Below are positions 1 to 64,000 of a stretch of DNA of 64,000 bases, piece by piece. The notes beneath the pieces are model-generated. The model was given only the letters and a program-made list of their open reading frames with translations. It was not told the origin of the DNA and did no database searches. The stretch's first letter is position 1. The number at the start of each line of letters is the position of its first letter. The DNA lies in NCBI GenBank assembly GCA_947629865.1, contig CANRFJ010000006.1, positions 1-64,000 on the forward strand, in the 5' to 3' direction. Both the position numbers and the translations under genes were made by a program. The stretch comes from an uncultured Lachnospiraceae bacterium. Its GTDB lineage: Bacteria > Bacillota > Clostridia > Lachnospirales > Lachnospiraceae.

Positions 1-12
1 TGAACGATGTTT

Positions 13-41
13 TTGACAAAAACAGGCAGGTTTGATATACT
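13..41 (+). promoter_or_regulatory. Orphan sigma-A promoter
   Basis: Perfect -35 TTGACA (13-18), 17-base spacer, -10 TATACT (36-41). It points to the right, into a region with no plus-strand gene other than a possible 17-codon frame at 67-120 and the hairpin at 128-155. It could drive a short RNA, or the gene it served may have been lost. Confidence 0.6.
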
Positions 42-66
42 GTATTTGGTTTTGGTGACTATCTAA

Positions 67-120
67 ATGACATTGAGTTGTTATTACTGTTGTATATTAC
101 TGTATATTACCGTTGCATAA
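67..120 (+). CDS. Possible 17-residue hydrophobic peptide
   Basis: An ATG at 67 opens 17 codons ending in TAA at 118-120; the product reads MTLSCYYCCILLYITVA, hydrophobic with three cysteines. GGTGA lies at about 54-58, somewhat far but compatible with a weak ribosome site. It sits downstream of the consensus promoter at 13-41 and before the hairpin at 128-155, so a transcript of roughly 110-120 nt containing it is conceivable. The region is AT-rich with a direct repeat of TGTATATTAC, so the frame may be chance. No family is recognised; this is a guess from context, not from similarity. Confidence 0.2.
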   Translation: MTLSCYYCCILLYITVA

Positions 121-155
121 AAAGGAACTGTCGCACTAACCTCTTAATGCGACAG
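118..155 (-). terminator. Terminator of the leucine-rich lipoprotein gene
   Basis: Arms CTGTCGCA (128-135) and TGCGACAG (148-155) form an 8-bp stem; on the minus strand it is followed by TTCCTTTTT. The stem contains the stop codon of the gene ending at 144. On the plus strand a T run follows about ten bases later, so it might also end transcripts from the promoter at 13-41. Confidence 0.7.
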
Positions 156-1595
156 CTCATATGCCTTTTTGAGTTTTTCCTCCGGAAAGATAATTTCCTG
201 CCAGTCGTCTTCTTCACTGGCCAGCTGTATCCGGCACCTGATTTTTTTCACGGTGTCCGGTACAATCACTTTTTGTTTCATGCCAAAAGCCACATATAGG
301 GTTTTTCCGTCCTTGCTATACAGCCAGCCATTTTTGTCGCTCTTAAAATCCTTATTCTCCGGAGCCACTCTGACGCCGCACTTCTCTGTCAGTCTCTCAA
401 ATGTAATGGGATTTTTCCCTATTTTTTTTACATGGCGGGGAATAAGAATCGGCTCCTTTAATTTTTCGACCACTTCCGCGTCGACAAAGATGGCATTGTC
501 GCCGATTTTTTCCAGGTTTTCCGGTAAGGAATATTCACCGTCAGACGGTTCCCAGCCGTCAAGCGCATATTTTCCTATCTCCTTTACCGTATCTGGCAAA
601 TTACTTTTTACATCTTGCAGCGCTCCGCAGCCGATTTTTTCCAGTCCGTCATTCAGTACAATCTCCGAATTTTGATTTGGCGACTGCTCAAAGGCCCAAT
701 CACCGATAACCTTTACTGTGTCCGGCAACCGGATGGAACTGCTCTGCCCCCAGAAGGAAATGGAAAGCGCGTGGCGGAAAGCCTTTGGCTCAATCTCTGT
801 CCGTCCCGGCTCAAAAGTGATTTCAACCGGCCCCAAATGGCGAAACGCATCTGGCTCCAGATATATATCTTTAGGGACGCAGAGCGTCATCTTTTTCCAC
901 TCCTCTTTTTGCTGCTTATAGTCTCTGGCAGATACCGGCTCCCGATAACGCTTTTGATTGATAGCAAACGCATCCCGTGCAACCGCTATGGCATCATCGG
1001 GAAACGCCACCGTCTCCTCCCTCTGATAATCTCCATTGTATTTAATAATCCGGCAGGCTATCATGGTAAAATCCCCGGCCTGATATGTTTGCTTCGCCTT
1101 TTCTCTGCTCTCGCGGTAAACTCCCATTTTTTTTATTTTTCCCTTTTGTGAAAAAGTCAGGCAGACTTCATAGCCGGAGGGCAGAGAGTACAGCCGCTCC
1201 GTATCTGTCGTCTCCCTTGGCGCTCCCATAATGGCGTCGCACTGTTTTTCTGTGGAAGAAAAACTGATTTTTCCGGAAAGGCCTTCTCCCGATATGATAT
1301 ACTTTCCCCTGTCCTCTCCCGGCACATATCTTTTTTCCACTTCAATATAGGACACGTTTTCCCCGCCGGGTATTTTCCCAAGTTGGGGCGCCCTTTTCCC
1401 GCCTGCAGTAAGACTGCTTCGCACGTCGTCATACCTTCCCATACACTGCAGAAGGTCACACACCTTGACCGCTTTTGCCTCTGGAACCGGAGAAGCAGAT
1501 TCTACCGGTGTTTTCGGCTCATTTTCCTCTGCCTGCCCACATGCCGCCAACATTCCCAGAAGCACAAAACCGCACAAAATCTTCCTCTTTTTCAT
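144..1595 (-). CDS. Leucine-rich-repeat (BspA-like) lipoprotein
   Basis: Predicted surface lipoprotein of 483 residues. The start at 1595 is chosen because AAAGGAGG stands upstream and the product then begins with a positively charged, hydrophobic signal ending in the lipobox LAAC (Cys about residue 19). After a Pro/Glu linker comes a region of unknown type, then from about residue 250 repeats of the LRR_5/BspA kind with recurring LPDTVKxIG and LExIG phrases, at least six copies. Such repeats in gut Firmicutes usually serve surface adhesion or protein binding, but the ligand cannot be read from sequence. It is followed by a terminator and neighbours another exported protein, suggesting a small surface-protein locus. 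Confidence 0.85.
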   Translation of the reverse strand: MKKRKILCGFVLLGMLAACGQAEENEPKTPVESASPVPEAKAVKVCDLLQCMGRYDDVRSSLTAGGKRAPQLGKIPGGENVSYIEVEKRYVPGEDRGKYIISGEGLSGKISFSSTEKQCDAIMGAPRETTDTERLYSLPSGYEVCLTFSQKGKIKKMGVYRESREKAKQTYQAGDFTMIACRIIKYNGDYQREETVAFPDDAIAVARDAFAINQKRYREPVSARDYKQQKEEWKKMTLCVPKDIYLEPDAFRHLGPVEITFEPGRTEIEPKAFRHALSISFWGQSSSIRLPDTVKVIGDWAFEQSPNQNSEIVLNDGLEKIGCGALQDVKSNLPDTVKEIGKYALDGWEPSDGEYSLPENLEKIGDNAIFVDAEVVEKLKEPILIPRHVKKIGKNPITFERLTEKCGVRVAPENKDFKSDKNGWLYSKDGKTLYVAFGMKQKVIVPDTVKKIRCRIQLASEEDDWQEIIFPEEKLKKAYELSH

Positions 1596-1691
1596 CTGCA
1601 CCCTCCTCCTTTCGCGAATCCTACCTCTCAATGTTCCGGTTTTCCCTTTCCCTTCACATATGCATTTTCATTTCGCACTTGTTTCTACATA

Positions 1692-1713
1692 TAAAACGAA
1701 TCAGAGGCTGATT
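1692..1713 (-). terminator. Weak terminator after the Ig-like gene
   Basis: AATCAG (1699-1704) and CTGATT (1708-1713) form a short stem with loop AGG; on the minus strand CGTTTTAT follows. The stem is only six pairs, so termination is likely partial. Confidence 0.35.
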
Positions 1714-1733
1714 TTGTTGCAAAAATTTGAAAT

Positions 1734-2360
1734 TTATTTACAAAGATAAATTACATAGGCCTCTATTTCAGCGCCTGTTTTTAAACTCCCGTCAGATGTG
1801 GCGTCCACAATCACGCCCACTTTTAAGTGGGATCCCGGTACAATCTGCTCTTTTTTGTCTACAGAGCCGTATGTGCCTGTGCTCTCGTCATACTCGCGAA
1901 CCGCTTTGGCATTATCGCTGCGCACTGTCACAACAGCACCGTAATTTTTCTTGTCCGTAACGGTAATGACGTAATAGTCTGTTCCCTTCTCGGTACGCTT
2001 TTCCTTCACAATTCCATTCAGAGTTACCTGCACCCATTTTCCGGTGGCTTTTTTTACATGCACCTGGCATACCAGTTTCTTTTTCCCGATTTTTGCCGTG
2101 ATTTTGGTTTTTCCGGCGCTGACGCCCTTTACAACGCCCTTTTTCGACACTTTTGCAATACGGGTATTTTTTGAACTCCATTTTACCTTTTTTCTGGCGC
2201 GCTTTACTTTTAAATGTGCAGTGGCACCTACCTTCAGAGTCAGTTTTTTCTTAGACAATTTAACCTTACCTGCCGCGCTCCCTGTATCACTGGCAAATGC
2301 CCCTGTCATTCCCAGAGACAGCCCTGCTATCAACAGATATGTAAAAACTCTTTTTCCCAT
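1734..2360 (-). CDS. Exported protein with Ig-like (Big_2) domain
   Basis: 208-residue protein with a signal peptide (residues 1 to about 24, ending near AFAS) and no lipobox. Residues about 31-105 form a bacterial Ig-like group 2 domain, seen from the pattern LSKKKLTLKVGATAHLKV, WSSKNTRIAKVS and KGVSAGKTKITAKI. The rest, about 105-208, is a beta-rich domain (WVQVTLNGIV, DYYVITVTD) of no recognised family. Very lysine-rich, as usual for Lachnospiraceae Big_2 proteins. The ATG at 2360 follows AAGGAGATGG. It is probably a secreted or wall-associated protein; function unknown. Confidence 0.85.
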   Translation of the reverse strand: MGKRVFTYLLIAGLSLGMTGAFASDTGSAAGKVKLSKKKLTLKVGATAHLKVKRARKKVKWSSKNTRIAKVSKKGVVKGVSAGKTKITAKIGKKKLVCQVHVKKATGKWVQVTLNGIVKEKRTEKGTDYYVITVTDKKNYGAVVTVRSDNAKAVREYDESTGTYGSVDKKEQIVPGSHLKVGVIVDATSDGSLKTGAEIEAYVIYLCK

Positions 2361-2397
2361 AAACCCATCTCCTTATATCTCAATTTGTGCCTTTTAC

Positions 2398-2425
2398 ATT
2401 GTACCATAATTACGTCCGTCTGCAA
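2398..2425 (-). promoter_or_regulatory. Promoter of the Ig-like gene
   Basis: Minus strand: -35 TTGCAG (2420-2425), 16-base spacer, -10 TACAAT (2398-2403). A perfect dyad ATTGTTA-CAT-TAACAAT at 2430-2446 abuts the upstream side of the -35 element and may be a regulator site. Confidence 0.55.
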
Positions 2426-2429
2426 AGAG

Positions 2430-2446
2430 ATTGTTACATTAACAAT
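2430..2446. promoter_or_regulatory. Perfect dyad, possible operator
   Basis: ATTGTTA and TAACAAT flank CAT, four bases upstream of the -35 of the Ig-like gene and about 60 bases upstream of the rqcH -10. Symmetric 7-bp half sites at such a position suggest binding by a dimeric regulator. The half sites resemble those of Rex, but the spacing is shorter than the known Rex site. Confidence 0.4.
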
Positions 2447-2480
2447 TTTTGTGTGTCACGAATAAAATCGTTTGCGAGGC

Positions 2481-2509
2481 TTTTTTTTGGGAAGAAATTA
2501 TAGTATAAT
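2481..2509 (+). promoter_or_regulatory. Possible rqcH promoter
   Basis: TATAAT at 2504-2509 is a perfect -10 box 54 bases before the rqcH start. The -35 position (2481-2486) is only a T run, so the assignment rests on the -10 alone. Confidence 0.35.
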
Positions 2510-2562
2510 ATCTTCATATGAAATAACTTTTCTGAGAACACAAAGAAGGGAGACGGAATGAT

Positions 2563-4341
2563 ATGGCCTTTGACGGCATTACGGTGGCGGCGTTGGCGCG
2601 CGAACTGAACGACTGCCTCACAGAGGGAAGACTAAATAAAATTGCCCAGCCGGAGCCGGACGAGCTGCTGCTTACCATAAAGAAAAATCGGGAGAATTAC
2701 AAATTGCTGATCTCTGCCAGCGCCTCTCTCCCCTTGATCCACCTAACAGAGACGCCGAAGCCGTCGCCGCTCACAGCGCCTAATTTCTGTATGCTCCTGC
2801 GTAAGCATCTGAACGGCGCCCGAATCCTTGGAGTCGAGCAGATTGGCCTGGAGCGGGTGATTTCCATACGTTTGGAAAATCTGAACGAACTGGGCGACGT
2901 GGTGCAGAGACGCCTGATGGTGGAGATTATGGGCAAGCACAGCAATATCATTTTTGTAGATGACGACAACCGGATTGTGGACAGTATCAAACACATTGGC
3001 GGCGCGGTGAGCTCCGTGCGGGAGGTGCTGCCCGGACGCGAATATTTTATTCCCAATACGAGAAACAAGAAAAATCCCTTTGATGTGAGCACGGCGGAAT
3101 GGAACGGAGAATTGTTTACCCGCCCCACAGGCGTGGCAAAAGCGCTGTATACCTCTCTCACCGGATTCAGCGCTGTCATGGCACAGGAACTCTCCTACCG
3201 CAGCCGCATAGACGGCGACGCTCCGATGGCCTCCCTCAATGGAAATGAGAAATCCGCGCTCATGAGTTCGTACCGGACTCTCATGGCGGCGGTGACGGAG
3301 GGCGACTTCCGGCCCTGCATCGTCTTCGACGGCTCTGTTCCGCTGGAATTTGCCGCCGTCCCCCTGACGATGTATGAGGACAAAACGATCCGCGAATACA
3401 AATCCATGTCGGAGGTAGTGGAAACATTCTACGGGGAAAAGGAAGTCATCGGACGTATCCGCCAGAAATCCGCCGATCTACGTAAAAACGTGACTACCCT
3501 TCTGGAACGGTGCCAGAAAAAGAGCCAGTTACAGAAAAAACAGCTGGCAGATACGGAAAAACGGGAAAAGTTCAGAGTATATGGCGAGCTGATCAACGCC
3601 TATGGCTATCAGATACCTTCGGGCGGGGACAAGCTCACCTGTGTCAATTATTATGACAATGAGGAAGTTACCATTCCCATAGATCCCGCCCTGTCGGTCT
3701 CGGAAAATGCCAACCGGTATTTCAATAAATACAACAAACTGAAACGCACCTGTCTCGCCGTCTCCGGACAGTTAAAGGAAAACGAGGAGACGATCGCCCA
3801 TCTGGAATCCATTCTCACCGAGCTGGACATTGCCAGAAAAGAGGAGGATTTACAGTATATCCGGCAGGAATTGTCAGACTGCGGCTATATGAAAAAGCCA
3901 TCCGGCTCCGGCAGGAACGCGCGTATGCCAAAAAGCGCGCCGCTGCATTTTATCTCCTCGGACGGCTATGACATATATGTGGGAAAAAACAATTATCAGA
4001 ACGAGGAAATCACATTCCGAATGGCCTCCGGAAGTGACTGGTGGTTCCACGCCAAAAATATTCCCGGCTCCCATGTAATTGTGAAATGCCACGGAAACGA
4101 ACCGCCAATCCGTACCTTTGAGGAGGCCGCCAGTCTGGCCGCCTACTTTTCCAAGGGAAAAGGGGCCGAAAAACTGGAGATTGATTACACTCAGAAAAAA
4201 AATGTGAAAAAGCCGGGCGGCGGCAAACCGGGATTTGTAGTATATTATACCAACTACTCCCTGATGGCCTCCTCCCATATAGAAAATATCCGGTGCGTGA
4301 ACGAGGGGGACGCCGTGTTTTTGGAAAGGAGGAACTTATGA
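2563..4341 (+). CDS. rqcH: Rqc2-type ribosome quality control factor RqcH (NFACT/FbpA family)
   Basis: 592 residues, full family length. RqcH binds stalled 50S subunits carrying peptidyl-tRNA and recruits tRNA-Ala to add C-terminal alanine tails that mark the peptide for proteolysis; older annotations call it fibronectin-binding protein. Seen here: NFACT-N domain (MAFDGITVAALARELN at the start, CMLLRKHL about 76-83, EIMGKHSNI), a charged coiled-coil middle (about 290-430) and the NFACT-R domain (about 460-560, FRMASGSDWWFHAKN). The usually Asp-Arg tRNA-contact pair reads Glu97-Arg98. The following hisJ start overlaps its stop as ATGA, so the two are translationally coupled. Confidence 0.95.
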   Translation: MAFDGITVAALARELNDCLTEGRLNKIAQPEPDELLLTIKKNRENYKLLISASASLPLIHLTETPKPSPLTAPNFCMLLRKHLNGARILGVEQIGLERVISIRLENLNELGDVVQRRLMVEIMGKHSNIIFVDDDNRIVDSIKHIGGAVSSVREVLPGREYFIPNTRNKKNPFDVSTAEWNGELFTRPTGVAKALYTSLTGFSAVMAQELSYRSRIDGDAPMASLNGNEKSALMSSYRTLMAAVTEGDFRPCIVFDGSVPLEFAAVPLTMYEDKTIREYKSMSEVVETFYGEKEVIGRIRQKSADLRKNVTTLLERCQKKSQLQKKQLADTEKREKFRVYGELINAYGYQIPSGGDKLTCVNYYDNEEVTIPIDPALSVSENANRYFNKYNKLKRTCLAVSGQLKENEETIAHLESILTELDIARKEEDLQYIRQELSDCGYMKKPSGSGRNARMPKSAPLHFISSDGYDIYVGKNNYQNEEITFRMASGSDWWFHAKNIPGSHVIVKCHGNEPPIRTFEEAASLAAYFSKGKGAEKLEIDYTQKKNVKKPGGGKPGFVVYYTNYSLMASSHIENIRCVNEGDAVFLERRNL

Positions 4342-5156
4342 CAGGTATCTGCTGCGACACCCATGTCCACTCGGACTATTCCACCGACAGCCAGACGCCC
4401 GCGGAGGCGCAGGTGCAGCAGGCTGTCCGGCTGGGGCTCTCTGAAATCTGCATTACCGACCACATGGATTACGATTTTCCGGAAGGTATATTGCCCCACC
4501 CGAACGCCTTTATCTTCGATGTCTCAAACTATCAGGAAAAACTGGGAGTCCTTCGCGAGAAATATCCGGAAATAACGGTTTCTACCGGAGTAGAATGTGG
4601 GCTTCAAGACACACCGCAGACGCGGGAGAAAAACCGGCGGCTGGCGCAGGATAACAACTGGGACTACATAATCGGCTCCCTCCATCTCATTCAGAAAAAG
4701 GATCCCTACTATCCGGCCTACTGGGAGGGACAGGAGGCGGAAAAATGCGTCCGTCTGTATTTTGAGGAACTGCTGGCAAACATCACCGCTTTCTCTGACT
4801 TTGACGCCCTGGGACACCTGGATTACATTGTCCGCTATGCTCCGGATTCCTTTGTCTACCGGCCGCACGAGTATTTTGACGTCACAGATGAGATACTGGC
4901 TCTCCTGATCCGCAGGGATATTGCGCTGGAAATCAACACCGCCGGACTGCGATTCTCCGATATGCCGCACCCTCACTTATCCCTGTTGGAGCGCTATGTG
5001 CAGATGGGAGGCGAACTGGTGACGGTCGGCTCAGACGCCCATGCGCCGGAATTTCTTGGCTATGGCTTTACCGGACTCTCAGAGCGCTTAAAAAAAACCG
5101 GATTGCGCCAATATGTGACATATCGTGCACGCAAGCCGGTTTTCCACCCTCTCTGA
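4338..5156 (+). CDS. hisJ: PHP-type histidinol-phosphatase (HisJ family)
   Basis: 272 residues with the PHP metal-binding motifs in order: DTHVHSDYS near the N-terminus, ITDH, GVECG, GSLH, GHLDY, EINTAG and GSDAH near the C-terminus. Family members dephosphorylate L-histidinol phosphate, the penultimate step of histidine synthesis, using a trinuclear metal site. The ATG at 4338 has GGAAAGGAGG upstream and overlaps the rqcH stop by four bases; a longer frame starting upstream would overlap rqcH more and lacks such a site. Other his genes (hisZGD) lie 17 kb away. PHP proteins of this length can act on other phosphates, so substrate is likely but unproven. Confidence 0.85.
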   Translation: MTGICCDTHVHSDYSTDSQTPAEAQVQQAVRLGLSEICITDHMDYDFPEGILPHPNAFIFDVSNYQEKLGVLREKYPEITVSTGVECGLQDTPQTREKNRRLAQDNNWDYIIGSLHLIQKKDPYYPAYWEGQEAEKCVRLYFEELLANITAFSDFDALGHLDYIVRYAPDSFVYRPHEYFDVTDEILALLIRRDIALEINTAGLRFSDMPHPHLSLLERYVQMGGELVTVGSDAHAPEFLGYGFTGLSERLKKTGLRQYVTYRARKPVFHPL

Positions 5157-5167
5157 CTACAGAGAGG
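5148..5167. other. 8-bp hairpin between convergent genes
   Basis: CCTCTCTG, loop ACTA, CAGAGAGG. It overlaps the hisJ stop codon and lies 30 bases past the desulfurase stop. No T run follows on either strand, so it is a weak terminator candidate for either gene. Confidence 0.35.
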
Positions 5168-5196
5168 AGTTCCGGATATATAGTTTTGGCAGCGGC

Positions 5197-6384
5197 TCAC
5201 CGCTTTTCATTCAGTTTCAAAAAGGAGGCGTACCGGGGATTGAGCTTTCTGGATTTCTCCACCGCCTCTTTTAATTTTTCAACCGTATAGTCAATGTCCT
5301 CCCGCGTCGTCTCCTCATTCAGTGTGAAGCGGAGGGCTCCCTTGGCAAGCTCCTCCGGTAGGCCGATTTCCCGCAGTACATGAGAGGATTCCGACTGTCC
5401 GGCCGAGCAGGCGGAGGCGCTGGAAGTACAAATTCCCTCCATATCCAGCATGATAACGATGGTCTCCCCCTCCACATAGGAAAAACTCATATTGACATTG
5501 TTGGCGAGCCGGTTCTGTCTCGGCCCGTTCAGACGGCAGTAAGGAATCTCCGTCTCAATCCGGTGAATCATGTAATCCCTGAGCGACGTCTGCCTCTGCC
5601 AGCGATTCTTCATCTGTACCGCCGCAAGCTCCGCGGCCTTTCCCATTCCGACAATGCCCGGCACATTTTCCGTACCGGCTCTCATATCCCGCTCCTGCTT
5701 TCCACCATGGAGAAAGGGCGGAAGCTTTACTCCCTCCCCCACATAGAGAAAACCACAGCCCTTGGGGCCGTGGAATTTATGGCTGCTGGCGCTGAGCAGA
5801 TCCACGCCCCACTGCCCTGGCAGCAGCGGCATGTGCCCAAAAGCCTGTACCGCATCTGTGTGGAATACCGCCGGGTGGTTTTTCAACAGGCTTCCAATCT
5901 GGCGGATAGGCTGGATTGTGCCAATCTCGTTATTTGCCGTCATAACAGATACCAGAATGGTATCGCTTCGGAGGGCCCGTCTCAGCCGTTCCGGCTGGAC
6001 AAATCCCTGCTCGTCTACGTCCAGACGGGTTATCTCATATCCTCTCTTTTCCAGGTATTTGCAGGTGTTCAGCACAGCATGGTGCTCAATCCTGCTCGTA
6101 ATAATATGGCGCCCCTGATCGGCGCGGCTCTCGGCAATGCCAATCAGCGCCCAGTTGTCGCTCTCCGTGCCTCCGGAAGTAAAATAAATATTTTGGGGCT
6201 GACAGGCCAGGACTCCGGCAATCTGCTTTCTGGCGGTCAGCAGAGCCCGCTTGTTATCGGCGCCCAGATCATATATGCTGGACGGATTCCCATACTCCTC
6301 TCTGAGATAAGGCATCATTGTCTCAAGCACTTCATCAGAAATCCGCGTAGTAGCCGCATTATCCAAATAAATTCTTCTGTTCAT
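5197..6384 (-). CDS. nifS: Cysteine desulfurase (NifS/IscS family)
   Basis: 395-residue PLP enzyme that removes sulfur from cysteine as an enzyme persulfide and gives it to Fe-S, thiouridine or other sulfur pathways. Visible: YLDNAATTR N-terminus, TSGGTESDN (about 69-77), EHHAVL with the PLP-stacking histidine, HTDAVQAFG, the Schiff-base lysine in SSHKFHGPKG (Lys203) and the persulfide cysteine in SSASACSAG (Cys326) on a short loop typical of group I enzymes. No iscU, thiI or mnmA lies beside it, so its sulfur acceptor is not shown by context. It may be read with the membrane-protein gene upstream, 71 bases away. Confidence 0.93.
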   Translation of the reverse strand: MNRRIYLDNAATTRISDEVLETMMPYLREEYGNPSSIYDLGADNKRALLTARKQIAGVLACQPQNIYFTSGGTESDNWALIGIAESRADQGRHIITSRIEHHAVLNTCKYLEKRGYEITRLDVDEQGFVQPERLRRALRSDTILVSVMTANNEIGTIQPIRQIGSLLKNHPAVFHTDAVQAFGHMPLLPGQWGVDLLSASSHKFHGPKGCGFLYVGEGVKLPPFLHGGKQERDMRAGTENVPGIVGMGKAAELAAVQMKNRWQRQTSLRDYMIHRIETEIPYCRLNGPRQNRLANNVNMSFSYVEGETIVIMLDMEGICTSSASACSAGQSESSHVLREIGLPEELAKGALRFTLNEETTREDIDYTVEKLKEAVEKSRKLNPRYASFLKLNEKR

Positions 6385-6455
6385 GTGAGTTACTGTCTCC
6401 TCTCACGGTTAGTCTAATAATAATTTATTCGAATTTTGTCGTATGGTGCGGCTTT

Positions 6456-9215
6456 CTAGCGAATGGTAATTTTATGGTAGGAGCGCTTTCCCACTTTTGT
6501 CCTCTTGACGATCTCCTCGCTGTGCACATGCTGTTTGGTGCTTTCTTCCCGTCTTCCCGCTGTGTGGGCGGCTACATCTTCCAGTGAATAAGCAAATCCA
6601 TTTCCGGCAGATGGTCTCCTGTCCGGTTCTTTTCCTGTCAGGCTGTCCGCCGGATTTCCCGCCGTATATCCCGTCGGGGATTCCGCCACGTATCCCTGCG
6701 AATTTCCCGTCAGATCCTCCGGCTGGGTTCCTGTCGCACTCTCTGCCCTGAACTTTCTCTCCAGATCGTTGATGGTTGGAACCCTGCCATATTCGCCTAT
6801 CTCGGAATCTATATCGGACGCCGGCTCCTGCCGTTTTTCCACCGCCGGATTTTCTGGAATCGGTTCCTCTGCAATCGGTTCTTCCACGACCGTTTCCTCT
6901 GCGACCGGACGGACGGTGTCCATTATCGCATCAATGTCCCAGGTAAGCCCGTCTTCCGGCTGGAGAATATTTTCGGTTGACGGATCCGGTGCGCCCGTCT
7001 TCAATACAACCTCCTCGTCCGGCGTCAACGTATCCGGCTCCATTATCTCCGGCTCAACAGTCTCAAACGCCTCCTCCCGCTGTTCCGGTGCGTCCATGAC
7101 CGGATCTGACAGGACAATGGACTCAGTCGGGATGGCACTTGACAATTCAATGGATTCCTCCTCCCGCTCAATCACATCCGCCAGATCCTCTCTGGCGCTC
7201 TCGTTCATGCGCCGGATATTATCCGATATGTCCAGACGGTTCAGCAGTGAACTCAGTTTTGAATCGTCGTCCTCCTCCGGCAGATTTGCTGCCGGAGAAA
7301 GGGAATCCATTCGTATCTCGCCCTGCTTCTCTCCTAGAAACTGCTCCATGTCATTCTCGCCGGTATTGGTTATGTGATCGATGGAGTCCGGTTCAACCAC
7401 CTGCATTCCCTGTTCTTCCATCGTATTTTCCGTTACGTTTTCCACCTGGATATCCGATTCCTCATTGTACTTCTCAACCGTGATCCGGTTATCCAGGAGC
7501 GCCTCGTCATTAACCGGTTCCTCTGCCGTTACATTCTCTGGCTTCAACATTGACGCCTCCGGCGCGGCATCCTCCGGCAGGGAGGTCTCCGGCTGTGAAA
7601 TCTCAGCCACAGATGATCCCGCTACAGATGATCCCGCCACAGATGATCCCGCCACAGATGATTCCGAAGCAGGGGGAACCGGCTGTGCGTCGGCAGGGGA
7701 AACTGCCGTCTTCTCCTCCGGCGGTGTAGCGGTAAAGTTCTCCGGAATATGCCACTCCGGAATTTCCTCGTCTGCCCGAGCTGTAAAGAGCGGGGACAGC
7801 GCAACCGGTTTCTGTGCCGTTTTCGCCTTGTCCGCTTTCTTCTTGTCGGCTTTTTTCCTGTCTGGTTTTTCCTCTTTTGGTTTGTTCTCGTTCTGTCTTT
7901 CCACGCCTGTCTCCTCAGCCTTTGGCTGTTCGTCCGTCGGGGCGTCTGCCGGCGGCGCGGCGGACGGCGTATCAGAAGCCGCCGCTTTCTCCGTCATATT
8001 CTCCGGCTGCTGCGGAATTTCCTCCGTCTCGCGCGGCAGTTCTTCCGCCTCGGGCTCCGGCGCTATATCCGTCTCCCCGTCATAAACTGCTTCCAGCTGC
8101 TCTCTATCCGTCTGCTCGGGGAGCAGAGTGCTGTAGAGGCCATATGCGGCAAATACAGGGAGAAAATATGTCATATAGAAGAAGTGGCTTCCCTCCTCCC
8201 AGCAGAGGATATAATAGGCCAGCACTATGCAGTAGGTCAGGCAAAGCGGGCCAATGGAAGATGATTTTTTGCGTATTGCATAGTATCCCGACGCACAGCC
8301 GAGAAACAGCAGGATAGCCGGAAATATACCAATCTGGAACGGCGCATACAGGTAGTTGACCGCATAGGTGTATTTGGAGAGCAGATACTCAACCATTTCT
8401 TTGGCGCCCGTTATACCGAGCAGCGTGCCGTCAATGTCAAAGGAGGGAAGAATGTAGAGTTCCGGCAGAAAAACAGTGGCGGCCAGCAGAATCAACGCGG
8501 TAAACAGGACAAATATCCCTGCGGAAATCGGCCCCGATGCAATCCGGCTGCTCTCCTGCTTTGCCGGTTTTCCAAATACAAGGGAAAATACGCAGCCGAT
8601 TAGCAGGGCGCACACAAGCGGATTCAGCAGAATCGCCAGCGAGAAAAGAACCGCCAGCGCCAGATACGAGGCGATCAGGATAAATCCCTGGTCGGAAAAC
8701 GTCCGAACCAGAACCCTTGTAATAAATAAAAACGCCGCATACGGCACAAGAAAGCACAGTGTGTCAATGTAGTTACCGGCGTCAAACGCCATGCCGGAAA
8801 CAGAGAGAATGAAGAAGAAGCCGAGCACGAGCGCCGATACGCCACCCAGACGTCCTCCCTGGAGACGGGCTACCACATATATACTGACAAGAAGCACCAC
8901 AATCAGAATACTGTTGTCAATTCCTTTTTCCATGTTCAGATAAAACATACCGCCGATAAGCACAAGGGCAGTGAGCGCTTCCAGCACAACAAGCCACGGC
9001 CTGCTCTCCTGTAAAAACTGGAACCGTTTGCTCTCCCGTATAAAAAAGGACGCAATAAGGTAGATAATAATTCCCAGTACAAGGATACAGGCAACTACAT
9101 TCTGATCATCCGTATTGGAAAGCGTCAGATAGGAAACCTCCAAAAAACCAATGCCAAAAACTCCCATAAAGAGCACGGCATATAGAATTGTCAGCAAATT
9201 TCTTTTTAATAACAC
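6456..9215 (-). CDS. Polytopic membrane protein with long acidic Glu/Pro-rich tail
   Basis: 919 residues, no recognised family. Residues 1 to about 362 contain roughly ten to twelve hydrophobic segments; the rest, about 555 residues, is predicted disordered, rich in Glu, Pro, Ser and Ala, with a Lys-rich patch (KKADKKKADKAK) and a four-fold SSVAG repeat at about residues 518-537. The extreme C-terminus (VKRTKVGKRSYHKITIR) is basic. The start is GTG at 9215 with AAGGAG nine bases away. The membrane half resembles integral proteins of glycan or lipid handling only in general layout; no motif proves this. A good promoter lies at 9252-9280. Function unknown; a membrane anchor with an extended interaction tail is an inference. 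Confidence 0.85.
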   Translation of the reverse strand: MLLKRNLLTILYAVLFMGVFGIGFLEVSYLTLSNTDDQNVVACILVLGIIIYLIASFFIRESKRFQFLQESRPWLVVLEALTALVLIGGMFYLNMEKGIDNSILIVVLLVSIYVVARLQGGRLGGVSALVLGFFFILSVSGMAFDAGNYIDTLCFLVPYAAFLFITRVLVRTFSDQGFILIASYLALAVLFSLAILLNPLVCALLIGCVFSLVFGKPAKQESSRIASGPISAGIFVLFTALILLAATVFLPELYILPSFDIDGTLLGITGAKEMVEYLLSKYTYAVNYLYAPFQIGIFPAILLFLGCASGYYAIRKKSSSIGPLCLTYCIVLAYYILCWEEGSHFFYMTYFLPVFAAYGLYSTLLPEQTDREQLEAVYDGETDIAPEPEAEELPRETEEIPQQPENMTEKAAASDTPSAAPPADAPTDEQPKAEETGVERQNENKPKEEKPDRKKADKKKADKAKTAQKPVALSPLFTARADEEIPEWHIPENFTATPPEEKTAVSPADAQPVPPASESSVAGSSVAGSSVAGSSVAEISQPETSLPEDAAPEASMLKPENVTAEEPVNDEALLDNRITVEKYNEESDIQVENVTENTMEEQGMQVVEPDSIDHITNTGENDMEQFLGEKQGEIRMDSLSPAANLPEEDDDSKLSSLLNRLDISDNIRRMNESAREDLADVIEREEESIELSSAIPTESIVLSDPVMDAPEQREEAFETVEPEIMEPDTLTPDEEVVLKTGAPDPSTENILQPEDGLTWDIDAIMDTVRPVAEETVVEEPIAEEPIPENPAVEKRQEPASDIDSEIGEYGRVPTINDLERKFRAESATGTQPEDLTGNSQGYVAESPTGYTAGNPADSLTGKEPDRRPSAGNGFAYSLEDVAAHTAGRREESTKQHVHSEEIVKRTKVGKRSYHKITIR
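7606..7665. repeat. Four tandem 15-bp repeats inside a coding region
   Basis: Units GCCACAGATGATCCC, GCTACAGATGATCCC, GCCACAGATGATCCC and GCCACAGATGATTCC run without gaps. On the minus strand they encode four SSVAG/SSVAE units in the disordered tail of the membrane protein. Being in frame, copy-number change would lengthen or shorten the tail without breaking it. Confidence 0.9.
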
Positions 9216-9251
9216 AGTATCCGCTCCTTTTTAACATAAAAATACATATAT

Positions 9252-9280
9252 ATAATACTATAAAATGCCCTGAATGACAA
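9252..9280 (-). promoter_or_regulatory. Promoter of the acidic-tail membrane protein gene
   Basis: Minus strand: -35 TTGTCA (9275-9280), 17-base spacer, -10 TATTAT (9252-9257), 37 bases before the GTG start. Confidence 0.65.
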
Positions 9281-9317
9281 CATTTTTTACACGAATGGTT
9301 CATACACTTTTAAAAAA

Positions 9318-10871
9318 ATGAATTGTGTGAATCTGTTGAAGAACCAGCTGTTAAAGGGAACGATTATTTTGACGGCAGCCGGTATTGTCACCCGGCTGAT
9401 CGGATTTGTATACCGCATCTTTCTTGCGGGCGCACTGGGAGAGACCGGACTGGGCATTTACCAGCTGGTATTTCCGGTGTATTCCATCTGTTTTACGCTG
9501 TATGCCGCGGGTATACAGACCGCCGTTTCACAGATGGTATCCCATGAAACGGAGAGAAATCACCCCGGCATAGTAAAGAGCGGAATCTGCCTTTCACTCA
9601 TCGTTGCGCTGTCTCTCTCCGCCCTGCTGTTCCGGTTTGCCGACTGGACGGCCGCTTCATTTCTGGGAACCGCCGGAACAGCCTCCCTTCTGCGGATCCT
9701 GGCCTTTATCTTCCCCTTCTGCGGGATTACTTCTGTCATAAACGGATATTTTTATGGAATCAGCGACGCCCGAATCCCCGCTGTCTCGCAGATCATCGAG
9801 CAGCTGTTCCGCGTATTTTTTGTCATGGGAGTGTCTTTTCTTGTGCTCTCCGGCAATCTGAGTCCGGATATCGCCGTTATGGGACTGATCGCAGGGGAAC
9901 TGGCCTCTAATGTCTACAACATCTGCCGCCTTCTGCCCCGTATGTCCCCGAAGCAGATATGGAAAAGCCGTTTTTCACTCCGGAAGCTGCTGACGCTCTC
10001 CCTGCCGCTGAGCGGCAACAAACTGGTAATCTCCCTTCTCAGCAGTGTGGAGTCTGTTCTTATTCCCGCCATGCTGGTTCGCTACGGGCACAGCGAGGGG
10101 GAGGCCCTGGCCATCTTTGGTATTCTCACCGGCGTTGTGCTCCCCTTTATCCTGTTTCCGGGAACTCTTACAAACTCCCTTTCCGTACTCCTCCTTCCGG
10201 CCATCTCACGCGCGGCGGGAAAGGAACAGCACTATGCCGTCCGCCACACAACCAATGCGGCGCTTCGCTACTCGATTCTCCTGGGCGTGTTCACGAGCAG
10301 CCTGTTTCTGAATTTCGGGCTGCCGCTCGGCGTCCTCGTTTTTCACAGCGAAAATGCGGGGAAGCTCCTGACCGCCCTCTCCGTCCTGTGTCCGTTCCTC
10401 TATGTGTCAACCACCCTGACCAGCGTTATCAACGGCCTGGGAAAAACCGGCGTGACTTTTCTGCACACGGTGTCCGGCCTGTGCCTGCGGCTTCTCTTTC
10501 TGGTTCTCGTCACACCGGAGCGGGGAATCTACGGCTACCTTCTTGGCATGATACTGAGCCAGATCCTGATCTGTATACTCAACGGCGTTTATCTGGTAAA
10601 AAAGCACGGGGTACAATTCCATCTGATGAACCAGTTTGTCTGGCCCATGGTCTTTTCCGCCGGTATTTTTTATCTGGCGAAAATAGCAGGACTGTGGCTT
10701 CAAAACCGTAGCGGCAGTCCGCTGAGCCTCATCGCGCCCGCCCTGCCGGCCAGCCTGCTTGTCTTTTTATACTTCTTCTGCTTCCGCCTCGTATCCCTAA
10801 ACGATTTTCAGTTATCCCTCCCCGGACAGAAGAACAAGGAGTTCTTCCTCCGTAAGAATCGGAATATTTAG
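9318..10871 (+). CDS. SpoVB-like oligosaccharide/lipid flippase (MOP superfamily)
   Basis: 517 residues with about fourteen membrane segments. The N-terminus (LLKGTIILTAAGIVTRLIGFVYRI) and PVYSICFTLYAAGIQTAVSQMVS are typical of the SpoVB/MurJ/Wzx branch, which flips lipid-linked precursors for cell wall, spore cortex or polysaccharide. Whether this copy serves the spore cortex or vegetative wall cannot be told. The ATG at 9318 has no visible ribosome binding site, only an A-rich stretch; a TTG at 9336 is an alternative. Its last 60 bases overlap the 3' end of the convergent ligA gene. Confidence 0.85.
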   Translation: MNCVNLLKNQLLKGTIILTAAGIVTRLIGFVYRIFLAGALGETGLGIYQLVFPVYSICFTLYAAGIQTAVSQMVSHETERNHPGIVKSGICLSLIVALSLSALLFRFADWTAASFLGTAGTASLLRILAFIFPFCGITSVINGYFYGISDARIPAVSQIIEQLFRVFFVMGVSFLVLSGNLSPDIAVMGLIAGELASNVYNICRLLPRMSPKQIWKSRFSLRKLLTLSLPLSGNKLVISLLSSVESVLIPAMLVRYGHSEGEALAIFGILTGVVLPFILFPGTLTNSLSVLLLPAISRAAGKEQHYAVRHTTNAALRYSILLGVFTSSLFLNFGLPLGVLVFHSENAGKLLTALSVLCPFLYVSTTLTSVINGLGKTGVTFLHTVSGLCLRLLFLVLVTPERGIYGYLLGMILSQILICILNGVYLVKKHGVQFHLMNQFVWPMVFSAGIFYLAKIAGLWLQNRSGSPLSLIAPALPASLLVFLYFFCFRLVSLNDFQLSLPGQKNKEFFLRKNRNI

Positions 10872-12785
10872 TTCCTTCGCTTTTTTATTTTTGGCGGAGC
10901 CGGAGTGAATGTCATTGTTCACGAGATAGTCCGTGCGCGGGCTCACGCTGCCGGATACTTTTCCGCCCAGCGCCTCAATGCGCTCCCTGCACTCGTTGCG
11001 GTTCGCAAAATGGGACAGGCTTCCTGTGATCACAAAGGTTTTTCCCTCCAGCGGCTGAAGCCCGGACACGGCGTCCGGATATCGGATCCGCAGAATATTT
11101 TCCAGTTCTTTTACCATCAACCGGTTCGCATGGTCGGCAAAAAACTCCGTGAAGGAGCGGGCCAGGACTTCTCCGATTCCATCAATCCCGCACAGATCCT
11201 CCACGGTCAGCCGATCCATTTCAGACAGGGCGGACGGATAGGTGCGCGCAATCAGCTTCGCCATATTGAGGCCGATTCCCTTAATGCCCAGGCTGTAGAG
11301 CACCCGCTCGAGCGGCACGTCCTTTGCGGCTTCAATGGCATTTATAAGGTTTTGGAATGATTTCTCCCCAAAGCCCTCCATCTCCACAAGCTCCTCCCTG
11401 TGCTCCGCGAGGGAAAAGAGATCCGTCAGTGAGTGAAGCAGCTTCATGTTTACCAGCTTTTCAAGCGTCGCCTCGGACAGCCCGTCGATATTCATTGCGT
11501 CCCGACTGACAAAATGGCTCAGGGATTTGATTTTTTTCGCATAGCAGTCCGGATTTTTACACATCAAAACGACAGATCCATTTTCATCTACGATTGCTGT
11601 CTCTCGCCCGCACACCGGACATTTTTCCGGAATCGGGCAATTTCCGGACTTTGTTTTGTTTTCATAGATCTGGGGGATAATCATATTGGCTTTGTAGACG
11701 GAAACCGTGTCTCCAATTCCCAGTTGCAACTCCCTCAGAATACTGATATTGTGGACGCTGGCGCGGCTCACGGTAGTCCCCTCCAGTTCCACCGGATCAA
11801 AGACGGCCACCGGATTGATAAGGCCGGTGCGGGAGGCGCTCCACTCAATCTCTCGAAGCGTGGTGTCCGCCAGCTCGTCCTGCCACTTGAATGCGAGGGA
11901 ATCTCTGGGGAATTTAGCGGTTCTCCCAAGGGAGGCGCTGTAGTTGATATCGTCAAAGGTAAGCACCAGCCCGTCGCTTGGCAGGTCGCAGGACGCGACT
12001 TCCTCTGAAAACTGCTGTACGGCGGAGGGAAGCGCCGCACCCGTCACCTTTTTGTGCGGCACCGCGTCAAAGCCAAGGCCGGAAAGCCAGTCAAGAGCCT
12101 CCTTTTTTGTGACAAACGAAGGGGCGTCATCGCCTGTGGATATAATATTATAGACGTAAAAATGCACTCTCCTGCGCGCCGTGATTTCATTGTTCAGCTG
12201 CCGCACGCTGCCACTGCACAGGTTGCGCGGGTTTTTGTACTTTTCGCTGATCTCAGCCGTCTGGCTGTTCAATTGTTCAAAATCCGAATACCGTATCAGC
12301 GCCTCTCCCCGAATTACCAGTGTGCCGCCGTAGGAAATGCGCCCCGGCAGATTTACAAAGGTGCGGGCGTTGTTTGTGATAATCTCTCCCACCTCGCCAT
12401 TTCCGCGCGTCAGCGCCTTGGTGAGCCGCCCTCCCTCATAAGTCAGTATAATGCTGAGGCCGTCCAGTTTGAGAGAAAGAAGGCCTTCCCTGTCGCCCAG
12501 AAAAGCGGTGAGTTCCTCTACCTCCTTTGTCTTGTCCAGAGACAGCATGGGCGCTATATGGGCCTCTTTTGGCAGCTCGCTGATAGTCTCATATCCCACA
12601 TGGACAGTGGGGCTGGCGGACATGACGATTCCCGTCTCCTTCTCCAGCCGCTCTAACTCATCATACAATTTATCGTACTCGTAATTGGACATGATCTCGT
12701 CCTGTCCCTGATAGTATATCCGGGCCGCCTCATTTAACTGTTCTACCAGTTCTTTCATGCGCCCGACTGCCTGTCGCTCCTCCAT
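10812..12785 (-). CDS. ligA: NAD-dependent DNA ligase LigA
   Basis: 657 residues. It seals nicks using NAD+ during replication and repair. Seen in order: domain Ia (YYQGQDEIMSNYEYDKLYDEL), adenylation motif KLDGLS with the nucleophile Lys106, RGEAL, SDGLVL, AFKW, a four-cysteine zinc finger (CPVCGRE...CKNPDC), helix-hairpin-helix repeats and a C-terminal BRCT domain (from about 580, LEGKTFVITGSL). The motif usually written TRGDG reads TRGNG and the N-terminal domain is divergent, as in other Lachnospiraceae ligases. Start at 12785 chosen for AGGAAGGAGA six bases upstream; the gene then begins inside the 3' end of rluF (56-base overlap). Its 3' end overlaps the SpoVB-like gene on the other strand. 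Confidence 0.93.
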   Translation of the reverse strand: MEERQAVGRMKELVEQLNEAARIYYQGQDEIMSNYEYDKLYDELERLEKETGIVMSASPTVHVGYETISELPKEAHIAPMLSLDKTKEVEELTAFLGDREGLLSLKLDGLSIILTYEGGRLTKALTRGNGEVGEIITNNARTFVNLPGRISYGGTLVIRGEALIRYSDFEQLNSQTAEISEKYKNPRNLCSGSVRQLNNEITARRRVHFYVYNIISTGDDAPSFVTKKEALDWLSGLGFDAVPHKKVTGAALPSAVQQFSEEVASCDLPSDGLVLTFDDINYSASLGRTAKFPRDSLAFKWQDELADTTLREIEWSASRTGLINPVAVFDPVELEGTTVSRASVHNISILRELQLGIGDTVSVYKANMIIPQIYENKTKSGNCPIPEKCPVCGRETAIVDENGSVVLMCKNPDCYAKKIKSLSHFVSRDAMNIDGLSEATLEKLVNMKLLHSLTDLFSLAEHREELVEMEGFGEKSFQNLINAIEAAKDVPLERVLYSLGIKGIGLNMAKLIARTYPSALSEMDRLTVEDLCGIDGIGEVLARSFTEFFADHANRLMVKELENILRIRYPDAVSGLQPLEGKTFVITGSLSHFANRNECRERIEALGGKVSGSVSPRTDYLVNNDIHSGSAKNKKAKELNIPILTEEELLVLLSGEG

Positions 12786-13512
12786 TCTTCTCTCCTTCCT
12801 GGGTTTTTCTCCCACACTCCCGCTTCAACCGGTCGATTTCCTCCTCTGTGAGCCGCCGCCATTTTCCCTCCGGCAGATCTCCCAGCAGAATATCCATGAT
12901 CCGTATCCTTTTTAATGTCCGCACCCGATAGCCAAAATATTCACACATGCGGCGAATCTGCCGGTTCAGTCCCTGTGTCAATATAATGTGGAACTGCCGC
13001 CCCTCTCTGTGCAGAATCCGGCACGGCTTTGTCATCGTGCCGAGAATCGGCACACCCTGCTCCATGGCGGCACAGACCTCCGGCGTCATGGCCCGATCCA
13101 GCGTCACGATATATTCCTTCTCGTGCCCGTTCCTTCCCCTGAGGATATTCTCCATCAGTTCTCCGTCGTTTGTCAGGAGAATCAGGCCGGTGGAGTCCTT
13201 GTCAAGGCGTCCCACCGGATAAATCCTCTCCGGAAAACCGATATAATCAATGATATTGTCCGGCTCCTTTTTGCTGCTGGTGCAGACCACGCCCGCAGGC
13301 TTGTGGAAGGCCAGCACAATTTTTTCCCGGCGCGGTTCTACCGCCACGCCGTCCACAGTCACCGTATCCCCCGGCGCCACCATGCTGCCTTTGCCCGCCA
13401 CCGTCCCATTGATGCGGATACGTCCGTCCTCCGCTATCCGGTCTGCTTCCCTGCGGGAGCAGATCCCGCACTGGCTCAGAAATTTATTGATGCGAACAGT
13501 TTCTCTCTCCAT
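12730..13512 (-). CDS. rluF: 23S rRNA pseudouridine synthase, RluF/RsuA family
   Basis: 260 residues: N-terminal S4 RNA-binding domain (INKFLSQCGICSRREADRI, 8-26), then the RsuA/RluB/E/F catalytic domain with the essential aspartate in GRLDKDSTGL (Asp104) and the downstream GLNRQIRRMCEYFGYRV motif. These enzymes isomerise single uridines in ribosomal RNA; the RluF subgroup acts on 23S RNA near the peptidyl transferase centre, but the exact site is inferred. The lysine/glutamate-rich tail overlaps ligA by 56 bases, which suggests coupled expression. Confidence 0.85.
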   Translation of the reverse strand: MERETVRINKFLSQCGICSRREADRIAEDGRIRINGTVAGKGSMVAPGDTVTVDGVAVEPRREKIVLAFHKPAGVVCTSSKKEPDNIIDYIGFPERIYPVGRLDKDSTGLILLTNDGELMENILRGRNGHEKEYIVTLDRAMTPEVCAAMEQGVPILGTMTKPCRILHREGRQFHIILTQGLNRQIRRMCEYFGYRVRTLKRIRIMDILLGDLPEGKWRRLTEEEIDRLKRECGRKTQEGEKNGGATGSRAHERTGRTVK

Positions 13513-13560
13513 GTCACAACTCCTGTGTCTCTATCCGGCTTCTGTGCCGGCTGATTCTGA

Positions 13561-13598
13561 AAAGAAAAGAGCGTCACACAGTATGAACGCTCTTTTTT
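13561..13598 (-). terminator. Bidirectional terminator
   Basis: AAGAGCG (13568-13574) and CGCTCTT (13589-13595) pair, with T runs leaving on both strands. On the minus strand it follows the exported-protein gene ending at 13617 and precedes rluF. Confidence 0.7.
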
Positions 13599-13616
13599 AT
13601 CTGCAATTGATAATTC

Positions 13617-14249
13617 TTATCCCGTCACCGCACTGCCGGAGGCATTTGCCTGAAGTTCTTTATCTAATTTCTGATAAAACTGCTTAAATGTCTCATCATT
13701 GTCAATGGCTGTCTGGAGTCCGTTCGCCACTTCCTCCTTGAGCGCCAGCACGTCCGAATTCTCGTCGGCAGAGGAAATAAACTCCTCCTGTACCTCGTCC
13801 AGTGCGCTCAGATATATGACATATTTCCCGTCTGAGGTAGTCGTCACATAGAAGGACGTCAGACACGGACCGAGGGTGTCGATATTTTTCAACTTCATAT
13901 CGTATCTGGCGTAGACGCGGTAAGCGCCCTCCTCCTCGTTTGGGATCACATAGCATTTGATGTTCTGGTAATCCTCCACATAGGCGGCCATGGCTGTGAA
14001 TTTCTCCCTCTCAATCTGGTTGGGATCGCTGACCAGTGCGCTCATCGCCTCAATATCCACATTTTTCTTTGACACATAGTAATCGGCAATCAGTTTATTA
14101 ATCTCCTCGTTCTGGCTGACAGCGAGTTTGACGTCCGACGCATTGTTCGTCTCGGAACCGCCGGTCGGTATCAGCGTCAGGATAAAGAAACTGAGGGCCA
14201 GCGTCACTACCGTTATACCGATAACCAGTTTTTTATATCGTAATTTCAT
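13617..14249 (-). CDS. Exported/membrane-anchored protein of unknown function
   Basis: 210 residues. One N-terminal hydrophobic segment (about 10-30) after a basic start, followed by a soluble extracytoplasmic part. The latter (AVSQNEEINKLIADYYVSKKNVDIEAMSAL) looks like the NTF2-like or SnoaL-like small domains found in Lachnospiraceae exported proteins, but this is a weak resemblance. No cysteine follows the membrane segment, so it is not a lipoprotein. The ATG at 14249 is preferred over a TTG twelve bases upstream. It has its own promoter (14309-14337) and terminator, so it is a single-gene unit. Confidence 0.8.
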   Translation of the reverse strand: MKLRYKKLVIGITVVTLALSFFILTLIPTGGSETNNASDVKLAVSQNEEINKLIADYYVSKKNVDIEAMSALVSDPNQIEREKFTAMAAYVEDYQNIKCYVIPNEEEGAYRVYARYDMKLKNIDTLGPCLTSFYVTTTSDGKYVIYLSALDEVQEEFISSADENSDVLALKEEVANGLQTAIDNDETFKQFYQKLDKELQANASGSAVTG

Positions 14250-14308
14250 GGTAAATTCCAACTTTCCGTACTTTGCAAAAAAGTGTATAAATCACTGTCT
14301 CTCTACAT

Positions 14309-14337
14309 AGTATAACAATTTTGGCCTGTTTTGTCCA
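14309..14337 (-). promoter_or_regulatory. Promoter of the 210-residue exported protein
   Basis: Minus strand: -35 TGGACA (14332-14337), 17-base spacer, -10 TATACT (14309-14314), about 60 bases before the start. Confidence 0.6.
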
Positions 14338-14353
14338 CGCCTTAATGGGTTCT

Positions 14354-15217
14354 TCAGGAAAAAATCGCAGGGGCCTCTGTGTCCGGAAAAGTCTTATAGG
14401 AAAAATGCCCCAGCGCCTCGAATCTTTTCAGAAGGTTCTCGTCCGGCAGATCTCCCGACGCGTCCCTGCAATACGAGACGGAGAGAAATACCTCTCTCTG
14501 CAGAATAGACGAGAGCAGCTCATAATGCCCTTTCATGGCGCAAAAATTATTCTGAATCAGTCCGACCTGAACCGGCTCCCGCGAGCCGCCCGCCCGGTAG
14601 CGCTCAAACTCCTCACCGGAAATGCCGGTGTCTACTGCCGACGGATAGATGGACGTCGGGTTCAGAAGCATCACCTGCTGTCCGCTGCTGCGTCTGTCAA
14701 GCGCCTCCAGAATGTTTTCCGCCACCTGCTCCGGCGAAGCGGAGGTGCTCTCTATCACCAGATCATAATTATGTAAGTCCAGATAATCTACCCCGTAAAG
14801 GGAAGAAAAGCGCTCCTTTTCCAATAACTGACGTCTGACCAGATCGGATTTTGCATCGTCCTCGGACTGATAGGCCTCCGAGACACGTTCGGCCGCATAC
14901 ACCCGTCGGGCGGCCTCATTCATATCGGCAAATAAAAACACCTTAAAACTGTCCGGAATAAAATGCCAGCCCATGCGGGAGTCAAAAATCGTATTATCCA
15001 GTTCCTTTCCGAGGCGTATACTGCGGTCATCTAACATTTTGTCAATGGACTTGTCCGTCTTGGCCAGTTCATTTAACTCCACTACCGTAATGCCCTTTTC
15101 CTTTGCGATCTCCCGAAACAACACTCCGTTGGAAATGGTGGAATATCCACGCTTTTCCAGGACAGCGCACACACTGGATTTACCACTGCCAAGAGTGCCC
15201 GTTATGCTTATATTCAT
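14354..15217 (-). CDS. Cytidylate-kinase-like P-loop kinase with extra C-terminal domain
   Basis: 287 residues. Residues 1-175 are a nucleoside-monophosphate-kinase-like fold: Walker A GTLGSGKSS (7-15), DSRMGWHFIPDSFKVFLFAD (79-98) and a lid-like RRQLLEKERF. Residues about 180-287 form a separate region (LLNPTSIYPSA, PVQVGLIQNN, FEALGHFSYK) unlike any kinase domain I know. A true Cmk is encoded at 35478-36140, so this protein has another substrate. The start at 15217 has GAAGGGAGA upstream; the open frame continues upstream across the tRNA gene but has no ribosome site there. Confidence 0.75.
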   Translation of the reverse strand: MNISITGTLGSGKSSVCAVLEKRGYSTISNGVLFREIAKEKGITVVELNELAKTDKSIDKMLDDRSIRLGKELDNTIFDSRMGWHFIPDSFKVFLFADMNEAARRVYAAERVSEAYQSEDDAKSDLVRRQLLEKERFSSLYGVDYLDLHNYDLVIESTSASPEQVAENILEALDRRSSGQQVMLLNPTSIYPSAVDTGISGEEFERYRAGGSREPVQVGLIQNNFCAMKGHYELLSSILQREVFLSVSYCRDASGDLPDENLLKRFEALGHFSYKTFPDTEAPAIFS

Positions 15218-15285
15218 AGCACAGAATCTCCCTTCTTCGGCAAAACCCCCCACACAAACTTCCCGTCCGTAAAAAGCAAAAAGAA

Positions 15286-15358
15286 TGCACCTGAAGGGAT
15301 TTGAACCCCCGACCAAAGGCTTCGGAAACCTCTACTCTATCCACTGAGCTACAGGTGC
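15286..15358 (-). tRNA. tRNA-Arg (anticodon CCG)
   Basis: Read on the minus strand the cloverleaf is complete: acceptor GCACCTG pairing with CAGGTGC, D arm GCTC/GAGT, anticodon loop TTCCGAA giving CCG at 15323-15325, T arm with GGTTCAAATCC. It decodes CGG. CCA is not encoded. A promoter lies directly upstream. Confidence 0.95.
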
Positions 15359-15369
15359 ATTGCTTATCT

Positions 15370-15399
15370 ATTATATATCATGGCAGTGCACTTTGTAAA
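15370..15399 (-). promoter_or_regulatory. Promoter of tRNA-Arg
   Basis: Minus strand: -35 TTTACA (15394-15399), 18-base spacer, -10 TATAAT (15370-15375), 11 bases before the tRNA 5' end. Confidence 0.65.
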
Positions 15400-15408
15400 G
15401 GAAAATTT

Positions 15409-16317
15409 TCAGAATAAAAATCTCTTTTCACTCCGGTCATAGTAATATGCCGTGTCGGATAAAATCTCCTCCCGCTGGACGTGTCGGCAGTTGATATCCC
15501 TCACAATTTCCGACAGCACAGAGAGGGAATTCCCCTCGTTGTCCGGAATGAGTATCAGCTCATGGATACTGCTCGGCAGTATATACAGATTTTTCCGGTA
15601 CTTCTGCGCCAGATTGTGGATCAGGTCGGGATACAGCAAAACGGAGGCCCCGTTGATGTTGTACTCGTTGGAGAGCACCAGCATGGAGTCCGCCCTCTCC
15701 GGTTCAGCGCCGTCCTCCGGCGAATCCTGTCCGGCCAGTTCAAAATATTTGATGAGAAGGCCGGTGAGCGAATCCAGCCTGGGCGGAAACAGGCGCGGCG
15801 TGTTTTCCTCTGCCAGCGAAACGAGCGTCTTTGTCGATACGTCCCACTTTTCCTTTAGTTCATTGCTGATGCGCAGCGTCTCCACTCCTCTCTCCGATAT
15901 ATTGCACACAAGCTGAAAGGTTATGGCAAGATTCAGAAAGGGAACGTGCGGTATTTTTTCGAGCAGTTGTGAATTTCTCTCCCGCGAAATCAGGCGGTAG
16001 ACGATCTTCTCCCGACAGAAATCAAAATCAAGAGTCAGTGAGTTGTACTCAGCGGCGTGCTTCCGGATCCGCCCCCACACCTCTGATATCTGTCCGGCCG
16101 TCTCGTCCACCGTCACCTTTTTGTTCAGATAGTCCTGATAATAAGAATCCATGTAGATGGTGGGAGATATAATTTCCCCCTTCTTTTTGATTACAATGCC
16201 ATGTTTATGGGTGTCGTTGTTTTTTACAAACACATCTCCGTGAATGTCGTATTCCTCCGGCGGATATATCTCCTGCAAAGCCTCTGTTACCTTTTGCAAA
16301 AATGTCTTTTCCGTCAT
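15409..16317 (-). CDS. DUF5688-type protein
   Basis: 302 residues, soluble, no signal peptide. The pattern (MTEKTFLQKVTEAL, DVFVKNNDTHKHGIVI, SPTIYMDSYY, then LSNEYNINGASVLLYPDLI and LYILPSSIHELILIP) matches a family frequent and often multi-copy in Lachnospiraceae that I know as DUF5688; its function is not known. Middle segments (PFLNLAITFQLV) suggest a compact alpha/beta domain. The start at 16317 follows GGGAGATTTT. It has its own promoter at 16364-16392. Confidence 0.75.
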   Translation of the reverse strand: MTEKTFLQKVTEALQEIYPPEEYDIHGDVFVKNNDTHKHGIVIKKKGEIISPTIYMDSYYQDYLNKKVTVDETAGQISEVWGRIRKHAAEYNSLTLDFDFCREKIVYRLISRERNSQLLEKIPHVPFLNLAITFQLVCNISERGVETLRISNELKEKWDVSTKTLVSLAEENTPRLFPPRLDSLTGLLIKYFELAGQDSPEDGAEPERADSMLVLSNEYNINGASVLLYPDLIHNLAQKYRKNLYILPSSIHELILIPDNEGNSLSVLSEIVRDINCRHVQREEILSDTAYYYDRSEKRFLF

Positions 16318-16363
16318 AAAATCTCCCTTCCCATTTTCACAAAGCATTTTTCCATGTAAGGGA

Positions 16364-16392
16364 ATTGTAACAGAGACCTCCCCTGTTTGCAA
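16364..16392 (-). promoter_or_regulatory. Promoter of the DUF5688-type gene
   Basis: Minus strand: -35 TTGCAA (16387-16392), 17-base spacer, -10 TACAAT (16364-16369), 46 bases before the start. Confidence 0.65.
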
Positions 16393-16540
16393 GAGGGCGC
16401 TCTGGCGCAAAACGACGCGCTTTTTTTCCGTAAATATCTGTGATTGAGGGGAAAAAGGAAGGCTGGGATGTGACTGAAAAATATTCCGTTATCCTATCCT
16501 TTGCAGAGCGGCAGGCCGTCCTCTTATGCCATTGTCCGCA

Positions 16541-16577
16541 CAATAAAAATGTGGCCCGCTGTGCGGGCCACAAAAAA
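16541..16577 (-). terminator. gdhA terminator
   Basis: Perfect 9-bp stem GTGGCCCGC (16551-16559) / GCGGGCCAC (16563-16571) with a three-base loop; on the minus strand ATTTTTATT follows. It lies 31 bases past the gdhA stop. Confidence 0.9.
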
Positions 16578-16607
16578 TCTCTGCTTATCCGTGTCTGTAC
16601 GGGAAGA

Positions 16608-17966
<1,359 letters not shown>

Positions 17967-17975
17967 TCATTTATC

Positions 17976-18004
17976 ATTATATAACCAAACCAGAGTTATG
18001 ACAA
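17976..18004 (-). promoter_or_regulatory. gdhA promoter
   Basis: Minus strand: -35 TTGTCA (17999-18004), 17-base spacer, -10 TATAAT (17976-17981), 33 bases before the start; one of the strongest promoters in the window. Confidence 0.8.
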
Positions 18005-18007
18005 GAA

Positions 18008-18529
18008 TTATTTTTCCTCCGGAGAATGGGAGGACAGATAACTGTTGGTGTAGCGGGGATCGCCGCTCACGTCTTCTCCGAACCAGGCGGGCGGGGTAAA
18101 CGCAAGTCCCTCTGCCACCGTGGGAAATTCTACTTCGGCCAGATAAAAGCCCTCGTATTCCCCGTGAAAGACGTCCAGTTCAATCCGGTATTTCCCACAG
18201 GGAATCCGGTAGCGCGTCTTCACGATACAGAGGCCGTCCGCCTTCGCTCTCAGGTGCTCATAGGCCTCTCTGTTTAACGGCGCCTCGATCTCCTGACAGA
18301 CATTCAGCGCCTCCTTATCCCTGCGGGCGGCGGAGGGCGGCGCAGCCGTCTCTGCCTTCGTCGGCGTTTCTCCCTCCCTGCTCTTGTAAGTCAGTATATA
18401 GTCGTCGTCGCTTTTGCGGATTCGTATGACCGGCCCTGTGCACAGATAGCACTGTTCCAGCTCGGATTTCTCATACTGCTCCAGATTTTCCGGCAGTTTT
18501 TTTACCAGATACTTTTTCTCTATTTCCAT
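18008..18529 (-). CDS. CYTH-domain protein (inorganic triphosphatase-like)
   Basis: 173 residues starting with the signature MEIEKKYLV (ExExK), followed by IRIRK, a charged strand KSREG, CQEIEAPL, VKTRYRIP, IELDVFHGEY and AEVEFP, the alternating charged strands of the CYTH tunnel. Family members hydrolyse triphosphates such as tripolyphosphate or thiamine triphosphate, or make cAMP; the substrate is open. An Ala/Pro/Thr-rich insert (about residues 55-75) interrupts the barrel. The start at 18529 is chosen because TAGGAGA stands eight bases upstream. It follows the signal peptidase gene by 12 bases, so it is the last gene of that group. Confidence 0.8.
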   Translation of the reverse strand: MEIEKKYLVKKLPENLEQYEKSELEQCYLCTGPVIRIRKSDDDYILTYKSREGETPTKAETAAPPSAARRDKEALNVCQEIEAPLNREAYEHLRAKADGLCIVKTRYRIPCGKYRIELDVFHGEYEGFYLAEVEFPTVAEGLAFTPPAWFGEDVSGDPRYTNSYLSSHSPEEK

Positions 18530-18541
18530 TCGCACCGTCTC

Positions 18542-19525
18542 CTATTGAATCAGGGATATTTTGTCAAAGGGATAAAAGCGGAGCCATGCCTTCCCCAGGA
18601 TTTCATCGCGCTTAATCAATCCCACACCGTCCGTCCGGCTGTCCACGCTGGCGTTGCGGTTATCTCCCAGGACAAAGTATTCGTCCGCCCCCAGCACGAT
18701 ATCCCTGCCGGCCAGACCGGGCTCCTGTATATAGTCCTCCCCGTAGTCCTCCTGAAGCTGTTCTCCGTTGATATATACGCAGCCGCCGCGGATCCGAACC
18801 GTCTCTCCCGGCAGACCGATGATCCGCTTGATATAACTCACCTTTTCTGAAAAGGGAAAAACGATCACGTCAAACCGTTCCGGATCATGCAGGTGATAAC
18901 TTACTTTTTCCACAATCAGCTGGTCGCTGTTTGTCAGGGAGGGGGACATGGAACTCCCCTCCACAGAGGTGTGGTAGGCGACATATTTCGTAATATACAG
19001 CGACAGCAGAAGCGCCGCCACAATGCAGATACAGGTGCTGAGCACCGCCCTCAAAAACGGGTGGCTCTCCCGGTACTCCTCCGCCGTATCATAATTGTCG
19101 TCTCCAACGCCAACCTCCGTGTCTGTCACGTCTGCCACCGGCTCAAAGAAAAACGCGGGCTCCGCATGGGACTGCGAGGACTGTTCCGCCGGCATCGTCC
19201 AGACCGGCTCCTCCTCCCTTTCCTGTTTTTTCTCCGGCTTTTTTTCTTTCTCCGGTTTCTTTTCTTCTACGGCTCTGTCCCCGTCTTTTTCCTCTACCCC
19301 GCCGACTTTCTCTCCCCCGCTTTCCTCCGGCTTCCCGCGGAGCGGCGGCGTATTCTCCGGCGACTCATTTTTCTTTAATATCCGGTCGATTTCCTGAAAA
19401 GTCTCATTTTTAAAATCAAACATACCGGAAATATTTCCCTCCGGAAGCAGGTTGTCATCAACAAGAAAATCTTTTATCTCTTTGCAAACCTGCAGGCTGT
19501 CTTCAATCTTATTTTCCTGTGACAT
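18542..19525 (-). CDS. lepB: Signal peptidase I with long acidic/basic N-terminal extension
   Basis: 327 residues, versus about 180-200 for usual Gram-positive enzymes. Residues 1 to about 155 are a hydrophilic, charged extension (KKPEKEKKPEKKQEREEE) before the single membrane anchor (about 160-180). The catalytic domain follows: Ser192 in GSSMSPSL, Lys233 in YIKRIIGLPGE and the GDNRNASVDSR box, all intact. It should cleave signal peptides of exported proteins at the outer membrane face. The N-terminal part would lie in the cytoplasm. It is 41 bases downstream of ylqF and in one group with a second, apparently inactive paralogue (20493-21119), so this is probably the working enzyme of the pair. 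Confidence 0.9.
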   Translation of the reverse strand: MSQENKIEDSLQVCKEIKDFLVDDNLLPEGNISGMFDFKNETFQEIDRILKKNESPENTPPLRGKPEESGGEKVGGVEEKDGDRAVEEKKPEKEKKPEKKQEREEEPVWTMPAEQSSQSHAEPAFFFEPVADVTDTEVGVGDDNYDTAEEYRESHPFLRAVLSTCICIVAALLLSLYITKYVAYHTSVEGSSMSPSLTNSDQLIVEKVSYHLHDPERFDVIVFPFSEKVSYIKRIIGLPGETVRIRGGCVYINGEQLQEDYGEDYIQEPGLAGRDIVLGADEYFVLGDNRNASVDSRTDGVGLIKRDEILGKAWLRFYPFDKISLIQ

Positions 19526-19566
19526 AGCCCTCTCCTTTCCTGATTATCCGATTTTATCTTTTCTCC

Positions 19567-20406
19567 CTATGGCTTTTCAATCGTAATCCGGCCCAGTCTG
19601 GCATTGCGGAAATCGTCTAAGAGCAGAAAAGCCGCTTTTTCATAGTCCGGCTCATTCCCTTTCCGGACACAGCCGCGGTTCTGTGCTATCTGGCGCAGAA
19701 TCTCTGCGGAATCCGACGTCTCTGCGACCGAATATTTATCGTTCAGGACGCCCGGACAGCTCTCTGTGAGAAATTCAATCAGAATAAGTCCGAGTTCCAC
19801 GCTCTGTACCAGTTCGTCCTTGATTGAGCCGATCATCGCCAGGTGCTGGCCCACGACGGGATCTTCAAATTTGGGCCACAGAATACCAGGCGTGTCAAGC
19901 AGTTCTACCTGACGGTTCAGACGGATCCACTGACGCCCCCTGGTGACTCCGGGGCGGTTGCCGGTCTTTGCGCAGGCGCGGCCGGCAAAACTGTTGATAA
20001 ACGTGGATTTTCCCACATTGGGTATGCCCACGATCATGGCCCGCACCGGCCGGTTTTTGATACCCCTTTTCCGGTCTCTCTCGATTTTGGCGCGGCAGGC
20101 CTGCTGTATCTTTTCGTTGACCTGTTTCAGATTGTTTTTCTTTCTGGCGTCTACTGCCAGCGCCAGATACCCTTTTTTCTCATAAAAGGAAATCCACTGG
20201 CCGGTAATCTCCGAATCCGCCATGTCGCTTTTGTTCAGCAGTAAAATGCGGGATTTGTTTTTTACCATTTCCTCAATGTCCGGATTTTTACTGCTGACGG
20301 GCACGCGCGCGTCCACCAGTTCAATCACCACATCTATAAGCCGCAGATCTTCCTGCATGGCCCGGCGCGCTTTTGTCATATGGCCGGGATACCACTGAAG
20401 ATTCAT
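19567..20406 (-). CDS. ylqF: Ribosome biogenesis GTPase YlqF/RbgA
   Basis: 279 residues, circularly permuted GTPase: the G4 motif NKSD precedes G1 GIPNVGKST and G3 DTPG, as expected. N-terminus MNLQWYPGHMTKARR and the C-terminal NRGCVRKGNEPDYEKAAFLLLDDFRNARLG region are family hallmarks. It acts in late assembly of the 50S subunit. The start at 20406 is chosen for GGAGGA upstream. The order rplS - signal peptidase - ylqF is conserved in Firmicutes. Confidence 0.95.
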   Translation of the reverse strand: MNLQWYPGHMTKARRAMQEDLRLIDVVIELVDARVPVSSKNPDIEEMVKNKSRILLLNKSDMADSEITGQWISFYEKKGYLALAVDARKKNNLKQVNEKIQQACRAKIERDRKRGIKNRPVRAMIVGIPNVGKSTFINSFAGRACAKTGNRPGVTRGRQWIRLNRQVELLDTPGILWPKFEDPVVGQHLAMIGSIKDELVQSVELGLILIEFLTESCPGVLNDKYSVAETSDSAEILRQIAQNRGCVRKGNEPDYEKAAFLLLDDFRNARLGRITIEKP

Positions 20407-20444
20407 TGTCTCCTCCATTCTGCCGCCTGGCGGCTATTTCATAA

Positions 20445-20474
20445 ACGGGGATCTGTGCGGCGCACAAATCCCGT
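20445..20474. other. Hairpin between lepB paralogue and ylqF
   Basis: The arms of an imperfect inverted repeat, ACGGGGATCTGTGC and GCACAAATCCCGT, flank a short GC loop. No T run follows on the minus strand, so it more likely shapes or stabilises the message than ends it. Confidence 0.4.
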
Positions 20475-20492
20475 ATTCTTTCGTCTCTCAGG

Positions 20493-21119
20493 TCACGCCT
20501 CCGGCTGTCCTTCCTCCTCCTTGTTCTTTTCCGGGCCTCCGGGCAGGGAAAGGGGATTCAGGACAAGAATTACTTTTCCGATGATATTTTCTCTTTTCAC
20601 CTTTGTAAAAGTGACGTTTCGGCTGTCGTCCATATCGGCGCGGTTGTCGCTCAGAACAAAGTACTCGTCCTTCGCCAGCGTCAGCTCGCTGTTTGCCTGT
20701 CCGGAAGACGCCATTGGCTCAAACTCATATCTCTCCTTTATCGCCTCCCCGTTCGCATAGACACGGCCCTCTTTGATCTGTATGGTCTCGCCGGGCAGAC
20801 CGACGATTCTCCGGATCAGAATAGAGGAATCGTCCAGGGGCGTCATGTCCGTCTCCTTCTGCTCCGGATAAAAAGCGATAAGCGATCCCCGCTTCGGCTT
20901 GAAGACCGCATAGGACGTCTTGTTGACAATGACGTCCTCTCCGTTATACAGTGTGGTCTCCATGGCGCTGCCTATGACGGCCACCCGTTTCAGTGCAAAA
21001 TGAACAATGATCCAGGCGAGAAGAATCACAAGCACAACCGCCGCCAGAAAGCGCAGCGATTCCTTAATCAGGCGGATCCGACGTTCTTTTTTCTGTTCTT
21101 CCTCGAATCTGAGATTCAT
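20493..21119 (-). CDS. lepB: Signal peptidase I homologue lacking the catalytic Ser/Lys pair
   Basis: 208 residues with the layout of a Gram-positive signal peptidase I: basic N-terminus, one membrane segment (about 23-42), then the S24/S26 fold with boxes in order. The GxSM box reads GSAM (residues 50-53), so alanine stands where the nucleophile serine belongs; the KRxxGLPG box reads RRIVGLPGE, so arginine (103) replaces the general-base lysine; GDN reads SDN. Reading the codons on the minus strand confirms all three (GGC AGC GCC ATG; CGG AGA ATC). The fold and length are otherwise intact and the frame is open, so it is not decayed. It occupies the classic rplS-lepB-ylqF position. A non-catalytic role is inferred. 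Confidence 0.88.
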   Translation of the reverse strand: MNLRFEEEQKKERRIRLIKESLRFLAAVVLVILLAWIIVHFALKRVAVIGSAMETTLYNGEDVIVNKTSYAVFKPKRGSLIAFYPEQKETDMTPLDDSSILIRRIVGLPGETIQIKEGRVYANGEAIKERYEFEPMASSGQANSELTLAKDEYFVLSDNRADMDDSRNVTFTKVKRENIIGKVILVLNPLSLPGGPEKNKEEEGQPEA

Positions 21120-21152
21120 AGTTCCCGGCCCCCTCGTCCTGTTCTGTCAATA

Positions 21153-21179
21153 ACAAAAAGGGGCAAGTACGTTTGCCCC
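21153..21179 (-). terminator. rplS terminator
   Basis: GGGGCAA (21160-21166) and TTGCCCC (21173-21179) pair; on the minus strand TTTTTG follows. It separates rplS from the signal peptidase gene. Confidence 0.85.
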
Positions 21180-21212
21180 GCAAATATTGTCTGCCCCTTC
21201 TGTAAATCCATA

Positions 21213-21560
21213 TTATTTTACCAGTTCTTTTACCTTGGCGGCTTTTCCTACGCGGCCGCGCAGATAATTCAGCTTCGCCCGCCTTACTTTACCAAGGCGT
21301 ACTACTTCTACCTTCTCCACAATCGGAGAGTGAAGCGGCCAGGTCTTTTCCACACCCACGCCGTTGGAAAATTTACGGACAGTAAATGTCTCCCGGTTGC
21401 TGGAGCCCTGACGCTTTAAGACAACACCCTCAAACACCTGTGTTCTCTCTCTCTGTCCCTCTTTTACCCTGGCGTGCACGCGGACGGTGTCGCCCACATG
21501 AAACTGCGGAACCTCTGCCTTGAGCTGTTCATCTTCTAATTTCTTAATGATCTCATTCAT
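21213..21560 (-). CDS. rplS: 50S ribosomal protein L19
   Basis: 115 residues, the normal length. Typical segments: [65 protein letters not shown] and [21 protein letters not shown]19 sits at the 30S-50S interface. The ATG at 21560 has AGGAGGAAC upstream; a longer frame upstream has no such site. A TTGACA overlapping the hisD stop (21656-21661) may be its -35 with a poor -10, so promoter assignment is uncertain. Confidence 0.97.
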
Positions 21561-21656
21561 TGTTGTTCCTCCTGTTCTTTTTGATGTTCTTAATGTATTT
21601 ATTTCCATCAGAGGACCATCTACTTTTTTCACAACATTAAAAATATAACATATATG

Positions 21657-22967
21657 TCAATTCTCGTCAAGAACTTCTTTTCCAAACCGCACGGCAACGG
21701 AATTGGCGTGCGCCGTCAGATGCTCGGACTTTGCAAAGCGGATTATATCTTCGTGCACACTCTCAAGCGCTTCCCTGGAATAAGAAATCACGCTGGATTT
21801 CTTGATAAAATCGTCCACGGAAAGGGGCGAAAAGAATCTGGCCGTGCCATTAGTCGGCAGAATGTGGTTCGGCCCGGCGAAGTAGTCGCCCAGGGGCTCG
21901 CTGCTGTACTCTCCCAAAAAGATAGCGCCGGCGTTCTTTACGCGGCTCATGGTCGCAAATGGATCCGCCGTGAGGATTTCCAGGTGTTCGGAGGCAATCT
22001 CGTTGACTGCGTCCAGAGCGTCCTCCATCGTATCCGCCAGGAGGATATAGCCGTAATTGTCCAGGGATTTCTCTATGATATCCTGTCTGGAAAGGGAATT
22101 GCAGAGGCGTCCGACCTCCGCGGAGACCTCCTCGGCCAGTTTCCGGCTCGTGGTGACAAGAATGGCGGAGGCCATTTCATCATGCTCGGCCTGCGACAGC
22201 AGATCCGCCGCCACATACAGCGGATTTGCAGTCTCATCTGCCAGAACCAGTATCTCGCTGGGCCCGGCGATGGAATCAATGCTGACGTGTCCGTACACCG
22301 CCTTTTTGGCAAGGGCCACAAAAATATTTCCAGGGCCGGTAATCTTATCGACTTTCTGAATGGATTCCGTGCCATAGGCGAGAGCGGCGACTGCCTGGGC
22401 TCCCCCCACCTTGTATATCTCCGTGGCGCCAGCCAGACTGGCGGCGGCCAGCGTAGCCGGATTCACCTTTCCGTCGGCGCCCGGCGGCGTCACCATTACG
22501 ATCCTCTCCACTCCAGCCGTCTTCGCCGGAATAATATTCATCAGCACACTGGAAGGATAGGCGGCTTTTCCTCCGGGCACATAGACGCCCACGCTCGCCA
22601 GCGGTGTGATGCGCTGTCCCAGAAAGATTCCGTCCTCTCCGGTGTGGAACCAGCTGTTGCGCAGCTGCTTTTCGTGAAAATCCCGAATATTCCGGATAGA
22701 TTTTTTCATGACCTCCATCAGAGACGGATCCGTCCGCTCACAGGCCTCCTGTATTTCTTCCGGCGTGACGCGGATAGTGTCCGCTGTGATGACGGCTCCG
22801 TCAAATTTCTGTGTGAGGGCAAAGAGGGCCTCGTCCCCTTTTTGCCTCACCTCATCTAAAATCTCATTGACGGTCTCCTGATACCCGTCATACTGGTTCG
22901 GGCTCCGCCTCAACAGCTTCTCTAATATATTTTTTCTGGATTCTTCTGTCAATGGAATGATCTGCAT
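21657..22967 (-). CDS. hisD: Histidinol dehydrogenase
   Basis: 436 residues, full length. It performs the last two oxidations of histidine synthesis, histidinol to histidine, with NAD+ and zinc. Seen: VYVPGGKAAYPSSVLMN, the signature region VDKITGPGNIFVALAKKAVYG with IDSIAGPSEIL, LLSQAEHDE (zinc ligands), SEHLEI, and GPNHILPT. It ends the group ilvA-hisZ-hisG-hisD and is 16 bases from hisG. Confidence 0.97.
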   Translation of the reverse strand: MQIIPLTEESRKNILEKLLRRSPNQYDGYQETVNEILDEVRQKGDEALFALTQKFDGAVITADTIRVTPEEIQEACERTDPSLMEVMKKSIRNIRDFHEKQLRNSWFHTGEDGIFLGQRITPLASVGVYVPGGKAAYPSSVLMNIIPAKTAGVERIVMVTPPGADGKVNPATLAAASLAGATEIYKVGGAQAVAALAYGTESIQKVDKITGPGNIFVALAKKAVYGHVSIDSIAGPSEILVLADETANPLYVAADLLSQAEHDEMASAILVTTSRKLAEEVSAEVGRLCNSLSRQDIIEKSLDNYGYILLADTMEDALDAVNEIASEHLEILTADPFATMSRVKNAGAIFLGEYSSEPLGDYFAGPNHILPTNGTARFFSPLSVDDFIKKSSVISYSREALESVHEDIIRFAKSEHLTAHANSVAVRFGKEVLDEN

Positions 22968-22983
22968 AAGCCTCTCCTCCTTC

Positions 22984-23625
22984 TCACTGCAATGCCTGTT
23001 TCAGATTTTTGATTAGTCCCGCAATGCGCTCCCTCTGCAATTTCATGCTGGCCTCATTGACAATAACGCGGGCCGAGAGAGGGCAGATGGTCTCCAGCAC
23101 CTCAAGCCCGTTGGCGCGCAGAGTGGATCCGGTCTCCACGATGTCCACAATGACTTCCGAGAGGCCCACAATCGGCGCCAGTTCCACAGAGCCGTTCAGT
23201 TTGATAATCTCCACGGTCTGATGCTTCCGGTTATAGAAATAATCCTTGGCTATCTGCGGATATTTGGACGCCACCCGAATCACCTGATTTTTCTTCAGAA
23301 GTTCTCTGGCGCTGGCCGGGCCCGCCACGCACATGTCGCATCTGCCCAGTCCCAAATCCAGAACCTCCAATACCTTGCGTCCCTCCTCCAGAATGGTGTC
23401 GCTTCCTACCACGCCTAAATCCGCCGCCCCATATTCCACATAGGTGGGTACGTCAGATGTCTTGGAGAGAAAAAACTTCAGTCCCCTCTCCTCGTTGGTA
23501 AATATGAGTTTTCGGGTTTTTTTATCCTTCATTTCCTCACAGGTGATACCCGTCTGCTCCAGCAGCGCGAGAGTCTGCTCCGCCAGTCTCCCTTTTGCCA
23601 GCGCAATGGTAATATATTTCTTCAT
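22984..23625 (-). CDS. hisG: ATP phosphoribosyltransferase catalytic subunit (short form)
   Basis: 213 residues: the short HisG, which lacks the regulatory C-terminal domain and needs HisZ, encoded just upstream. It couples ATP with PRPP, the committed step of histidine synthesis. Seen: ITIALAKGRLAEQTL, GVVGSDTILE, and the PRPP-binding IVDIVETGSTLRANGL. ATG at 23625 matches family starts; a GTG at 23637 overlaps the hisZ stop as GTGA and is a real alternative that would suit translational coupling. Confidence 0.95.
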   Translation of the reverse strand: MKKYITIALAKGRLAEQTLALLEQTGITCEEMKDKKTRKLIFTNEERGLKFFLSKTSDVPTYVEYGAADLGVVGSDTILEEGRKVLEVLDLGLGRCDMCVAGPASARELLKKNQVIRVASKYPQIAKDYFYNRKHQTVEIIKLNGSVELAPIVGLSEVIVDIVETGSTLRANGLEVLETICPLSARVIVNEASMKLQRERIAGLIKNLKQALQ

Positions 23626-23633
23626 TCTTACAC

Positions 23634-24884
23634 TCACTCTCCGTTCGTTGAACCCATCAATTCAAATTCTGTGATCTCGCCGGTGTCGTCAATATACAGA
23701 ATGGAGGCCACCTCGCCCCGAAGACCGTACTCCTTGTACTTCTCCAGCGGGATATCCGCATTCTTCCGCATGAGACGCACCGCCCTGTTGCGGGCCCTCA
23801 GTTCATTTCCCAACTCAATGGCAGCCTTGCGGTTGGCAGAGCGGTATAAAATCAGGATATCCGCCTCCCTGGCATCAATGGCCACCTTCTGGCTGTTCAG
23901 CGCCACCATCAGTTCGTCCAGCACAAAAGCCAGTCCGATGGCAGGCGTCTTCTTTCCAAACTGCTCCACCAGATTATCATAACGGCCTCCCGTGGCGATG
24001 GCGTCTCCGGTTCCATAGGTATAGGCCTTAAAAATAACGCCCGTGTAATATTCATAATGCGATAACATTCCCAGATCAAAGGTGATATGCTCCTCCATAC
24101 CATAGGTGTTGAGAATGTGATAGAGTTTTTCCAGCCGCTCTAACGCCTCCAGCGCTCTGGGATTCTCTGTCTTCTCCCTGGCATAGGCGATGGTCTCCTC
24201 TCCGCCAAACAAATCCGGAAGTCTAATCAGAAGCTCCTTGCAGCCGGTGGGGATATCCCTCTTTTCCAGCATATCCTCCACGGCAAAACTGTTTTTGTTT
24301 GCCAGATAGAGTTTCAGCCTCTCCGTCTCCTCTCCGGTCAGTCCGGCCTCCTCCGCCAGTCCGCGGAACAGTCCGGCATGGCCGATATCCACCTTGAACT
24401 CATCCAGACCGGTTCGCTGCAGACACTCGATCATCATTGCAATCATCTCTCCGTCGGCATCGGAGGAATCGTCATTCATCAGCTCGGCCCCCACCTGGGT
24501 TGTCTCCGATAATTTACCCTGATAGCCGCTTCGGTGGATAAAGGTGCTTCCCACATAGCAAAGGCGGATCTGCATCTCCTCCCCACTGTAGTACTTTGCC
24601 ACGCAGCGGGCGATGGACGGGGTGATGTCCGGACGCAGCACAAGGGTGTTGTTGTACTGGTCAAAAAACTTAAACATCTCCTGGGAACCCGCCGTCCCCC
24701 TCTCCCGGTTGAAAATATCAAAAAATTCAAAGGTCGGAGTCTGAATGTCCCGGAATCCATATAATTTCATGGTGTTGTGCAGTTCACTCTGTATTTTATT
24801 GCGTTTTTCACAGTCCTCGCCGTATATATCCCGCACTCCCTCCGGAGTAAACAGAAGGGATTTTGAGTATGTATTCCCAGCCAT
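23634..24884 (-). CDS. hisZ: ATP phosphoribosyltransferase regulatory subunit
   Basis: 416 residues, a catalytically silent HisRS-like protein that pairs with short HisG. Seen: LLFTPEGVRDIYGEDCEKR, class II motif 2-like region (TLVLRPDITPSIAR), and ATGGRYDNLVEQFGK; the anticodon-binding domain of true HisRS is replaced by a short C-terminal region. Adjacent, overlapping short hisG argues for HisZ over HisS. It starts 14 bases after ilvA. Confidence 0.93.
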   Translation of the reverse strand: MAGNTYSKSLLFTPEGVRDIYGEDCEKRNKIQSELHNTMKLYGFRDIQTPTFEFFDIFNRERGTAGSQEMFKFFDQYNNTLVLRPDITPSIARCVAKYYSGEEMQIRLCYVGSTFIHRSGYQGKLSETTQVGAELMNDDSSDADGEMIAMMIECLQRTGLDEFKVDIGHAGLFRGLAEEAGLTGEETERLKLYLANKNSFAVEDMLEKRDIPTGCKELLIRLPDLFGGEETIAYAREKTENPRALEALERLEKLYHILNTYGMEEHITFDLGMLSHYEYYTGVIFKAYTYGTGDAIATGGRYDNLVEQFGKKTPAIGLAFVLDELMVALNSQKVAIDAREADILILYRSANRKAAIELGNELRARNRAVRLMRKNADIPLEKYKEYGLRGEVASILYIDDTGEITEFELMGSTNGE

Positions 24885-24898
24885 AAATAACCTCCAAT

Positions 24899-26119
24899 CT
24901 ATTGGTACACCGCAGACGGCTGTTCCAGTTTCGGCCCGTAACCGGCCTCATGGAGCGCCTGAATAATGGACTCCTTGTGCTCGTTGCCAAAGGCCTCCAT
25001 GGTGATTGTGAGTTCCACAGCCGCATTGCGGTTAATGCTGACAAACTGATTGTGCTCCAGACGGATAATGTTTCCCTGTGCCTTTGCGATGACGTCTGCC
25101 ACATGGAGCAGTTCGCCGGGACGGTCCGGAAGTAAAATACTGATGGTAAATACCCTTCCTCTCTGAATCAGTCCGTGCTGCACAACGGACGACATGGTGA
25201 TGACGTCCATATTGCCGCCGCTCAGGATACAGACGATCTTTTTCCCCTCACAGTCCAGATGCTTCAGCGCAGAGACTGAGAGGAGTCCGGAATTTTCCAC
25301 AATCATCTTATGATTTTCCACCATGTCCAGGAAGTTTACGATCAAATCGTGGTCGTCTACGGTGACAATCTCATCTACATTTTTCTGTATATAGGGGAAT
25401 ATTTTGCTCCCCGGCGTCTTGACGGCCGTGCCGTCGGCTATGGTGTTGACCTGGGGCAGGGAGACTACTTTTCCCTGGCGCAGGGATTCCTTCATACAGC
25501 TGGCTCCCGCCGGTTCAACCCCCACCACGCGGATATTCGGATTGAGAAGTTTAGCCAGCGTGGAGACGCCGCAGATCAGTCCGCCGCCGCCGATGGGCGC
25601 CAGAATCATATCTACCGTGGGAAGTTCCTTTATGATCTCCATGGCGATCGAGCCCTGTCCGGTCGCCACCACCTCGTCGTCGAACGGGTGAATAAATGTA
25701 TACCCCTTCTCCTCCGCCAGTTTCAGCGCGTAGTCGCAGGCGTCGTCATATACATCTCCGTGGAGCACTACCTCCGCCCCATAATTTTTGGTTCTGTTTA
25801 CTTTGATGAGGGGAGTCGTATTGGGCATGACGATCACCGCCTTTGCCCCAAACAATTTTGCCGCATAGGCAACGCCCTGGGCATGGTTTCCCGCCGAGGC
25901 GGTAATCAGCCCCCGACGGCGCTCCTCCTCGGAGAGGGTGGAAATCTTGTAATAGGCTCCCCGCACCTTATAGGCTCCGGTGTACTGCATGTTTTCCGGT
26001 TTCAGATATATTTTTCCTCCGGTCTGTGCGCTGTAATATTCGCTGTAAATCAGGTTCGTGGGCAGAATCACGTTTTCTACTACCTCACTGGCCTCCTCAA
26101 ACTGCTCTAATGTCATCAT
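24899..26119 (-). CDS. ilvA: Threonine ammonia-lyase with ACT domain
   Basis: 406 residues. PLP enzyme turning threonine into 2-oxobutyrate and ammonia, first step toward isoleucine. Seen: YLKPENMQYTGAYKVRGAYY with PLP lysine Lys51, ASAGNHAQGVA, the glycine loop PIGGGGLICG, and LSGGN. Residues about 325-406 form one ACT domain (FTISILLPDRPGELLHV), the medium-length form found in Firmicutes; effector unknown. ATG at 26119 is preferred over the next-codon ATG because AGGAG is eight bases upstream. It lies in the operon between ftsY and hisZ, joining amino-acid genes to the smc-ftsY group. Confidence 0.92.
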   Translation of the reverse strand: MMTLEQFEEASEVVENVILPTNLIYSEYYSAQTGGKIYLKPENMQYTGAYKVRGAYYKISTLSEEERRRGLITASAGNHAQGVAYAAKLFGAKAVIVMPNTTPLIKVNRTKNYGAEVVLHGDVYDDACDYALKLAEEKGYTFIHPFDDEVVATGQGSIAMEIIKELPTVDMILAPIGGGGLICGVSTLAKLLNPNIRVVGVEPAGASCMKESLRQGKVVSLPQVNTIADGTAVKTPGSKIFPYIQKNVDEIVTVDDHDLIVNFLDMVENHKMIVENSGLLSVSALKHLDCEGKKIVCILSGGNMDVITMSSVVQHGLIQRGRVFTISILLPDRPGELLHVADVIAKAQGNIIRLEHNQFVSINRNAAVELTITMEAFGNEHKESIIQALHEAGYGPKLEQPSAVYQ

Positions 26120-26145
26120 AATACACACTCCTGTTCCCGCCGCTT

Positions 26146-27066
26146 TTATGCAAACAATGCGTTTACAAACTCTGCGGCGTCAAATCTCTGTATATCATCC
26201 ATCTGCTCGCCGATTCCAATATATTTTACCGGAATGTTCAGTTCGGACTGGATAGCAATGGCAATCCCTCCCTTGGCGGTTCCGTCCAGTTTGGTCAGAA
26301 TCACGCCGGAGACGTCTGCCACCTCGCTGAATTCCTTTGCCTGGGCCAGCGCATTCTGGCCGGTGGTGCCGTCCACAACAATCAGTGTCTCCAGCAGCGC
26401 GTCCGGATATTCTTTCTCTATTATGGTATGGATCTTATGGAGTTCCGCCATAAGATTTTTCTTGTTGTGCAGCCGTCCGGCCGTATCGCACAAAAGGATA
26501 TCTACATTCCTGGCCTTTGCCGCCGCCACGGCATCATATACGATAGCCGCCGGATCGGAGCCCTCCTGTCCGGCAATGATCTCCACACCGGCGCGCCCAG
26601 ACCATTCCTTCAGCTGATCAATGGCGCCCGCGCGGAATGTGTCCGCCGCAGCCAGCATTACCTTTTTCCCCATCTCCTTAAACTGCCCCGCCAGTTTGCC
26701 GACGCTGGTGGTCTTACCAACCCCGTTGACGCCAATCAGCAGGAGAACCGATTTCTGCTCCAGAAATTTATAGGCGTCCTCGCGCACCTGCATCTGGCTC
26801 TTGATCGTGTCGATGAGCAGCTGCTTGCAGGCGGCGGCCTCCTTTATCTTTTCCTCCCTGACTCTCTCTCTCAGGCCGTCAATAATCTTCATGGTCGTAT
26901 TGACGCCGATATCCCCCATTATGAGAAGCTCCTCAAGCTCCTCGTAAAATTCATCATCGATTTCAGAGAAGCCGGTAAAAAGAGAATCCACGCCGGACAC
27001 AAAAGATTTTCTCGTCTTTTCCAGTCCGTTTTTCAATTTTTTGAAAAATCCCACTTTTTCTTCCAT
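26146..27066 (-). CDS. ftsY: Signal recognition particle receptor FtsY
   Basis: 306 residues, mostly the NG domain; the acidic A region is nearly absent. Seen: P-loop GVNGVGKTTSVGKLA, DTFRAGAIDQL, DTAGRLHNK, TKLDGTAKGG and GIGEQMDDI. FtsY docks the SRP-ribosome complex at the membrane and hydrolyses GTP with Ffh. The start at 27066 has GGAGATAATTGATT upstream. The smc-ftsY order is common in Firmicutes. Confidence 0.97.
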   Translation of the reverse strand: MEEKVGFFKKLKNGLEKTRKSFVSGVDSLFTGFSEIDDEFYEELEELLIMGDIGVNTTMKIIDGLRERVREEKIKEAAACKQLLIDTIKSQMQVREDAYKFLEQKSVLLLIGVNGVGKTTSVGKLAGQFKEMGKKVMLAAADTFRAGAIDQLKEWSGRAGVEIIAGQEGSDPAAIVYDAVAAAKARNVDILLCDTAGRLHNKKNLMAELHKIHTIIEKEYPDALLETLIVVDGTTGQNALAQAKEFSEVADVSGVILTKLDGTAKGGIAIAIQSELNIPVKYIGIGEQMDDIQRFDAAEFVNALFA

Positions 27067-27087
27067 AATCAATTATCTCCATTCTTC

Positions 27088-30000
27088 TCAGGGTTCTAAC
27101 TGTTCTTCTATCAGCTTGACGGACACCAGCGCGGACACGCCCTTTTCCTGCATGGTGATACCATAGAGGACGTCCGCCGCCTCCATCGTTCCCTTGCGGT
27201 GGGTAATCACGATAAACTGTGTGTTCTTCGTCAATTTATGTAGATACTTAGCATACCTCTTTACATTGGAATCGTCAAGTGCCGCCTCAATTTCGTCTAA
27301 AAGGCAGAACGGCGACGGCTTCAGGTTCTGAATGGCAAACAGGAGGGCAATGGCTGTGAGCGCCTTTTCTCCGCCGGACAGCTGCATCATATTGCCCAGT
27401 TTCTTCCCCGGCGGCTGGGCGTTGATGGTAATTCCCGCCTCCAGCACATCTTCGTCCTCCACCAGTTCAAGGGTTCCCTTTCCTCCCCCGAAAAGTTCCC
27501 TGAACACTTTGTCAAACTGCTTCTGTATGTCCGCAAACTTTTCCGTGAACTGACGGCGCATCTCACTGTCAAGATCCCCGATAATTTTCTTCAGCGCCTC
27601 CTCGGACTGGACTAAATCGTCGTGCTGCGTCTTTAAGAGCTCATATCGCTCACTGACCGCCTTGTACTCCTCAATGGCATTGACGTTGACCTCGCCCAGA
27701 TCCCGTATCTTCGTGCGGGTTTCTCCCACGTTGGCCTTCATTCGGGTGTAGGACACATTTCTGTCAATGTCGTACTCCTTCGCATTGTGGTAGGTGATCT
27801 CATATTCGTTCCACATATAGTCCACCTTGTTCTCCAGACGTTCCTCCAGATTGTTCCGGCGGGACTCCAGACGGAATCCCTCTTTATTCAATTCGTTGAT
27901 GTGCTCCATCAGCGCATCTCTCTTGTCAAAGAAATCTTTCTGCGAAGCCATCATTTCTTCCTTTTTGGCCGTCTCCTCCTCGATGGCCGCCAGCAAATCC
28001 TCTATCTCGGCGGCGAGCGCCTCGTGCTTCTCCCCGAATCCGGCAATGGCTTTGTTCATCTCCTCCACCGCGTCGTCGGAATGTGCCTGCTCCTGCGCGA
28101 GTCGTTCATATTCCGACGCAAGCTCTGCCAGCTGGTTCTCCATTCGACCGATATTTTCGGAGATAAAATTGTTTTTCTGCTGGAAGGAGGAAATCTCCAG
28201 CCGTATTCCGGCCAGCGTGTCCTGATAACGGCTCTGCTCCTCATGATCGTTCTCCAGCTCCTGCGTGAGCTTCTGCACCGTCTCCTTGGCATCTTCCTCC
28301 CGCGCATGGCTCTCCTTCAGCCTGTCCCCGATGCGGGTGAGGGACTCCTCCAGCAGGCCCTTCTGGTTATCTATTTCCTTGCCGTCATTGGCAATGGCGA
28401 GGTATTCCTTCTCCTTCTGCTCCCGAACAGATACGGCCTGCTCATACTTGATTGTAGCCGTGTTTTTCTCCACCTCCAGCTGCTTGAGCACCTCGTTTTT
28501 GGCATTTGCCTCCTGTACGGATTCTTCCACCTGTCTCTCGGCCAGACGTATTTTCTCCCTCTGCGCCTCCATCTCTTTCTCTGTTTTCTCTATTGAGGCG
28601 GCCAGGGCTTCCATCTCCCTCCGACGCCCTAAAAGATTGCTGTTGTTCTTAAAAGAGCCGCCGGACAGGGAACCGCCCGGATTTATGAGTTCGCCCTCCA
28701 GCGTGACAATGCGGAGGGAATAGTGGTTCTCCCTGCTGATTTTCAAGGCGTTCTCGATTGTATCCACTAACAGATAGCGCCCCAGCAAATACTCGACCAC
28801 CTTGTCATACTTCTTCTCCCGCTTCACATGGGACGCCACGTTGCCAAGCACGCCCGGCCCGCTCAGAATCTCCTCGGAAAAAGCGCTGTCCCGTTTGGGC
28901 GTGACGGTAGTGAGGGGCAGGAATGTGGCCCGCCCGTAGTGATTTTTCTTCAGCAGCTCGATCATCTCTCTTGCCACCTGCTCGTCCTCGGTGACAATAT
29001 TCTGGATATTGCCGCCAAGAGCGGTTTCTACTGCTGTCTCATATTTGCTCTCGACGGAAATAATATCCGCCACCACGCCAATCAATCCCGCATTTTTCTC
29101 CTTCTGCTCCATAACGCGGCGTATGCTCTGTCCGTAGCCGTCATACCGCTCGGCAATATTTTTCAGCGAGGCCAGGCGGGAGCTTTCCATGTGGTATCTG
29201 GATTGTATTTTCTGCTGCTCCTGACGGTATCTCTGTATATCGGCCCGAATCTCGTCCGCCTTTGCGAGAATGGCCTTCCGTGCGACATATTCATTGTCCA
29301 GCGCCTTTTTCGCGGCCTTCAGCGCCTCCTCCTCCCTCTCCATTTCCTCCGTGGCCGAGGATACCTGGGATTTATTGGACAGGATTTTCTGATTCAGCTC
29401 CGCTTTGCGTATGCTGTTCTGCTCCAGCATGGATTTTGCCTTCTGCTGCTCCACCGTAATGCGGGCCGAGTCGTTCATCGAGGCCAGAATCGCCTCGTTC
29501 TGCTCATTCAACTCAATCTCTTTTTCAACTATATTCTTTTCGAGGGCTGTCAGCCTGTCCTGGCTCTCTTTTTCCCTCTCCTCCATCTCAGCCAGGCTGT
29601 TTAACGACTGCTTCTGGCTCTCCCTGTACTCGGCCAGTTCCGCCTCCGCTTCTGTCCTCGCGGACGCCAGCGTCTCCAACCGCTCGCCGTAGTACTCCTT
29701 TCCCTGGGCCACAGAGGCGATCTTTTCCTTCGCAATGCGCACCTCGCTCTCAAAATTAGTCATGAGGAGCCGGTTCTGGTTTACCTTTTCCTTCTTTTTC
29801 TCAATCGAGGTGTCAAATTCGGCAATGGTATTCTCCACGGCGTCATAACGGGATTTGGACTGCTCCTTTTCTTCTCTGGCCGCGTCTAATTCACGCTGTG
29901 TATTCTCGGCATTTTTGTCAATTTCCTCCATCTCCTTCTGGAGGCTCTCGTAGTCCATTCGGAACAGGCCGATTTCCAGCCGTTTCAATTCCTCCTTCAA

Positions 30001-30651
30001 GTTCAGGTACTCTCTCGCCTTTTTGGACTGAACCTCCAGAGGGCCCACCTGCCTCTCCAGCTCTGCCAGAATGTCCTGAACGCGGAGAAGGTTCTGGCTC
30101 TCGATATCCAGATTCTTTTCCGCCGCTGCCTTCCTCTTTTTAAATTTGACGATACCGGCCGCCTCGTCAAAGAGCTCTCTGCGCTCCTCCGGCTTTCCGC
30201 TCAGTATCCGGTCAATCTGTCCCTGCCCGATAATGGAGTAGCCCTCTTTGCCGATACCGGTGTCAAAAAACAATTCCTGCACGTCCCTGAGACGGCAGGC
30301 TGTCCCATTCAGGAGATATTCGCTCTCACCGGAGCGGTAAACCTTTCTGGCTACCTGCACTTCCTCGTAGGGGAGATTCAGCTTGTGGTCTTCATTGGAT
30401 ATCGTCAGCGCCACCGAAGCATAGCTCTGGGGCTTGCGCATTTCTGTACCGGAAAAAATGACGTCCTGCATACTGGAGCCACGGAGCTGTCTGGCGCTCT
30501 GTTCCCCCAATACCCAGCGCACCGCATCCGCCACATTGCTCTTTCCGCTTCCGTTCGGGCCTACAATACCGGTGATTCCATTGTGAAACTCAAATACCAT
30601 TTTATTGGCAAAGGACTTAAACCCATGCACTTCAATGCTCTTTAGATACAT
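27088..30651 (-). CDS. smc: Chromosome segregation ATPase SMC
   Basis: 1187 residues. Head N-part with Walker [21 protein letters not shown] near residue 32; long coiled coils; hinge near the middle (about 510-670, [21 protein letters not shown] and GRATFLPL); second coiled coil; head C-part with signature [17 protein letters not shown] and Walker [14 protein letters not shown]. It forms the condensin-like complex with ScpA/ScpB, not in this window. ATG at 30651 has GGAGGAGAAC upstream and lies inside the 3' end of rnc (20-base overlap). Confidence 0.98.
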
Positions 30652-31366
30652 GTTCTCCTCCATTCATACCGACATTCTCCCGCAATATCCGTATCGTCTC
30701 ATAAGCGGCTCTCTGCTCGGCGGCTTTTTTTGTCCGCCCGCCGCCCGTCCCGTATCTGACGCCGTTAATCTGGCAGCAGACTTCAAAGTGTTTATTATGA
30801 TCCGGCCCTTCTTCCCGTTCGATTGGATACGCTATATCTGTCCCCTCGTGCATCTGTCCCTGAACCATCTCCTGCAAAATGGTCTTGCTGTCATAGAACA
30901 ACTGCCGGCTTTCGATATCAGACAGCACATACCGTGTTATGAATCTGCTGGCCGGATCAAATCCCCCGTCCAGGTAGATGGCGCCAATCAGCGCCTCAAA
31001 AGCGTCGGATAAAATCGAATCCCGCTCCGCTCCGCCGGTCTGTCTCTCGCCCTTGCCCAGGTATAGATATTCTCCCAGACGAATCTCCCTGGCCGAGGCC
31101 GACAGGCTCATCTCACAGACAAGGCTTGCCCGCAGGGTTGTCATCTTCCCCTCCACCATACGGGGATTCTCCCGAAAGATAAATTCACTGCTGACAATTT
31201 CTAACACCGCATCACCCAGAAATTCCAGACGCTCATTGTTGGCCTCGTAGTTCCAGCGCTTTTCATTGGCGTAGGAGCTGTGTGTCAGGGCATTTTGCAA
31301 CAGTTTTATATTATTGAAAGTATATCCGATTGTCTCCTGCAATCTTAAAAACCGGTCGTCGCTCAT
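30632..31366 (-). CDS. rnc: Ribonuclease III
   Basis: 244 residues. Catalytic domain with NERLEFLGDAVLEI (signature, metal-binding Glu and Asp) and DAFEALIGAIYLDGG, then a C-terminal double-stranded RNA-binding domain (about 170-240, GTDIAYPIEREEGPDHNKHF). It cleaves double-stranded precursors of rRNA and structured mRNA leaders; the pnp leader hairpin at 60423-60490 is a plausible target. The start may be ATG 31366, or GTG 31378, which has AGAAGGGA overlapping the plsX stop. The acpP gene that often lies between plsX and rnc is absent. Confidence 0.95.
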   Translation of the reverse strand: MSDDRFLRLQETIGYTFNNIKLLQNALTHSSYANEKRWNYEANNERLEFLGDAVLEIVSSEFIFRENPRMVEGKMTTLRASLVCEMSLSASAREIRLGEYLYLGKGERQTGGAERDSILSDAFEALIGAIYLDGGFDPASRFITRYVLSDIESRQLFYDSKTILQEMVQGQMHEGTDIAYPIEREEGPDHNKHFEVCCQINGVRYGTGGGRTKKAAEQRAAYETIRILRENVGMNGGEHVSKEH

Positions 31367-31380
31367 TCCGTCTCTCACTC

Positions 31381-32385
31381 TTATCCCTTCTGGATCATAT
31401 CCCGAATCCGGTCGTTGATATTGTTCTTTTTAAAAGTAATACATTGACTTATCGCGGTTTTAATCTCCGCACTGCGGGAATTGCCGTGCGCCTTTACCAC
31501 CAGCCCCTTTAAGCCGAGCAGAGGAGCCCCGCCCTGGCTGCTGACGTCAAAGGTATTTAACAGCCCCTTGAGCGCCGGTTTTATCATGAGCGCCCCCATT
31601 TTCGTACGCAGGCTCGACATGAGCCCCTCCTTGATACAGCCGAGGAACGTCTTGGCCAACCCCTCGAAGAATTTCAAAATCACATTGCCGACAAAGGCCT
31701 CACAGACCAGAATATCCGCACCGCCCTCCGGAATTTCCCTGGCCTCTACGCTGCCGATAAAATGGATATCCCCGCACCCGCTGAGCAGGGGATAGGTCTC
31801 TTTGACCAGCTGATTGCCCTTTTCCTCCTCTGTGCCGATGTTGACGATGCCGACGGTCGGATTTTTCTTTCCCATGACATGTTCAAAATATACCGAGCCC
31901 ATCTGGGCAAACTGAAGCAGATGCTCCGGTCTGGCGTCCACATTGGCGCCGCAGTCAATCAAGAGGGAAAAGCCCTGTCTGGAGGGAATAAACGGCGCCA
32001 GCGCCGGACGCTTAATTCCCTTGATCCGGCCCACGATCATCTGTCCGCCGACCAGTATGGCTCCGGTGCTTCCGGCGGAGACCACGGCGTCCGCCCGCCC
32101 CTCTCTCACAAGCTTCATCGCAACTACCAGAGAGGAATCCTTTTTCTCCCGGACAGCCTTCGTGGGAACTTCCCCCATATCGATGACTTCTGTGGCGTTT
32201 ACCACTTCAATCCTGTCCTCATGATATGTATATTCCGACAGACAGTCGCGGATCTGCTCCTCTTTTCCCACCAGAATCACCTTGATTTCCGGATTCTCCG
32301 TCACCGCATCTACCGCGCCCCTGACTGTCTCCTGCGGAGCATAATCGCCGCCCATAGCGTCCAGTGCCACTACCACCTGTTCCAT
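31381..32385 (-). CDS. plsX: Phosphate acyltransferase PlsX
   Basis: 334 residues. It makes acyl-phosphate from acyl-ACP for phospholipid synthesis at the membrane. Seen: VALDAMGGDYAPQETVRGAV, VSAGSTGAILVGG, DCGANVDARPEHLLQFA, NIGTEEEKGN, VCEAFVGNVILKFFEG and APLLGLKGLVVKAHGNS. ATG at 32385 follows GGGGAGGATAACGG. First gene of the run to hisD, with a promoter at 32447-32475. acpP and rpmF, frequent neighbours, are not here. Confidence 0.97.
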   Translation of the reverse strand: MEQVVVALDAMGGDYAPQETVRGAVDAVTENPEIKVILVGKEEQIRDCLSEYTYHEDRIEVVNATEVIDMGEVPTKAVREKKDSSLVVAMKLVREGRADAVVSAGSTGAILVGGQMIVGRIKGIKRPALAPFIPSRQGFSLLIDCGANVDARPEHLLQFAQMGSVYFEHVMGKKNPTVGIVNIGTEEEKGNQLVKETYPLLSGCGDIHFIGSVEAREIPEGGADILVCEAFVGNVILKFFEGLAKTFLGCIKEGLMSSLRTKMGALMIKPALKGLLNTFDVSSQGGAPLLGLKGLVVKAHGNSRSAEIKTAISQCITFKKNNINDRIRDMIQKG

Positions 32386-32446
32386 TCCGTTATCCTCCCC
32401 ATCTTTCCATTATTTGTCTGGATCCTGAATTTGTCCATATGCTATA

Positions 32447-32475
32447 AATATACTAAAAAACCGCTGAAAAAGCAA
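32447..32475 (-). promoter_or_regulatory. plsX promoter
   Basis: Minus strand: -35 TTGCTT (32470-32475), 17-base spacer, -10 TATATT (32447-32452), 61 bases before plsX and immediately downstream of the hairpin that follows cheR. Confidence 0.5.
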
Positions 32476-32476
32476 G

Positions 32477-32545
32477 AAAAATCCACGAACTCCAAAGTGT
32501 ATTCGATGTCAGACATCACAGACTCCATAGAAATTCGTGGATTTA
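32477..32545 (-). terminator. Long-loop hairpin after the cheR-like gene
   Basis: Arms of about 11 bp (AAATCCACGAA on the minus strand, pairing with TTCGTGGATTT) enclose about 45 bases holding an inner GATGTC-T-GACATC hairpin; TTTTTC follows on the minus strand. The first arm includes the gene's stop codon. Likely a terminator that insulates the plsX promoter. Confidence 0.6.
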
Positions 32546-33328
32546 TTCATGTTTTTTATAAAAGAACGACTGAACGCCCTGAAAACCATAGTTGTTTGCC
32601 TTGATAATCTGCTCTGTGCTCCCGACAAAGAGGATTCCGTCCATGCGAAGCGACGATGCGAATTTGCGATATACTTCCTCCTTCGCCTCCTCTGTAAAGT
32701 AGATCATCACGTTTCTGCACACGATCAGATGAACGTCTTTTGGATAGGAATCCTTTAACAGGTCATGCTGACGGAAGGTCACGCAGGAGCGTATCTCATC
32801 GCGCACCCGCACAAGACCGGCCTTATCTTTGATTAGAAAACGATCCCGATATTTCTGGGGAAGTCCCTGCACGCTCTTTTCCGGATAATAACCATTCCTG
32901 GCCTTTTCCAAAACTTCGTTGTCCAGATCCGTCGCATAAATATGAATCTGGTTCAAGGGAACGTATTCGCTCAGCACCATCGCCAGGGAATAGGGTTCGT
33001 CCCCCGTGGAACATGCGGCGCTCCACACCTTCAGATTTTTTCCAAATTTCTTAATCAGTTCGGGAAAAATCTCACTTTCCAGGATCTTCCACTGAGTCGG
33101 ATTTCTGTAAAATTCAGAAACATTTATGGTAAGATAAGTGATAAACTTGTCATATACCTCTTTGTCCGACCTGAGCAGCCCCAGAAAATGACTGTAATTG
33201 GAACTGCTGTGCTTGTCCATAAAGTTCTCTATTCTGCGCTTCATCTGATTCTCTTTATAGGACTTGAGATTAATTCCGGACAAGCGCAAATATTCATCTT
33301 CAAAAGTCTCGTAACTACCTGATATCAT
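32543..33328 (-). CDS. CheR-type SAM-dependent protein methyltransferase
   Basis: 261 residues: N-terminal helical CheR domain (YLRLSGINLKSYKENQMKRR), then the SAM fold with VWSAACSTGDEPYSLAMVL, ATDLDNEVLEKARNGYY, FRQHDLL, VHLIVCRNVMIYF and LFVGSTEQI. Family members methylate glutamates of chemotaxis receptors. No other chemotaxis or flagellar gene lies in the window; it directly follows rpsA with no spacing (stop and start adjacent), so it is expressed with ribosomal and metabolic genes. Target is therefore uncertain: receptors encoded elsewhere, or another protein. Confidence 0.9.
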   Translation of the reverse strand: MISGSYETFEDEYLRLSGINLKSYKENQMKRRIENFMDKHSSSNYSHFLGLLRSDKEVYDKFITYLTINVSEFYRNPTQWKILESEIFPELIKKFGKNLKVWSAACSTGDEPYSLAMVLSEYVPLNQIHIYATDLDNEVLEKARNGYYPEKSVQGLPQKYRDRFLIKDKAGLVRVRDEIRSCVTFRQHDLLKDSYPKDVHLIVCRNVMIYFTEEAKEEVYRKFASSLRMDGILFVGSTEQIIKANNYGFQGVQSFFYKKHE

Positions 33329-34645
33329 TTATTCGTCTTCTTCGCCCTCTGCTCCTTCTTCCACAGTTTCCGCTTCTGCTGCGGGTTCGTCCGCAACGCT
33401 CTCCTCTGCCGCAGCCTCCTCAACAGCTGATGGTTCAACAGTTGAATCTTCAACAGCCGGTTCCTCCGCAACAGATTCCTCAACAGCAACTTCCTCCGCA
33501 GCCGGTTCTTCCACCGGAGTTTCCTCTGCAACCGGTTCTTCCACCGGCGCTTCCTCTGCGGATTTTTCCTCCTGCCCAGCAGCCTTTTTCTGTTCAATCT
33601 CAATTGCCTTAATGCTCAGGCTGATCTTTCTGGTCTCCTCGTTGAAATCAACAATTCTCGCCGTGATCTCCTGCCCTGTCTTGAGAACGTCTGAGGGCTT
33701 CTCCACATGCTCAATGGAAATCTGCGATACATGAAGCAGCGCGTCAATTCCCTCCTCCAGTTCAACAAAGGCGCCAAAGTCTGTCATTCTGGCAACCCGG
33801 CCGGTGATATCCGTACCGATCTTATACTTCTCGGCAGCATTTCTCCACGGGTTGTTTTCCTCAAGCTTCATCGTGAGGGCAATCTTGGTGTCCGAAATGT
33901 CTTTAATCATGACGCTAACCACATCGCCTACCTTAAACAACTTTTTCGGATCGTCTACACGTCCCCAGGACATCTCGGATATATGGAGCAGTCCGTCCGC
34001 TCCGCCCAGGTCTATGAACGCGCCAAAATCGGTGAGGTTTTTCACTGTTCCCTCAACCATCATACCTACTTCAATCCGCTCCAGCAACTCCTTCTGCATC
34101 TGCTTTTTCTTCTCGACAATCAGCTGCTTGCGGTCGCCGATAATTCTTCTCTTGTGCGGATTTACTTCCGTGAGGACAAACTCAATCTCCTGGTTGGTGT
34201 ATTTGGATAAATCCCTCTCATAAATATCTGACACGAGGCTGGCAGGGATAAATACACGTCCCTCGCCATACGCAACGCTCAGGCCGCCCTTCAGCACTTC
34301 TGTGACGGTACCTGTCAATACCTCGTTGTTCTCAAAGGCCTCCTCGAAGCGCTTATTCATCTTATCCTGCTGTAATCTCTTGTAGGTAAGCGTCACCTGG
34401 CCCTCGCCGTCATTGACCTTGAGCACCTTGACCGTCATCTGGTCGCCCGGCTTCACCTCGGCTGTTAAGTCAACGTCTGCATTGTTACTGTATTCGTTCT
34501 TCGTCAAAATACCGTCTGCTTTATATCCAATGTTTAAGATAATCTCATTATCCTTAACCCCGATAACTGTCCCTTCTACAACCTCACCATTGTGGATTGT
34601 TTTTATTGAATCCTCTAACAATTCCTCAAAACTTTTCTCTGACAT
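33329..34645 (-). CDS. rpsA: Ribosomal protein S1 homologue with four S1 domains and acidic tail
   Basis: 438 residues. Four S1 RNA-binding domains at about 20-90, 105-170, 190-260 and 275-345 (GTVIGVKDNEIILNIGYKADG; GTVKNLTDFGAFIDLGGADG; GRVARMTDFGAFVELEEGID). The last about 85 residues are a low-complexity Glu/Ala/Pro/Val tail (PVEEPVAEETPVEEPAAEE). Firmicute S1 homologues bind mRNA or the ribosome but are not always essential. The start overlaps ispH by 31 bases in another frame; in some Clostridia the two are fused. AGGAGG lies about ten bases before the ATG. Confidence 0.93.
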   Translation of the reverse strand: MSEKSFEELLEDSIKTIHNGEVVEGTVIGVKDNEIILNIGYKADGILTKNEYSNNADVDLTAEVKPGDQMTVKVLKVNDGEGQVTLTYKRLQQDKMNKRFEEAFENNEVLTGTVTEVLKGGLSVAYGEGRVFIPASLVSDIYERDLSKYTNQEIEFVLTEVNPHKRRIIGDRKQLIVEKKKQMQKELLERIEVGMMVEGTVKNLTDFGAFIDLGGADGLLHISEMSWGRVDDPKKLFKVGDVVSVMIKDISDTKIALTMKLEENNPWRNAAEKYKIGTDITGRVARMTDFGAFVELEEGIDALLHVSQISIEHVEKPSDVLKTGQEITARIVDFNEETRKISLSIKAIEIEQKKAAGQEEKSAEEAPVEEPVAEETPVEEPAAEEVAVEESVAEEPAVEDSTVEPSAVEEAAAEESVADEPAAEAETVEEGAEGEEDE

Positions 34646-35481
34646 GCCTTTAGAACCTCCTGAATAATATTATTTGGGGTGGACGCCCCTGCGGTAATAC
34701 CTAGGCTTGCAAATGAATCCAGGGGAATCCCCCGCAAATCATCTGCTGTCTGTATAAAAAAAGTGTTTGCACACTGATTTTTACATATTTCATACAACTT
34801 TCTGGAATTGGAGCTGTGCCTCCCTCCAATCACCAGCATGGCATCTGACCTGGCGGCCAGTTCTTCCGCCTCTCTCTGTCTGGTAGATGTCGCATTGCAT
34901 ATAGTATTCACAGCAAGTATATCATAACCTTTTTTTGAAAGAATTTCAACTAATTCTTGAAATTTTTTGTAATTAAATGTCGTCTGTGCCACTACACATA
35001 TTTTCCGGTCAGGATTTTCCGGCACAAAATCCGCCGCTTCCTGCGGCGTTTCAATGACATGGCCGGTTCCCTCCGTCCAGCCGAGTATTCCCTGAACCTC
35101 CGGGTGGGAGGCCGAACCGATGATGACAATCTCCTCTCCCATGCGGCTGTGCGACAGAACTGTCTCATGGATTTTTTTTACAAAAGGACAGGTGGCGTCC
35201 TCGTAGGAAATCCCCATATTTTCCAGTTTTTCCACTGTTTGTTTTGGCACTCCGTGGGAGCGGATCACCAGTGTGGCCTCCCCCTTTCCGGAGATCTCCT
35301 CCGGCGTCTCTGCCACACGGACTCCCCTGTTCTCTAAATCCGCCACGACCTGCTCATTGTGAATGATCGGCCCAAGCGTATACACGGAGCGCTCCCCGCC
35401 CTCCGCCAGATGATATACGGCGTCAATGGCTCTTTTCACCCCGAAGCAGAAACCTGCGCTTTCTGCCAGTTCCACTTTCAT
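34615..35481 (-). CDS. ispH: 4-hydroxy-3-methylbut-2-enyl diphosphate reductase
   Basis: 288 residues. Last enzyme of the MEP isoprenoid pathway, converting HMBPP to IPP and DMAPP with an Fe-S cluster. Cluster cysteines in SAGFCFGVKRA, EDATCPFVKKIH and NTICNATSTRQ; also GPIIHNEQV, IRSHGVP and TAGASTPNNII. Start at 35481 has AGAGGAGG upstream and overlaps the cmk stop as ATGA; the open frame upstream of it is antisense-free extension within cmk and not used. Confidence 0.96.
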   Translation of the reverse strand: MKVELAESAGFCFGVKRAIDAVYHLAEGGERSVYTLGPIIHNEQVVADLENRGVRVAETPEEISGKGEATLVIRSHGVPKQTVEKLENMGISYEDATCPFVKKIHETVLSHSRMGEEIVIIGSASHPEVQGILGWTEGTGHVIETPQEAADFVPENPDRKICVVAQTTFNYKKFQELVEILSKKGYDILAVNTICNATSTRQREAEELAARSDAMLVIGGRHSSNSRKLYEICKNQCANTFFIQTADDLRGIPLDSFASLGITAGASTPNNIIQEVLKACQRKVLRNC

Positions 35482-36140
35482 GCCATAGCCTCCTCTGCCA
35501 GCTGCCGGATTCTTCCCACCACCTCCGGAATCGTCATGTCGGAGGTGTCCAGAAAGACGGCGTCCTCTGCCTGTCTCAGCGGCGCAATGGCCCGATTCAT
35601 ATCCTGTTCGTCCCTGGCGATTATATCCTTCTCTATCTCGTTCAGATCGCAGGACACACCCTTTTCCTTCAGCTGGGCGCACCGGCGTCTGGCACGCACA
35701 AGCGGGCTGGCTGTGAGATAGATTTTCACCTCTGCGTCGGGGAGCACTACCGTGCCGATATCCCTGCCGTCCATAATCACATCGGCCTTCTCCGCCATGC
35801 CGCGCTGCAGCTGCAGGAGTTTTTCCCGAACACAACCATAACGCGCCACGACAGAGGCGTTGTTACCGACTTCTTCCCGCCGTATCTCCAGAGAGACGTC
35901 CTCTCCGTTCAGAAAGATCCGCTGTTCGCCGTCTCTGTACGCAATGTCAATCTGTATGCTGCCACAGTCTGCTTCCACTGCCGCCTCGTCGGATGGATCT
36001 GCTCCCTTCGAGAGAAAGTACCACGCGACCGCCCGAAACATGGCGCCTGTGTCCACATAGATAAAATTCATCTCCTCTGCCACCTTTTTTGCGATGGAAC
36101 TTTTGCCTGCGCCGGCAGGCCCGTCAATTGCAATTTTCAT
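35478..36140 (-). CDS. cmk: Cytidylate kinase
   Basis: 220 residues. Phosphorylates CMP and dCMP. P-loop IDGPAGAGKSSIAKKVA at the start, YVDTGAMFRAVAW, DGRDIGTVVLPDAEVKIYLTA, lid RRRCAQLKEKG and RDEQDMNR. ATG at 36140 follows GGAGGGTTGAT and overlaps the stop of the flavoprotein gene; its own stop overlaps ispH. The cmk-ispH-rpsA order is typical of Clostridia. Confidence 0.96.
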   Translation of the reverse strand: MKIAIDGPAGAGKSSIAKKVAEEMNFIYVDTGAMFRAVAWYFLSKGADPSDEAAVEADCGSIQIDIAYRDGEQRIFLNGEDVSLEIRREEVGNNASVVARYGCVREKLLQLQRGMAEKADVIMDGRDIGTVVLPDAEVKIYLTASPLVRARRRCAQLKEKGVSCDLNEIEKDIIARDEQDMNRAIAPLRQAEDAVFLDTSDMTIPEVVGRIRQLAEEAMA

Positions 36141-37420
36141 ATCAACCCTCCATATATTTTTTGTCCGGAGTCCTCTCCGGAACGGCTTATCTGATTCCCT
36201 GCCATATATCCGGTCGACCATGCGATCTGCAGGTTAAACCCGCCCGTCAGGGCGTCCAGATCCAAAATTTCACCGGCAAAATACAACCCCCTCACCAGCC
36301 GTGATTCCATCGTGGACGGATCCACCTCGTCCACGCACACGCCGCCCCTGGTGATAATCGCTTCCTCCATGCCGCGCACACCCGTCAGGGTAAGGCGGAA
36401 ATCCTTCATTCCCTTTACGAGGCGCCTGCGTTCTTCCCTGGTGAGCTGGTTTGCCTTCTTCTCCCTGTCGATGCCGCATCTGTCAAGGAGAACCGGAATC
36501 ATGCTCTTTGGCAGGAGGCGGTTCATGACATTCCGTATATTGGATCTCCCCGCCGGTTCCAAATCCCGCAAAAGCCTGGCGTCCAGCTGTTCGTCCGTCA
36601 GCGCCGGTTTCATGTCCGTATGCAGGATCAGAGGCCCTGTCTCCAGATAATCTCCAAGAAGGGAGCTGGCGGTGAGCATCAACGGCCCGCTCACCCCGTA
36701 ATGGGTAAAAAGCAGCTCTCCAAATCCCTGATACAATATCTTGTTCCCGCCGGAGGGCGCCGTGATCTCCACCGCTGTATTTTTCAGCGTGAGCCCCTGC
36801 AGCTGAAGCGGTTCGCGCTCTTTTGCAAGAAGCCCTGTCAGGCCGGGGCGAAGCCGCGTGATACGGTGTCCCAGTTTCTGCGCCATTCTGTGTCCGTCCC
36901 CGGCGGAGCCTGTCGCGGGATAAGACAGTCCTCCGGTGGCAAGCACCACTGCCGCGGCCGGAAGAAACTCGCCGGAGACAAGCTTTACTCCCGTCGCTTT
37001 TCCCTTCTCTGTCACAACTTCCTCCGCCTTTGCGGACAGGCGCACTTCCACGCCGAGGCGCCCGCACTCCCTCTGCAGCGCCCGTATCACATCGGAGGAT
37101 TTATCCGAACATGGAAACACACGGTTTCCTCTCTCCACTTTGGTCTTCAATCCCAGCTCATTGAAAAAGGCAGCCGTGTCTTCGTTGGAAAAGCCATAAA
37201 AGGCGCTGTATAAAAATTTGGGGTTTGACGTCACATGGGAAAACAGTTCGGATACCCCGCAGGCATTGGTGATATTGCATCGGCCCTTCCCCGTGAGATA
37301 AAGTTTACGGCCCAGTTTATCATTTTGTTCCAGTAAAACAACCGGCCTGCCGTTTCTGGCGCACCAGACGGCGGCCATCATACCGGCCGCTCCGCCGCCG
37401 ATGATCACAACTTTTTCCAT
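36137..37420 (-). CDS. FAD-dependent oxidoreductase of the HI0933/BaiN-like family
   Basis: 427 residues. N-terminal dinucleotide-binding motif VIIGGGAAGMMAAVWCAR, then GRKLYLTGKGRCNITN and ATGGLSYPATGSAGDGH, and the C-terminal GLYFAGEILDLDALTGGFNLQIAWSTG that closes the FAD site. The family is widespread and mostly without known substrate; one member (BaiN) was tied to bile-acid dehydroxylation in a gut Clostridium, but family membership does not prove that here. Start at 37420; stop overlaps cmk start (ATGA). Confidence 0.88.
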   Translation of the reverse strand: MEKVVIIGGGAAGMMAAVWCARNGRPVVLLEQNDKLGRKLYLTGKGRCNITNACGVSELFSHVTSNPKFLYSAFYGFSNEDTAAFFNELGLKTKVERGNRVFPCSDKSSDVIRALQRECGRLGVEVRLSAKAEEVVTEKGKATGVKLVSGEFLPAAAVVLATGGLSYPATGSAGDGHRMAQKLGHRITRLRPGLTGLLAKEREPLQLQGLTLKNTAVEITAPSGGNKILYQGFGELLFTHYGVSGPLMLTASSLLGDYLETGPLILHTDMKPALTDEQLDARLLRDLEPAGRSNIRNVMNRLLPKSMIPVLLDRCGIDREKKANQLTREERRRLVKGMKDFRLTLTGVRGMEEAIITRGGVCVDEVDPSTMESRLVRGLYFAGEILDLDALTGGFNLQIAWSTGYMAGNQISRSGEDSGQKIYGGLI

Positions 37421-37458
37421 GCGCAACCCCTGTGATTATTTTTATTTTCCGGACTTTC

Positions 37459-37953
37459 CTATTTGGAGGCATAGACCTCCTCTGCGCCAAAGGAATACTG
37501 GCTGCTCTGATAGCCCCTGTCGCCGTCGCAGCGGAAAATCACCTTTTCGCAGCCCTTTACATTGTCGAGAATACTGTTGGAAAAACAGTCCAGAATGAGA
37601 GTTTCCATCGTTTTATTACAATTTCGCACCGGCTCCCCGTGAGAGGAAAACGATACATATACTTTCTTCCCTTTCTTCGTCACGTCTGTGAGTTCTATAT
37701 CGTCCTTATTCAGGTTTTCAAGGACAAGCGAGGCTATATAGCGGGCGCTGATCTTCTGTGTGCCCTTTTTCACAGAGACCGGAATCAGCGTCATATTATC
37801 CGAGTCCACCGAATAGATCGTCAATGTCTTCATCGTGCTTTTCTGCGTCGGAACCGGCGCCTGCGACGGGGCGCCCTCTCCCTTTATCGCACACCCTGCG
37901 CACATCACAAGCACAATGAGTGACAAAAAAACCAAAAGCCTTTTTCTAATCAC
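37459..37953 (-). CDS. Lipoprotein with GerMN-like domain
   Basis: 164 residues with a lipoprotein signal (lipobox VMCAGC, Cys about residue 21). The mature part (YSVDSDNMTLIPVSV, ASLVLENLNK, VYVSFSSHGEP, ETLILDCFSNSILDN) looks like the GerMN domain of spore germination and sporulation lipoproteins; I judge this likely but not certain. Start codon is GTG at 37953 with AAGGAG ten bases before. It lies between pncC and the flavoprotein gene, within the same transcription direction. Confidence 0.7.
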   Translation of the reverse strand: MIRKRLLVFLSLIVLVMCAGCAIKGEGAPSQAPVPTQKSTMKTLTIYSVDSDNMTLIPVSVKKGTQKISARYIASLVLENLNKDDIELTDVTKKGKKVYVSFSSHGEPVRNCNKTMETLILDCFSNSILDNVKGCEKVIFRCDGDRGYQSSQYSFGAEEVYASK

Positions 37954-37960
37954 AATATCA

Positions 37961-38452
37961 CTACTCCTTATGCGAATCCTCCTCCGGATCCAAACAGTGT
38001 ATTGCCAAATCCAAAGCGGCCCGGACGGCCTGATCCCTCACACTGGCCCGGTCGCCGGAAAACACATGACGGGAGACCGTCGCGCGCCCGTGCAGGGCGC
38101 AGCCGATATAGACCAGTCCCACCGGTTTGTCCGGCGTGCCTCCTCCGGGCCCCGCAATCCCCGTCGTAGACAGTCCCATGTCCGCACCCGCCGCATGGGC
38201 GCAGCCGAGCGCCATTTCCTCCGCCGTCTGTCTGCTGACGGCTCCGTGCTCCTCCAGTGTGTCATGCCGGACGGACAGCCATCTCTCCTTTGCCTCGTTG
38301 GCATAGGTGACAAATCCGCTGTGGAACACCTCCGAGGCGCCGTCCACATTGACAATGGTTCCGGACAGCAGGCCTCCTGTACAGGATTCAGCTGTTGATA
38401 TTGTATATCTTTTTTTTGTCAGTTTATTGACAAGCTCCCTCTCCTTTGACAT
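37961..38452 (-). CDS. pncC: Nicotinamide-nucleotide amidase (CinA C-terminal domain)
   Basis: 163 residues, the stand-alone CinA C-terminal domain. It converts nicotinamide mononucleotide to nicotinate mononucleotide and ammonia in NAD recycling. Seen: TAESCTGGLLSG, GFVTYANEAKERWL, LSTTGIAGPGGGTPDKPVGLVYIG. AAAGGAG lies five bases from the ATG at 38452. Next to pgsA, as in many Firmicutes where cinA follows pgsA. Confidence 0.93.
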   Translation of the reverse strand: MSKERELVNKLTKKRYTISTAESCTGGLLSGTIVNVDGASEVFHSGFVTYANEAKERWLSVRHDTLEEHGAVSRQTAEEMALGCAHAAGADMGLSTTGIAGPGGGTPDKPVGLVYIGCALHGRATVSRHVFSGDRASVRDQAVRAALDLAIHCLDPEEDSHKE

Positions 38453-38514
38453 TTGCGCTCCTTTCCGGCTTTTTTACCGGGCGTTTACACAAAATGCCCG
38501 AAGCCGCAGTGGTT

Positions 38515-39060
38515 TTAACCGGCCTCTTTCATCACGGCGCGGTTTTTATAAAGATAGTCCACAAGGGATATTATCGTCAAAACCAGAGCGGAATATATAA
38601 AGATCGGATCGATTATCCGAAAGACAGGGTGGGTAAAGTTAAAAATCAGCAGAATGGACATGCCCATCTGCACAACGGTCTTTACCTTGCCCCAATAACT
38701 GGCGGCAATCGTAACACCCTTTTCCGCCGCCACAAGGCGGAACCCGCTGATAATAAATTCCCGACTGATAATAATAATCACAACCCACACCGGCATCTCC
38801 GAGTCATCATCGGCCAGAAAACAGATCAGGGCGGCGCAGACCAGAAGTTTGTCCGCCAGCGGATCCATAAACTTGCCAAAGGTAGTAATCTGGTTATATT
38901 TCCTCGCAAGATATCCGTCCAGAAAATCTGTCAGGCAGGCAGCGATAAAGAGCCCTCCCGCAATGTAGTCCGAATATGGCAGGGACTGCCACAGCATCGC
39001 AACGACAAAAAGAGGAATCATGATAACGCGCAATATAGTTAGACGATTCGGTACGTTCAT
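38515..39060 (-). CDS. pgsA: CDP-diacylglycerol-glycerol-3-phosphate 3-phosphatidyltransferase
   Basis: 181 residues, several membrane segments. CDP-alcohol phosphotransferase signature D-F-L-DG-x-x-AR...G...D: DFLDGYLARKYNQITTFGKF followed by MDPLADKLL. Makes phosphatidylglycerol phosphate, precursor of phosphatidylglycerol and cardiolipin. Its ATG is directly after the rimO stop (adjacent bases), with GAGGAGG upstream inside rimO. Confidence 0.95.
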   Translation of the reverse strand: MNVPNRLTILRVIMIPLFVVAMLWQSLPYSDYIAGGLFIAACLTDFLDGYLARKYNQITTFGKFMDPLADKLLVCAALICFLADDDSEMPVWVVIIIISREFIISGFRLVAAEKGVTIAASYWGKVKTVVQMGMSILLIFNFTHPVFRIIDPIFIYSALVLTIISLVDYLYKNRAVMKEAG

Positions 39061-40398
39061 TTAGTTTTCCTCCTCACAGCAGATTTCTCCAATCAAATCA
39101 TATCCCTTGGCGCCGGTGATCCGCACCGCGACAATGTCGCCGGATAAGAGTTCTCCGGCCGACGGGAAAAACACGCAGCCGTCTATGTCCGGCGCGTCCC
39201 GGTAACTCCGGGCCACATATACCTCCTCCTCCGGGAGATATCCGTCCACGATCACAGAAAGACGCCTGCCGGTAAATTCCTCATTCTGGCGGAAGATGAC
39301 CTCCTGCTGCGCCTCCATGAGTTCATCGGCCCACTCTCTCTTTGCCTCCTCCGGCAGCTGTCCGTCAAACTCCGCCGCCGGCGTCCCCTCCTCGCGGGAG
39401 TAGGGAAACACTCCCAGTCGGTCAAACTTCATATCGGAGACAAATTCCACGCACTCCCTGTGCTGCTCAATCGTCTCACCGGGGAATCCGCTGATGAGCG
39501 TGGTTCGCAGGGCAATATCCGGAATGATCCGGCGCGTCATGGCAATTTTTCCAATCAGATCCGCCTTCACCGTCCGCCGCCCCATTCGCCGCAGAATGTC
39601 GTCCGAACAGTGTTGGACGGGCAGATCCAGATAATGGCAGATTTTCGGCTCGCTCTTTATGGTAAGCAGAAGTTCCTCCGTAATCTCCTCCGGATAGCAG
39701 TATAACAGGCGTATCCACTCAATGCCCGAAATACGGCACAGCCTGTGCAGCAGTTCCGGCAGCTTCTTCTCCCCGTAGAGATCCACGCCGTAAACCGTAG
39801 TCTCCTGCGCGATGACAAGAAGCTCCTTCACGCCCCGTCCGGCGAGGAGAGCCGCCTCATCTTCCAGCTCCTCCATGGGCACGCTGCGGTAATTCCCGCG
39901 CAGTTCCGGAATGATGCAATAAGTACAGCGCTTGCTGCAGCCCTCCGCTATCTTCAGGCTGGCTGTGTGAGAGACAGAGGCGGCCACCCGCTCCGTAAGT
40001 CCCTCCGGCAGATAATCCGTATCCCGCATCAGACACGGCTTTTCACCTCTCAGGCTGCTCTCCACCGCCTCCCATATGCTGTCATAGGCGGTTGTCCCCA
40101 CCACGGCGTCCACCTCCGGAATCTCTCTCCGTATATCCTCTGCATAGCGCTGTGCCAGACACCCGGTGACAATCAGAACGCGGCAGTTTCCCTCTTTTTT
40201 CATCTGGGCCATCTCAAGGATTGTCTCTATGCTTTCCTGTTTGGCATCACAGATAAAACTGCATGTGTTGACAACAATAATATCTGCTTCCCCCGCGTCC
40301 TCCGTGACAGTGATTGCGCGGGCGGTGAGAATCGCCAGCATCTTTTCGCTGTCTACCAGATTCTTATCGCACCCAAGCGAGACAAAGAAGATTTTCAT
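39061..40398 (-). CDS. rimO: Ribosomal protein S12 methylthiotransferase RimO
   Basis: 445 residues. Radical SAM enzyme adding a methylthio group to an aspartate of S12. Three cysteines in the N-terminal UPF0004 domain (FFVSLGCDKNLVDSE, NTCSF, VTGCLAQRY), radical SAM CSKRCTYCIIPELRG, and C-terminal TRAM domain. The DKNLVDSE and PELRGNYRS forms separate RimO from MiaB. Start overlaps the folD stop as ATGA. Confidence 0.96.
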   Translation of the reverse strand: MKIFFVSLGCDKNLVDSEKMLAILTARAITVTEDAGEADIIVVNTCSFICDAKQESIETILEMAQMKKEGNCRVLIVTGCLAQRYAEDIRREIPEVDAVVGTTAYDSIWEAVESSLRGEKPCLMRDTDYLPEGLTERVAASVSHTASLKIAEGCSKRCTYCIIPELRGNYRSVPMEELEDEAALLAGRGVKELLVIAQETTVYGVDLYGEKKLPELLHRLCRISGIEWIRLLYCYPEEITEELLLTIKSEPKICHYLDLPVQHCSDDILRRMGRRTVKADLIGKIAMTRRIIPDIALRTTLISGFPGETIEQHRECVEFVSDMKFDRLGVFPYSREEGTPAAEFDGQLPEEAKREWADELMEAQQEVIFRQNEEFTGRRLSVIVDGYLPEEEVYVARSYRDAPDIDGCVFFPSAGELLSGDIVAVRITGAKGYDLIGEICCEEEN

Positions 40399-41240
40399 TT
40401 GCTACCCCCGGCGATATTCTTTGCCTCCAGGCAGTTATTCATCAGCATGGCGACCGTCATCGGGCCCACGCCGCCCGGTACGGGCGTAATGGCGGAGGCA
40501 ACCGGCTCCACGTCTTCAAAATTCACGTCGCCGCACAGTTTGTTGTCCTCGTTCCTGTGGATCCCCACATCGATCACCACGGCGCCCTCTTTGACATACT
40601 CCCTGGTGATAAATCGGGGCCGTCCAATCGCCACAATGAGAATATCGGCCCGCTTTGTAACCTCCTTTAAGTTGGCCGTGTGGCTGTGGCAGACTGTGAC
40701 CGTGGCATTTTCCCGCAGCATCAGCATCGCCATGGGTTTCCCCACAATGTTGCTTCTGCCGACAATCACACATTCCTTTCCGTCGATTTCCACGCCGCTT
40801 CGCTTCAGCAGCTGAATGATTCCCGCCGGTGTGCAGGATACAAAGCCCGGCTGGCCGATGCTCAGCGCCCCCACGCTCTGCGGGTGGAACCCATCCACAT
40901 CTTTTGCCGGTGAGATCGTCCGAATCACCCTGTCCTCGTCTATGTGGGAGGGAAGGGGAAGCTGCACAAGGATACCGTCTACCGAGTCGTCCCGGTTCAG
41001 CTTTTCCACCAGTTCAAGCAGACTCTCCTCCGTGGTGTCCTCCGGAAGTTCATAGGGGCGGGAGCAGATGCCGATGTACTCGCACGCTTTTTTCTTGTTG
41101 CCCACATATACGGTTGAGGCGGGATCGCTCCCGACCTGAATGACAGCCAGCGTGACATTCAGTCCCTCCTCCTCCACTCTTTTTTTACACTCGTCCTTTA
41201 CCTGTGCGGAAATCATTTTCCCGTCAATTCTCTTTGCCAT
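40395..41240 (-). CDS. folD: Methylenetetrahydrofolate dehydrogenase/cyclohydrolase
   Basis: 281 residues. Bifunctional enzyme linking methylene-THF and formyl-THF; works with formate-THF ligase encoded at 50416-52086. Seen: YVGNKKKACEYIGI (catalytic lysine), DGILVQLPLP, DVDGFHPQSVGAL, VIVGRSNIVGKPMAMLM, and PVPGGVGPMTVAMLM. Its stop overlaps the rimO start. Confidence 0.97.
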   Translation of the reverse strand: MAKRIDGKMISAQVKDECKKRVEEEGLNVTLAVIQVGSDPASTVYVGNKKKACEYIGICSRPYELPEDTTEESLLELVEKLNRDDSVDGILVQLPLPSHIDEDRVIRTISPAKDVDGFHPQSVGALSIGQPGFVSCTPAGIIQLLKRSGVEIDGKECVIVGRSNIVGKPMAMLMLRENATVTVCHSHTANLKEVTKRADILIVAIGRPRFITREYVKEGAVVIDVGIHRNEDNKLCGDVNFEDVEPVASAITPVPGGVGPMTVAMLMNNCLEAKNIAGGSK

Positions 41241-41299
41241 ACTTTTACACTGTCCTCCATTAATTTTATCCTGCCCGATACCAGCGCAGTTTTTTTATC

Positions 41300-41980
41300 T
41301 CAGTCTGTCTCCACGATGCGGTCGCGGATAGACTGCATGTGGTAGTCGGTGCGGTTAATCACGTCTGCGCAGGCCCGCAGTTCATACACGATATTCTCCG
41401 CATCCCTCACATTTTTCTTGTATTTTACCTGGTGCTCAAGGCTCGCCCAGAAATCCATGGCGATCGTGCGGATCTGCACCTCTACCCTCACCTTTTTTTT
41501 GCAGTCGGAAAAAAACACCGGCACCTCTACGATCAGGTGCAGACTGCGGTACCCGTTTTTCTTGGGGTTCTTTATGTAATCCTTTGTCTTTATGAGTTCG
41601 ATGTCGTCCTGTGCCGTCAGCATATCCGCCACCTGGTAAATGTCGTCAATAAAAGCGCATATAACCCGAATACCGGCCACGTCATTGAGATTTTCCTCAA
41701 CGGCCTTTACCGTGTGGGGAAGCCCCTTCTTTTTCAGTTTGGTGGCAATGCTCTCCGGCTGCTTGATGCGGTTTTTGATAAACTGAATGGGGTTTCGGTT
41801 TCTCGTCAGTGAGAGCTCGTCATTCAGAACCTGAAGTTTTGTCTGGACTTCCCGTATGGCGCAGTTATACATCATCAACATCTCGACAAATTCTTTCGCC
41901 TCGTGTTCAAACACCTTATCCATGTCTTCCGGAAGATGAACCTGGGGCATATAGGAAGTCTGTAATTCACTGTCTAACAT
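41300..41980 (-). CDS. relQ: Small alarmone synthetase (RelQ/YjbM type)
   Basis: 226 residues: one RelA/SpoT synthetase domain without hydrolase or TGS/ACT parts. Seen: KQPESIATKLKKKG, NDVAGIRVICAF, NPKKNGYRSLHLIVEVPV, VEVQIRTIAMDFWASLEHQ. It makes (p)ppGpp from ATP and GDP/GTP under stress. Start at 41980 has TTGGAGA upstream. A promoter at 42055-42083 faces away from that of the plus-strand small gene; folD follows 59 bases after its stop and may be cotranscribed. Confidence 0.9.
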   Translation of the reverse strand: MLDSELQTSYMPQVHLPEDMDKVFEHEAKEFVEMLMMYNCAIREVQTKLQVLNDELSLTRNRNPIQFIKNRIKQPESIATKLKKKGLPHTVKAVEENLNDVAGIRVICAFIDDIYQVADMLTAQDDIELIKTKDYIKNPKKNGYRSLHLIVEVPVFFSDCKKKVRVEVQIRTIAMDFWASLEHQVKYKKNVRDAENIVYELRACADVINRTDYHMQSIRDRIVETD

Positions 41981-42054
41981 AGTTTTCTCCAATCTGCCAC
42001 GCCCTGCGGCTGCCAGCGTAAATATCGGATAATTTTTCGCAGTACCCTGCTTTT

Positions 42055-42083
42055 ATATTATATGTAAACAGCGATAAAGTCAA
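42055..42083 (-). promoter_or_regulatory. relQ promoter
   Basis: Minus strand: -35 TTGACT (42078-42083) with -10 TAATAT (42055-42060) at 17 bases, or TATAAT (42057-42062) at 15 bases. It is eight bases from the divergent promoter at 42091-42119. Confidence 0.55.
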
Positions 42084-42090
42084 ATAATTC

Positions 42091-42119
42091 TTTACTTTTT
42101 GGGAAAAACTCTTTATAAT
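42091..42119 (+). promoter_or_regulatory. Promoter of the small gene at 42181
   Basis: -35 TTTACT (42091-42096), 17-base spacer, -10 TATAAT (42114-42119), about 60 bases before the start codon. Confidence 0.65.
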
Positions 42120-42180
42120 TCAACTCATAATTGTGCGGTCGGGGAAAAATATCCCTGCGCCGCAGGAAATGAGGTCTTCC

Positions 42181-42450
42181 ATGTTTCGTATCTGGGGAAA
42201 AATTTTTAAGGACGGCCGTATGCTTCAGGATATGGTGTATGAAAATCCAGACCGGACGCTGAACCGAACCGGAAAGGTCTTTGCAGGCCTCCATGAGTTC
42301 TGTATGTCTTTTGACTTGCAGGAACCGATCTGGCTGGACAAAAACATTGAAGAATTTAAGCGTGTGGACAAGACGCGCTTCTATCAGGATAACTTCATTG
42401 AATCGATTGAATTTGATTATCTGGAGATTCAGGTAATTGAGGAGGATTGA
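42181..42450 (+). CDS. Small conserved-looking protein of unknown function
   Basis: 89 residues (MFRIWGKIFKDGRMLQDMVY...YLEIQVIEED), soluble, with many charged and aromatic residues. No family name known to me, though similar short proteins occur in Lachnospiraceae. The ATG at 42181 has GAGG seven bases upstream; an ATG at 42169 with AGGAA is the alternative. It has its own promoter and ends 80 bases before a ferredoxin gene, and the two may share a transcript. A minus-strand open frame over the same region lacks a ribosome site and is rejected. Confidence 0.75.
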   Translation: MFRIWGKIFKDGRMLQDMVYENPDRTLNRTGKVFAGLHEFCMSFDLQEPIWLDKNIEEFKRVDKTRFYQDNFIESIEFDYLEIQVIEED

Positions 42451-42530
42451 GTTTTCTCTCCTCCTTCGGGTATATTCCGGTGTGTTTATGGGCATACTAT
42501 CCTCAATAATCGCAAAGGAGTGTATGTCAC

Positions 42531-42719
42531 ATGAAAGCAATTGTTGACCAGGACACCTGCATTGCCTGCGGCATGTGTGTATCCACCTGCAATGCAGTCT
42601 ATGAATTTAACGATGACGGAAAGGCGGAAGCGCAGACAGATGAGGTTCCGGCAGAGCTGGAAGATGAAGCCCGGACAGCCGCCGAAAACTGTCCGGTAGA
42701 CGCCATCTCCGTGTCGTAA
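42531..42719 (+). CDS. Single-cluster [4Fe-4S] ferredoxin
   Basis: 62 residues. Cluster ligands Cys10, Cys13, Cys16 (CIACGMC) and Cys54 (CPVDAI); the second cluster motif of clostridial 2[4Fe-4S] ferredoxins is absent. A spare Cys20 has no partner. Acidic overall, as expected for an electron carrier. AAAGGAG lies ten bases before the ATG. A strong hairpin follows. Confidence 0.93.
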   Translation: MKAIVDQDTCIACGMCVSTCNAVYEFNDDGKAEAQTDEVPAELEDEARTAAENCPVDAISVS

Positions 42720-42746
42720 GACACTGGCGCGGAGCGGTTCATACGG

Positions 42747-42797
42747 AAAGCCCGGTGCGGCCGGGGGAAGGTTCCCTGCGGCTGCGCCGGGCTTTTG
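42747..42797 (+). terminator. Terminator of the ferredoxin gene (bidirectional)
   Basis: AAAGCCCGG and CCGGGCTTTT flank a GC-rich inner part (GCGGC/GCTGC). T run on the plus strand ends ferredoxin transcripts; on the minus strand it lies just past the hydratase stop with a shorter T run. Confidence 0.85.
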
Positions 42798-42823
42798 TCA
42801 TGTCCTTATCACAAAGGATACGT

Positions 42824-45112
42824 CTAATTTTTACGGTTGTAGTTAATCAGGCAGCCCTTCAGGATAATCTCTCTCTCATCATCTGTGAGGTTGCCCAGGT
42901 GCAGGGTGAACTCCTTCATCCCCTTATTTACTATATAGGCTTTAATGCTGTCGCCCTTTGTCTCAATCGCTTTTTTGATGTCCTTGATCAGAATGTAATC
43001 ATCTTTGTCAAACGCCGGCTCTCCGTCGGACACAAAGGGAAGCATACCCCAGTTGATAAGGTTGGAGCGGTAACGCTTGGTGGCATATTCCCTGGCAATA
43101 TTTGCCATGCCTCCCAGTACGCGCTGACAGCTGGCTGCCTGCTCGCGGGCCGAGCCGTCTCCCGGCTTCACAGCATAGATAACGCTTCCAATCGCCGTTT
43201 TCTCCGGCGCCACATCTCCGAACTGCTTCTGTATGGCCGGATAGATTTCCCTCAGTTTTGGATCCTCCGCATAGAAGTCCTCTCCGGCGATCCGTGCCTT
43301 TTCCGCCTTCTGAACCGCCTTTGCCTTTCCCACATAGGCCGGATCTTTACGGGACAGGGTAAACTCTGCCAGTCCAAGGGGGTTCGAGCGGTAGGACGAG
43401 GTCTCCCCTGAGGGAATCAGTTCGTCTGTCGTAGTGACCGGATCGTGGATCATGGAAACCACCTTTAACAGCACATTTTCCGTCAGCGGTTCCATCTTCG
43501 GCCAGTCTACGATATTGGGCCCGAACTTGATCTCAACCGACGCGTCGGCCCTGCCCACGCCATTATATACACGGTTTTCATAGATGGACTTGTCAAAATA
43601 GTACTTCGGTTTTGTGTATTCCGTATCCATATCCGTGGCCGCCGTGAGATATCCCTTATTGGCCGCCGTGGCCGCAATGGAGCGGGCATCCATCAGCGCC
43701 ACCGAAGCGATCTGTCCGTTCGTCACTTTGGAGCCCTCGCGGTTCGGAAAGTTTCTCGTGGAGTGACGGATACTCAGGCCCCTGTTGCTCGGCACATCGC
43801 CCGCGCCAAAGCACGGCCCGCAGAAGGCTGTGCGCACAGTGGCTCCGGCCGACATAAAGTCCGCAATCCTTCCGTTCTTCACCAGTTCCATAAAGATTGG
43901 CTGGGAAGCCGGATATACGCTCAGTGAAAATTCATCGGTTCCTATGTTTTTGCCCCTCAGGATATCCGCGGCATCGCAGAGGTTCTCAAAACCGCCGCCG
44001 GCACACCCGGCAATCACTCCCTGCTCCACATACAGTCTTCCGCCTCGTATCTTATCCGTCAGCTTAAAGTCAATGTCATTGTTATCCAGGCTCACAAGCG
44101 CTTTTTTCTCAACCTCGCGCAGAATGTCCTCCAGGTTATCGTTTAACTCCTCAATGGAGTATACGTTGCTCGGATGGAACGGCATGGCAATCATCGGTTT
44201 CACCTGGGAGAGGTCTACCTCTACCACGCCGTCGTAATAGGCCGCGGGCGCCGGATTCAATTCCCTGTAATCCCCGCTTCTCCCGTGAATCTCATAAAAT
44301 TCCCTCACAGCGTCGTCTGTGCGCCAGATTGAGGACAGACAGGTGGTCTCCGTCGTCATGACGTCCACGCCGATCCGGTAATCCACACTCAGGTTATCGA
44401 TTCCGTCTCCGACAAATTCCATTACTTTATTGTTCACATAGCCGTTTGCAAATACCGCCCCGATAATGGCGAGGGCGATATCCTGCGGGCCCACGCCCTT
44501 TTCCGGTTTCCCTGTGAGATGGATAGCCACTACGCCCGGCATCGGGATATCGTAGGTCTGCTCAAGCAGCTGCTTTACAATCTCCGGGCCGCCCTCTCCC
44601 ACAGCCATGGTGCCCAGCGCGCCATAGCGCGTGTGGCTGTCCGAGCCGAGAATCATGGCGCCTCCAGCCGCCAGCATCTCCCTGGCGAACTGATGAATAA
44701 CCGCCTGATGGGGAGGAACATAGATACCGCCGTACTTTTTGGCACAGGAGAGGCCGAATACATGATCGTCCTCATTGATGGTACCCCCCACGGCACACAG
44801 GCTGTTGTGGCAGTTTGTCAATACATAGGGGACCGGAAATTTCTCCAGTCCGGACGCCCTTGCCGTCTGCAGTATCCCCACAAAGGTAATATCGTGAGAT
44901 GTGAGTTTGTCAAATTTAATCTTCAGGTTATCCATATTGCCGGACGTATTGTGCGCCTCCAGTATACCATAGGCCATGGTTCCCCTGGACGCTTCTTCCT
45001 TCGTTGTCTTAATTCCGGTCTTTTTTTCAAGCAGAGCCAGCGCGTCCGCCCCGTCGGGGATCAATTCCCTTCCGTTTGCCAGATAAGCTCCGCCCTCATA
45101 TAATCTTACCAT
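42824..45112 (-). CDS. Aconitase-superfamily hydratase (YbhJ-like)
   Basis: 762 residues, with an aconitase/isopropylmalate isomerase fold. Seen: [22 protein letters not shown] (substrate loop), the Fe-S cysteines in IAGCAGGG and [10 protein letters not shown], and a C-terminal swivel domain ([14 protein letters not shown]). In true aconitases the first cluster cysteine sits in GSCTN; here it is GCAGGG, and the N-terminal part differs, like the uncharacterised E. coli YbhJ group. The substrate is thus not certain to be citrate. ATG at 45112 has AGGAGGATATGT upstream; own promoter at 45195-45223. Confidence 0.85.
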
Positions 45113-45194
45113 ACATATCCTCCTTATGTCGCCACACGGCTGTTACCGCACGACCGCGTAATGTTTTTTCACTGCAAATCGTTTTCCGAATTAT

Positions 45195-45223
45195 AGTATA
45201 CTTGCTTTTCCTCTGTATTGCAA
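45195..45223 (-). promoter_or_regulatory. Hydratase promoter
   Basis: Minus strand: -35 TTGCAA (45218-45223), 17-base spacer, -10 TATACT (45195-45200), about 80 bases before the start. Confidence 0.65.
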
Positions 45224-45257
45224 TGAAAAAATTCTAAATATAAAGCGCAACTGGCTG

Positions 45258-45286
45258 TTGTCTTTCTTATGGAAATGATGTAGAAT
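45258..45286 (+). promoter_or_regulatory. pyrB promoter
   Basis: -35 TTGTCT (45258-45263), 17-base spacer, -10 TAGAAT (45281-45286). The leader is only about 38 bases, too short for a PyrR-type attenuator. Confidence 0.55.
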
Positions 45287-45330
45287 GATATTCAAAAAGA
45301 GCCATCTCGTCATGGCGGAACGGAGGGATT

Positions 45331-46254
45331 ATGAGACACCTGATGAATGCTCTGGACTTATCGGTGGAGGAGACGGAGAATTTAATTTCGCTGGCAGAAT
45401 CCATCATTGAAAATCCGGAGAGATTTTCCGATGTGTGCAGGGGCAAAAAACTGGCCACCTGCTTTTACGAGCCAAGCACCCGCACCCGTCTGAGCTTTGA
45501 GTCGGCCATGCTGAATCTGGGAGGACAGGTTCTTGGATTTTCCTCTGCCGATTCCAGTTCAGCCGCCAAGGGCGAGAGCGTTTCGGACACCATACGAGTC
45601 ATCTCCGGCTACGCCGACATATGCGCTATGAGACATCCGAAGGAAGGCGCCCCCTATGTGGCCTCCCTTCACTCCTCCATTCCCGTCATCAACGCCGGAG
45701 ACGGCGGGCACAACCACCCGACGCAGACACTGACGGATCTGCTCACCATCAAAAACCTGAAGGGCCGTCTTGACAACCTGACCGTGGGACTCTGCGGCGA
45801 TTTGAAATTCGGCCGGACAGTCCACTCCCTCATCGACGCCATGGTGCGCTATCCCAATGTGCGATTTGTCATGATTTCCCCGCCGGAGCTTAAGATACCC
45901 GAATATCTAAGAAAAGACACCCTGGACGCCAGAGGGATTGAATATAAAGAGGTAAACGTCCTGGAGGACGTCCTGCCGGAACTGGATCTTCTCTATATGA
46001 CAAGGGTTCAGCGGGAGCGCTTCTTTAACGAGGAAGACTATATCCGCTTAAAGGACAGCTTTATCCTGGACGCCAGGAAGATGAGGCTGGCGCCGGAGGA
46101 CATGCTGGTTCTCCACCCTCTCCCGCGCGTCAACGAGATTGCCACCGAGGTCGACGACGATCCGAGGGCCGTTTACTTTAAGCAGGCAAAATACGGCGTC
46201 TATATACGAATGGCGCTGATTATGACACTTTTGGAGGTGATTCCGGAATGTTAA
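45331..46254 (+). CDS. pyrB: Aspartate carbamoyltransferase catalytic subunit
   Basis: 307 residues. Joins carbamoyl phosphate and aspartate, the first committed step of pyrimidine synthesis. Seen: [14 protein letters not shown] (carbamoyl phosphate site), [36 protein letters not shown], and [11 protein letters not shown]. Start has GGAGGGATT upstream. Overlaps pyrI by seven bases, giving the regulated two-subunit type. Confidence 0.97.
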
Positions 46255-46676
46255 ATATCGGAGGATTAAATGAGGGCGTTGTCATCGACCACATTAAGGC
46301 CGGCGGCGCCATGGAAATTTACCACTATCTCCAGTTGGAGAAACTGGACTGTTCGGTGGCGATCATCAAAAATGCCCGCAGCAATAAGATGGGGAAAAAG
46401 GATATTATCAAGATTGAGGGGCCCCTGACGGTGAACCTCGACATTCTGGGCGTGCTGGACAGCAACATCACCATCAATATTATCCGAGACAACGAGATTG
46501 TGGAAAAGCGCACCCTGGAGCTGCCCGACACAGTGACCAACGTGATCCGGTGCAAAAACCCGCGCTGCATCACCTCAGTTGAACAGGAACTGCCGCACCG
46601 GTTTAAACTGACGGATAAGGAAAACCGGATATACCGCTGCATGTACTGCGAGCAGAAGTTCACCCGACGCACCTGA
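46248..46676 (+). CDS. pyrI: Aspartate carbamoyltransferase regulatory subunit
   Basis: 142 residues. Allosteric domain ([20 protein letters not shown]) and zinc domain with CKNPRC and CMYC, four cysteines holding zinc at the contact with PyrB. In enterobacteria PyrI binds CTP/ATP; the same is likely here. Start has GGAGGTGA upstream within pyrB. A hairpin at 46740-46795 can end the transcript. Confidence 0.96.
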
Positions 46677-46739
46677 AAGCCTATGTACTTAAAGGGCGCC
46701 TCTACGTATCTGAGGGGGTGCGATCCAAAGAAACTATCC

Positions 46740-46795
46740 ACGGGGAATTATGGCGCCACATACTTTGTGACAGCGCCATTGTTCCCCGGTTCTTT
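46740..46795 (+). terminator. pyrBI terminator, overlapping a convergent gene
   Basis: Nested pairing GGGGAA/TTCCCC, ATGGCGC/GCGCCAT, CACA/TGTG between 46741 and 46786, followed by GGTTCTTTTTTATA on the plus strand. The inner arms are also the last codons of the minus-strand gene ending at 46748. Confidence 0.7.
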
Positions 46796-47731
46796 TTTAT
46801 AGGGCACAACCCGATACCAGAGACTGTCCCCCTTCTTTACCGCACAGCCATATTTTTTCATCGCGACAAAGTATACAGTGGTATTTTTGCCGGAGCACTC
46901 CCCCAGTTTTTTGCAGTCTGAGAAGTCTTCATACGGGCTCATGTAAATATAATATCCGTCCGCTCCCTCAACGGGATTAAACAGGATAGCATAACGGCCC
47001 GCCGGCCGGCAGGGAACTACCTTGATTTTCTCAATCCGGTCTGACTCCGTCTCATTCAGAAACGTAACGCCGGAAATTGTCGGCGTTTTTCCAATTCTGC
47101 GGACGGCTATTTTCTTCTTTACCGGTACAAACCGGAACACCTTTTCCTTTTTGCTATCTGAGTCCCTGGAAAATTTACACAGGCCATACACGTTTTTTGC
47201 TTCAATTCCTTTCTTGGAATTGATGATCTCCACATTGCTTCCCTCGCCGCTCATAAAGGGGAAGTATTGGGAGGCGCATATGTTGTCAAGGTCATATTGG
47301 AAGGAGAGCCCGCTGCCGGTTATCTTTAACCGGTGCTTTTTATTTTTATAACCGGAAGTAATCTTTTTTGCATGGACAGCATCCAGGAAAAAGAAAGTCC
47401 TTTTCCCCGATACCTGCAGGTGCACGGAACTGCTTCTGCATATAATACTAAACCGCGTACATTCAGGAATCCACAGATCCATACGGCGTCCCCCCGCCCT
47501 GCCGGCAACCCTGTAATTTTTCAGGCTGCCTTTGAATTTCCTATTGTGAAATTGAGCCATATTTATATGCAGTTTTTTCCCGTTTTGCATAATCAGAGTA
47601 AACCGGTCAGAATTTTGAAAGCTAATCTTCATATTTCGTCCCGATGCGCCCTTTTTGGCAGATGCCTTCCCCGTATTTATACAGAGAGACAGCATCATAA
47701 ACATTACAAATAACAGTCCCGCCTTTTTCAT
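46748..47731 (-). CDS. Exported protein with C-terminal Fn3-like region
   Basis: 327 residues with a signal peptide (MKKAGLLFVMFMMLSLCINTG, cut near KASA). The middle is lysine/serine-rich beta structure; about residues 230-325 (PTISGVTFLNE, AILFNPVEGADGYYIYMSPYEDF, GDSLWYRVVPYKK) resemble a fibronectin type III domain as in many Clostridia surface proteins. Start at 47731 has GAGGGTGCAG upstream, the same 18 bases as at the lipoprotein gene start near 1595. Function unknown; binding of surface or host molecules is only a guess. Confidence 0.8.
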   Translation of the reverse strand: MKKAGLLFVMFMMLSLCINTGKASAKKGASGRNMKISFQNSDRFTLIMQNGKKLHINMAQFHNRKFKGSLKNYRVAGRAGGRRMDLWIPECTRFSIICRSSSVHLQVSGKRTFFFLDAVHAKKITSGYKNKKHRLKITGSGLSFQYDLDNICASQYFPFMSGEGSNVEIINSKKGIEAKNVYGLCKFSRDSDSKKEKVFRFVPVKKKIAVRRIGKTPTISGVTFLNETESDRIEKIKVVPCRPAGRYAILFNPVEGADGYYIYMSPYEDFSDCKKLGECSGKNTTVYFVAMKKYGCAVKKGDSLWYRVVPYKKEPGNNGAVTKYVAP

Positions 47732-47767
47732 CTGCACCCTCATTTCCCGGCTTTCACACAACTTCTT

Positions 47768-48601
47768 CTATAAAATATTTTTATCTACCGGAATTTTTTT
47801 GTCCGACTGCAAAATATGATTTACCAGCCAGCCGAGAAGAAATTCAACCAGACTCTGCATATAGGTCTGTGGGTTGCGGTCCTTCATCTCCCCCTCGACG
47901 GCGTCCAGGCGGGCAAGAAAGGCCTCGTGCGCTCTTTTCTGAGAGTTGTAGCCCTCATAGCCTATGTTCTTCATATATTCTTCTTCGTCCGCAAAATGAG
48001 TCTGCGAATAATCCGCCAGTTCATCCAGTATCTTTAATACTTCCTTCGGGTTTTCCCGCACAGTTCCGGAGCACACCAGCTCATTGGCGCGCCCGACTAT
48101 TTCAAACAATATCTCATGTTCATGGTCGATCATGGCAATCCCCGTCTTATATTCTTCCATAAATTCACAGGGATTTTCCCGTATCATCCACTCCTCTAAC
48201 GGCGGCAGTTTGCCAATCAGTATATCGCTGGCAATAATGTGATTGTAGAGCCATTTTGCGAGAAAATCAATCAATTTCTCCAACAGCTGCTGCTGCTCGT
48301 CTTCATCGTCAATGTTATGAACCAGAAATTCGGTAATTGTCTGGCGGAAGGCCAAATGCTGGGAGCGCTGCAGAATCAGCTCCGGATCGCGGATTTTTTC
48401 CATATATTCCTCCTCATGGGAAAAATGCTGATCCGCATACTCCTCCAGTTCCTCCAGCAGATTTTTTATCTCCGAATATTTGTCTCCCCTGTACTCGTTC
48501 CGGAGCATGTCATACCCCTGGTTGAGCAGTTCAAACAGGTGTCTGTGCTCCTCGTCAATCTTCTCCACTCCCAAAAGGCAGTCACTGGTAAATTGAAACA
48601 T
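47768..48601 (-). CDS. Tandem bacteriohemerythrin
   Basis: 277 residues, two hemerythrin domains (about 10-128 and 150-268). Such proteins hold a diiron site that binds oxygen, useful to anaerobes for sensing or removing it. Domain 1 ligands: His19, His59, Glu63, His82, His121, Asp126; domain 2: His162, His202, Glu206, His225, His262, Asp267. The first histidine of the usual HxxxH pair is glutamine in both (Gln78, Gln221), so one iron ligand is changed. Start at 48601 has AAGGAGGAAAGAT upstream. No signal peptide. Confidence 0.9.
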   Translation of the reverse strand: MFQFTSDCLLGVEKIDEEHRHLFELLNQGYDMLRNEYRGDKYSEIKNLLEELEEYADQHFSHEEEYMEKIRDPELILQRSQHLAFRQTITEFLVHNIDDEDEQQQLLEKLIDFLAKWLYNHIIASDILIGKLPPLEEWMIRENPCEFMEEYKTGIAMIDHEHEILFEIVGRANELVCSGTVRENPKEVLKILDELADYSQTHFADEEEYMKNIGYEGYNSQKRAHEAFLARLDAVEGEMKDRNPQTYMQSLVEFLLGWLVNHILQSDKKIPVDKNIL

Positions 48602-48670
48602 ATCTTTCCTCCTTCTCATATGAATCTGTCGTTATTTAAAAACACTTCCCTGTCTCCTGCCTCCGCTCTG

Positions 48671-50377
48671 TCATGGAATCGACACAACGGTCTCTAACAG
48701 GGAGAGCCATGTCTCTTTTTTGGAAGGGCTCCGCACGCCAAGCGTGTTCACCGTAACCCTCCGCGTCGTATAATCGCCCGCCGGAATCTCCTCCGACACA
48801 GAAGCCGGAACAAACTCCCCGTTGGCGCTGATGACAAAATGCTGCCGGTTTACACAGCCGAGATAAAGCATCACATGGCCCGGCATATGCAGGATCGTTC
48901 CCGGTTCCACGGAAAAAAGCGCCGTGTTCTTTTCCGCCTCGCTCTTTCCGGACAGATCCCTTCGGGCCTCTCCCGGAATCAGAGCCTGGGCGCTGCTGTT
49001 TCTGGGAAGTCGCAGTCCGAAGCAGAGATAGATATCCCGTGTCATGGAGGAACAGTCCCTGTCGCCGCGCGCTCCTCCCCAGCCATACCGGTTTCCCAGC
49101 ATCTTAAAGGCCTGACGGAGGACGTTTGCCCTCGTGTATTCCATGTATCCCTCCCGGACGTCCAATCCCAGCGGGATGGCAGCCATAGTATACTGCAGCT
49201 GTCCCTCTTTGTCCCTGTAAGGCATTTTCACAACGTAGTTGTCATAGGGAGGACGGGCTCCAGACGAGCTCTCTTTCTCCCATTCCTCTTTGGAGACAAT
49301 CTCAAACCGCGTCCCCATGGAATATTGCTCTGTGCAGCATCTATAGCCGGAGACGTCCGCTGTGAAGAACGGATAACCGGAGACGTCCATCGGCCAAAAG
49401 GCGTCACCGCCGTCCGGCAACGGCCGTCTGTATGACAGACCGGCAAACGGCAGCCGGTCTCCTGTCACCACAAGAAAGCGTTTCATCTCCTGCGCCTTCT
49501 GCCAGGCCGCCTTATCCGCGCACAGGCCGACTGCGTATCTCTCCACCCAGCCGGCGTATTCATTCGCCACTACATAGAACCAGCCGCCGTCCCTGCTTAC
49601 ATGGAGAATCAGTACCGGTTCATTCACGGCCAGCAAAGTGTCCTGAAGGACATCATGCCCGGTATCTCCTTTCTGATCCGTGATATAACGCGCGGACGGA
49701 AGTTCCCTGACAGGCGCCGGCAGGCACACAATACCGTAGGATATATTGTTTGTCTCACGGACAGCGGAGAGGTTTTTATTCTCCTCCATCTCTTTCCACG
49801 TCTTATCAGAAACCGGTTCATCTGCCGAAATGGACGTCTGCTGTCGCGTCAGTCGGGAATCCTCCTCCTCGGGCCTTAAGCCCCAATAACTGCCTTTGGA
49901 AAAATCCGGACGCTGTATCATGGACGTCAGCATTTCACCGGAGACCGTGTCCCCAAACGATGACAAGTCATAATATCCCGCCGCCGGATTGGCAGCCAGC
50001 TGCTTTAGCATCTTCCCGTTGAAGGCGGTAATCTCCTCCGCCGACATCAGCACCTTATCCGGCGTCATGGTGCGGTCAATCCAGTAATCCGCCGTCTGCA
50101 TCTGCGCCGTCACATTGTCCGCTGAGGCGACGCCGCTCCCCGACACCACAGCGCCGGATACGGTTTCCCCACGGATCTCATACAGGGAGCTGCCGGAAGC
50201 GGTCTTTAATCCCCACTGCCCCGTGGGCAGGGTTCTGTCTGCGTCATTTTTCATTCCTCCACCACTTACCGCCGAACCGGACGGCGTGCCGAGATAACTT
50301 TGCAAAAATTCTCTGTAACCGCAGGCCGTCAGCAGGCAGGTAATCCCCAGAAGAAGTATCACAACATATTTATTCAT
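48671..50377 (-). CDS. NlpC/P60 cell-wall peptidase lipoprotein with SH3-like region
   Basis: 568 residues. Lipoprotein signal with lipobox LLTAC (Cys about 19), a Gly/Ser-rich linker, an unclassified helical part (about 90-200), an SH3-like part (about 220-330, with VLILHVSRDGGWFYVVANEYAGWVE) and a C-terminal NlpC/P60 domain (about 420-550) with the catalytic Cys in DRDCSSMT (about 443) and His in PGHVMLYLG (about 502). It should cut stem peptides of peptidoglycan outside the membrane. Layout resembles SH3b-type amidases of Gram-positives. It stands between fhs and the hemerythrin gene. Confidence 0.88.
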   Translation of the reverse strand: MNKYVVILLLGITCLLTACGYREFLQSYLGTPSGSAVSGGGMKNDADRTLPTGQWGLKTASGSSLYEIRGETVSGAVVSGSGVASADNVTAQMQTADYWIDRTMTPDKVLMSAEEITAFNGKMLKQLAANPAAGYYDLSSFGDTVSGEMLTSMIQRPDFSKGSYWGLRPEEEDSRLTRQQTSISADEPVSDKTWKEMEENKNLSAVRETNNISYGIVCLPAPVRELPSARYITDQKGDTGHDVLQDTLLAVNEPVLILHVSRDGGWFYVVANEYAGWVERYAVGLCADKAAWQKAQEMKRFLVVTGDRLPFAGLSYRRPLPDGGDAFWPMDVSGYPFFTADVSGYRCCTEQYSMGTRFEIVSKEEWEKESSSGARPPYDNYVVKMPYRDKEGQLQYTMAAIPLGLDVREGYMEYTRANVLRQAFKMLGNRYGWGGARGDRDCSSMTRDIYLCFGLRLPRNSSAQALIPGEARRDLSGKSEAEKNTALFSVEPGTILHMPGHVMLYLGCVNRQHFVISANGEFVPASVSEEIPAGDYTTRRVTVNTLGVRSPSKKETWLSLLETVVSIP

Positions 50378-50415
50378 TGTTCTTCCTTTCTATACATACC
50401 ACCGCAGAGACGCCG

Positions 50416-52086
50416 TCAGAACAGGCCTGTTATCCTTCCGTCGTCGCCGACGTCAATTCCCTCTGCCGCCGGAACCTTCGGCAGCCCCGGCATCGTCATG
50501 ATGGAGCCTGTAATCGCCACCACAAATCCGGCTCCCGCCGACACATAAACCTCACGGATATGCAGCGTAAAATTCTGCGGCCGCCCAAGCACAGACTTGT
50601 CGTCTGACAGGGAATACTGGTTCTTTGCCATGCACACCGGCATACTGCCGAAGCCAAGGCTCTCAATGCGGGCGATCTCGGCCTCCGCCGACGGCTCAAA
50701 CACAACCTGTCCGGCCCCGTATATCTCCGTCGCAATCACAGTCATCTTCTCCTTCAGAGAGAGGCCGTCCTCATAAAGGCAGTGGAAACGGCTCTCCTTT
50801 GTCTCTGTTGTTGCGACCACTTTGTTGGCCAGTTCAACGCCTCCCTCACCCCCTTTTTCCCAGACCTCTGACAGGGCAAATTCACAGCCCCTCTCCTCAC
50901 AGAAGTCCTTCACAAAAGCGAGTTCCGCCGGTGTGTCGGACACAAAACGGTTCAGTGTCACCACGCAGGGAACATCATATTTCGCCACATTCTCCATGTG
51001 CTTCTCAAGATTCACAATTCCCGCTCTCAGCGCCTCCAGATTCTCCTCTCCCAGTTTATCCTTCGGCACGCCGCCGTTGTACTTGAGCGCCCTGACTGTA
51101 GCCACCAGCACGATCGCGTCCGGCTTTAACCCTGCCATGCGGCACTTGATGTCCAGGAATTTTTCTGCGCCCAGATCCGCTCCGAAGCCGGCTTCCGTAA
51201 TCGTGTAGTCCGCCAGTTTCAGCGCCGTCTTTGTGGCACGTATACTGTTGCAGCCGTGGGCGATATTGGCAAAGGGGCCGCCGTGGACAAGAGCCGGCGT
51301 GTGCTCAAGCGTCTGAATGAGGTTGGGCCGCAGGGCGTCCTTTAAGAGGGCGGCCATGGCCCCCACTGCCTTCAGGTCTTTTGCCGTGACCGGTTTACCC
51401 TCGTGCGTATAAGCCACGATAATGCGTCCCAGACGCTCCTTTAAGTCCTTCATGTTTTCCGCCAGACACAGTATCGCCATGATTTCCGAAGCCACTGTGA
51501 TGATAAAGTGATCCTCCCTTGTGACGCCGTCCGCCTTGCGTCCCAGCCCCACCGTGATATTGCGGAGAACCCGGTCATTCATATCCACACAGCGCTTCCA
51601 CACAATCTGCTTTGTGTCAATACCCAGCGCATTTCCCTGCTGTATATGGTTGTCTAACATGGCCGCCAGAAGATTGTTGGCAGATGTTATCGCATGAAAA
51701 TCTCCGGTGAAATGAAGATTCAGTTCGTCCATCGGAACCACCTGGGCGTAGCCGCCGCCGGCCGCGCCGCCCTTTAAGCCAAAACACGGGCCCAAGGAGG
51801 GCTCCCGCAGAGCAATCACCGCCTTCTTTCCGATCCGCTCCATCGCCTGTCCGAGCCCCACGGTCGTAGTGGTCTTGCCCTCGCCTGCCGGAGTCGGGTT
51901 GATGGCCGTGACAAGTATCAGTTTCCCGTCCGGCCGCTCCTTGATGCGCTCCCAGAGTTCATCGGTGAGTTTGGCCTTATACTTGCCGTACAAATCCAGT
52001 TCTTCCGCGTCAATTCCAAGTTTTTGCGCCACTTCCGCTATCGGCTCCAATTCAGCCTCCAGTGCAATTTCAATATCGGATTTCAT
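50416..52086 (-). CDS. fhs: Formate-tetrahydrofolate ligase
   Basis: 556 residues. ATP-driven fixing of formate on THF, entry of one-carbon units and a step of the Wood-Ljungdahl methyl branch. Seen: [19 protein letters not shown] (P-loop), [40 protein letters not shown], and the C-terminal [17 protein letters not shown]. Other acetogenesis genes are not in the window, so it may serve purine or serine metabolism. Start at 52086 has AGGAGG nine bases away; a TTG nine bases upstream is less likely. Confidence 0.97.
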
Positions 52087-52143
52087 TCTGTTCAACCTCC
52101 TGTCCGCTCCGTGTCTTTGCGTGTACTTACAGCATATATGCTC

Positions 52144-52172
52144 ATTATAGCCATTGCCTAAAGAGATTGCAA
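52144..52172 (-). promoter_or_regulatory. fhs promoter
   Basis: Minus strand: -35 TTGCAA (52167-52172), 17-base spacer, -10 TATAAT (52144-52149), 58 bases before fhs. The -35 lies inside the 3' end of the ATP-grasp gene. Confidence 0.75.
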
Positions 52173-53015
52173 TATATTATCCCGAATAAAAGCAAAATAT
52201 CTCTCTAACAATTGAACGTCCGGCTGGCAGGCGTACAACATTCTGGCGCCCACTACGTCCTCGATCTCATTGAGGAAAAAACGCCCTCTCTCATCAATCA
52301 GGAAATCAATCCCTGCCAGTCCAAAGGAAAAGAGGCAGCAGATCTGATTCACCCATTTCACCGCCTGGCCCGGCAGGGTATAACTCTCTGCCTCGCCCCC
52401 AAGGGAATAATTGGCCTTAAATCCCTCTCTCGGACGCCGCAGGACGGCTCCCACTATCTCTCTGCCGATGACGTATACCCTCACGTCGGCAGCCCCTCTC
52501 ACCATGGGCTGAAGGACAAAATCCGAGCTCCCGATTCCCTTTTTTATATCAGAAAAGGAGTCCTCCACGGAAAACACCTGAGCGCCGCCGTGTCCGTCCA
52601 CTGCCTTTATGACCTGTCCGCTGCGCCCTTTAAGAAACTCCGCCGTCAGCGCTTCCGACGGAAATGTCTCGGTGGGGATCACCGGAACCGGACTGTTTGC
52701 CGACACATAGGAAATAGTCTTCCCCTTGTGATTGCATATCTCCGCTACCATGGCATTGTTAAAAATGGGAATACCCTTCTGTTCCAACTCCCTTGAGAGC
52801 GCCGGAGCAATCGTCCGCACAATCGCAAAATCCGGTCTCTCCTCCTCCAGCTCGCGGGATAACTGCTCCCAGTAAGGAGGCCGCCACTGCTCACGCAGTT
52901 TCAGTTCAAAAGAAATTCCAAATTCCCTTCCCACCTCTCTGTGGGCGAGAATGTAATCCCGATTTCTCCCTGCGCCCGCCCTGTCGTAAATCAGCCATGC
53001 CCGAAGCCCCTGCAT
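52158..53015 (-). CDS. ATP-grasp ligase, second of a pair
   Basis: 285 residues with ATP-grasp signatures: [19 protein letters not shown] (pre-domain), [16 protein letters not shown] (ATP lysine and glycine loop), [15 protein letters not shown], and [24 protein letters not shown]. Such enzymes form amide bonds between acids and amino compounds. The usual EVN metal triad reads NEIE, so the site is altered. It follows the first ATP-grasp gene with four bases between stop and start, so both are made together. No target is visible; a cytoplasmic peptide or small-molecule modification is an inference. Confidence 0.82.
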
Positions 53016-53019
53016 ATTC

Positions 53020-53877
53020 TCAACCCGCCTCCCGTATGTAGTCCAGTATTTTCTCCGCCGTGTTGACGCCCGTGCAGTCCATGAGATTTTTGAAATGGGC
53101 ATTGGAGTTCACCTCACAGAGCAGCGCCCCCGACGGGCCAAAGAGCAAATCGACGCCCGCAAAGTCCGCCCCCACCGCCCTGGCCGCCATAAGGGCCAGC
53201 GAGCGCTCCTCATCCGATGGGGTATAGGGCTTCATATGTCCTCCGGCCGTGACATTTGCGCGGAAATCCGTGTCAGAATAGCGGTACATAGCGCCTACCA
53301 CCTCGCCGCCCACTACCTGGAGGCGCACATCACGCCCTCTGCTGTCGGCGATGTATTCCTGAAAAAGCAGTTCCGTCGTCGGGCACTGTCCCACAAGGCG
53401 TATCAGCTCCTGCTCGGATTCCGCCAGACAGACCTGCGCGCCAAAGGAGCCATATGCCTCCTTCACCACCAGTGGATAGGACAGCTCCTCGCCGATTCCG
53501 CGGAGAAAATCCACATCAGTAAAGCCGATCCCCGAATAGGTCATGGGGGCAAATATGGTGCGGGGCATGGGGAGCCCGTTTTTCTGCAGGGCCAGATGCG
53601 TCTTTCGCTTGTCGTCGCAGAGCGCGATGCAGCGGCTGGAATTATACACCGGAACGCCGCAATTTTCCAGAGACTCCGCCAGGAGCACATCCTTGTCCCA
53701 GAACAGGACAAAGTCCGGCAGAGCCGTCTCCCTCCGGCCGGTATCTGCCAGAATATCCGTATTTTCTATTCTCTGTAATTCAATGCCCCGGTCTTTCGCC
53801 GCTCTCCAAAACATCTCCTCCAGCTCGGAAAATTTTTTGCCCGCCAGAAAGTGATTGACAACAAGCCAGCCCCTCAT
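53020..53877 (-). CDS. RimK-like ATP-grasp ligase, first of a pair
   Basis: 285 residues. N-terminal pre-ATP-grasp region (MRGWLVVNHFLAGKKFSELEE), then LPMPRTIFAPM, YPLVVKEAYGSFGAQVCLAES (ATP-binding lysine, glycine loop), LLFQEYIADSRGRDVRLQVV, RANVTAGGHMKPY, and GVDLLFGPSGALLCEVNSNAHF with the Glu/Asn metal ligands. Best match by eye is the RimK/LysX alpha-glutamate ligase branch. Start overlaps the ftsK stop (ATGA), so it is translationally coupled to ftsK. Confidence 0.85.
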   Translation of the reverse strand: MRGWLVVNHFLAGKKFSELEEMFWRAAKDRGIELQRIENTDILADTGRRETALPDFVLFWDKDVLLAESLENCGVPVYNSSRCIALCDDKRKTHLALQKNGLPMPRTIFAPMTYSGIGFTDVDFLRGIGEELSYPLVVKEAYGSFGAQVCLAESEQELIRLVGQCPTTELLFQEYIADSRGRDVRLQVVGGEVVGAMYRYSDTDFRANVTAGGHMKPYTPSDEERSLALMAARAVGADFAGVDLLFGPSGALLCEVNSNAHFKNLMDCTGVNTAEKILDYIREAG

Positions 53878-56504
53878 TCCTCTCTGCCCTCCAAAAAGGC
53901 CTCAAATTCTTCCTTGCTCATCTGGATCTGTCGGGCCTTGGTGCCCTCCTCCGGGCCCACCACGCCGGCATCTGCCAGCTGATCCATTATACGGGCCGCC
54001 CGGTTAAAGCCGATGCGGAACATGCGCTGCAGCAACCCGATGGAAGCCTTTTCTTTTTCAATGATAAACATACCCGCCTCGGCAAACAGCTCGTCCTGCT
54101 CCGGGCCGCCGCCCGGCGCACCGTTTCCTCCGGCCTTCGCACCCGGCACAGGCGCGGAATCAATGTGGGCCGTGACCTCCTCGTCGTAGGAGGGCCCTCC
54201 CCCGTTGTTCTTCAGGAAGCGGACGACGCCGTCCCTCTCCTCGTCGGACACAAAGGCGCCCTGGACGCGAATCGGCTTAGGAAGGTTCTGAGGCGCAAAG
54301 AGCATATCTCCATTTCCCAGAAGTTTTTCCGCGCCGCCGCTGTCAATAATCGTCCTTGAATCCACAGCCGAGGACACCGACAGGGCGATGCGGGAGGGAA
54401 TATTTGCTTTGATCAGACCGGTGATGACATTTACCGACGGCCGCTGTGTGGCCAGTACCAGATGAATCCCCGCGGCGCGGGCCAGCTGCGCCAGCCGGCA
54501 TACGGAATCCTCCACCTCTCCCGGCGCCACCATCATCAGATCGGCAAACTCATCTACAATAATGACGATCTGCGGCATCTTCTGCCGGGCCGGATCGTCC
54601 TGAACCGCTGTTTTCCCTATCTTGGCATTGTAAGATTTAATATCGCGGACTCCCGCCTCCGCAAATTTCTGATAGCGGGCGGTCATTTCCGCAACGGCCC
54701 AGCCAAGCGCGGCCGACGCCTTCTTGGGATCCTTTACCACCGGAATCATCAGATGAGGAATATCCTCATAGGCCGTCAGTTCCACCATCTTGGGATCCAC
54801 CATAATCATCTTGACCTCATTGGGATCCGCCTTGTACAAAATACTCATAATCAGCGTATTAATCAGCACAGACTTACCGGAGCCGGTGGCCCCGGCAATC
54901 AAAAGGTGCGGCATCTTGGCTATATCGGTGACAATGGTCTTGCCGCTTATATCCTTGCCCACCGCAAACGTAACCTTGGATCTGGCCCTGGTAAACTCCT
55001 GGCTCTCCAGCAGTTCCCGCAGGGTAATCGTCGTGCGCTCCGGATTCGGCACCTCGATTCCCACCGCCGCCTTGCCCGGTATCGGCGCCTCAATCCGGAT
55101 ATCCGACGCGGCCAGGCTCAGTTTTATATCGTCTGACAGGCTGGTAATCCGGCTCACCTTCACGCCCTGCTCCGGAATCAGTTCATAGCGGGTAACGCTC
55201 GGCCCCAGGCTTATATCGCCCAGACGGACGCGGACACCGAAACTCTCCAGCGTCTCCTGAAGTTTCAGAGCCGTATTTTTTAACTCCTCGTTGTTCATTC
55301 CCTTTTTCCCGCCCCTTGGACGGTTCAGCAGATCGAGGGAGGGGAACTGATAGGGGATTTCCTTCGCCGCCGCTTTCGACAGATCTTGCTGAAGCTTTGC
55401 CATCTCCTTCTCATCCTCGGCGGTAATCACTGTCTTTTCTCTCTTTCCCGCCTTTTCCGGCTTCTCAGGCTTCCCTGCCGGCGCACTGTCCGCCGCAGCC
55501 GTCTGCGCCGCTTCGCGCGCTGTCTCCCCGTCCGGATCCGTTCCGAATTTGCGGGCCAGTTCTTCCCTGTATATGCCGGACTCAGCCGTCTGCCTGTCCT
55601 CGCCCCCGCGGATAATATGTATGTCCTGACTGCCGTTCCCAGCCCGCTCCGCGCTGTCCTCCGCCTGTTCCTGTGGCAGAATCTCCTCCAGCGCAGCCGT
55701 TGCCTTCGGCTTTCTCCGCGCGCGCTTCGTCTTCCGGGGAGCGGATTCCTTCTCCTCCGGCGCAAACGTATAGGTATTCATCTGGCGCTCCGCCACCCGC
55801 GGCTGCGTATCGTCGGCATAGTCCACATACCCGCTCTCTCCGTCCCTCTCCTCGTACAGTTTCTTCAGGGACGCAAAGAACAGTTTGCCGCTGATTAGCA
55901 TGAAAAACAGAAGGAGCAGCGCCAGAATCACGATAAGCGAACCGCCTCGGCCGAGAACTCCGGACAATTCAAAGGACAAAATCCCGCCGAGGAATCCACC
56001 GCCGCCGCGGCCGTCCCTGCACGCGCTGTAAATCTCCCACACATTTTTGACCGGATCGTTGACCACCCACTGAAAGAGGGCGCAGAGACACCAGTACAGG
56101 CCGATGCTCAGCAAAATCCGGCGGCGCAGTTTTTTGTTGTTTGGATTGGACAAAAACAGCCCTGACGCCACGATCAGATACAGCGGGAATATGTAGGCAA
56201 GCGCCCCGAACAGCCCGAATAGGATATCGCCGAGATACTCCCCGAACAGCCCGCACATATGAAACAGGCTCATCAGGGACAGTATTCCAAATACGAGAAT
56301 CACAAGAAAGGCAATCTCCCGCGCCAGTGGGCCTGACGCCTGCTTATTGCCCCCGCTTCTGCCTTTGTTTTTGTCTGTGTTTCTGTTTTTGTTTTGAGAG
56401 GTACTTCTGTTTTTGCTTTGAGAGGTACTTCTGCTTCTGCTTTTTGCCGTATTTCTATTTGTACTGGCAGACCGTCTTCTGCCGGATTTTGATTTCGCCG
56501 CCAT
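53874..56504 (-). CDS. ftsK: FtsK/SpoIIIE-family DNA translocase
   Basis: 876 residues. Lys/Ser/Arg/Asn-rich N-terminus (about 1-55), four membrane segments (about 58-200), a variable linker, then the motor: alpha domain (QETLESFGVRVRLGDISLGPSVTRYE), Walker A LIAGATGSGKSVLINTL, Walker B IVIIVDEFADLMM, LVLATQRPSVNVITG, and the C-terminal gamma DNA-reading domain (LLQRMFRIGFNRAARIMDQL). It pumps chromosomal DNA through the septum in division or sporulation. Start at 56504 (MAAKSKS) has TGGAG nine bases upstream; ATG 56519 and GTG 56543 are alternatives. Promoter at 56594-56622. The tepA-like gene precedes it on the same strand, as in Bacillus. Confidence 0.95.
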   Translation of the reverse strand: MAAKSKSGRRRSASTNRNTAKSRSRSTSQSKNRSTSQNKNRNTDKNKGRSGGNKQASGPLAREIAFLVILVFGILSLMSLFHMCGLFGEYLGDILFGLFGALAYIFPLYLIVASGLFLSNPNNKKLRRRILLSIGLYWCLCALFQWVVNDPVKNVWEIYSACRDGRGGGGFLGGILSFELSGVLGRGGSLIVILALLLLFFMLISGKLFFASLKKLYEERDGESGYVDYADDTQPRVAERQMNTYTFAPEEKESAPRKTKRARRKPKATAALEEILPQEQAEDSAERAGNGSQDIHIIRGGEDRQTAESGIYREELARKFGTDPDGETAREAAQTAAADSAPAGKPEKPEKAGKREKTVITAEDEKEMAKLQQDLSKAAAKEIPYQFPSLDLLNRPRGGKKGMNNEELKNTALKLQETLESFGVRVRLGDISLGPSVTRYELIPEQGVKVSRITSLSDDIKLSLAASDIRIEAPIPGKAAVGIEVPNPERTTITLRELLESQEFTRARSKVTFAVGKDISGKTIVTDIAKMPHLLIAGATGSGKSVLINTLIMSILYKADPNEVKMIMVDPKMVELTAYEDIPHLMIPVVKDPKKASAALGWAVAEMTARYQKFAEAGVRDIKSYNAKIGKTAVQDDPARQKMPQIVIIVDEFADLMMVAPGEVEDSVCRLAQLARAAGIHLVLATQRPSVNVITGLIKANIPSRIALSVSSAVDSRTIIDSGGAEKLLGNGDMLFAPQNLPKPIRVQGAFVSDEERDGVVRFLKNNGGGPSYDEEVTAHIDSAPVPGAKAGGNGAPGGGPEQDELFAEAGMFIIEKEKASIGLLQRMFRIGFNRAARIMDQLADAGVVGPEEGTKARQIQMSKEEFEAFLEGREE

Positions 56505-56593
56505 CGCCTCTGACTCCATTTCCTGCCGGTATCTCTCCGGCACAGGACGAAGCCTGCCGTCTCTCCGGAAAAATATCGTTATTTTCTCTGGTT

Positions 56594-56622
56594 ATTATAC
56601 TACGAAATGGAATTCCATGCAA
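56594..56622 (-). promoter_or_regulatory. ftsK promoter with internal palindrome
   Basis: Minus strand: -35 TTGCAT (56617-56622), 17-base spacer, -10 TATAAT (56594-56599), about 90 bases before the start. The perfect palindrome ATGGAATTCCAT (56607-56618) fills the spacer and touches the -35, so a bound regulator would block it. Confidence 0.65.
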
Positions 56623-56682
56623 GGGCTTTTATCGAACAGATGTTTATTGTCTCCCCTGAGGAGAGCGCTCCTCAGACGCCGC

Positions 56683-57321
56683 TCACATCTCCGGCTTTTC
56701 CACCATGTCCCGCAGTTTGGCCAGCGCCCGGCTGATGCCGCCCACCTCACGCACAAGGCCCTGCGCCACCGCGTCTTTCCCCACCAGCACCGTCCCCAGA
56801 TCTCTGGAGAGCATACTGGTATTCATCATAAGCTCCTCCAGTTTCCTTTTCTCCGTCTGGCTGTGGCTGGCAATAAAATCCAGTATCCTGTCCTGGATCT
56901 GCTGGAACTGGCTGTAGGTCTGAGGCGTTCCGAGCACCATACCGCTCATGCGCACCGGGTGTATAATCATGGTTGCCGACGGCACAATAAAGGAGTAATC
57001 GGTCGCCACAGCCATCGGCACGCCTATGGAATGGCTGTCCCCCAGAATCAGCGATACCGTCGGCTTACTGAGCGACGCTATCATCTCAGCCAGCGCCAGG
57101 CCGCAGGAGACATCGCCTCCCACGGTATTGACTAAAAAGAGAACTCCCTTTATCTGCGGATTCTGCTCCGTCTGTGCCAGCAGAGGCAGGAGGTGCTCAT
57201 ATTTAGTCGTTTTGGCGTTTTGCGAGAGGCAGTCGTGCCCCTCAATCTCGCCGATAATGGAAATTGTCTGAATCCCACGGTTTTCAATCATTCCGTATTC
57301 TTTTATATCTTCGTTGTCCAT
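56683..57321 (-). CDS. tepA: TepA-like ClpP-fold serine protease
   Basis: 212 residues of ClpP fold without transit parts. Catalytic Ser98 in GDSHSIGVPMA and His121 in MIIHPVRMSG align with the ClpP serine and histidine. B. subtilis TepA (YmfB), beside spoIIIE, has been linked to protein export and spore proteins; here too the gene precedes ftsK. Start at 57321 is chosen because AAAGGA is seven bases upstream. The natural substrate is not known. Confidence 0.85.
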   Translation of the reverse strand: MDNEDIKEYGMIENRGIQTISIIGEIEGHDCLSQNAKTTKYEHLLPLLAQTEQNPQIKGVLFLVNTVGGDVSCGLALAEMIASLSKPTVSLILGDSHSIGVPMAVATDYSFIVPSATMIIHPVRMSGMVLGTPQTYSQFQQIQDRILDFIASHSQTEKRKLEELMMNTSMLSRDLGTVLVGKDAVAQGLVREVGGISRALAKLRDMVEKPEM

Positions 57322-57396
57322 ACTCATTTCCTTTCCAGACACGCCGGTTATCTCCGGCGCACATACTATGAAAAGTATGGGCAATATCTCTGCTTT

Positions 57397-58164
57397 TTAT
57401 TCACGGTAAATATCCGGCCGCCGGTCGCGCCGCGTGGGAAATTCCCGTATATAGGAGAGACGGCTCTCCCTGTGGAGTTCCACGTAGCGGTTGTATTTTC
57501 CATCAGTGGCGGGCAGCAGGATTCCGTCCGGCGAAAAGACCGCGGAACTTTTTTCATACGTCAGTCCGCCGCCCGATCCAATCCGGTTAATTCCCGCCAC
57601 ATAGCACTGCATCTCAATGGCTCTCGCCCTGAGGAGAGCGTACCAGTGCGGCAGCCTCTCCCGCGGCCAGTTTGCGATGACAAATACCGCGTCTGTATCC
57701 ATGGGAAGGCGCTGGAAGGCCTCCGGAAACCGCAGATCGTAGCAGATAAACAGTCCGCATGTCATGCCCTCTAAAACGGTATGGCAGATCGTATCCCCGC
57801 CCTCATAGGCCGCCGCCTCGCCGCCACAGGTAAACGGGTGGATCTTTTCATAATCCGCCAGAACCTCCCCCCGCCGGTTCAACAGGCAGAAGTGGTTGCG
57901 TCCTTTTTCGCCTTTTCGGGAGACATATCCGAAGCCGACGGCGAGACGGTACTCTCTGGCGGCTCCGGCAAAAAAACGGACGTCCTCCCCCTCCCTGTCG
58001 CGGATCTTTTCCACGTCCATGCTGAAACCGGTCAGCGTCATCTCCGGAAACAAAATCACATCTGCCCCCTTCTTTGCCGCCTCCGCCATGCTCTTTTCAC
58101 ACCAGGCCCGATTAGCCGCCTTATCCTCCCACACAATATCCATGTCCGTCATCGCCAGTTTCAT
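57397..58164 (-). CDS. Nitrilase-superfamily amidohydrolase (omega-amidase-like)
   Basis: 255 residues. The catalytic triad is visible: Glu41 in LFPEMTLTG, Lys107 in DYEKIHPF, Cys141 in FICYDLRFPE. The IHPF and CYDLRFPE patterns fit the omega-amidase/NIT2 branch that hydrolyses 2-oxoglutaramate or 2-oxosuccinamate. Start at 58164 is the first methionine of the fold, but the ribosome site (GGAGG, twelve bases upstream) is far. Followed by tepA in the same direction, 75 bases apart. Confidence 0.87.
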   Translation of the reverse strand: MKLAMTDMDIVWEDKAANRAWCEKSMAEAAKKGADVILFPEMTLTGFSMDVEKIRDREGEDVRFFAGAAREYRLAVGFGYVSRKGEKGRNHFCLLNRRGEVLADYEKIHPFTCGGEAAAYEGGDTICHTVLEGMTCGLFICYDLRFPEAFQRLPMDTDAVFVIANWPRERLPHWYALLRARAIEMQCYVAGINRIGSGGGLTYEKSSAVFSPDGILLPATDGKYNRYVELHRESRLSYIREFPTRRDRRPDIYRE

Positions 58165-58230
58165 CTGTAAGGAACGCCTCCTCTCCACACAGTTTTCTCC
58201 CCGCGGGGGAAATTTTCTGCCTCTCTTAGC

Positions 58231-58275
58231 AAAAAACAACGAGCAGCCATTTGTTGTGGTACTCGTTGTTTTTAT
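58231..58275 (-). terminator. pnp terminator (bidirectional)
   Basis: AACAACGAG (58235-58243) pairs with CTCGTTGTT (58262-58270) with T runs on both sides; it lies about 30 bases past the pnp stop. Confidence 0.85.
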
Positions 58276-58304
58276 CTCTCAAAAATTTTACCGCAGCCGC
58301 CTGT

Positions 58305-60398
58305 TTATTCGGACGGCACGTCTTTTATACTGAAGCTGATCCTGCCCATCTTGTCCTTGCCGAGGCAGATCACCTTCACCTTATCTCCCAGTGTGAGTTC
58401 GTCCTCCACATGATTGATGCGGCGTCTCGCAATATTGGAAATGTGAACCATTCCCTCCTTGCCCGGAGCAAACTCGATGAAGGCGCCGAAGTCCTTGATG
58501 CTGACAACGGTTCCCTCCAGAATCTGGCCTTTTTCAAAGTCCGTCACAATGATCTGTATCAGGCGTATAGCCTCCTCCATGGCGGCCTCGTCGGTACCGC
58601 AGATGGACACTGCCCCATCATCGGTAATGTCGATCTTCACCCCTGTGCGCTCGATCAGAGCATTGATGGTCTTACCTCTCTGTCCGACCACATCGCCAAT
58701 CTTAGACGGATCAATCATGATCTGGCGGATCTTAGGCGCATATGGGCTGATGTTCTCTCTCGGTGCGGCAATGGCCTTTGCCATAACCTCGTCGAGAATG
58801 TACTCTCTGGCCTCTCTCGTGCGGAAAATCGCCTGTTCCACAATCTCTCTTGTCAGGCCGTGAATCTTAATATCCATCTGAATGGCGGTAATTCCCTTGT
58901 GGGTACCGGCCACTTTGAAATCCATATCCCCAAAGAAATCTTCCAGTCCCTGGATATCCGTGAGAATCAGGTAGTCGTCGTCCGTCTCGCCTGTCACCAG
59001 ACCAACTGAAATACCGGCAACCGGCGCCTTGATCGGAACACCTGCCGCCATGAGCGACAGCGTGGAGGCACAGATACTTCCCTGTGAGGTGGATCCGTTG
59101 GACTCCAGAATCTCCGATACGGTGCGAATGGTATACGGAAATTCCTCCTCTGTGGGAACTACCGGAAGAAGGGCTCTCTCCGCCAGCGCGCCATGTCCGA
59201 TCTCGCGGCGTCCCGGCCCTCTGGAAGGTCTCGTCTCGCCAACCGACCATGACGGGAAATTGTAGTGGTGGATATAGCGCTTGCTTGTCTTGTTCTCGTC
59301 CAGTCCGTCGAGTTTCTGCTTCTCAGACAGCGGCGCCAGCGTAGTCACCGTCAGCACCTGCGTCTGTCCGCGGGAGAACAGGCCCGAACCGTGAACCGTC
59401 GGCAGGACGTCCACCTCGGCATGAAGCGGGCGGATCTGTTTTACCTCGCGGCCGTCCGGACGCTTGTGGTCTTTCAGTATCATCTTGCGGACTGTGACCT
59501 TCTGGAATTTGTAAACTGCCTCGTCAATAAACGGAATCCAGTCCTCATGCTCCTCTGCGTAGCGCTCCTCCAGACGGTCTTTTATACCGCGGATATTCTC
59601 CTCGCGCACCTGCTTTACGTCCGTGAAGACTGCCTCCTCCATGGCTTCCGGTGTGATGAAGTCCACCATATCGCGGAACATGTCCTCCGGAATATCGAAG
59701 TGCTCGTATTCGTGTTTTTCTTTTCCGCACTCCGCCACGATTTTATCAAAAAATTCAATAATCTGTCCGTTGACTGCGTGAGCGCCGTAAATGGCCTCAA
59801 TCATCTTGTTTTCGTCCACCTCGTTGGCTCCGGCCTCGATCATTATGACCTTGTCCCTGGTAGACGCCACAGTGAGCGCCAGATCCGACACCTCTCTCTG
59901 AGCGCTTGTTGGATTGTATACCAGTTCTCCGTCCACCAGTCCCACCTGGGTAGCCGCTATCGGGCCGTCAAACGGGATATCGGAAATACTGGTGGCCAGA
60001 GCGGAACCGAGCATTGCCACGAGTTCCGGACTGCAGTCCTGATCCACGTCCATAACCAGATTCTCCAGTGTAACGTCGTTGCGGTAATCCTTTGGGAAAA
60101 GCGGCCGCATCGGACGGTCGATGACACGGCAGGTCAGCACAGCATTCTCCGACGGCTTTCCCTCGCGTCTGGTAAAGCCGCCCGGAATTTTGCCCACTGA
60201 ATACATCTTCTCGTGGAATTCCACGCTGAGAGGGAAAAAGTCAATGCCCTCTCTCGGCTTCTCGGAAGCGGTGGCTGTCGATAATACAACGGTGTCTCCA
60301 TAGCGCATAAATGCAGCGCCATTCGCTTGGGCAGCCACACGTCCGATGTCCACGGACAGAGTTCTGCCGGCAAGTTCCATGCTAAAAGTCTTATACAT
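58305..60398 (-). CDS. pnp: Polyribonucleotide nucleotidyltransferase (PNPase)
   Basis: 697 residues. Phosphorolytic 3'-5' exoribonuclease. Two RNase PH-like domains (RREGKPSENAVLTCRVIDRP; GRREIGHGALAERAL), the linker helix domain, a KH domain (IGDVVGQRGKTINALIERTG) and a C-terminal S1 domain (GTVVSIKDFGAFIEFAPGKEG). ATG at 60398 follows AAAGGAGACATAAA. The leader of about 108 bases carries a long hairpin (60423-60490) reminiscent of autoregulated pnp leaders. Confidence 0.97.
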   Translation of the reverse strand: MYKTFSMELAGRTLSVDIGRVAAQANGAAFMRYGDTVVLSTATASEKPREGIDFFPLSVEFHEKMYSVGKIPGGFTRREGKPSENAVLTCRVIDRPMRPLFPKDYRNDVTLENLVMDVDQDCSPELVAMLGSALATSISDIPFDGPIAATQVGLVDGELVYNPTSAQREVSDLALTVASTRDKVIMIEAGANEVDENKMIEAIYGAHAVNGQIIEFFDKIVAECGKEKHEYEHFDIPEDMFRDMVDFITPEAMEEAVFTDVKQVREENIRGIKDRLEERYAEEHEDWIPFIDEAVYKFQKVTVRKMILKDHKRPDGREVKQIRPLHAEVDVLPTVHGSGLFSRGQTQVLTVTTLAPLSEKQKLDGLDENKTSKRYIHHYNFPSWSVGETRPSRGPGRREIGHGALAERALLPVVPTEEEFPYTIRTVSEILESNGSTSQGSICASTLSLMAAGVPIKAPVAGISVGLVTGETDDDYLILTDIQGLEDFFGDMDFKVAGTHKGITAIQMDIKIHGLTREIVEQAIFRTREAREYILDEVMAKAIAAPRENISPYAPKIRQIMIDPSKIGDVVGQRGKTINALIERTGVKIDITDDGAVSICGTDEAAMEEAIRLIQIIVTDFEKGQILEGTVVSIKDFGAFIEFAPGKEGMVHISNIARRRINHVEDELTLGDKVKVICLGKDKMGRISFSIKDVPSE

Positions 60399-60422
60399 TT
60401 TATGTCTCCTTTGCTTTTACCT

Positions 60423-60490
60423 GGAGATACCGAAACATCTGAAAAACACAATCCCCGAATGTGCTTTTCAGAAGTCTCGGTGTTTTCTCC
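60423..60490 (-). promoter_or_regulatory. Long hairpin in the pnp leader
   Basis: Two 21-base arms (60430-60450 and 60460-60480) differ by three positions as DNA; read as minus-strand RNA two of these become G-U pairs, leaving one U-U mismatch, while plus-strand RNA would have three mismatches. Further GGAGA/TCTCC closes the base. The loop is nine bases. It begins about 16 bases from the inferred transcript start and ends 25 bases before the pnp ATG, the layout expected for an RNase III-cut autoregulatory leader. Confidence 0.75.
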
Positions 60491-60512
60491 ATTATTATTT
60501 CCATACTTTTCT

Positions 60513-60541
60513 ATTATACACGATTTCCGTGTAAATTGCAA
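60513..60541 (-). promoter_or_regulatory. pnp promoter
   Basis: Minus strand: -35 TTGCAA (60536-60541), 17-base spacer, -10 TATAAT (60513-60518), right after the NUDIX gene stop. Confidence 0.75.
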
Positions 60542-60548
60542 ATTTCAA

Positions 60549-61010
60549 TTAGTTCTGCTCTGCCGGATAACTGATAACGTCCCCCGGCCAGGAGAGAACT
60601 TCGTCGTGAAATTCCGGAATACGCATGAGTCCGGCCGCAAAGAGACAGGCCCGATCCCTCTCCGGTATCTCCCTGAGACTCCGCCAGGAGACGCCGATAA
60701 TCGTCTGTTCCTCCTCCGGCAGCTCCGGATCGCTTCCCTTCACCGGCACGGCGTCCTCCGGAATGTCGACGAGAAAGGAAAATGTCCTGCTCTCCCCGTC
60801 CGCCTTGTATTCGATCGACAGAGGGCGCACAATCCTGCCCGAAACTCCGGTTTCTTCCCTCAGTTCGCGCAGAGCCGCCTCCTCCGGCGTCTCTCCCTCC
60901 TCAACTCCGCCTCCGGGAAGATTGAAAAAATCCCTTCCCAGCATGATATGCTCCACCAGAAGGAGCTTCCCCTCCCGGCACACCACTGCCTGACTTCGGT
61001 TCCGCTTCAT
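60549..61010 (-). CDS. NUDIX hydrolase
   Basis: 153 residues. NUDIX box seen as GGGVEEGETPEEAALREL then REETGV, giving G-x5-E-x7-REUxEExGU. Members hydrolyse nucleoside diphosphate linked compounds; the substrate cannot be told. Start at 61010 has GAGGAG eight bases upstream. It lies between rpsO and pnp, which are adjacent in most bacteria. Confidence 0.9.
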   Translation of the reverse strand: MKRNRSQAVVCREGKLLLVEHIMLGRDFFNLPGGGVEEGETPEEAALRELREETGVSGRIVRPLSIEYKADGESRTFSFLVDIPEDAVPVKGSDPELPEEEQTIIGVSWRSLREIPERDRACLFAAGLMRIPEFHDEVLSWPGDVISYPAEQN

Positions 61011-61045
61011 ACTCTTTGCTCCTCGTGTCTTCAAATTGTATACGA

Positions 61046-61077
61046 AGAATGGTTCCATAGAGTAATGGAACCATTCT
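61046..61077 (-). terminator. Perfect 13-bp hairpin after rpsO
   Basis: AGAATGGTTCCAT (61046-61058) and ATGGAACCATTCT (61065-61077), loop AGAGTA. On the minus strand TCGTAT follows, a poor T run, so it may be a weak terminator or a processing/stability element between rpsO and the NUDIX gene. Confidence 0.6.
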
Positions 61078-61097
61078 ATGCCGCAGAAACGGCCTTA

Positions 61098-61364
61098 TTA
61101 TTTACGCAAGCCTAATTTTTCAATCAAAGCGCGGTAGTTCTCAAGATCTGTTCTCTTGAGATAATCCAGAAGGCCTCTCCTTCTTCCGACCATCTTGAGC
61201 AGACCACGACGGGAGTGGTGATCCTTTTTGTTCTCCTTCAGGTGCTCCGTCAGCGTGTTGATTCTCTCGGTCAGAAGCGCCACCTGTACCTCCGGTGAAC
61301 CGGTGTCGTTCGGCGTCCTTCCATAGGCGGCAATGATTTCTTTTTTCTTTTCTGCTGTCATCAT
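61098..61364 (-). CDS. rpsO: 30S ribosomal protein S15
   Basis: 88 residues. Seen: [46 protein letters not shown] and [14 protein letters not shown]. Binds the central domain of 16S rRNA early in 30S assembly. ATG at 61364 has GGAGG eight bases upstream; the next codon is also ATG. The 85-base leader can fold and S15 commonly represses its own synthesis. Confidence 0.97.
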
Positions 61365-61395
61365 AGTGATTTCCTCCATTTTTCTGATTGGCCAT

Positions 61396-61440
61396 TTACC
61401 AGGATCCGGTCGGAGTGCTCCAGAATCCGGGCAATGGTAA
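61396..61440 (-). promoter_or_regulatory. Foldable rpsO leader, possible S15 autoregulation site
   Basis: TTACCA and TGGTAA (outer arms) enclose CCGG/CCGG and GGA/TCC pairs. It lies between the promoter and the ribosome site, 32 bases from the start codon. S15 control by leader structure is known in several phyla with unrelated shapes; this is a candidate only. Confidence 0.4.
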
Positions 61441-61455
61441 TTTACTAACTTCTGT

Positions 61456-61484
61456 ATAATAGCACATTTTTTGCCGGTTGTAAA
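61456..61484 (-). promoter_or_regulatory. rpsO promoter
   Basis: Minus strand: -35 TTTACA (61479-61484), 17-base spacer, -10 TATTAT (61456-61461), 92 bases before the start. Confidence 0.65.
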
Positions 61485-61496
61485 TATTTTCTTTTA

Positions 61497-61539
61497 CAAA
61501 TGGCCTGTCTGCTGCTTTTGCAATTGGCCTATCTGCTGC
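61497..61539. repeat. 24-bp tandem duplication at a stop codon
   Basis: Two 19-base copies (61497-61515 and 61521-61539) match at 17 positions with a period of 24. On the minus strand the first copy holds the TAG stop of the beta-propeller gene and the second has CAG at that place in the same frame. Confidence 0.7.
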
Positions 61540-64000
61540 CGAACAGGTGGTACGTTTCCTTCTGGGCGTCGCTCAGTTCGGCCTCTCCCACATAGTCTTT
61601 CGCCTTCTGCAATATCTCATCCAGTGAATACAGAGGCATCTTATACAGCATATCCGCCCCGTCGTACACGATCACGTCCCCGTCTCCGGCCGTGGCGACA
61701 TAATTGGGAATCTCCGCCACGATTTCCCCTGCATGTTCCTTGCTGTAGAGATAAGCCGTATTGGAACCGCTGGCCTTACCGGTCTCCCTCGTCCCGCTGC
61801 CCTGATACCAGACGACAAAATAGGGAAGCTTCTCCGTGGTGTGTACGCCGTATACGCCATTGCTTATATCGGACAGATCCAGTACCTTCTCCCATGTGTC
61901 CATGTCGTATATCTCCGAATAATCATTGAGAAAGTACCGGTTTTCCCCGAAAAACATGGTGGAGGAGTAACGGCCGGCCGTCCCCTGGCACACGACCTCC
62001 CCTGTGTCCAGTGAATACACATACCATTTGCTCCCCTGCGCGTTGCGGCAGAACAACAGCCTCCGTCCCTCGTGGAAGGAATAGAGCTCCCTGTCCTCAA
62101 GCACCTGCGTCTCGCCGGAATCCCTCTTTATCTGCACGGAACTGCTGCTGCCAAATACCTGGCAGTCCCCCACGACAGCCATGCGGTCATATCCCTCCGG
62201 AATCGCATGGGAACTGAGTTCTCTGCCGCTCTCCGTGTCGTATTCGCGCGTCGTCTTTCCCTCGGAGACAAATACCCGGCTGGCGTCCTCATTGTAAAAA
62301 TAATAGGAGTTTGCATCGAAGCGGAGGCTGGATTTAAAAGAGTCTCCGTCGTAGTGGGTATTTGTGGAATAGCGGTAGTCCCGTATGGAAAAATCCCCGT
62401 TACTTTGCACGTCAATGCTCAAATCCCCGAAAGAATCATATTGCAGGTCTGAGAGGGCGGTGCCGTGTACAAAAGACATGCTGTCCGCGTCAAAGAGCCT
62501 CAGGTAATTCTCACTGGCCCGCTGGAATCCGAGCATAAACCGGTCTCCGTTTGTCGTTCCGGTATACCACCGATCCGGCACCTCTCCCACATAGTCCGAT
62601 ATATCCAATGCGCTGACGTCCTCTCTGTCAATCTCCCGCTTTTTGTATATGCGGACATTTTTGCCCCAGTAATCCCGCAGGCAGGCATAGGTATTATTGA
62701 CCTCCGTGAGATAAAATTTCTCCCCGCTCCCCTCCTGGCGGTTTATCAATTTTTTCGTGTTTAAGTCATAAAAATATATCATTCCGTCCTGGCAGGATAC
62801 GGCTATCGTATCCTCCCCCGCCTGAACCGACACGATTTCCGTCGGGAAGGTATGGCTCCAGAGACGCTTACCCGTCCGGCTCCTGCAATCGGCCTCATAC
62901 AGTTTGTTCTCCTTGTAGTAGAGACAGCTCTTGTTCTTCGTAAGCGTCATGTCGTTTAAGTTCCAGTTGATATCGCTTATGTAGTTCTCCTGTCCCTTGC
63001 GGTAGTCGTACTGGACAATATGCTTTAACCCCGCCCGTTTGTCCTTTAACATCAGGCACAGGTGGTTTTCGTCCAGAAATTCCAGATTGCTGCACTCTCC
63101 CGTCATATTGGCAAAACTGTTTTTCCCGTCTTTGAGCCGGACAAACAAAATTCCGGAAGCGGTTCCGGTATTCACCGGCATCGCCAGCACCTCACCGTCC
63201 CGACTGACGGAACCGGAGACACAATTCATTTCCTTCTCCAGTTCGCAGGAGAAAATCATATTGCCGTCCCCATCGCAGCTGTGCAGGAGGCTGTTGTCAT
63301 AATCCAACAGGACAATGGAGCGCTCCTGTTCGTCCATCAGCATGACAGAGGCCGTATTGCCGGTAAAAATCTCCTTGCCAGTGTAGACGTCTACCGCCCT
63401 CAGCCCCTCCTTTGACAGATATACCAGCGTGCGGCTATCGGACTTCAGGAAGGCAAAGCGCGCCGATTTATTGTAATATATACTGTCCAGGGCCGGCGCC
63501 TCATATGTGCACAGCTCCCGCTCCTCGCTGAGGGAGTATACCGACAGTTTTCTCGAAAGGAGATTATTGGCGGCCGAAAAATATTTTTCCACCAGAAGAA
63601 GGTTCCCGTCCTCGCTGAGAGATGTCTTTATGTCATAGGTCTCCATCTCCATGGCGAGGAAACTGTGCGCCTGATAGCCGGTACTGAAATCATAGATTCC
63701 AAGCGCCTGCGTCAGATACCGCATAACGCTGGCGACAAATGGCCGGTCGGGATCGTTAAGGTTCTGCGGCAGCGCCTCCAGCGCCAGCAGCGCCGCTGTC
63801 TTTCTGTCCCCGTTTCGATAGGCCTCGTCTGCATATTCCGCCAGATAGTAGGACTCCCCCCGCAGCGTCTGCTGCATGGAGTCGTCCAGGGCATCGTAAG
63901 CCTTCTGAATCTGGATATTCTGATATGTAATAGAGCCGATCACGGCGCCAAGGGCAAGAAAACTCGTTGTCAGCACGGCCGTTCTCCGCTTTATGGTTCG
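61529..64000 (-). CDS. Membrane-anchored beta-propeller (WD40-like) protein, 5' end outside window
   Basis: At least 823 residues, open at the window edge: the frame continues upstream of the GTG at 63976 without a stop (RTIKRRTA). After a basic patch comes one membrane segment (VLTTSFLALGAVIGSITY), then a helical region (LAEYADEAYRNGDRKTAALLALEALP...RYLTQALGIYDFS) of the type that links signalling domains to WD40 propellers, then many beta-propeller-like blades to the C-terminus with recurring DxxTGK-type turns. The missing N-terminus could be a TIR, kinase or STAND domain, as in similar proteins; not visible here. A 24-bp duplication surrounds its stop codon. Confidence 0.75.
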   Translation of the reverse strand, partial: RTIKRRTAVLTTSFLALGAVIGSITYQNIQIQKAYDALDDSMQQTLRGESYYLAEYADEAYRNGDRKTAALLALEALPQNLNDPDRPFVASVMRYLTQALGIYDFSTGYQAHSFLAMEMETYDIKTSLSEDGNLLLVEKYFSAANNLLSRKLSVYSLSEERELCTYEAPALDSIYYNKSARFAFLKSDSRTLVYLSKEGLRAVDVYTGKEIFTGNTASVMLMDEQERSIVLLDYDNSLLHSCDGDGNMIFSCELEKEMNCVSGSVSRDGEVLAMPVNTGTASGILFVRLKDGKNSFANMTGECSNLEFLDENHLCLMLKDKRAGLKHIVQYDYRKGQENYISDINWNLNDMTLTKNKSCLYYKENKLYEADCRSRTGKRLWSHTFPTEIVSVQAGEDTIAVSCQDGMIYFYDLNTKKLINRQEGSGEKFYLTEVNNTYACLRDYWGKNVRIYKKREIDREDVSALDISDYVGEVPDRWYTGTTNGDRFMLGFQRASENYLRLFDADSMSFVHGTALSDLQYDSFGDLSIDVQSNGDFSIRDYRYSTNTHYDGDSFKSSLRFDANSYYFYNEDASRVFVSEGKTTREYDTESGRELSSHAIPEGYDRMAVVGDCQVFGSSSSVQIKRDSGETQVLEDRELYSFHEGRRLLFCRNAQGSKWYVYSLDTGEVVCQGTAGRYSSTMFFGENRYFLNDYSEIYDMDTWEKVLDLSDISNGVYGVHTTEKLPYFVVWYQGSGTRETGKASGSNTAYLYSKEHAGEIVAEIPNYVATAGDGDVIVYDGADMLYKMPLYSLDEILQKAKDYVGEAELSDAQKETYHLFGSR

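What the first reader, a model, noticed from the sequence alone, without database searches (positions are those of the whole stretch)
20493..21119. Signal peptidase I paralogue with both catalytic residues replaced
The nucleophile serine (GxSM) is Ala52 in GSAM and the general-base lysine is Arg103 in RRIVGLPG; GDN is SDN. Frame, length, membrane anchor and conserved boxes are intact, so this looks like a maintained pseudoenzyme rather than a decaying gene. It sits in the classical rplS-lepB-ylqF position, while an intact enzyme lies one gene downstream. It might bind signal peptides, shield substrates or regulate the active partner.
Basis: partly seen in the sequence, partly recalled or inferred. 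Interest (0 to 1): 0.72.

Follow-up and report, generated by a model that had tools for sequence, protein, structure and literature searches.

The report
Disarmed signal peptidase kept by selection
A bacterium of the family Lachnospiraceae carries a copy of the enzyme that trims secreted proteins in which the cutting residues are gone but the protein is kept intact by selection, and the same kind of loss has happened several times at the same gene position in related bacteria.

Summary
[quoted passage not shown] Two more active-centre positions are changed (Ser157, Met163). It is not decaying. Of 34 members of its genus (window included), 34 have Arg at 103, spelt by five codons. The nucleophile site drifts (Ala 22, Ser 10, Thr 1, Val 1), structural box residues are invariant and dN/dS is about 0.04. 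An intact SPase lies downstream, beyond ylqF. In 144 rplS regions, one per other genus, the rplS-adjacent SPase had lost one or both dyad residues in 15 of 131 cases (K to R 12, S to A 7, nothing else); with the genus this needs at least 11 Lys-site changes on one tree. All 15 genomes keep an intact SPase. A Lys-to-Arg DNA motif matched 0 of 280 class genomes outside the family (a lower bound). Best reading: a maintained, membrane-anchored pseudo-signal-peptidase, in kind like S. aureus SpsA or streptococcal SipA, probably still binding signal peptides. That role is inferred, not shown.

The parts
20493..21119 (-). gene A: pseudo-signal-peptidase I, 208 aa (membrane anchor about residues 21-44, ectodomain about 46-190; limits judged by eye)
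   Evidence: model with helix 3-42 then SPase beta fold
20964..20966 (-). Ala52 (GCC) at the position of the nucleophile Ser
20811..20813 (-). Arg103 (CGG) at the position of the general-base Lys; Arg in 34 of 34 genus members, window included
20649..20651 (-). Ser157 where active SPases have Gly (E. coli Gly272)
   Evidence: role of Gly272 from passages of PMC4049620
20631..20633 (-). Met163 where active SPases have the Lys-holding Ser (E. coli Ser278)
   Evidence: role of Ser278 from passages of PMC4049620
18542..19525 (-). gene B: SPase I with intact dyad, 327 aa with a long charged N-terminal extension (GSSM, IKRIIGLPG, GDNR)
19567..20418 (-). ylqF (rbgA) ribosome-assembly GTPase, between A and B; name recalled, no family search was run on it
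   Evidence: order conserved
21213..21560 (-). rplS, ribosomal protein L19, upstream of A; name recalled, no family search was run on it
21160..21179 (-). terminator-like hairpin with T run between rplS and A (consensus match only; 9 found in 18000-22000, 4.5 expected)

Best explanation
Gene A encodes a non-catalytic, membrane-anchored signal-peptidase homologue that has been kept by selection after losing its Ser/Lys chemistry. Shown here by sequence: the Lys site is Arg throughout the genus and in the nearest copy of a neighbouring genus; within the genus the Gly272 equivalent is Ser or Cys, the Ser278 equivalent is lost in 32 of 34, and the nucleophile site drifts among small residues, while the fold, anchor, cytosolic tail and box residues stay constrained. 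Inferred: the protein still docks the C-region of signal peptides in the hydrophobic S1/S3 cleft but does not cut. Arg103 would hold the P1' carbonyl or the P1 carboxylate that Lys77 contacts in SpsB, so it works as a signal-peptide receptor or chaperone beside the cutting paralogues B and C. The chemistry of export is done by B and C.
Against: No activity or binding was measured. In the best-studied precedent, SipA, peptide binding could not be detected and a cleft-blocking mutant had minimal effect (PMC4049620 section 10 and part 1 of section 12), so a conserved cleft need not be the working surface. Cleft positions 46 and 48 are Thr in nine members each. Ten of 34 members keep Ser52, so a weak Ser/Arg chemistry is not excluded for those species. 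15 of the 17 dN/dS pairs lie among six closely related species. The model is of middling confidence (mean pLDDT 72, 58 for residues 51-60).
Confidence: 0.68

Rival explanations
1. A is a structural or regulatory subunit of the active SPase B: it pairs with B through its anchor and conserved cytosolic tail and tunes B's activity or place in the membrane. Peptide binding by A itself is unimportant.
For: A and B stand in one gene cluster, rplS-A-ylqF-B, in 31 of 34 loci of the genus, and the other three reach a contig end. The first nine residues of A (consensus MNLRFEEE plus a variable ninth) are as conserved as the catalytic boxes (mean 0.84, boxes 0.78-0.82, ectodomain 0.67). B has a long N-terminal extension in the genus (frames of 264-411 aa in the nine read, window included).
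Against: The order rplS-SP1-ylqF-SP2 is the ordinary one of the family and also holds with two dyad-intact copies, so linkage does not mark a new partnership. In 7 of the 15 lesion loci outside the genus no second SPase was seen next to the first in the stretch read (L116, L171, L178, L188, L220, L226, L237; L237 ends at its contig end). No contact was predicted or measured.
Confidence: 0.18
2. Some members are still proteases that use Ser with Arg in place of Lys, or another nucleophile such as Ser51, and only part of the group is dead.
For: 10 of 34 genus members and 8 of the 15 lesion copies elsewhere keep Ser with Arg. Ser51 is present in 32 of 34.
Against: 24 of 34 have no Ser at 52; the copy of E. 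xylanophilum (L035) has Ala at both 51 and 52 (GAAM), so a hydroxyl at either site is not needed there. Gly272 and, in 32 of 34, Ser278 equivalents are lost too. Each of the 17 genomes examined keeps a Ser/Lys copy, which fits export not resting on the Ser/Arg copies.
Confidence: 0.08
3. The gene is a slowly decaying duplicate without function.
For: Catalytic residues are lost, and the rplS-side copies of the whole family are less constrained around box E (53 of 130 depart from GDNR against 2 of 89 of the ylqF-side copies).
Against: Open frame in 34 of 34 members down to 44% identity, dN/dS about 0.04, invariant Arg with five codons, invariant structural boxes. Of the five of 39 genus genomes without the gene, three have a contig end beside B (G004, G005, G009); the other two are 68% and 81% complete and showed no B-type match at this locus (G010 no match at all, G029 one match not classified further), so a true loss there is not excluded.
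Confidence: 0.04

Closest known systems
Staphylococcus aureus SpsA
   Same: SPase I homologue lacking two catalytic residues, in a genome with an active copy (SpsB); described as inactive and dispensable (passages of PMC12445088).
   Different: SpsA was not fetched or compared here. Its exact replacements and its tandem place beside spsB are recalled, and differ from the K to R / S to A pattern at rplS-ylqF. Here the disarmed state spans a genus and recurs in about ten further lineages.
Streptococcus pyogenes SipA (pilus assembly)
   Same: SPase fold with an anchor and a conserved peptide cleft; the Ser90, Lys145, Gly272 and Ser278 equivalents are all replaced (Asp, Gly, Asn, Arg), as all four are in the window protein (Ala, Arg, Ser, Met). 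Best structural match by VIA-align, tied with LepB.
   Different: SipA lies in a pilus operon, and the residues at its dead dyad are neither conserved between species nor needed. Here Arg is fixed and the gene lies between rplS and ylqF. Identity in the aligned part is 16%.
Active SPase I of the same family (SP1 and SP2 copies; SpsB, LepB)
   Same: Same Pfam family, boxes, topology and locus; NCBIfam's equivalog model for signal peptidase I accepts the window protein with 111.5 bits over a cut-off of 47.
   Different: Nucleophile, general base, Gly272 and Ser278 equivalents are missing, so the automatic name is very probably wrong as to function.

Membership tests
Active type I signal peptidase (MEROPS S26A / TIGR02227) | SPase fold, N-terminal anchor and family profile | tested here: met
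Active type I signal peptidase (MEROPS S26A / TIGR02227) | Nucleophile Ser in GxSM | tested here: not met
   Ala52 in the window; Ser in 10 of 34 genus members
Active type I signal peptidase (MEROPS S26A / TIGR02227) | General-base Lys in box D | tested here: not met
   Arg103; Arg in 34 of 34 genus members
Active type I signal peptidase (MEROPS S26A / TIGR02227) | Gly272 and Ser278 equivalents in box E | tested here: not met
   Ser157 and Met163
Active type I signal peptidase (MEROPS S26A / TIGR02227) | Cleavage of signal peptides | not testable with these tools
   needs an assay
Pseudo-signal-peptidase (SpsA / SipA kind) | SPase fold without Ser/Lys dyad | tested here: met
Pseudo-signal-peptidase (SpsA / SipA kind) | Maintained by selection, in a genome with a dyad-intact paralogue | tested here: met
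   dN/dS; copies B and C
Pseudo-signal-peptidase (SpsA / SipA kind) | Conserved peptide-binding cleft | tested here: inconclusive
   Positions mapped from SpsB by the phmmer alignment: M53 34/34, L57 33/34, A82 34/34, 102 Ile or Phe 34/34, but Thr at 46 and at 48 in nine members each; sequence only, no measured binding
SipA proper (pilus assembly factor) | Place in a sortase/pilin operon | tested here: not met
   lies between rplS and ylqF

The most novel reading that the evidence does not exclude
In this family the rplS-side SPase slot is a recurrent source of a new component: a cutting enzyme is turned, by K to R and S to A, into a signal-peptide receptor whose Arg clamps the carbonyl or carboxylate at the cleavage point, working beside the separate cutter. 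Export processing would then be split into a holding and a cutting paralogue, arrived at independently about ten times.
Probability: 0.28. Interest if true: 0.78.

Novelty: new variant of a known kind. Interest (0 to 1): 0.56.

Why it matters
Inactive SPases are known from S. aureus (SpsA) and streptococcal pili (SipA), with replacements of other kinds. Here one gene position loses the catalytic dyad repeatedly, in the sample by the same two changes only, and in one genus the disarmed protein is fixed and under strong constraint. That makes a natural series for asking what an SPase does when it does not cut, and why Arg is wanted at the Lys site. It is also a caution for annotation: the protein passes the equivalog cut-off for signal peptidase I, so profile-based naming will count it as an enzyme although it very probably cannot cut.

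Tried and rejected
Decaying gene: rejected on dN/dS, frame, locus and codon evidence. Sequencing error: rejected, 34 species including two isolates agree on Arg. Arg by base-composition drift: rejected as sole cause, since other copies in the same genomes keep Lys and Arg104 (131 of 131) and the box E Asp158, Asp165, Ser166, Arg167 (130 of 130 readable) do not change in the rplS-side copies. Ser51 as a substitute nucleophile: absent in L035 (GAAM) and L024 (GNSM). Mobile origin: tblastn against 50,697 phage records gave 22 with a match, all under 60% identity, best listed row 29.5% over 89%; not pursued.

Led nowhere: repeats at the locus (two weak direct and two weak inverted pairs). Paper searches for SPase I pseudoenzymes: no hits; four hits, unrelated by title; fifteen hits, twelve listed; 1,198 hits, eight listed; no report of Lys-to-Arg SPases was seen in those listings. 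The library holds open-licence papers only, so this does not show that nothing is in print. PMC13104630 was opened for SpsA, but the matches were to another term and nothing was used. A paper on S. aureus SPase dynamics cited in the review was not held.

Limits of counts: rplS was sought in 150 genomes and found in 147; 144 regions were read (own genome and G031 were already in hand, G066 ran off its contig). Of the 144, 13 showed no SPase frame between rplS and ylqF (5 rplS alone, 5 rplS-ylqF, 3 rplS-ylqF-SP; several are cut by contig ends), leaving 131. The copies after ylqF number 90, one unreadable at Lys, leaving 89, of which 3 depart (L110 Ser/Arg, L111 Gly/Glu and a poorly aligned third copy in L195). 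The excess on the rplS side is modest (15/131 against 3/89, Fisher p 0.043) and genera are not independent. The count of 11 Lys-site changes is parsimony on one FastTree with trait columns left out, without support values, and cannot by itself tell gain from loss. The careful tree used 8 of the 131 rplS-side copies as outside rows. The 3/12 against 2/118 in the Fisher test were entered by hand from the table. The Lys-to-Arg DNA pattern misses variants (L157, L178, L188, L220, L226), so its counts are lower bounds. In one search the match in G032 shows one TGA, which is the gene's own stop near the query's end.

Full report
OBSERVATION. The minus-strand ORF 20493-21119 encodes 208 aa. It matches PF10502 over residues 23-186 with 122.3 bits and TIGR02227, signal peptidase I, with 111.5 bits over a cut-off of 47. 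Against SpsB Ala52 lines up with position 36 and Arg103 with Lys77. Two more active-centre positions are changed: Ser157 for the Gly and Met163 for the Ser that E. coli numbers 272 and 278. [quoted passage not shown] So the centre is altered at four places in a consistent way. The own genome has two further SPase I genes with an intact dyad: B at 18542-19525, beyond ylqF, and C on contig 4, which has GDHR in place of GDNR.

THE GENUS. A search of 39 genomes of the genus, own included, gave matches in 38; 34 of them, own included, have gene A, at 44% identity or more to the window protein. Of the five without, three (G004, G005, G009) have their contig end next to B. The other two (G010, G029; completeness 68 and 81) showed no B-type match at this locus, so a true loss there is not excluded. 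In 34 of 34 the Lys is Arg. In the window and the 33 genus loci of named records, Arg is spelt CGC 11, CGG 10, CGA 6, AGA 6 and CGT 1: the codon has drifted while the residue has not, so Arg itself is selected. Site 52 is Ala 22, Ser 10, Thr 1, Val 1; the Gly272 equivalent is Ser 24, Cys 10; the Ser278 equivalent is Leu 10, Met 9, Thr 7, Gln 3, Ile 2, Ser 2, Ala 1. By contrast Met53, Ala82, Arg104, Asp158, Arg160, Asp165, Ser166 and Arg167 are 34 of 34. Gene order rplS-A-ylqF-B holds in 31 of 34 loci, the other three reaching a contig end.

SELECTION. Pairwise dN/dS for pairs with dS under 1.3 has a median of 0.036 for A over 17 pairs, 0.057 for ylqF (17), 0.158 for whole B, whose long N-terminal extension is included (17), and 0.007 for rplS (12). 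Restricted to the ectodomain, 7 of these pairs give 0.027-0.069 for A and 0.020-0.083 for B. Fifteen of the 17 pairs lie within six close species, so they are not independent. The first nine residues of A, the cytosolic tail, are as conserved (0.84) as the boxes (0.78-0.82) and more than the ectodomain mean (0.67).

ORDER OF EVENTS. On a careful tree of the 34 members and 8 outside copies, with the trait columns left out, the nearest copy outside the genus (L119, genus g81) has Ser, Arg, Gly, Ser at the four positions: Lys to Arg without the other changes. L119 groups with the genus at 95/82, but the branching of L119 and the two halves of the genus is drawn open. The simplest reading is Lys to Arg first, then Gly272 to Ser/Cys and loss of Ser278, then drift at the nucleophile (9 changes among 35 rows; 8 within the genus on the larger tree). 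This order is likely rather than proven.

THE FAMILY. To see whether this is general I searched rplS in 150 genomes of the family (147 with a hit) and read 144 rplS regions, one per other genus (L095-L238). The usual order is rplS-SP1-ylqF-SP2 (76 regions exactly so, 46 rplS-SP1-ylqF, in part because the stretch read ends there). SP1 and SP2 are two old paralogue groups: the slot changes only 4 times over 263 sequences. Of 131 SP1 copies, 116 have Ser/Lys, 8 Ser/Arg, 4 Ala/Arg and 3 Ala/Lys. Each Lys change is to Arg and each Ser change is to Ala, while Arg104 is 131 of 131 and the box E Asp158, Asp165, Ser166 and Arg167 are 130 of 130 readable. Of 89 readable SP2 and later copies 3 depart, one of them poorly aligned (Fisher p 0.043). 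Departures from GDNR are far more common in SP1, 53 of 130 against 2 of 89 (p 2e-12). The 12 non-genus Arg copies plus the genus need at least 11 Lys-site changes on the FastTree. A non-Gly at the Gly272 position goes with Arg (3 of 12) more than with Lys (2 of 118), p 0.0055, as the steric argument from the SipA paper predicts. The 15 genomes with a non-genus lesion and two of the genus (G001, G038) were searched for PF10502, and 17 of 17 keep at least one copy with Ser, Lys, Gly and Ser intact.

BEYOND THE FAMILY. A degenerate DNA pattern for RR[IV][IV]GLPG[ED] (it also admits a few other residues) matched 23 of 397 family genomes (19 of 334 genera, own genus included). In 293 genomes of the class it matched 3, all of the own family, so 0 of 280 outside. 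The same pattern with Lys matched 82 of 293, that is 70 of 280 outside the family, so the pattern does find sites there, though in a minority of genomes. The Arg counts are lower bounds since variants escape the pattern. The family is Lachnospiraceae by the record titles; the genus is the one that holds [Eubacterium] xylanophilum.

MECHANISM. Shown: loss of the dyad with retention of fold, anchor and box residues under purifying selection, beside dyad-intact paralogues. Following from known chemistry: without Ser, with Arg for Lys, and with a side chain at Gly272, the standard Ser/Lys hydrolysis cannot run in the 24 Ser-less members and is very unlikely in the others. Inferred: the peptide cleft is still used. 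Positions that line S1 and S3 in the SpsB-peptide complexes (Ile32, Met37, Val76; Tyr30, Leu41, Val66; passages of PMC4704075) map to 48, 53, 102 and 46, 57, 82; four of the six stay hydrophobic or Ala in 34 of 34, and 46 and 48 are Thr in nine members each. In those complexes Lys77 bonds to the P1' carbonyl before and to the P1 carboxylate after cleavage; an Arg could do both without acting as a base, which would explain why Arg is held while the nucleophile drifts. Against this, SipA showed no peptide binding in vitro and a cleft mutant still worked (section 10 and part 1 of section 12 of PMC4049620), and in SipA the replaced residues are not conserved between species. A scaffold or regulatory role towards B is the main rival.

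WHAT IS KNOWN. S. aureus SpsA is listed as inactive and dispensable (passages of PMC12445088) and SipA is the structural precedent. I saw no report of Lys-to-Arg SPases or of a disarmed SPase in Lachnospiraceae in the searches (listings only, capped, open-licence library). So the kind is known; the fixed Arg, the genus-wide range and the repeated origin at one gene position look new. Profile cut-offs will name the gene signal peptidase I.

Noticed in passing
L111 (G147), L110 (G093), L195 (G101): Rare lesions also on the ylqF side: L111 second copy Gly/Glu at the dyad with GDNR kept, L110 second copy Ser/Arg with ADNR, L195 third copy (poorly aligned) without Ser or Lys.
   Followed up: no
L095-L238, SP1 copies: 53 of 130 rplS-side SPases depart from GDNR in box E (GDNV, GDNP, GDNC, GDNI and others) although most keep Ser/Lys: a broad relaxation or change of specificity in this paralogue group.
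   Followed up: partly
window 18542-19525: SPase B carries about 150 residues of charged N-terminal extension ahead of its anchor; in the genus the frame length varies (264-411 aa in nine read) and whole-gene dN/dS is higher than that of its ectodomain.
   Followed up: partly
window 21160-21179: A terminator-like hairpin with T run separates rplS from A, so A may depend on read-through or on a promoter of its own.
   Followed up: no
window 20493-21119: NCBIfam's equivalog model TIGR02227 accepts the disarmed protein as signal peptidase I (111.5 bits, cut-off 47), an annotation trap.
   Followed up: yes
L087, L088 (G111, G427): Two species of one genus (g74) share an Arg-type SPase-like frame; in G111 it lies on a different contig from rplS, so disarming may not be confined to the rplS slot.
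   Followed up: no
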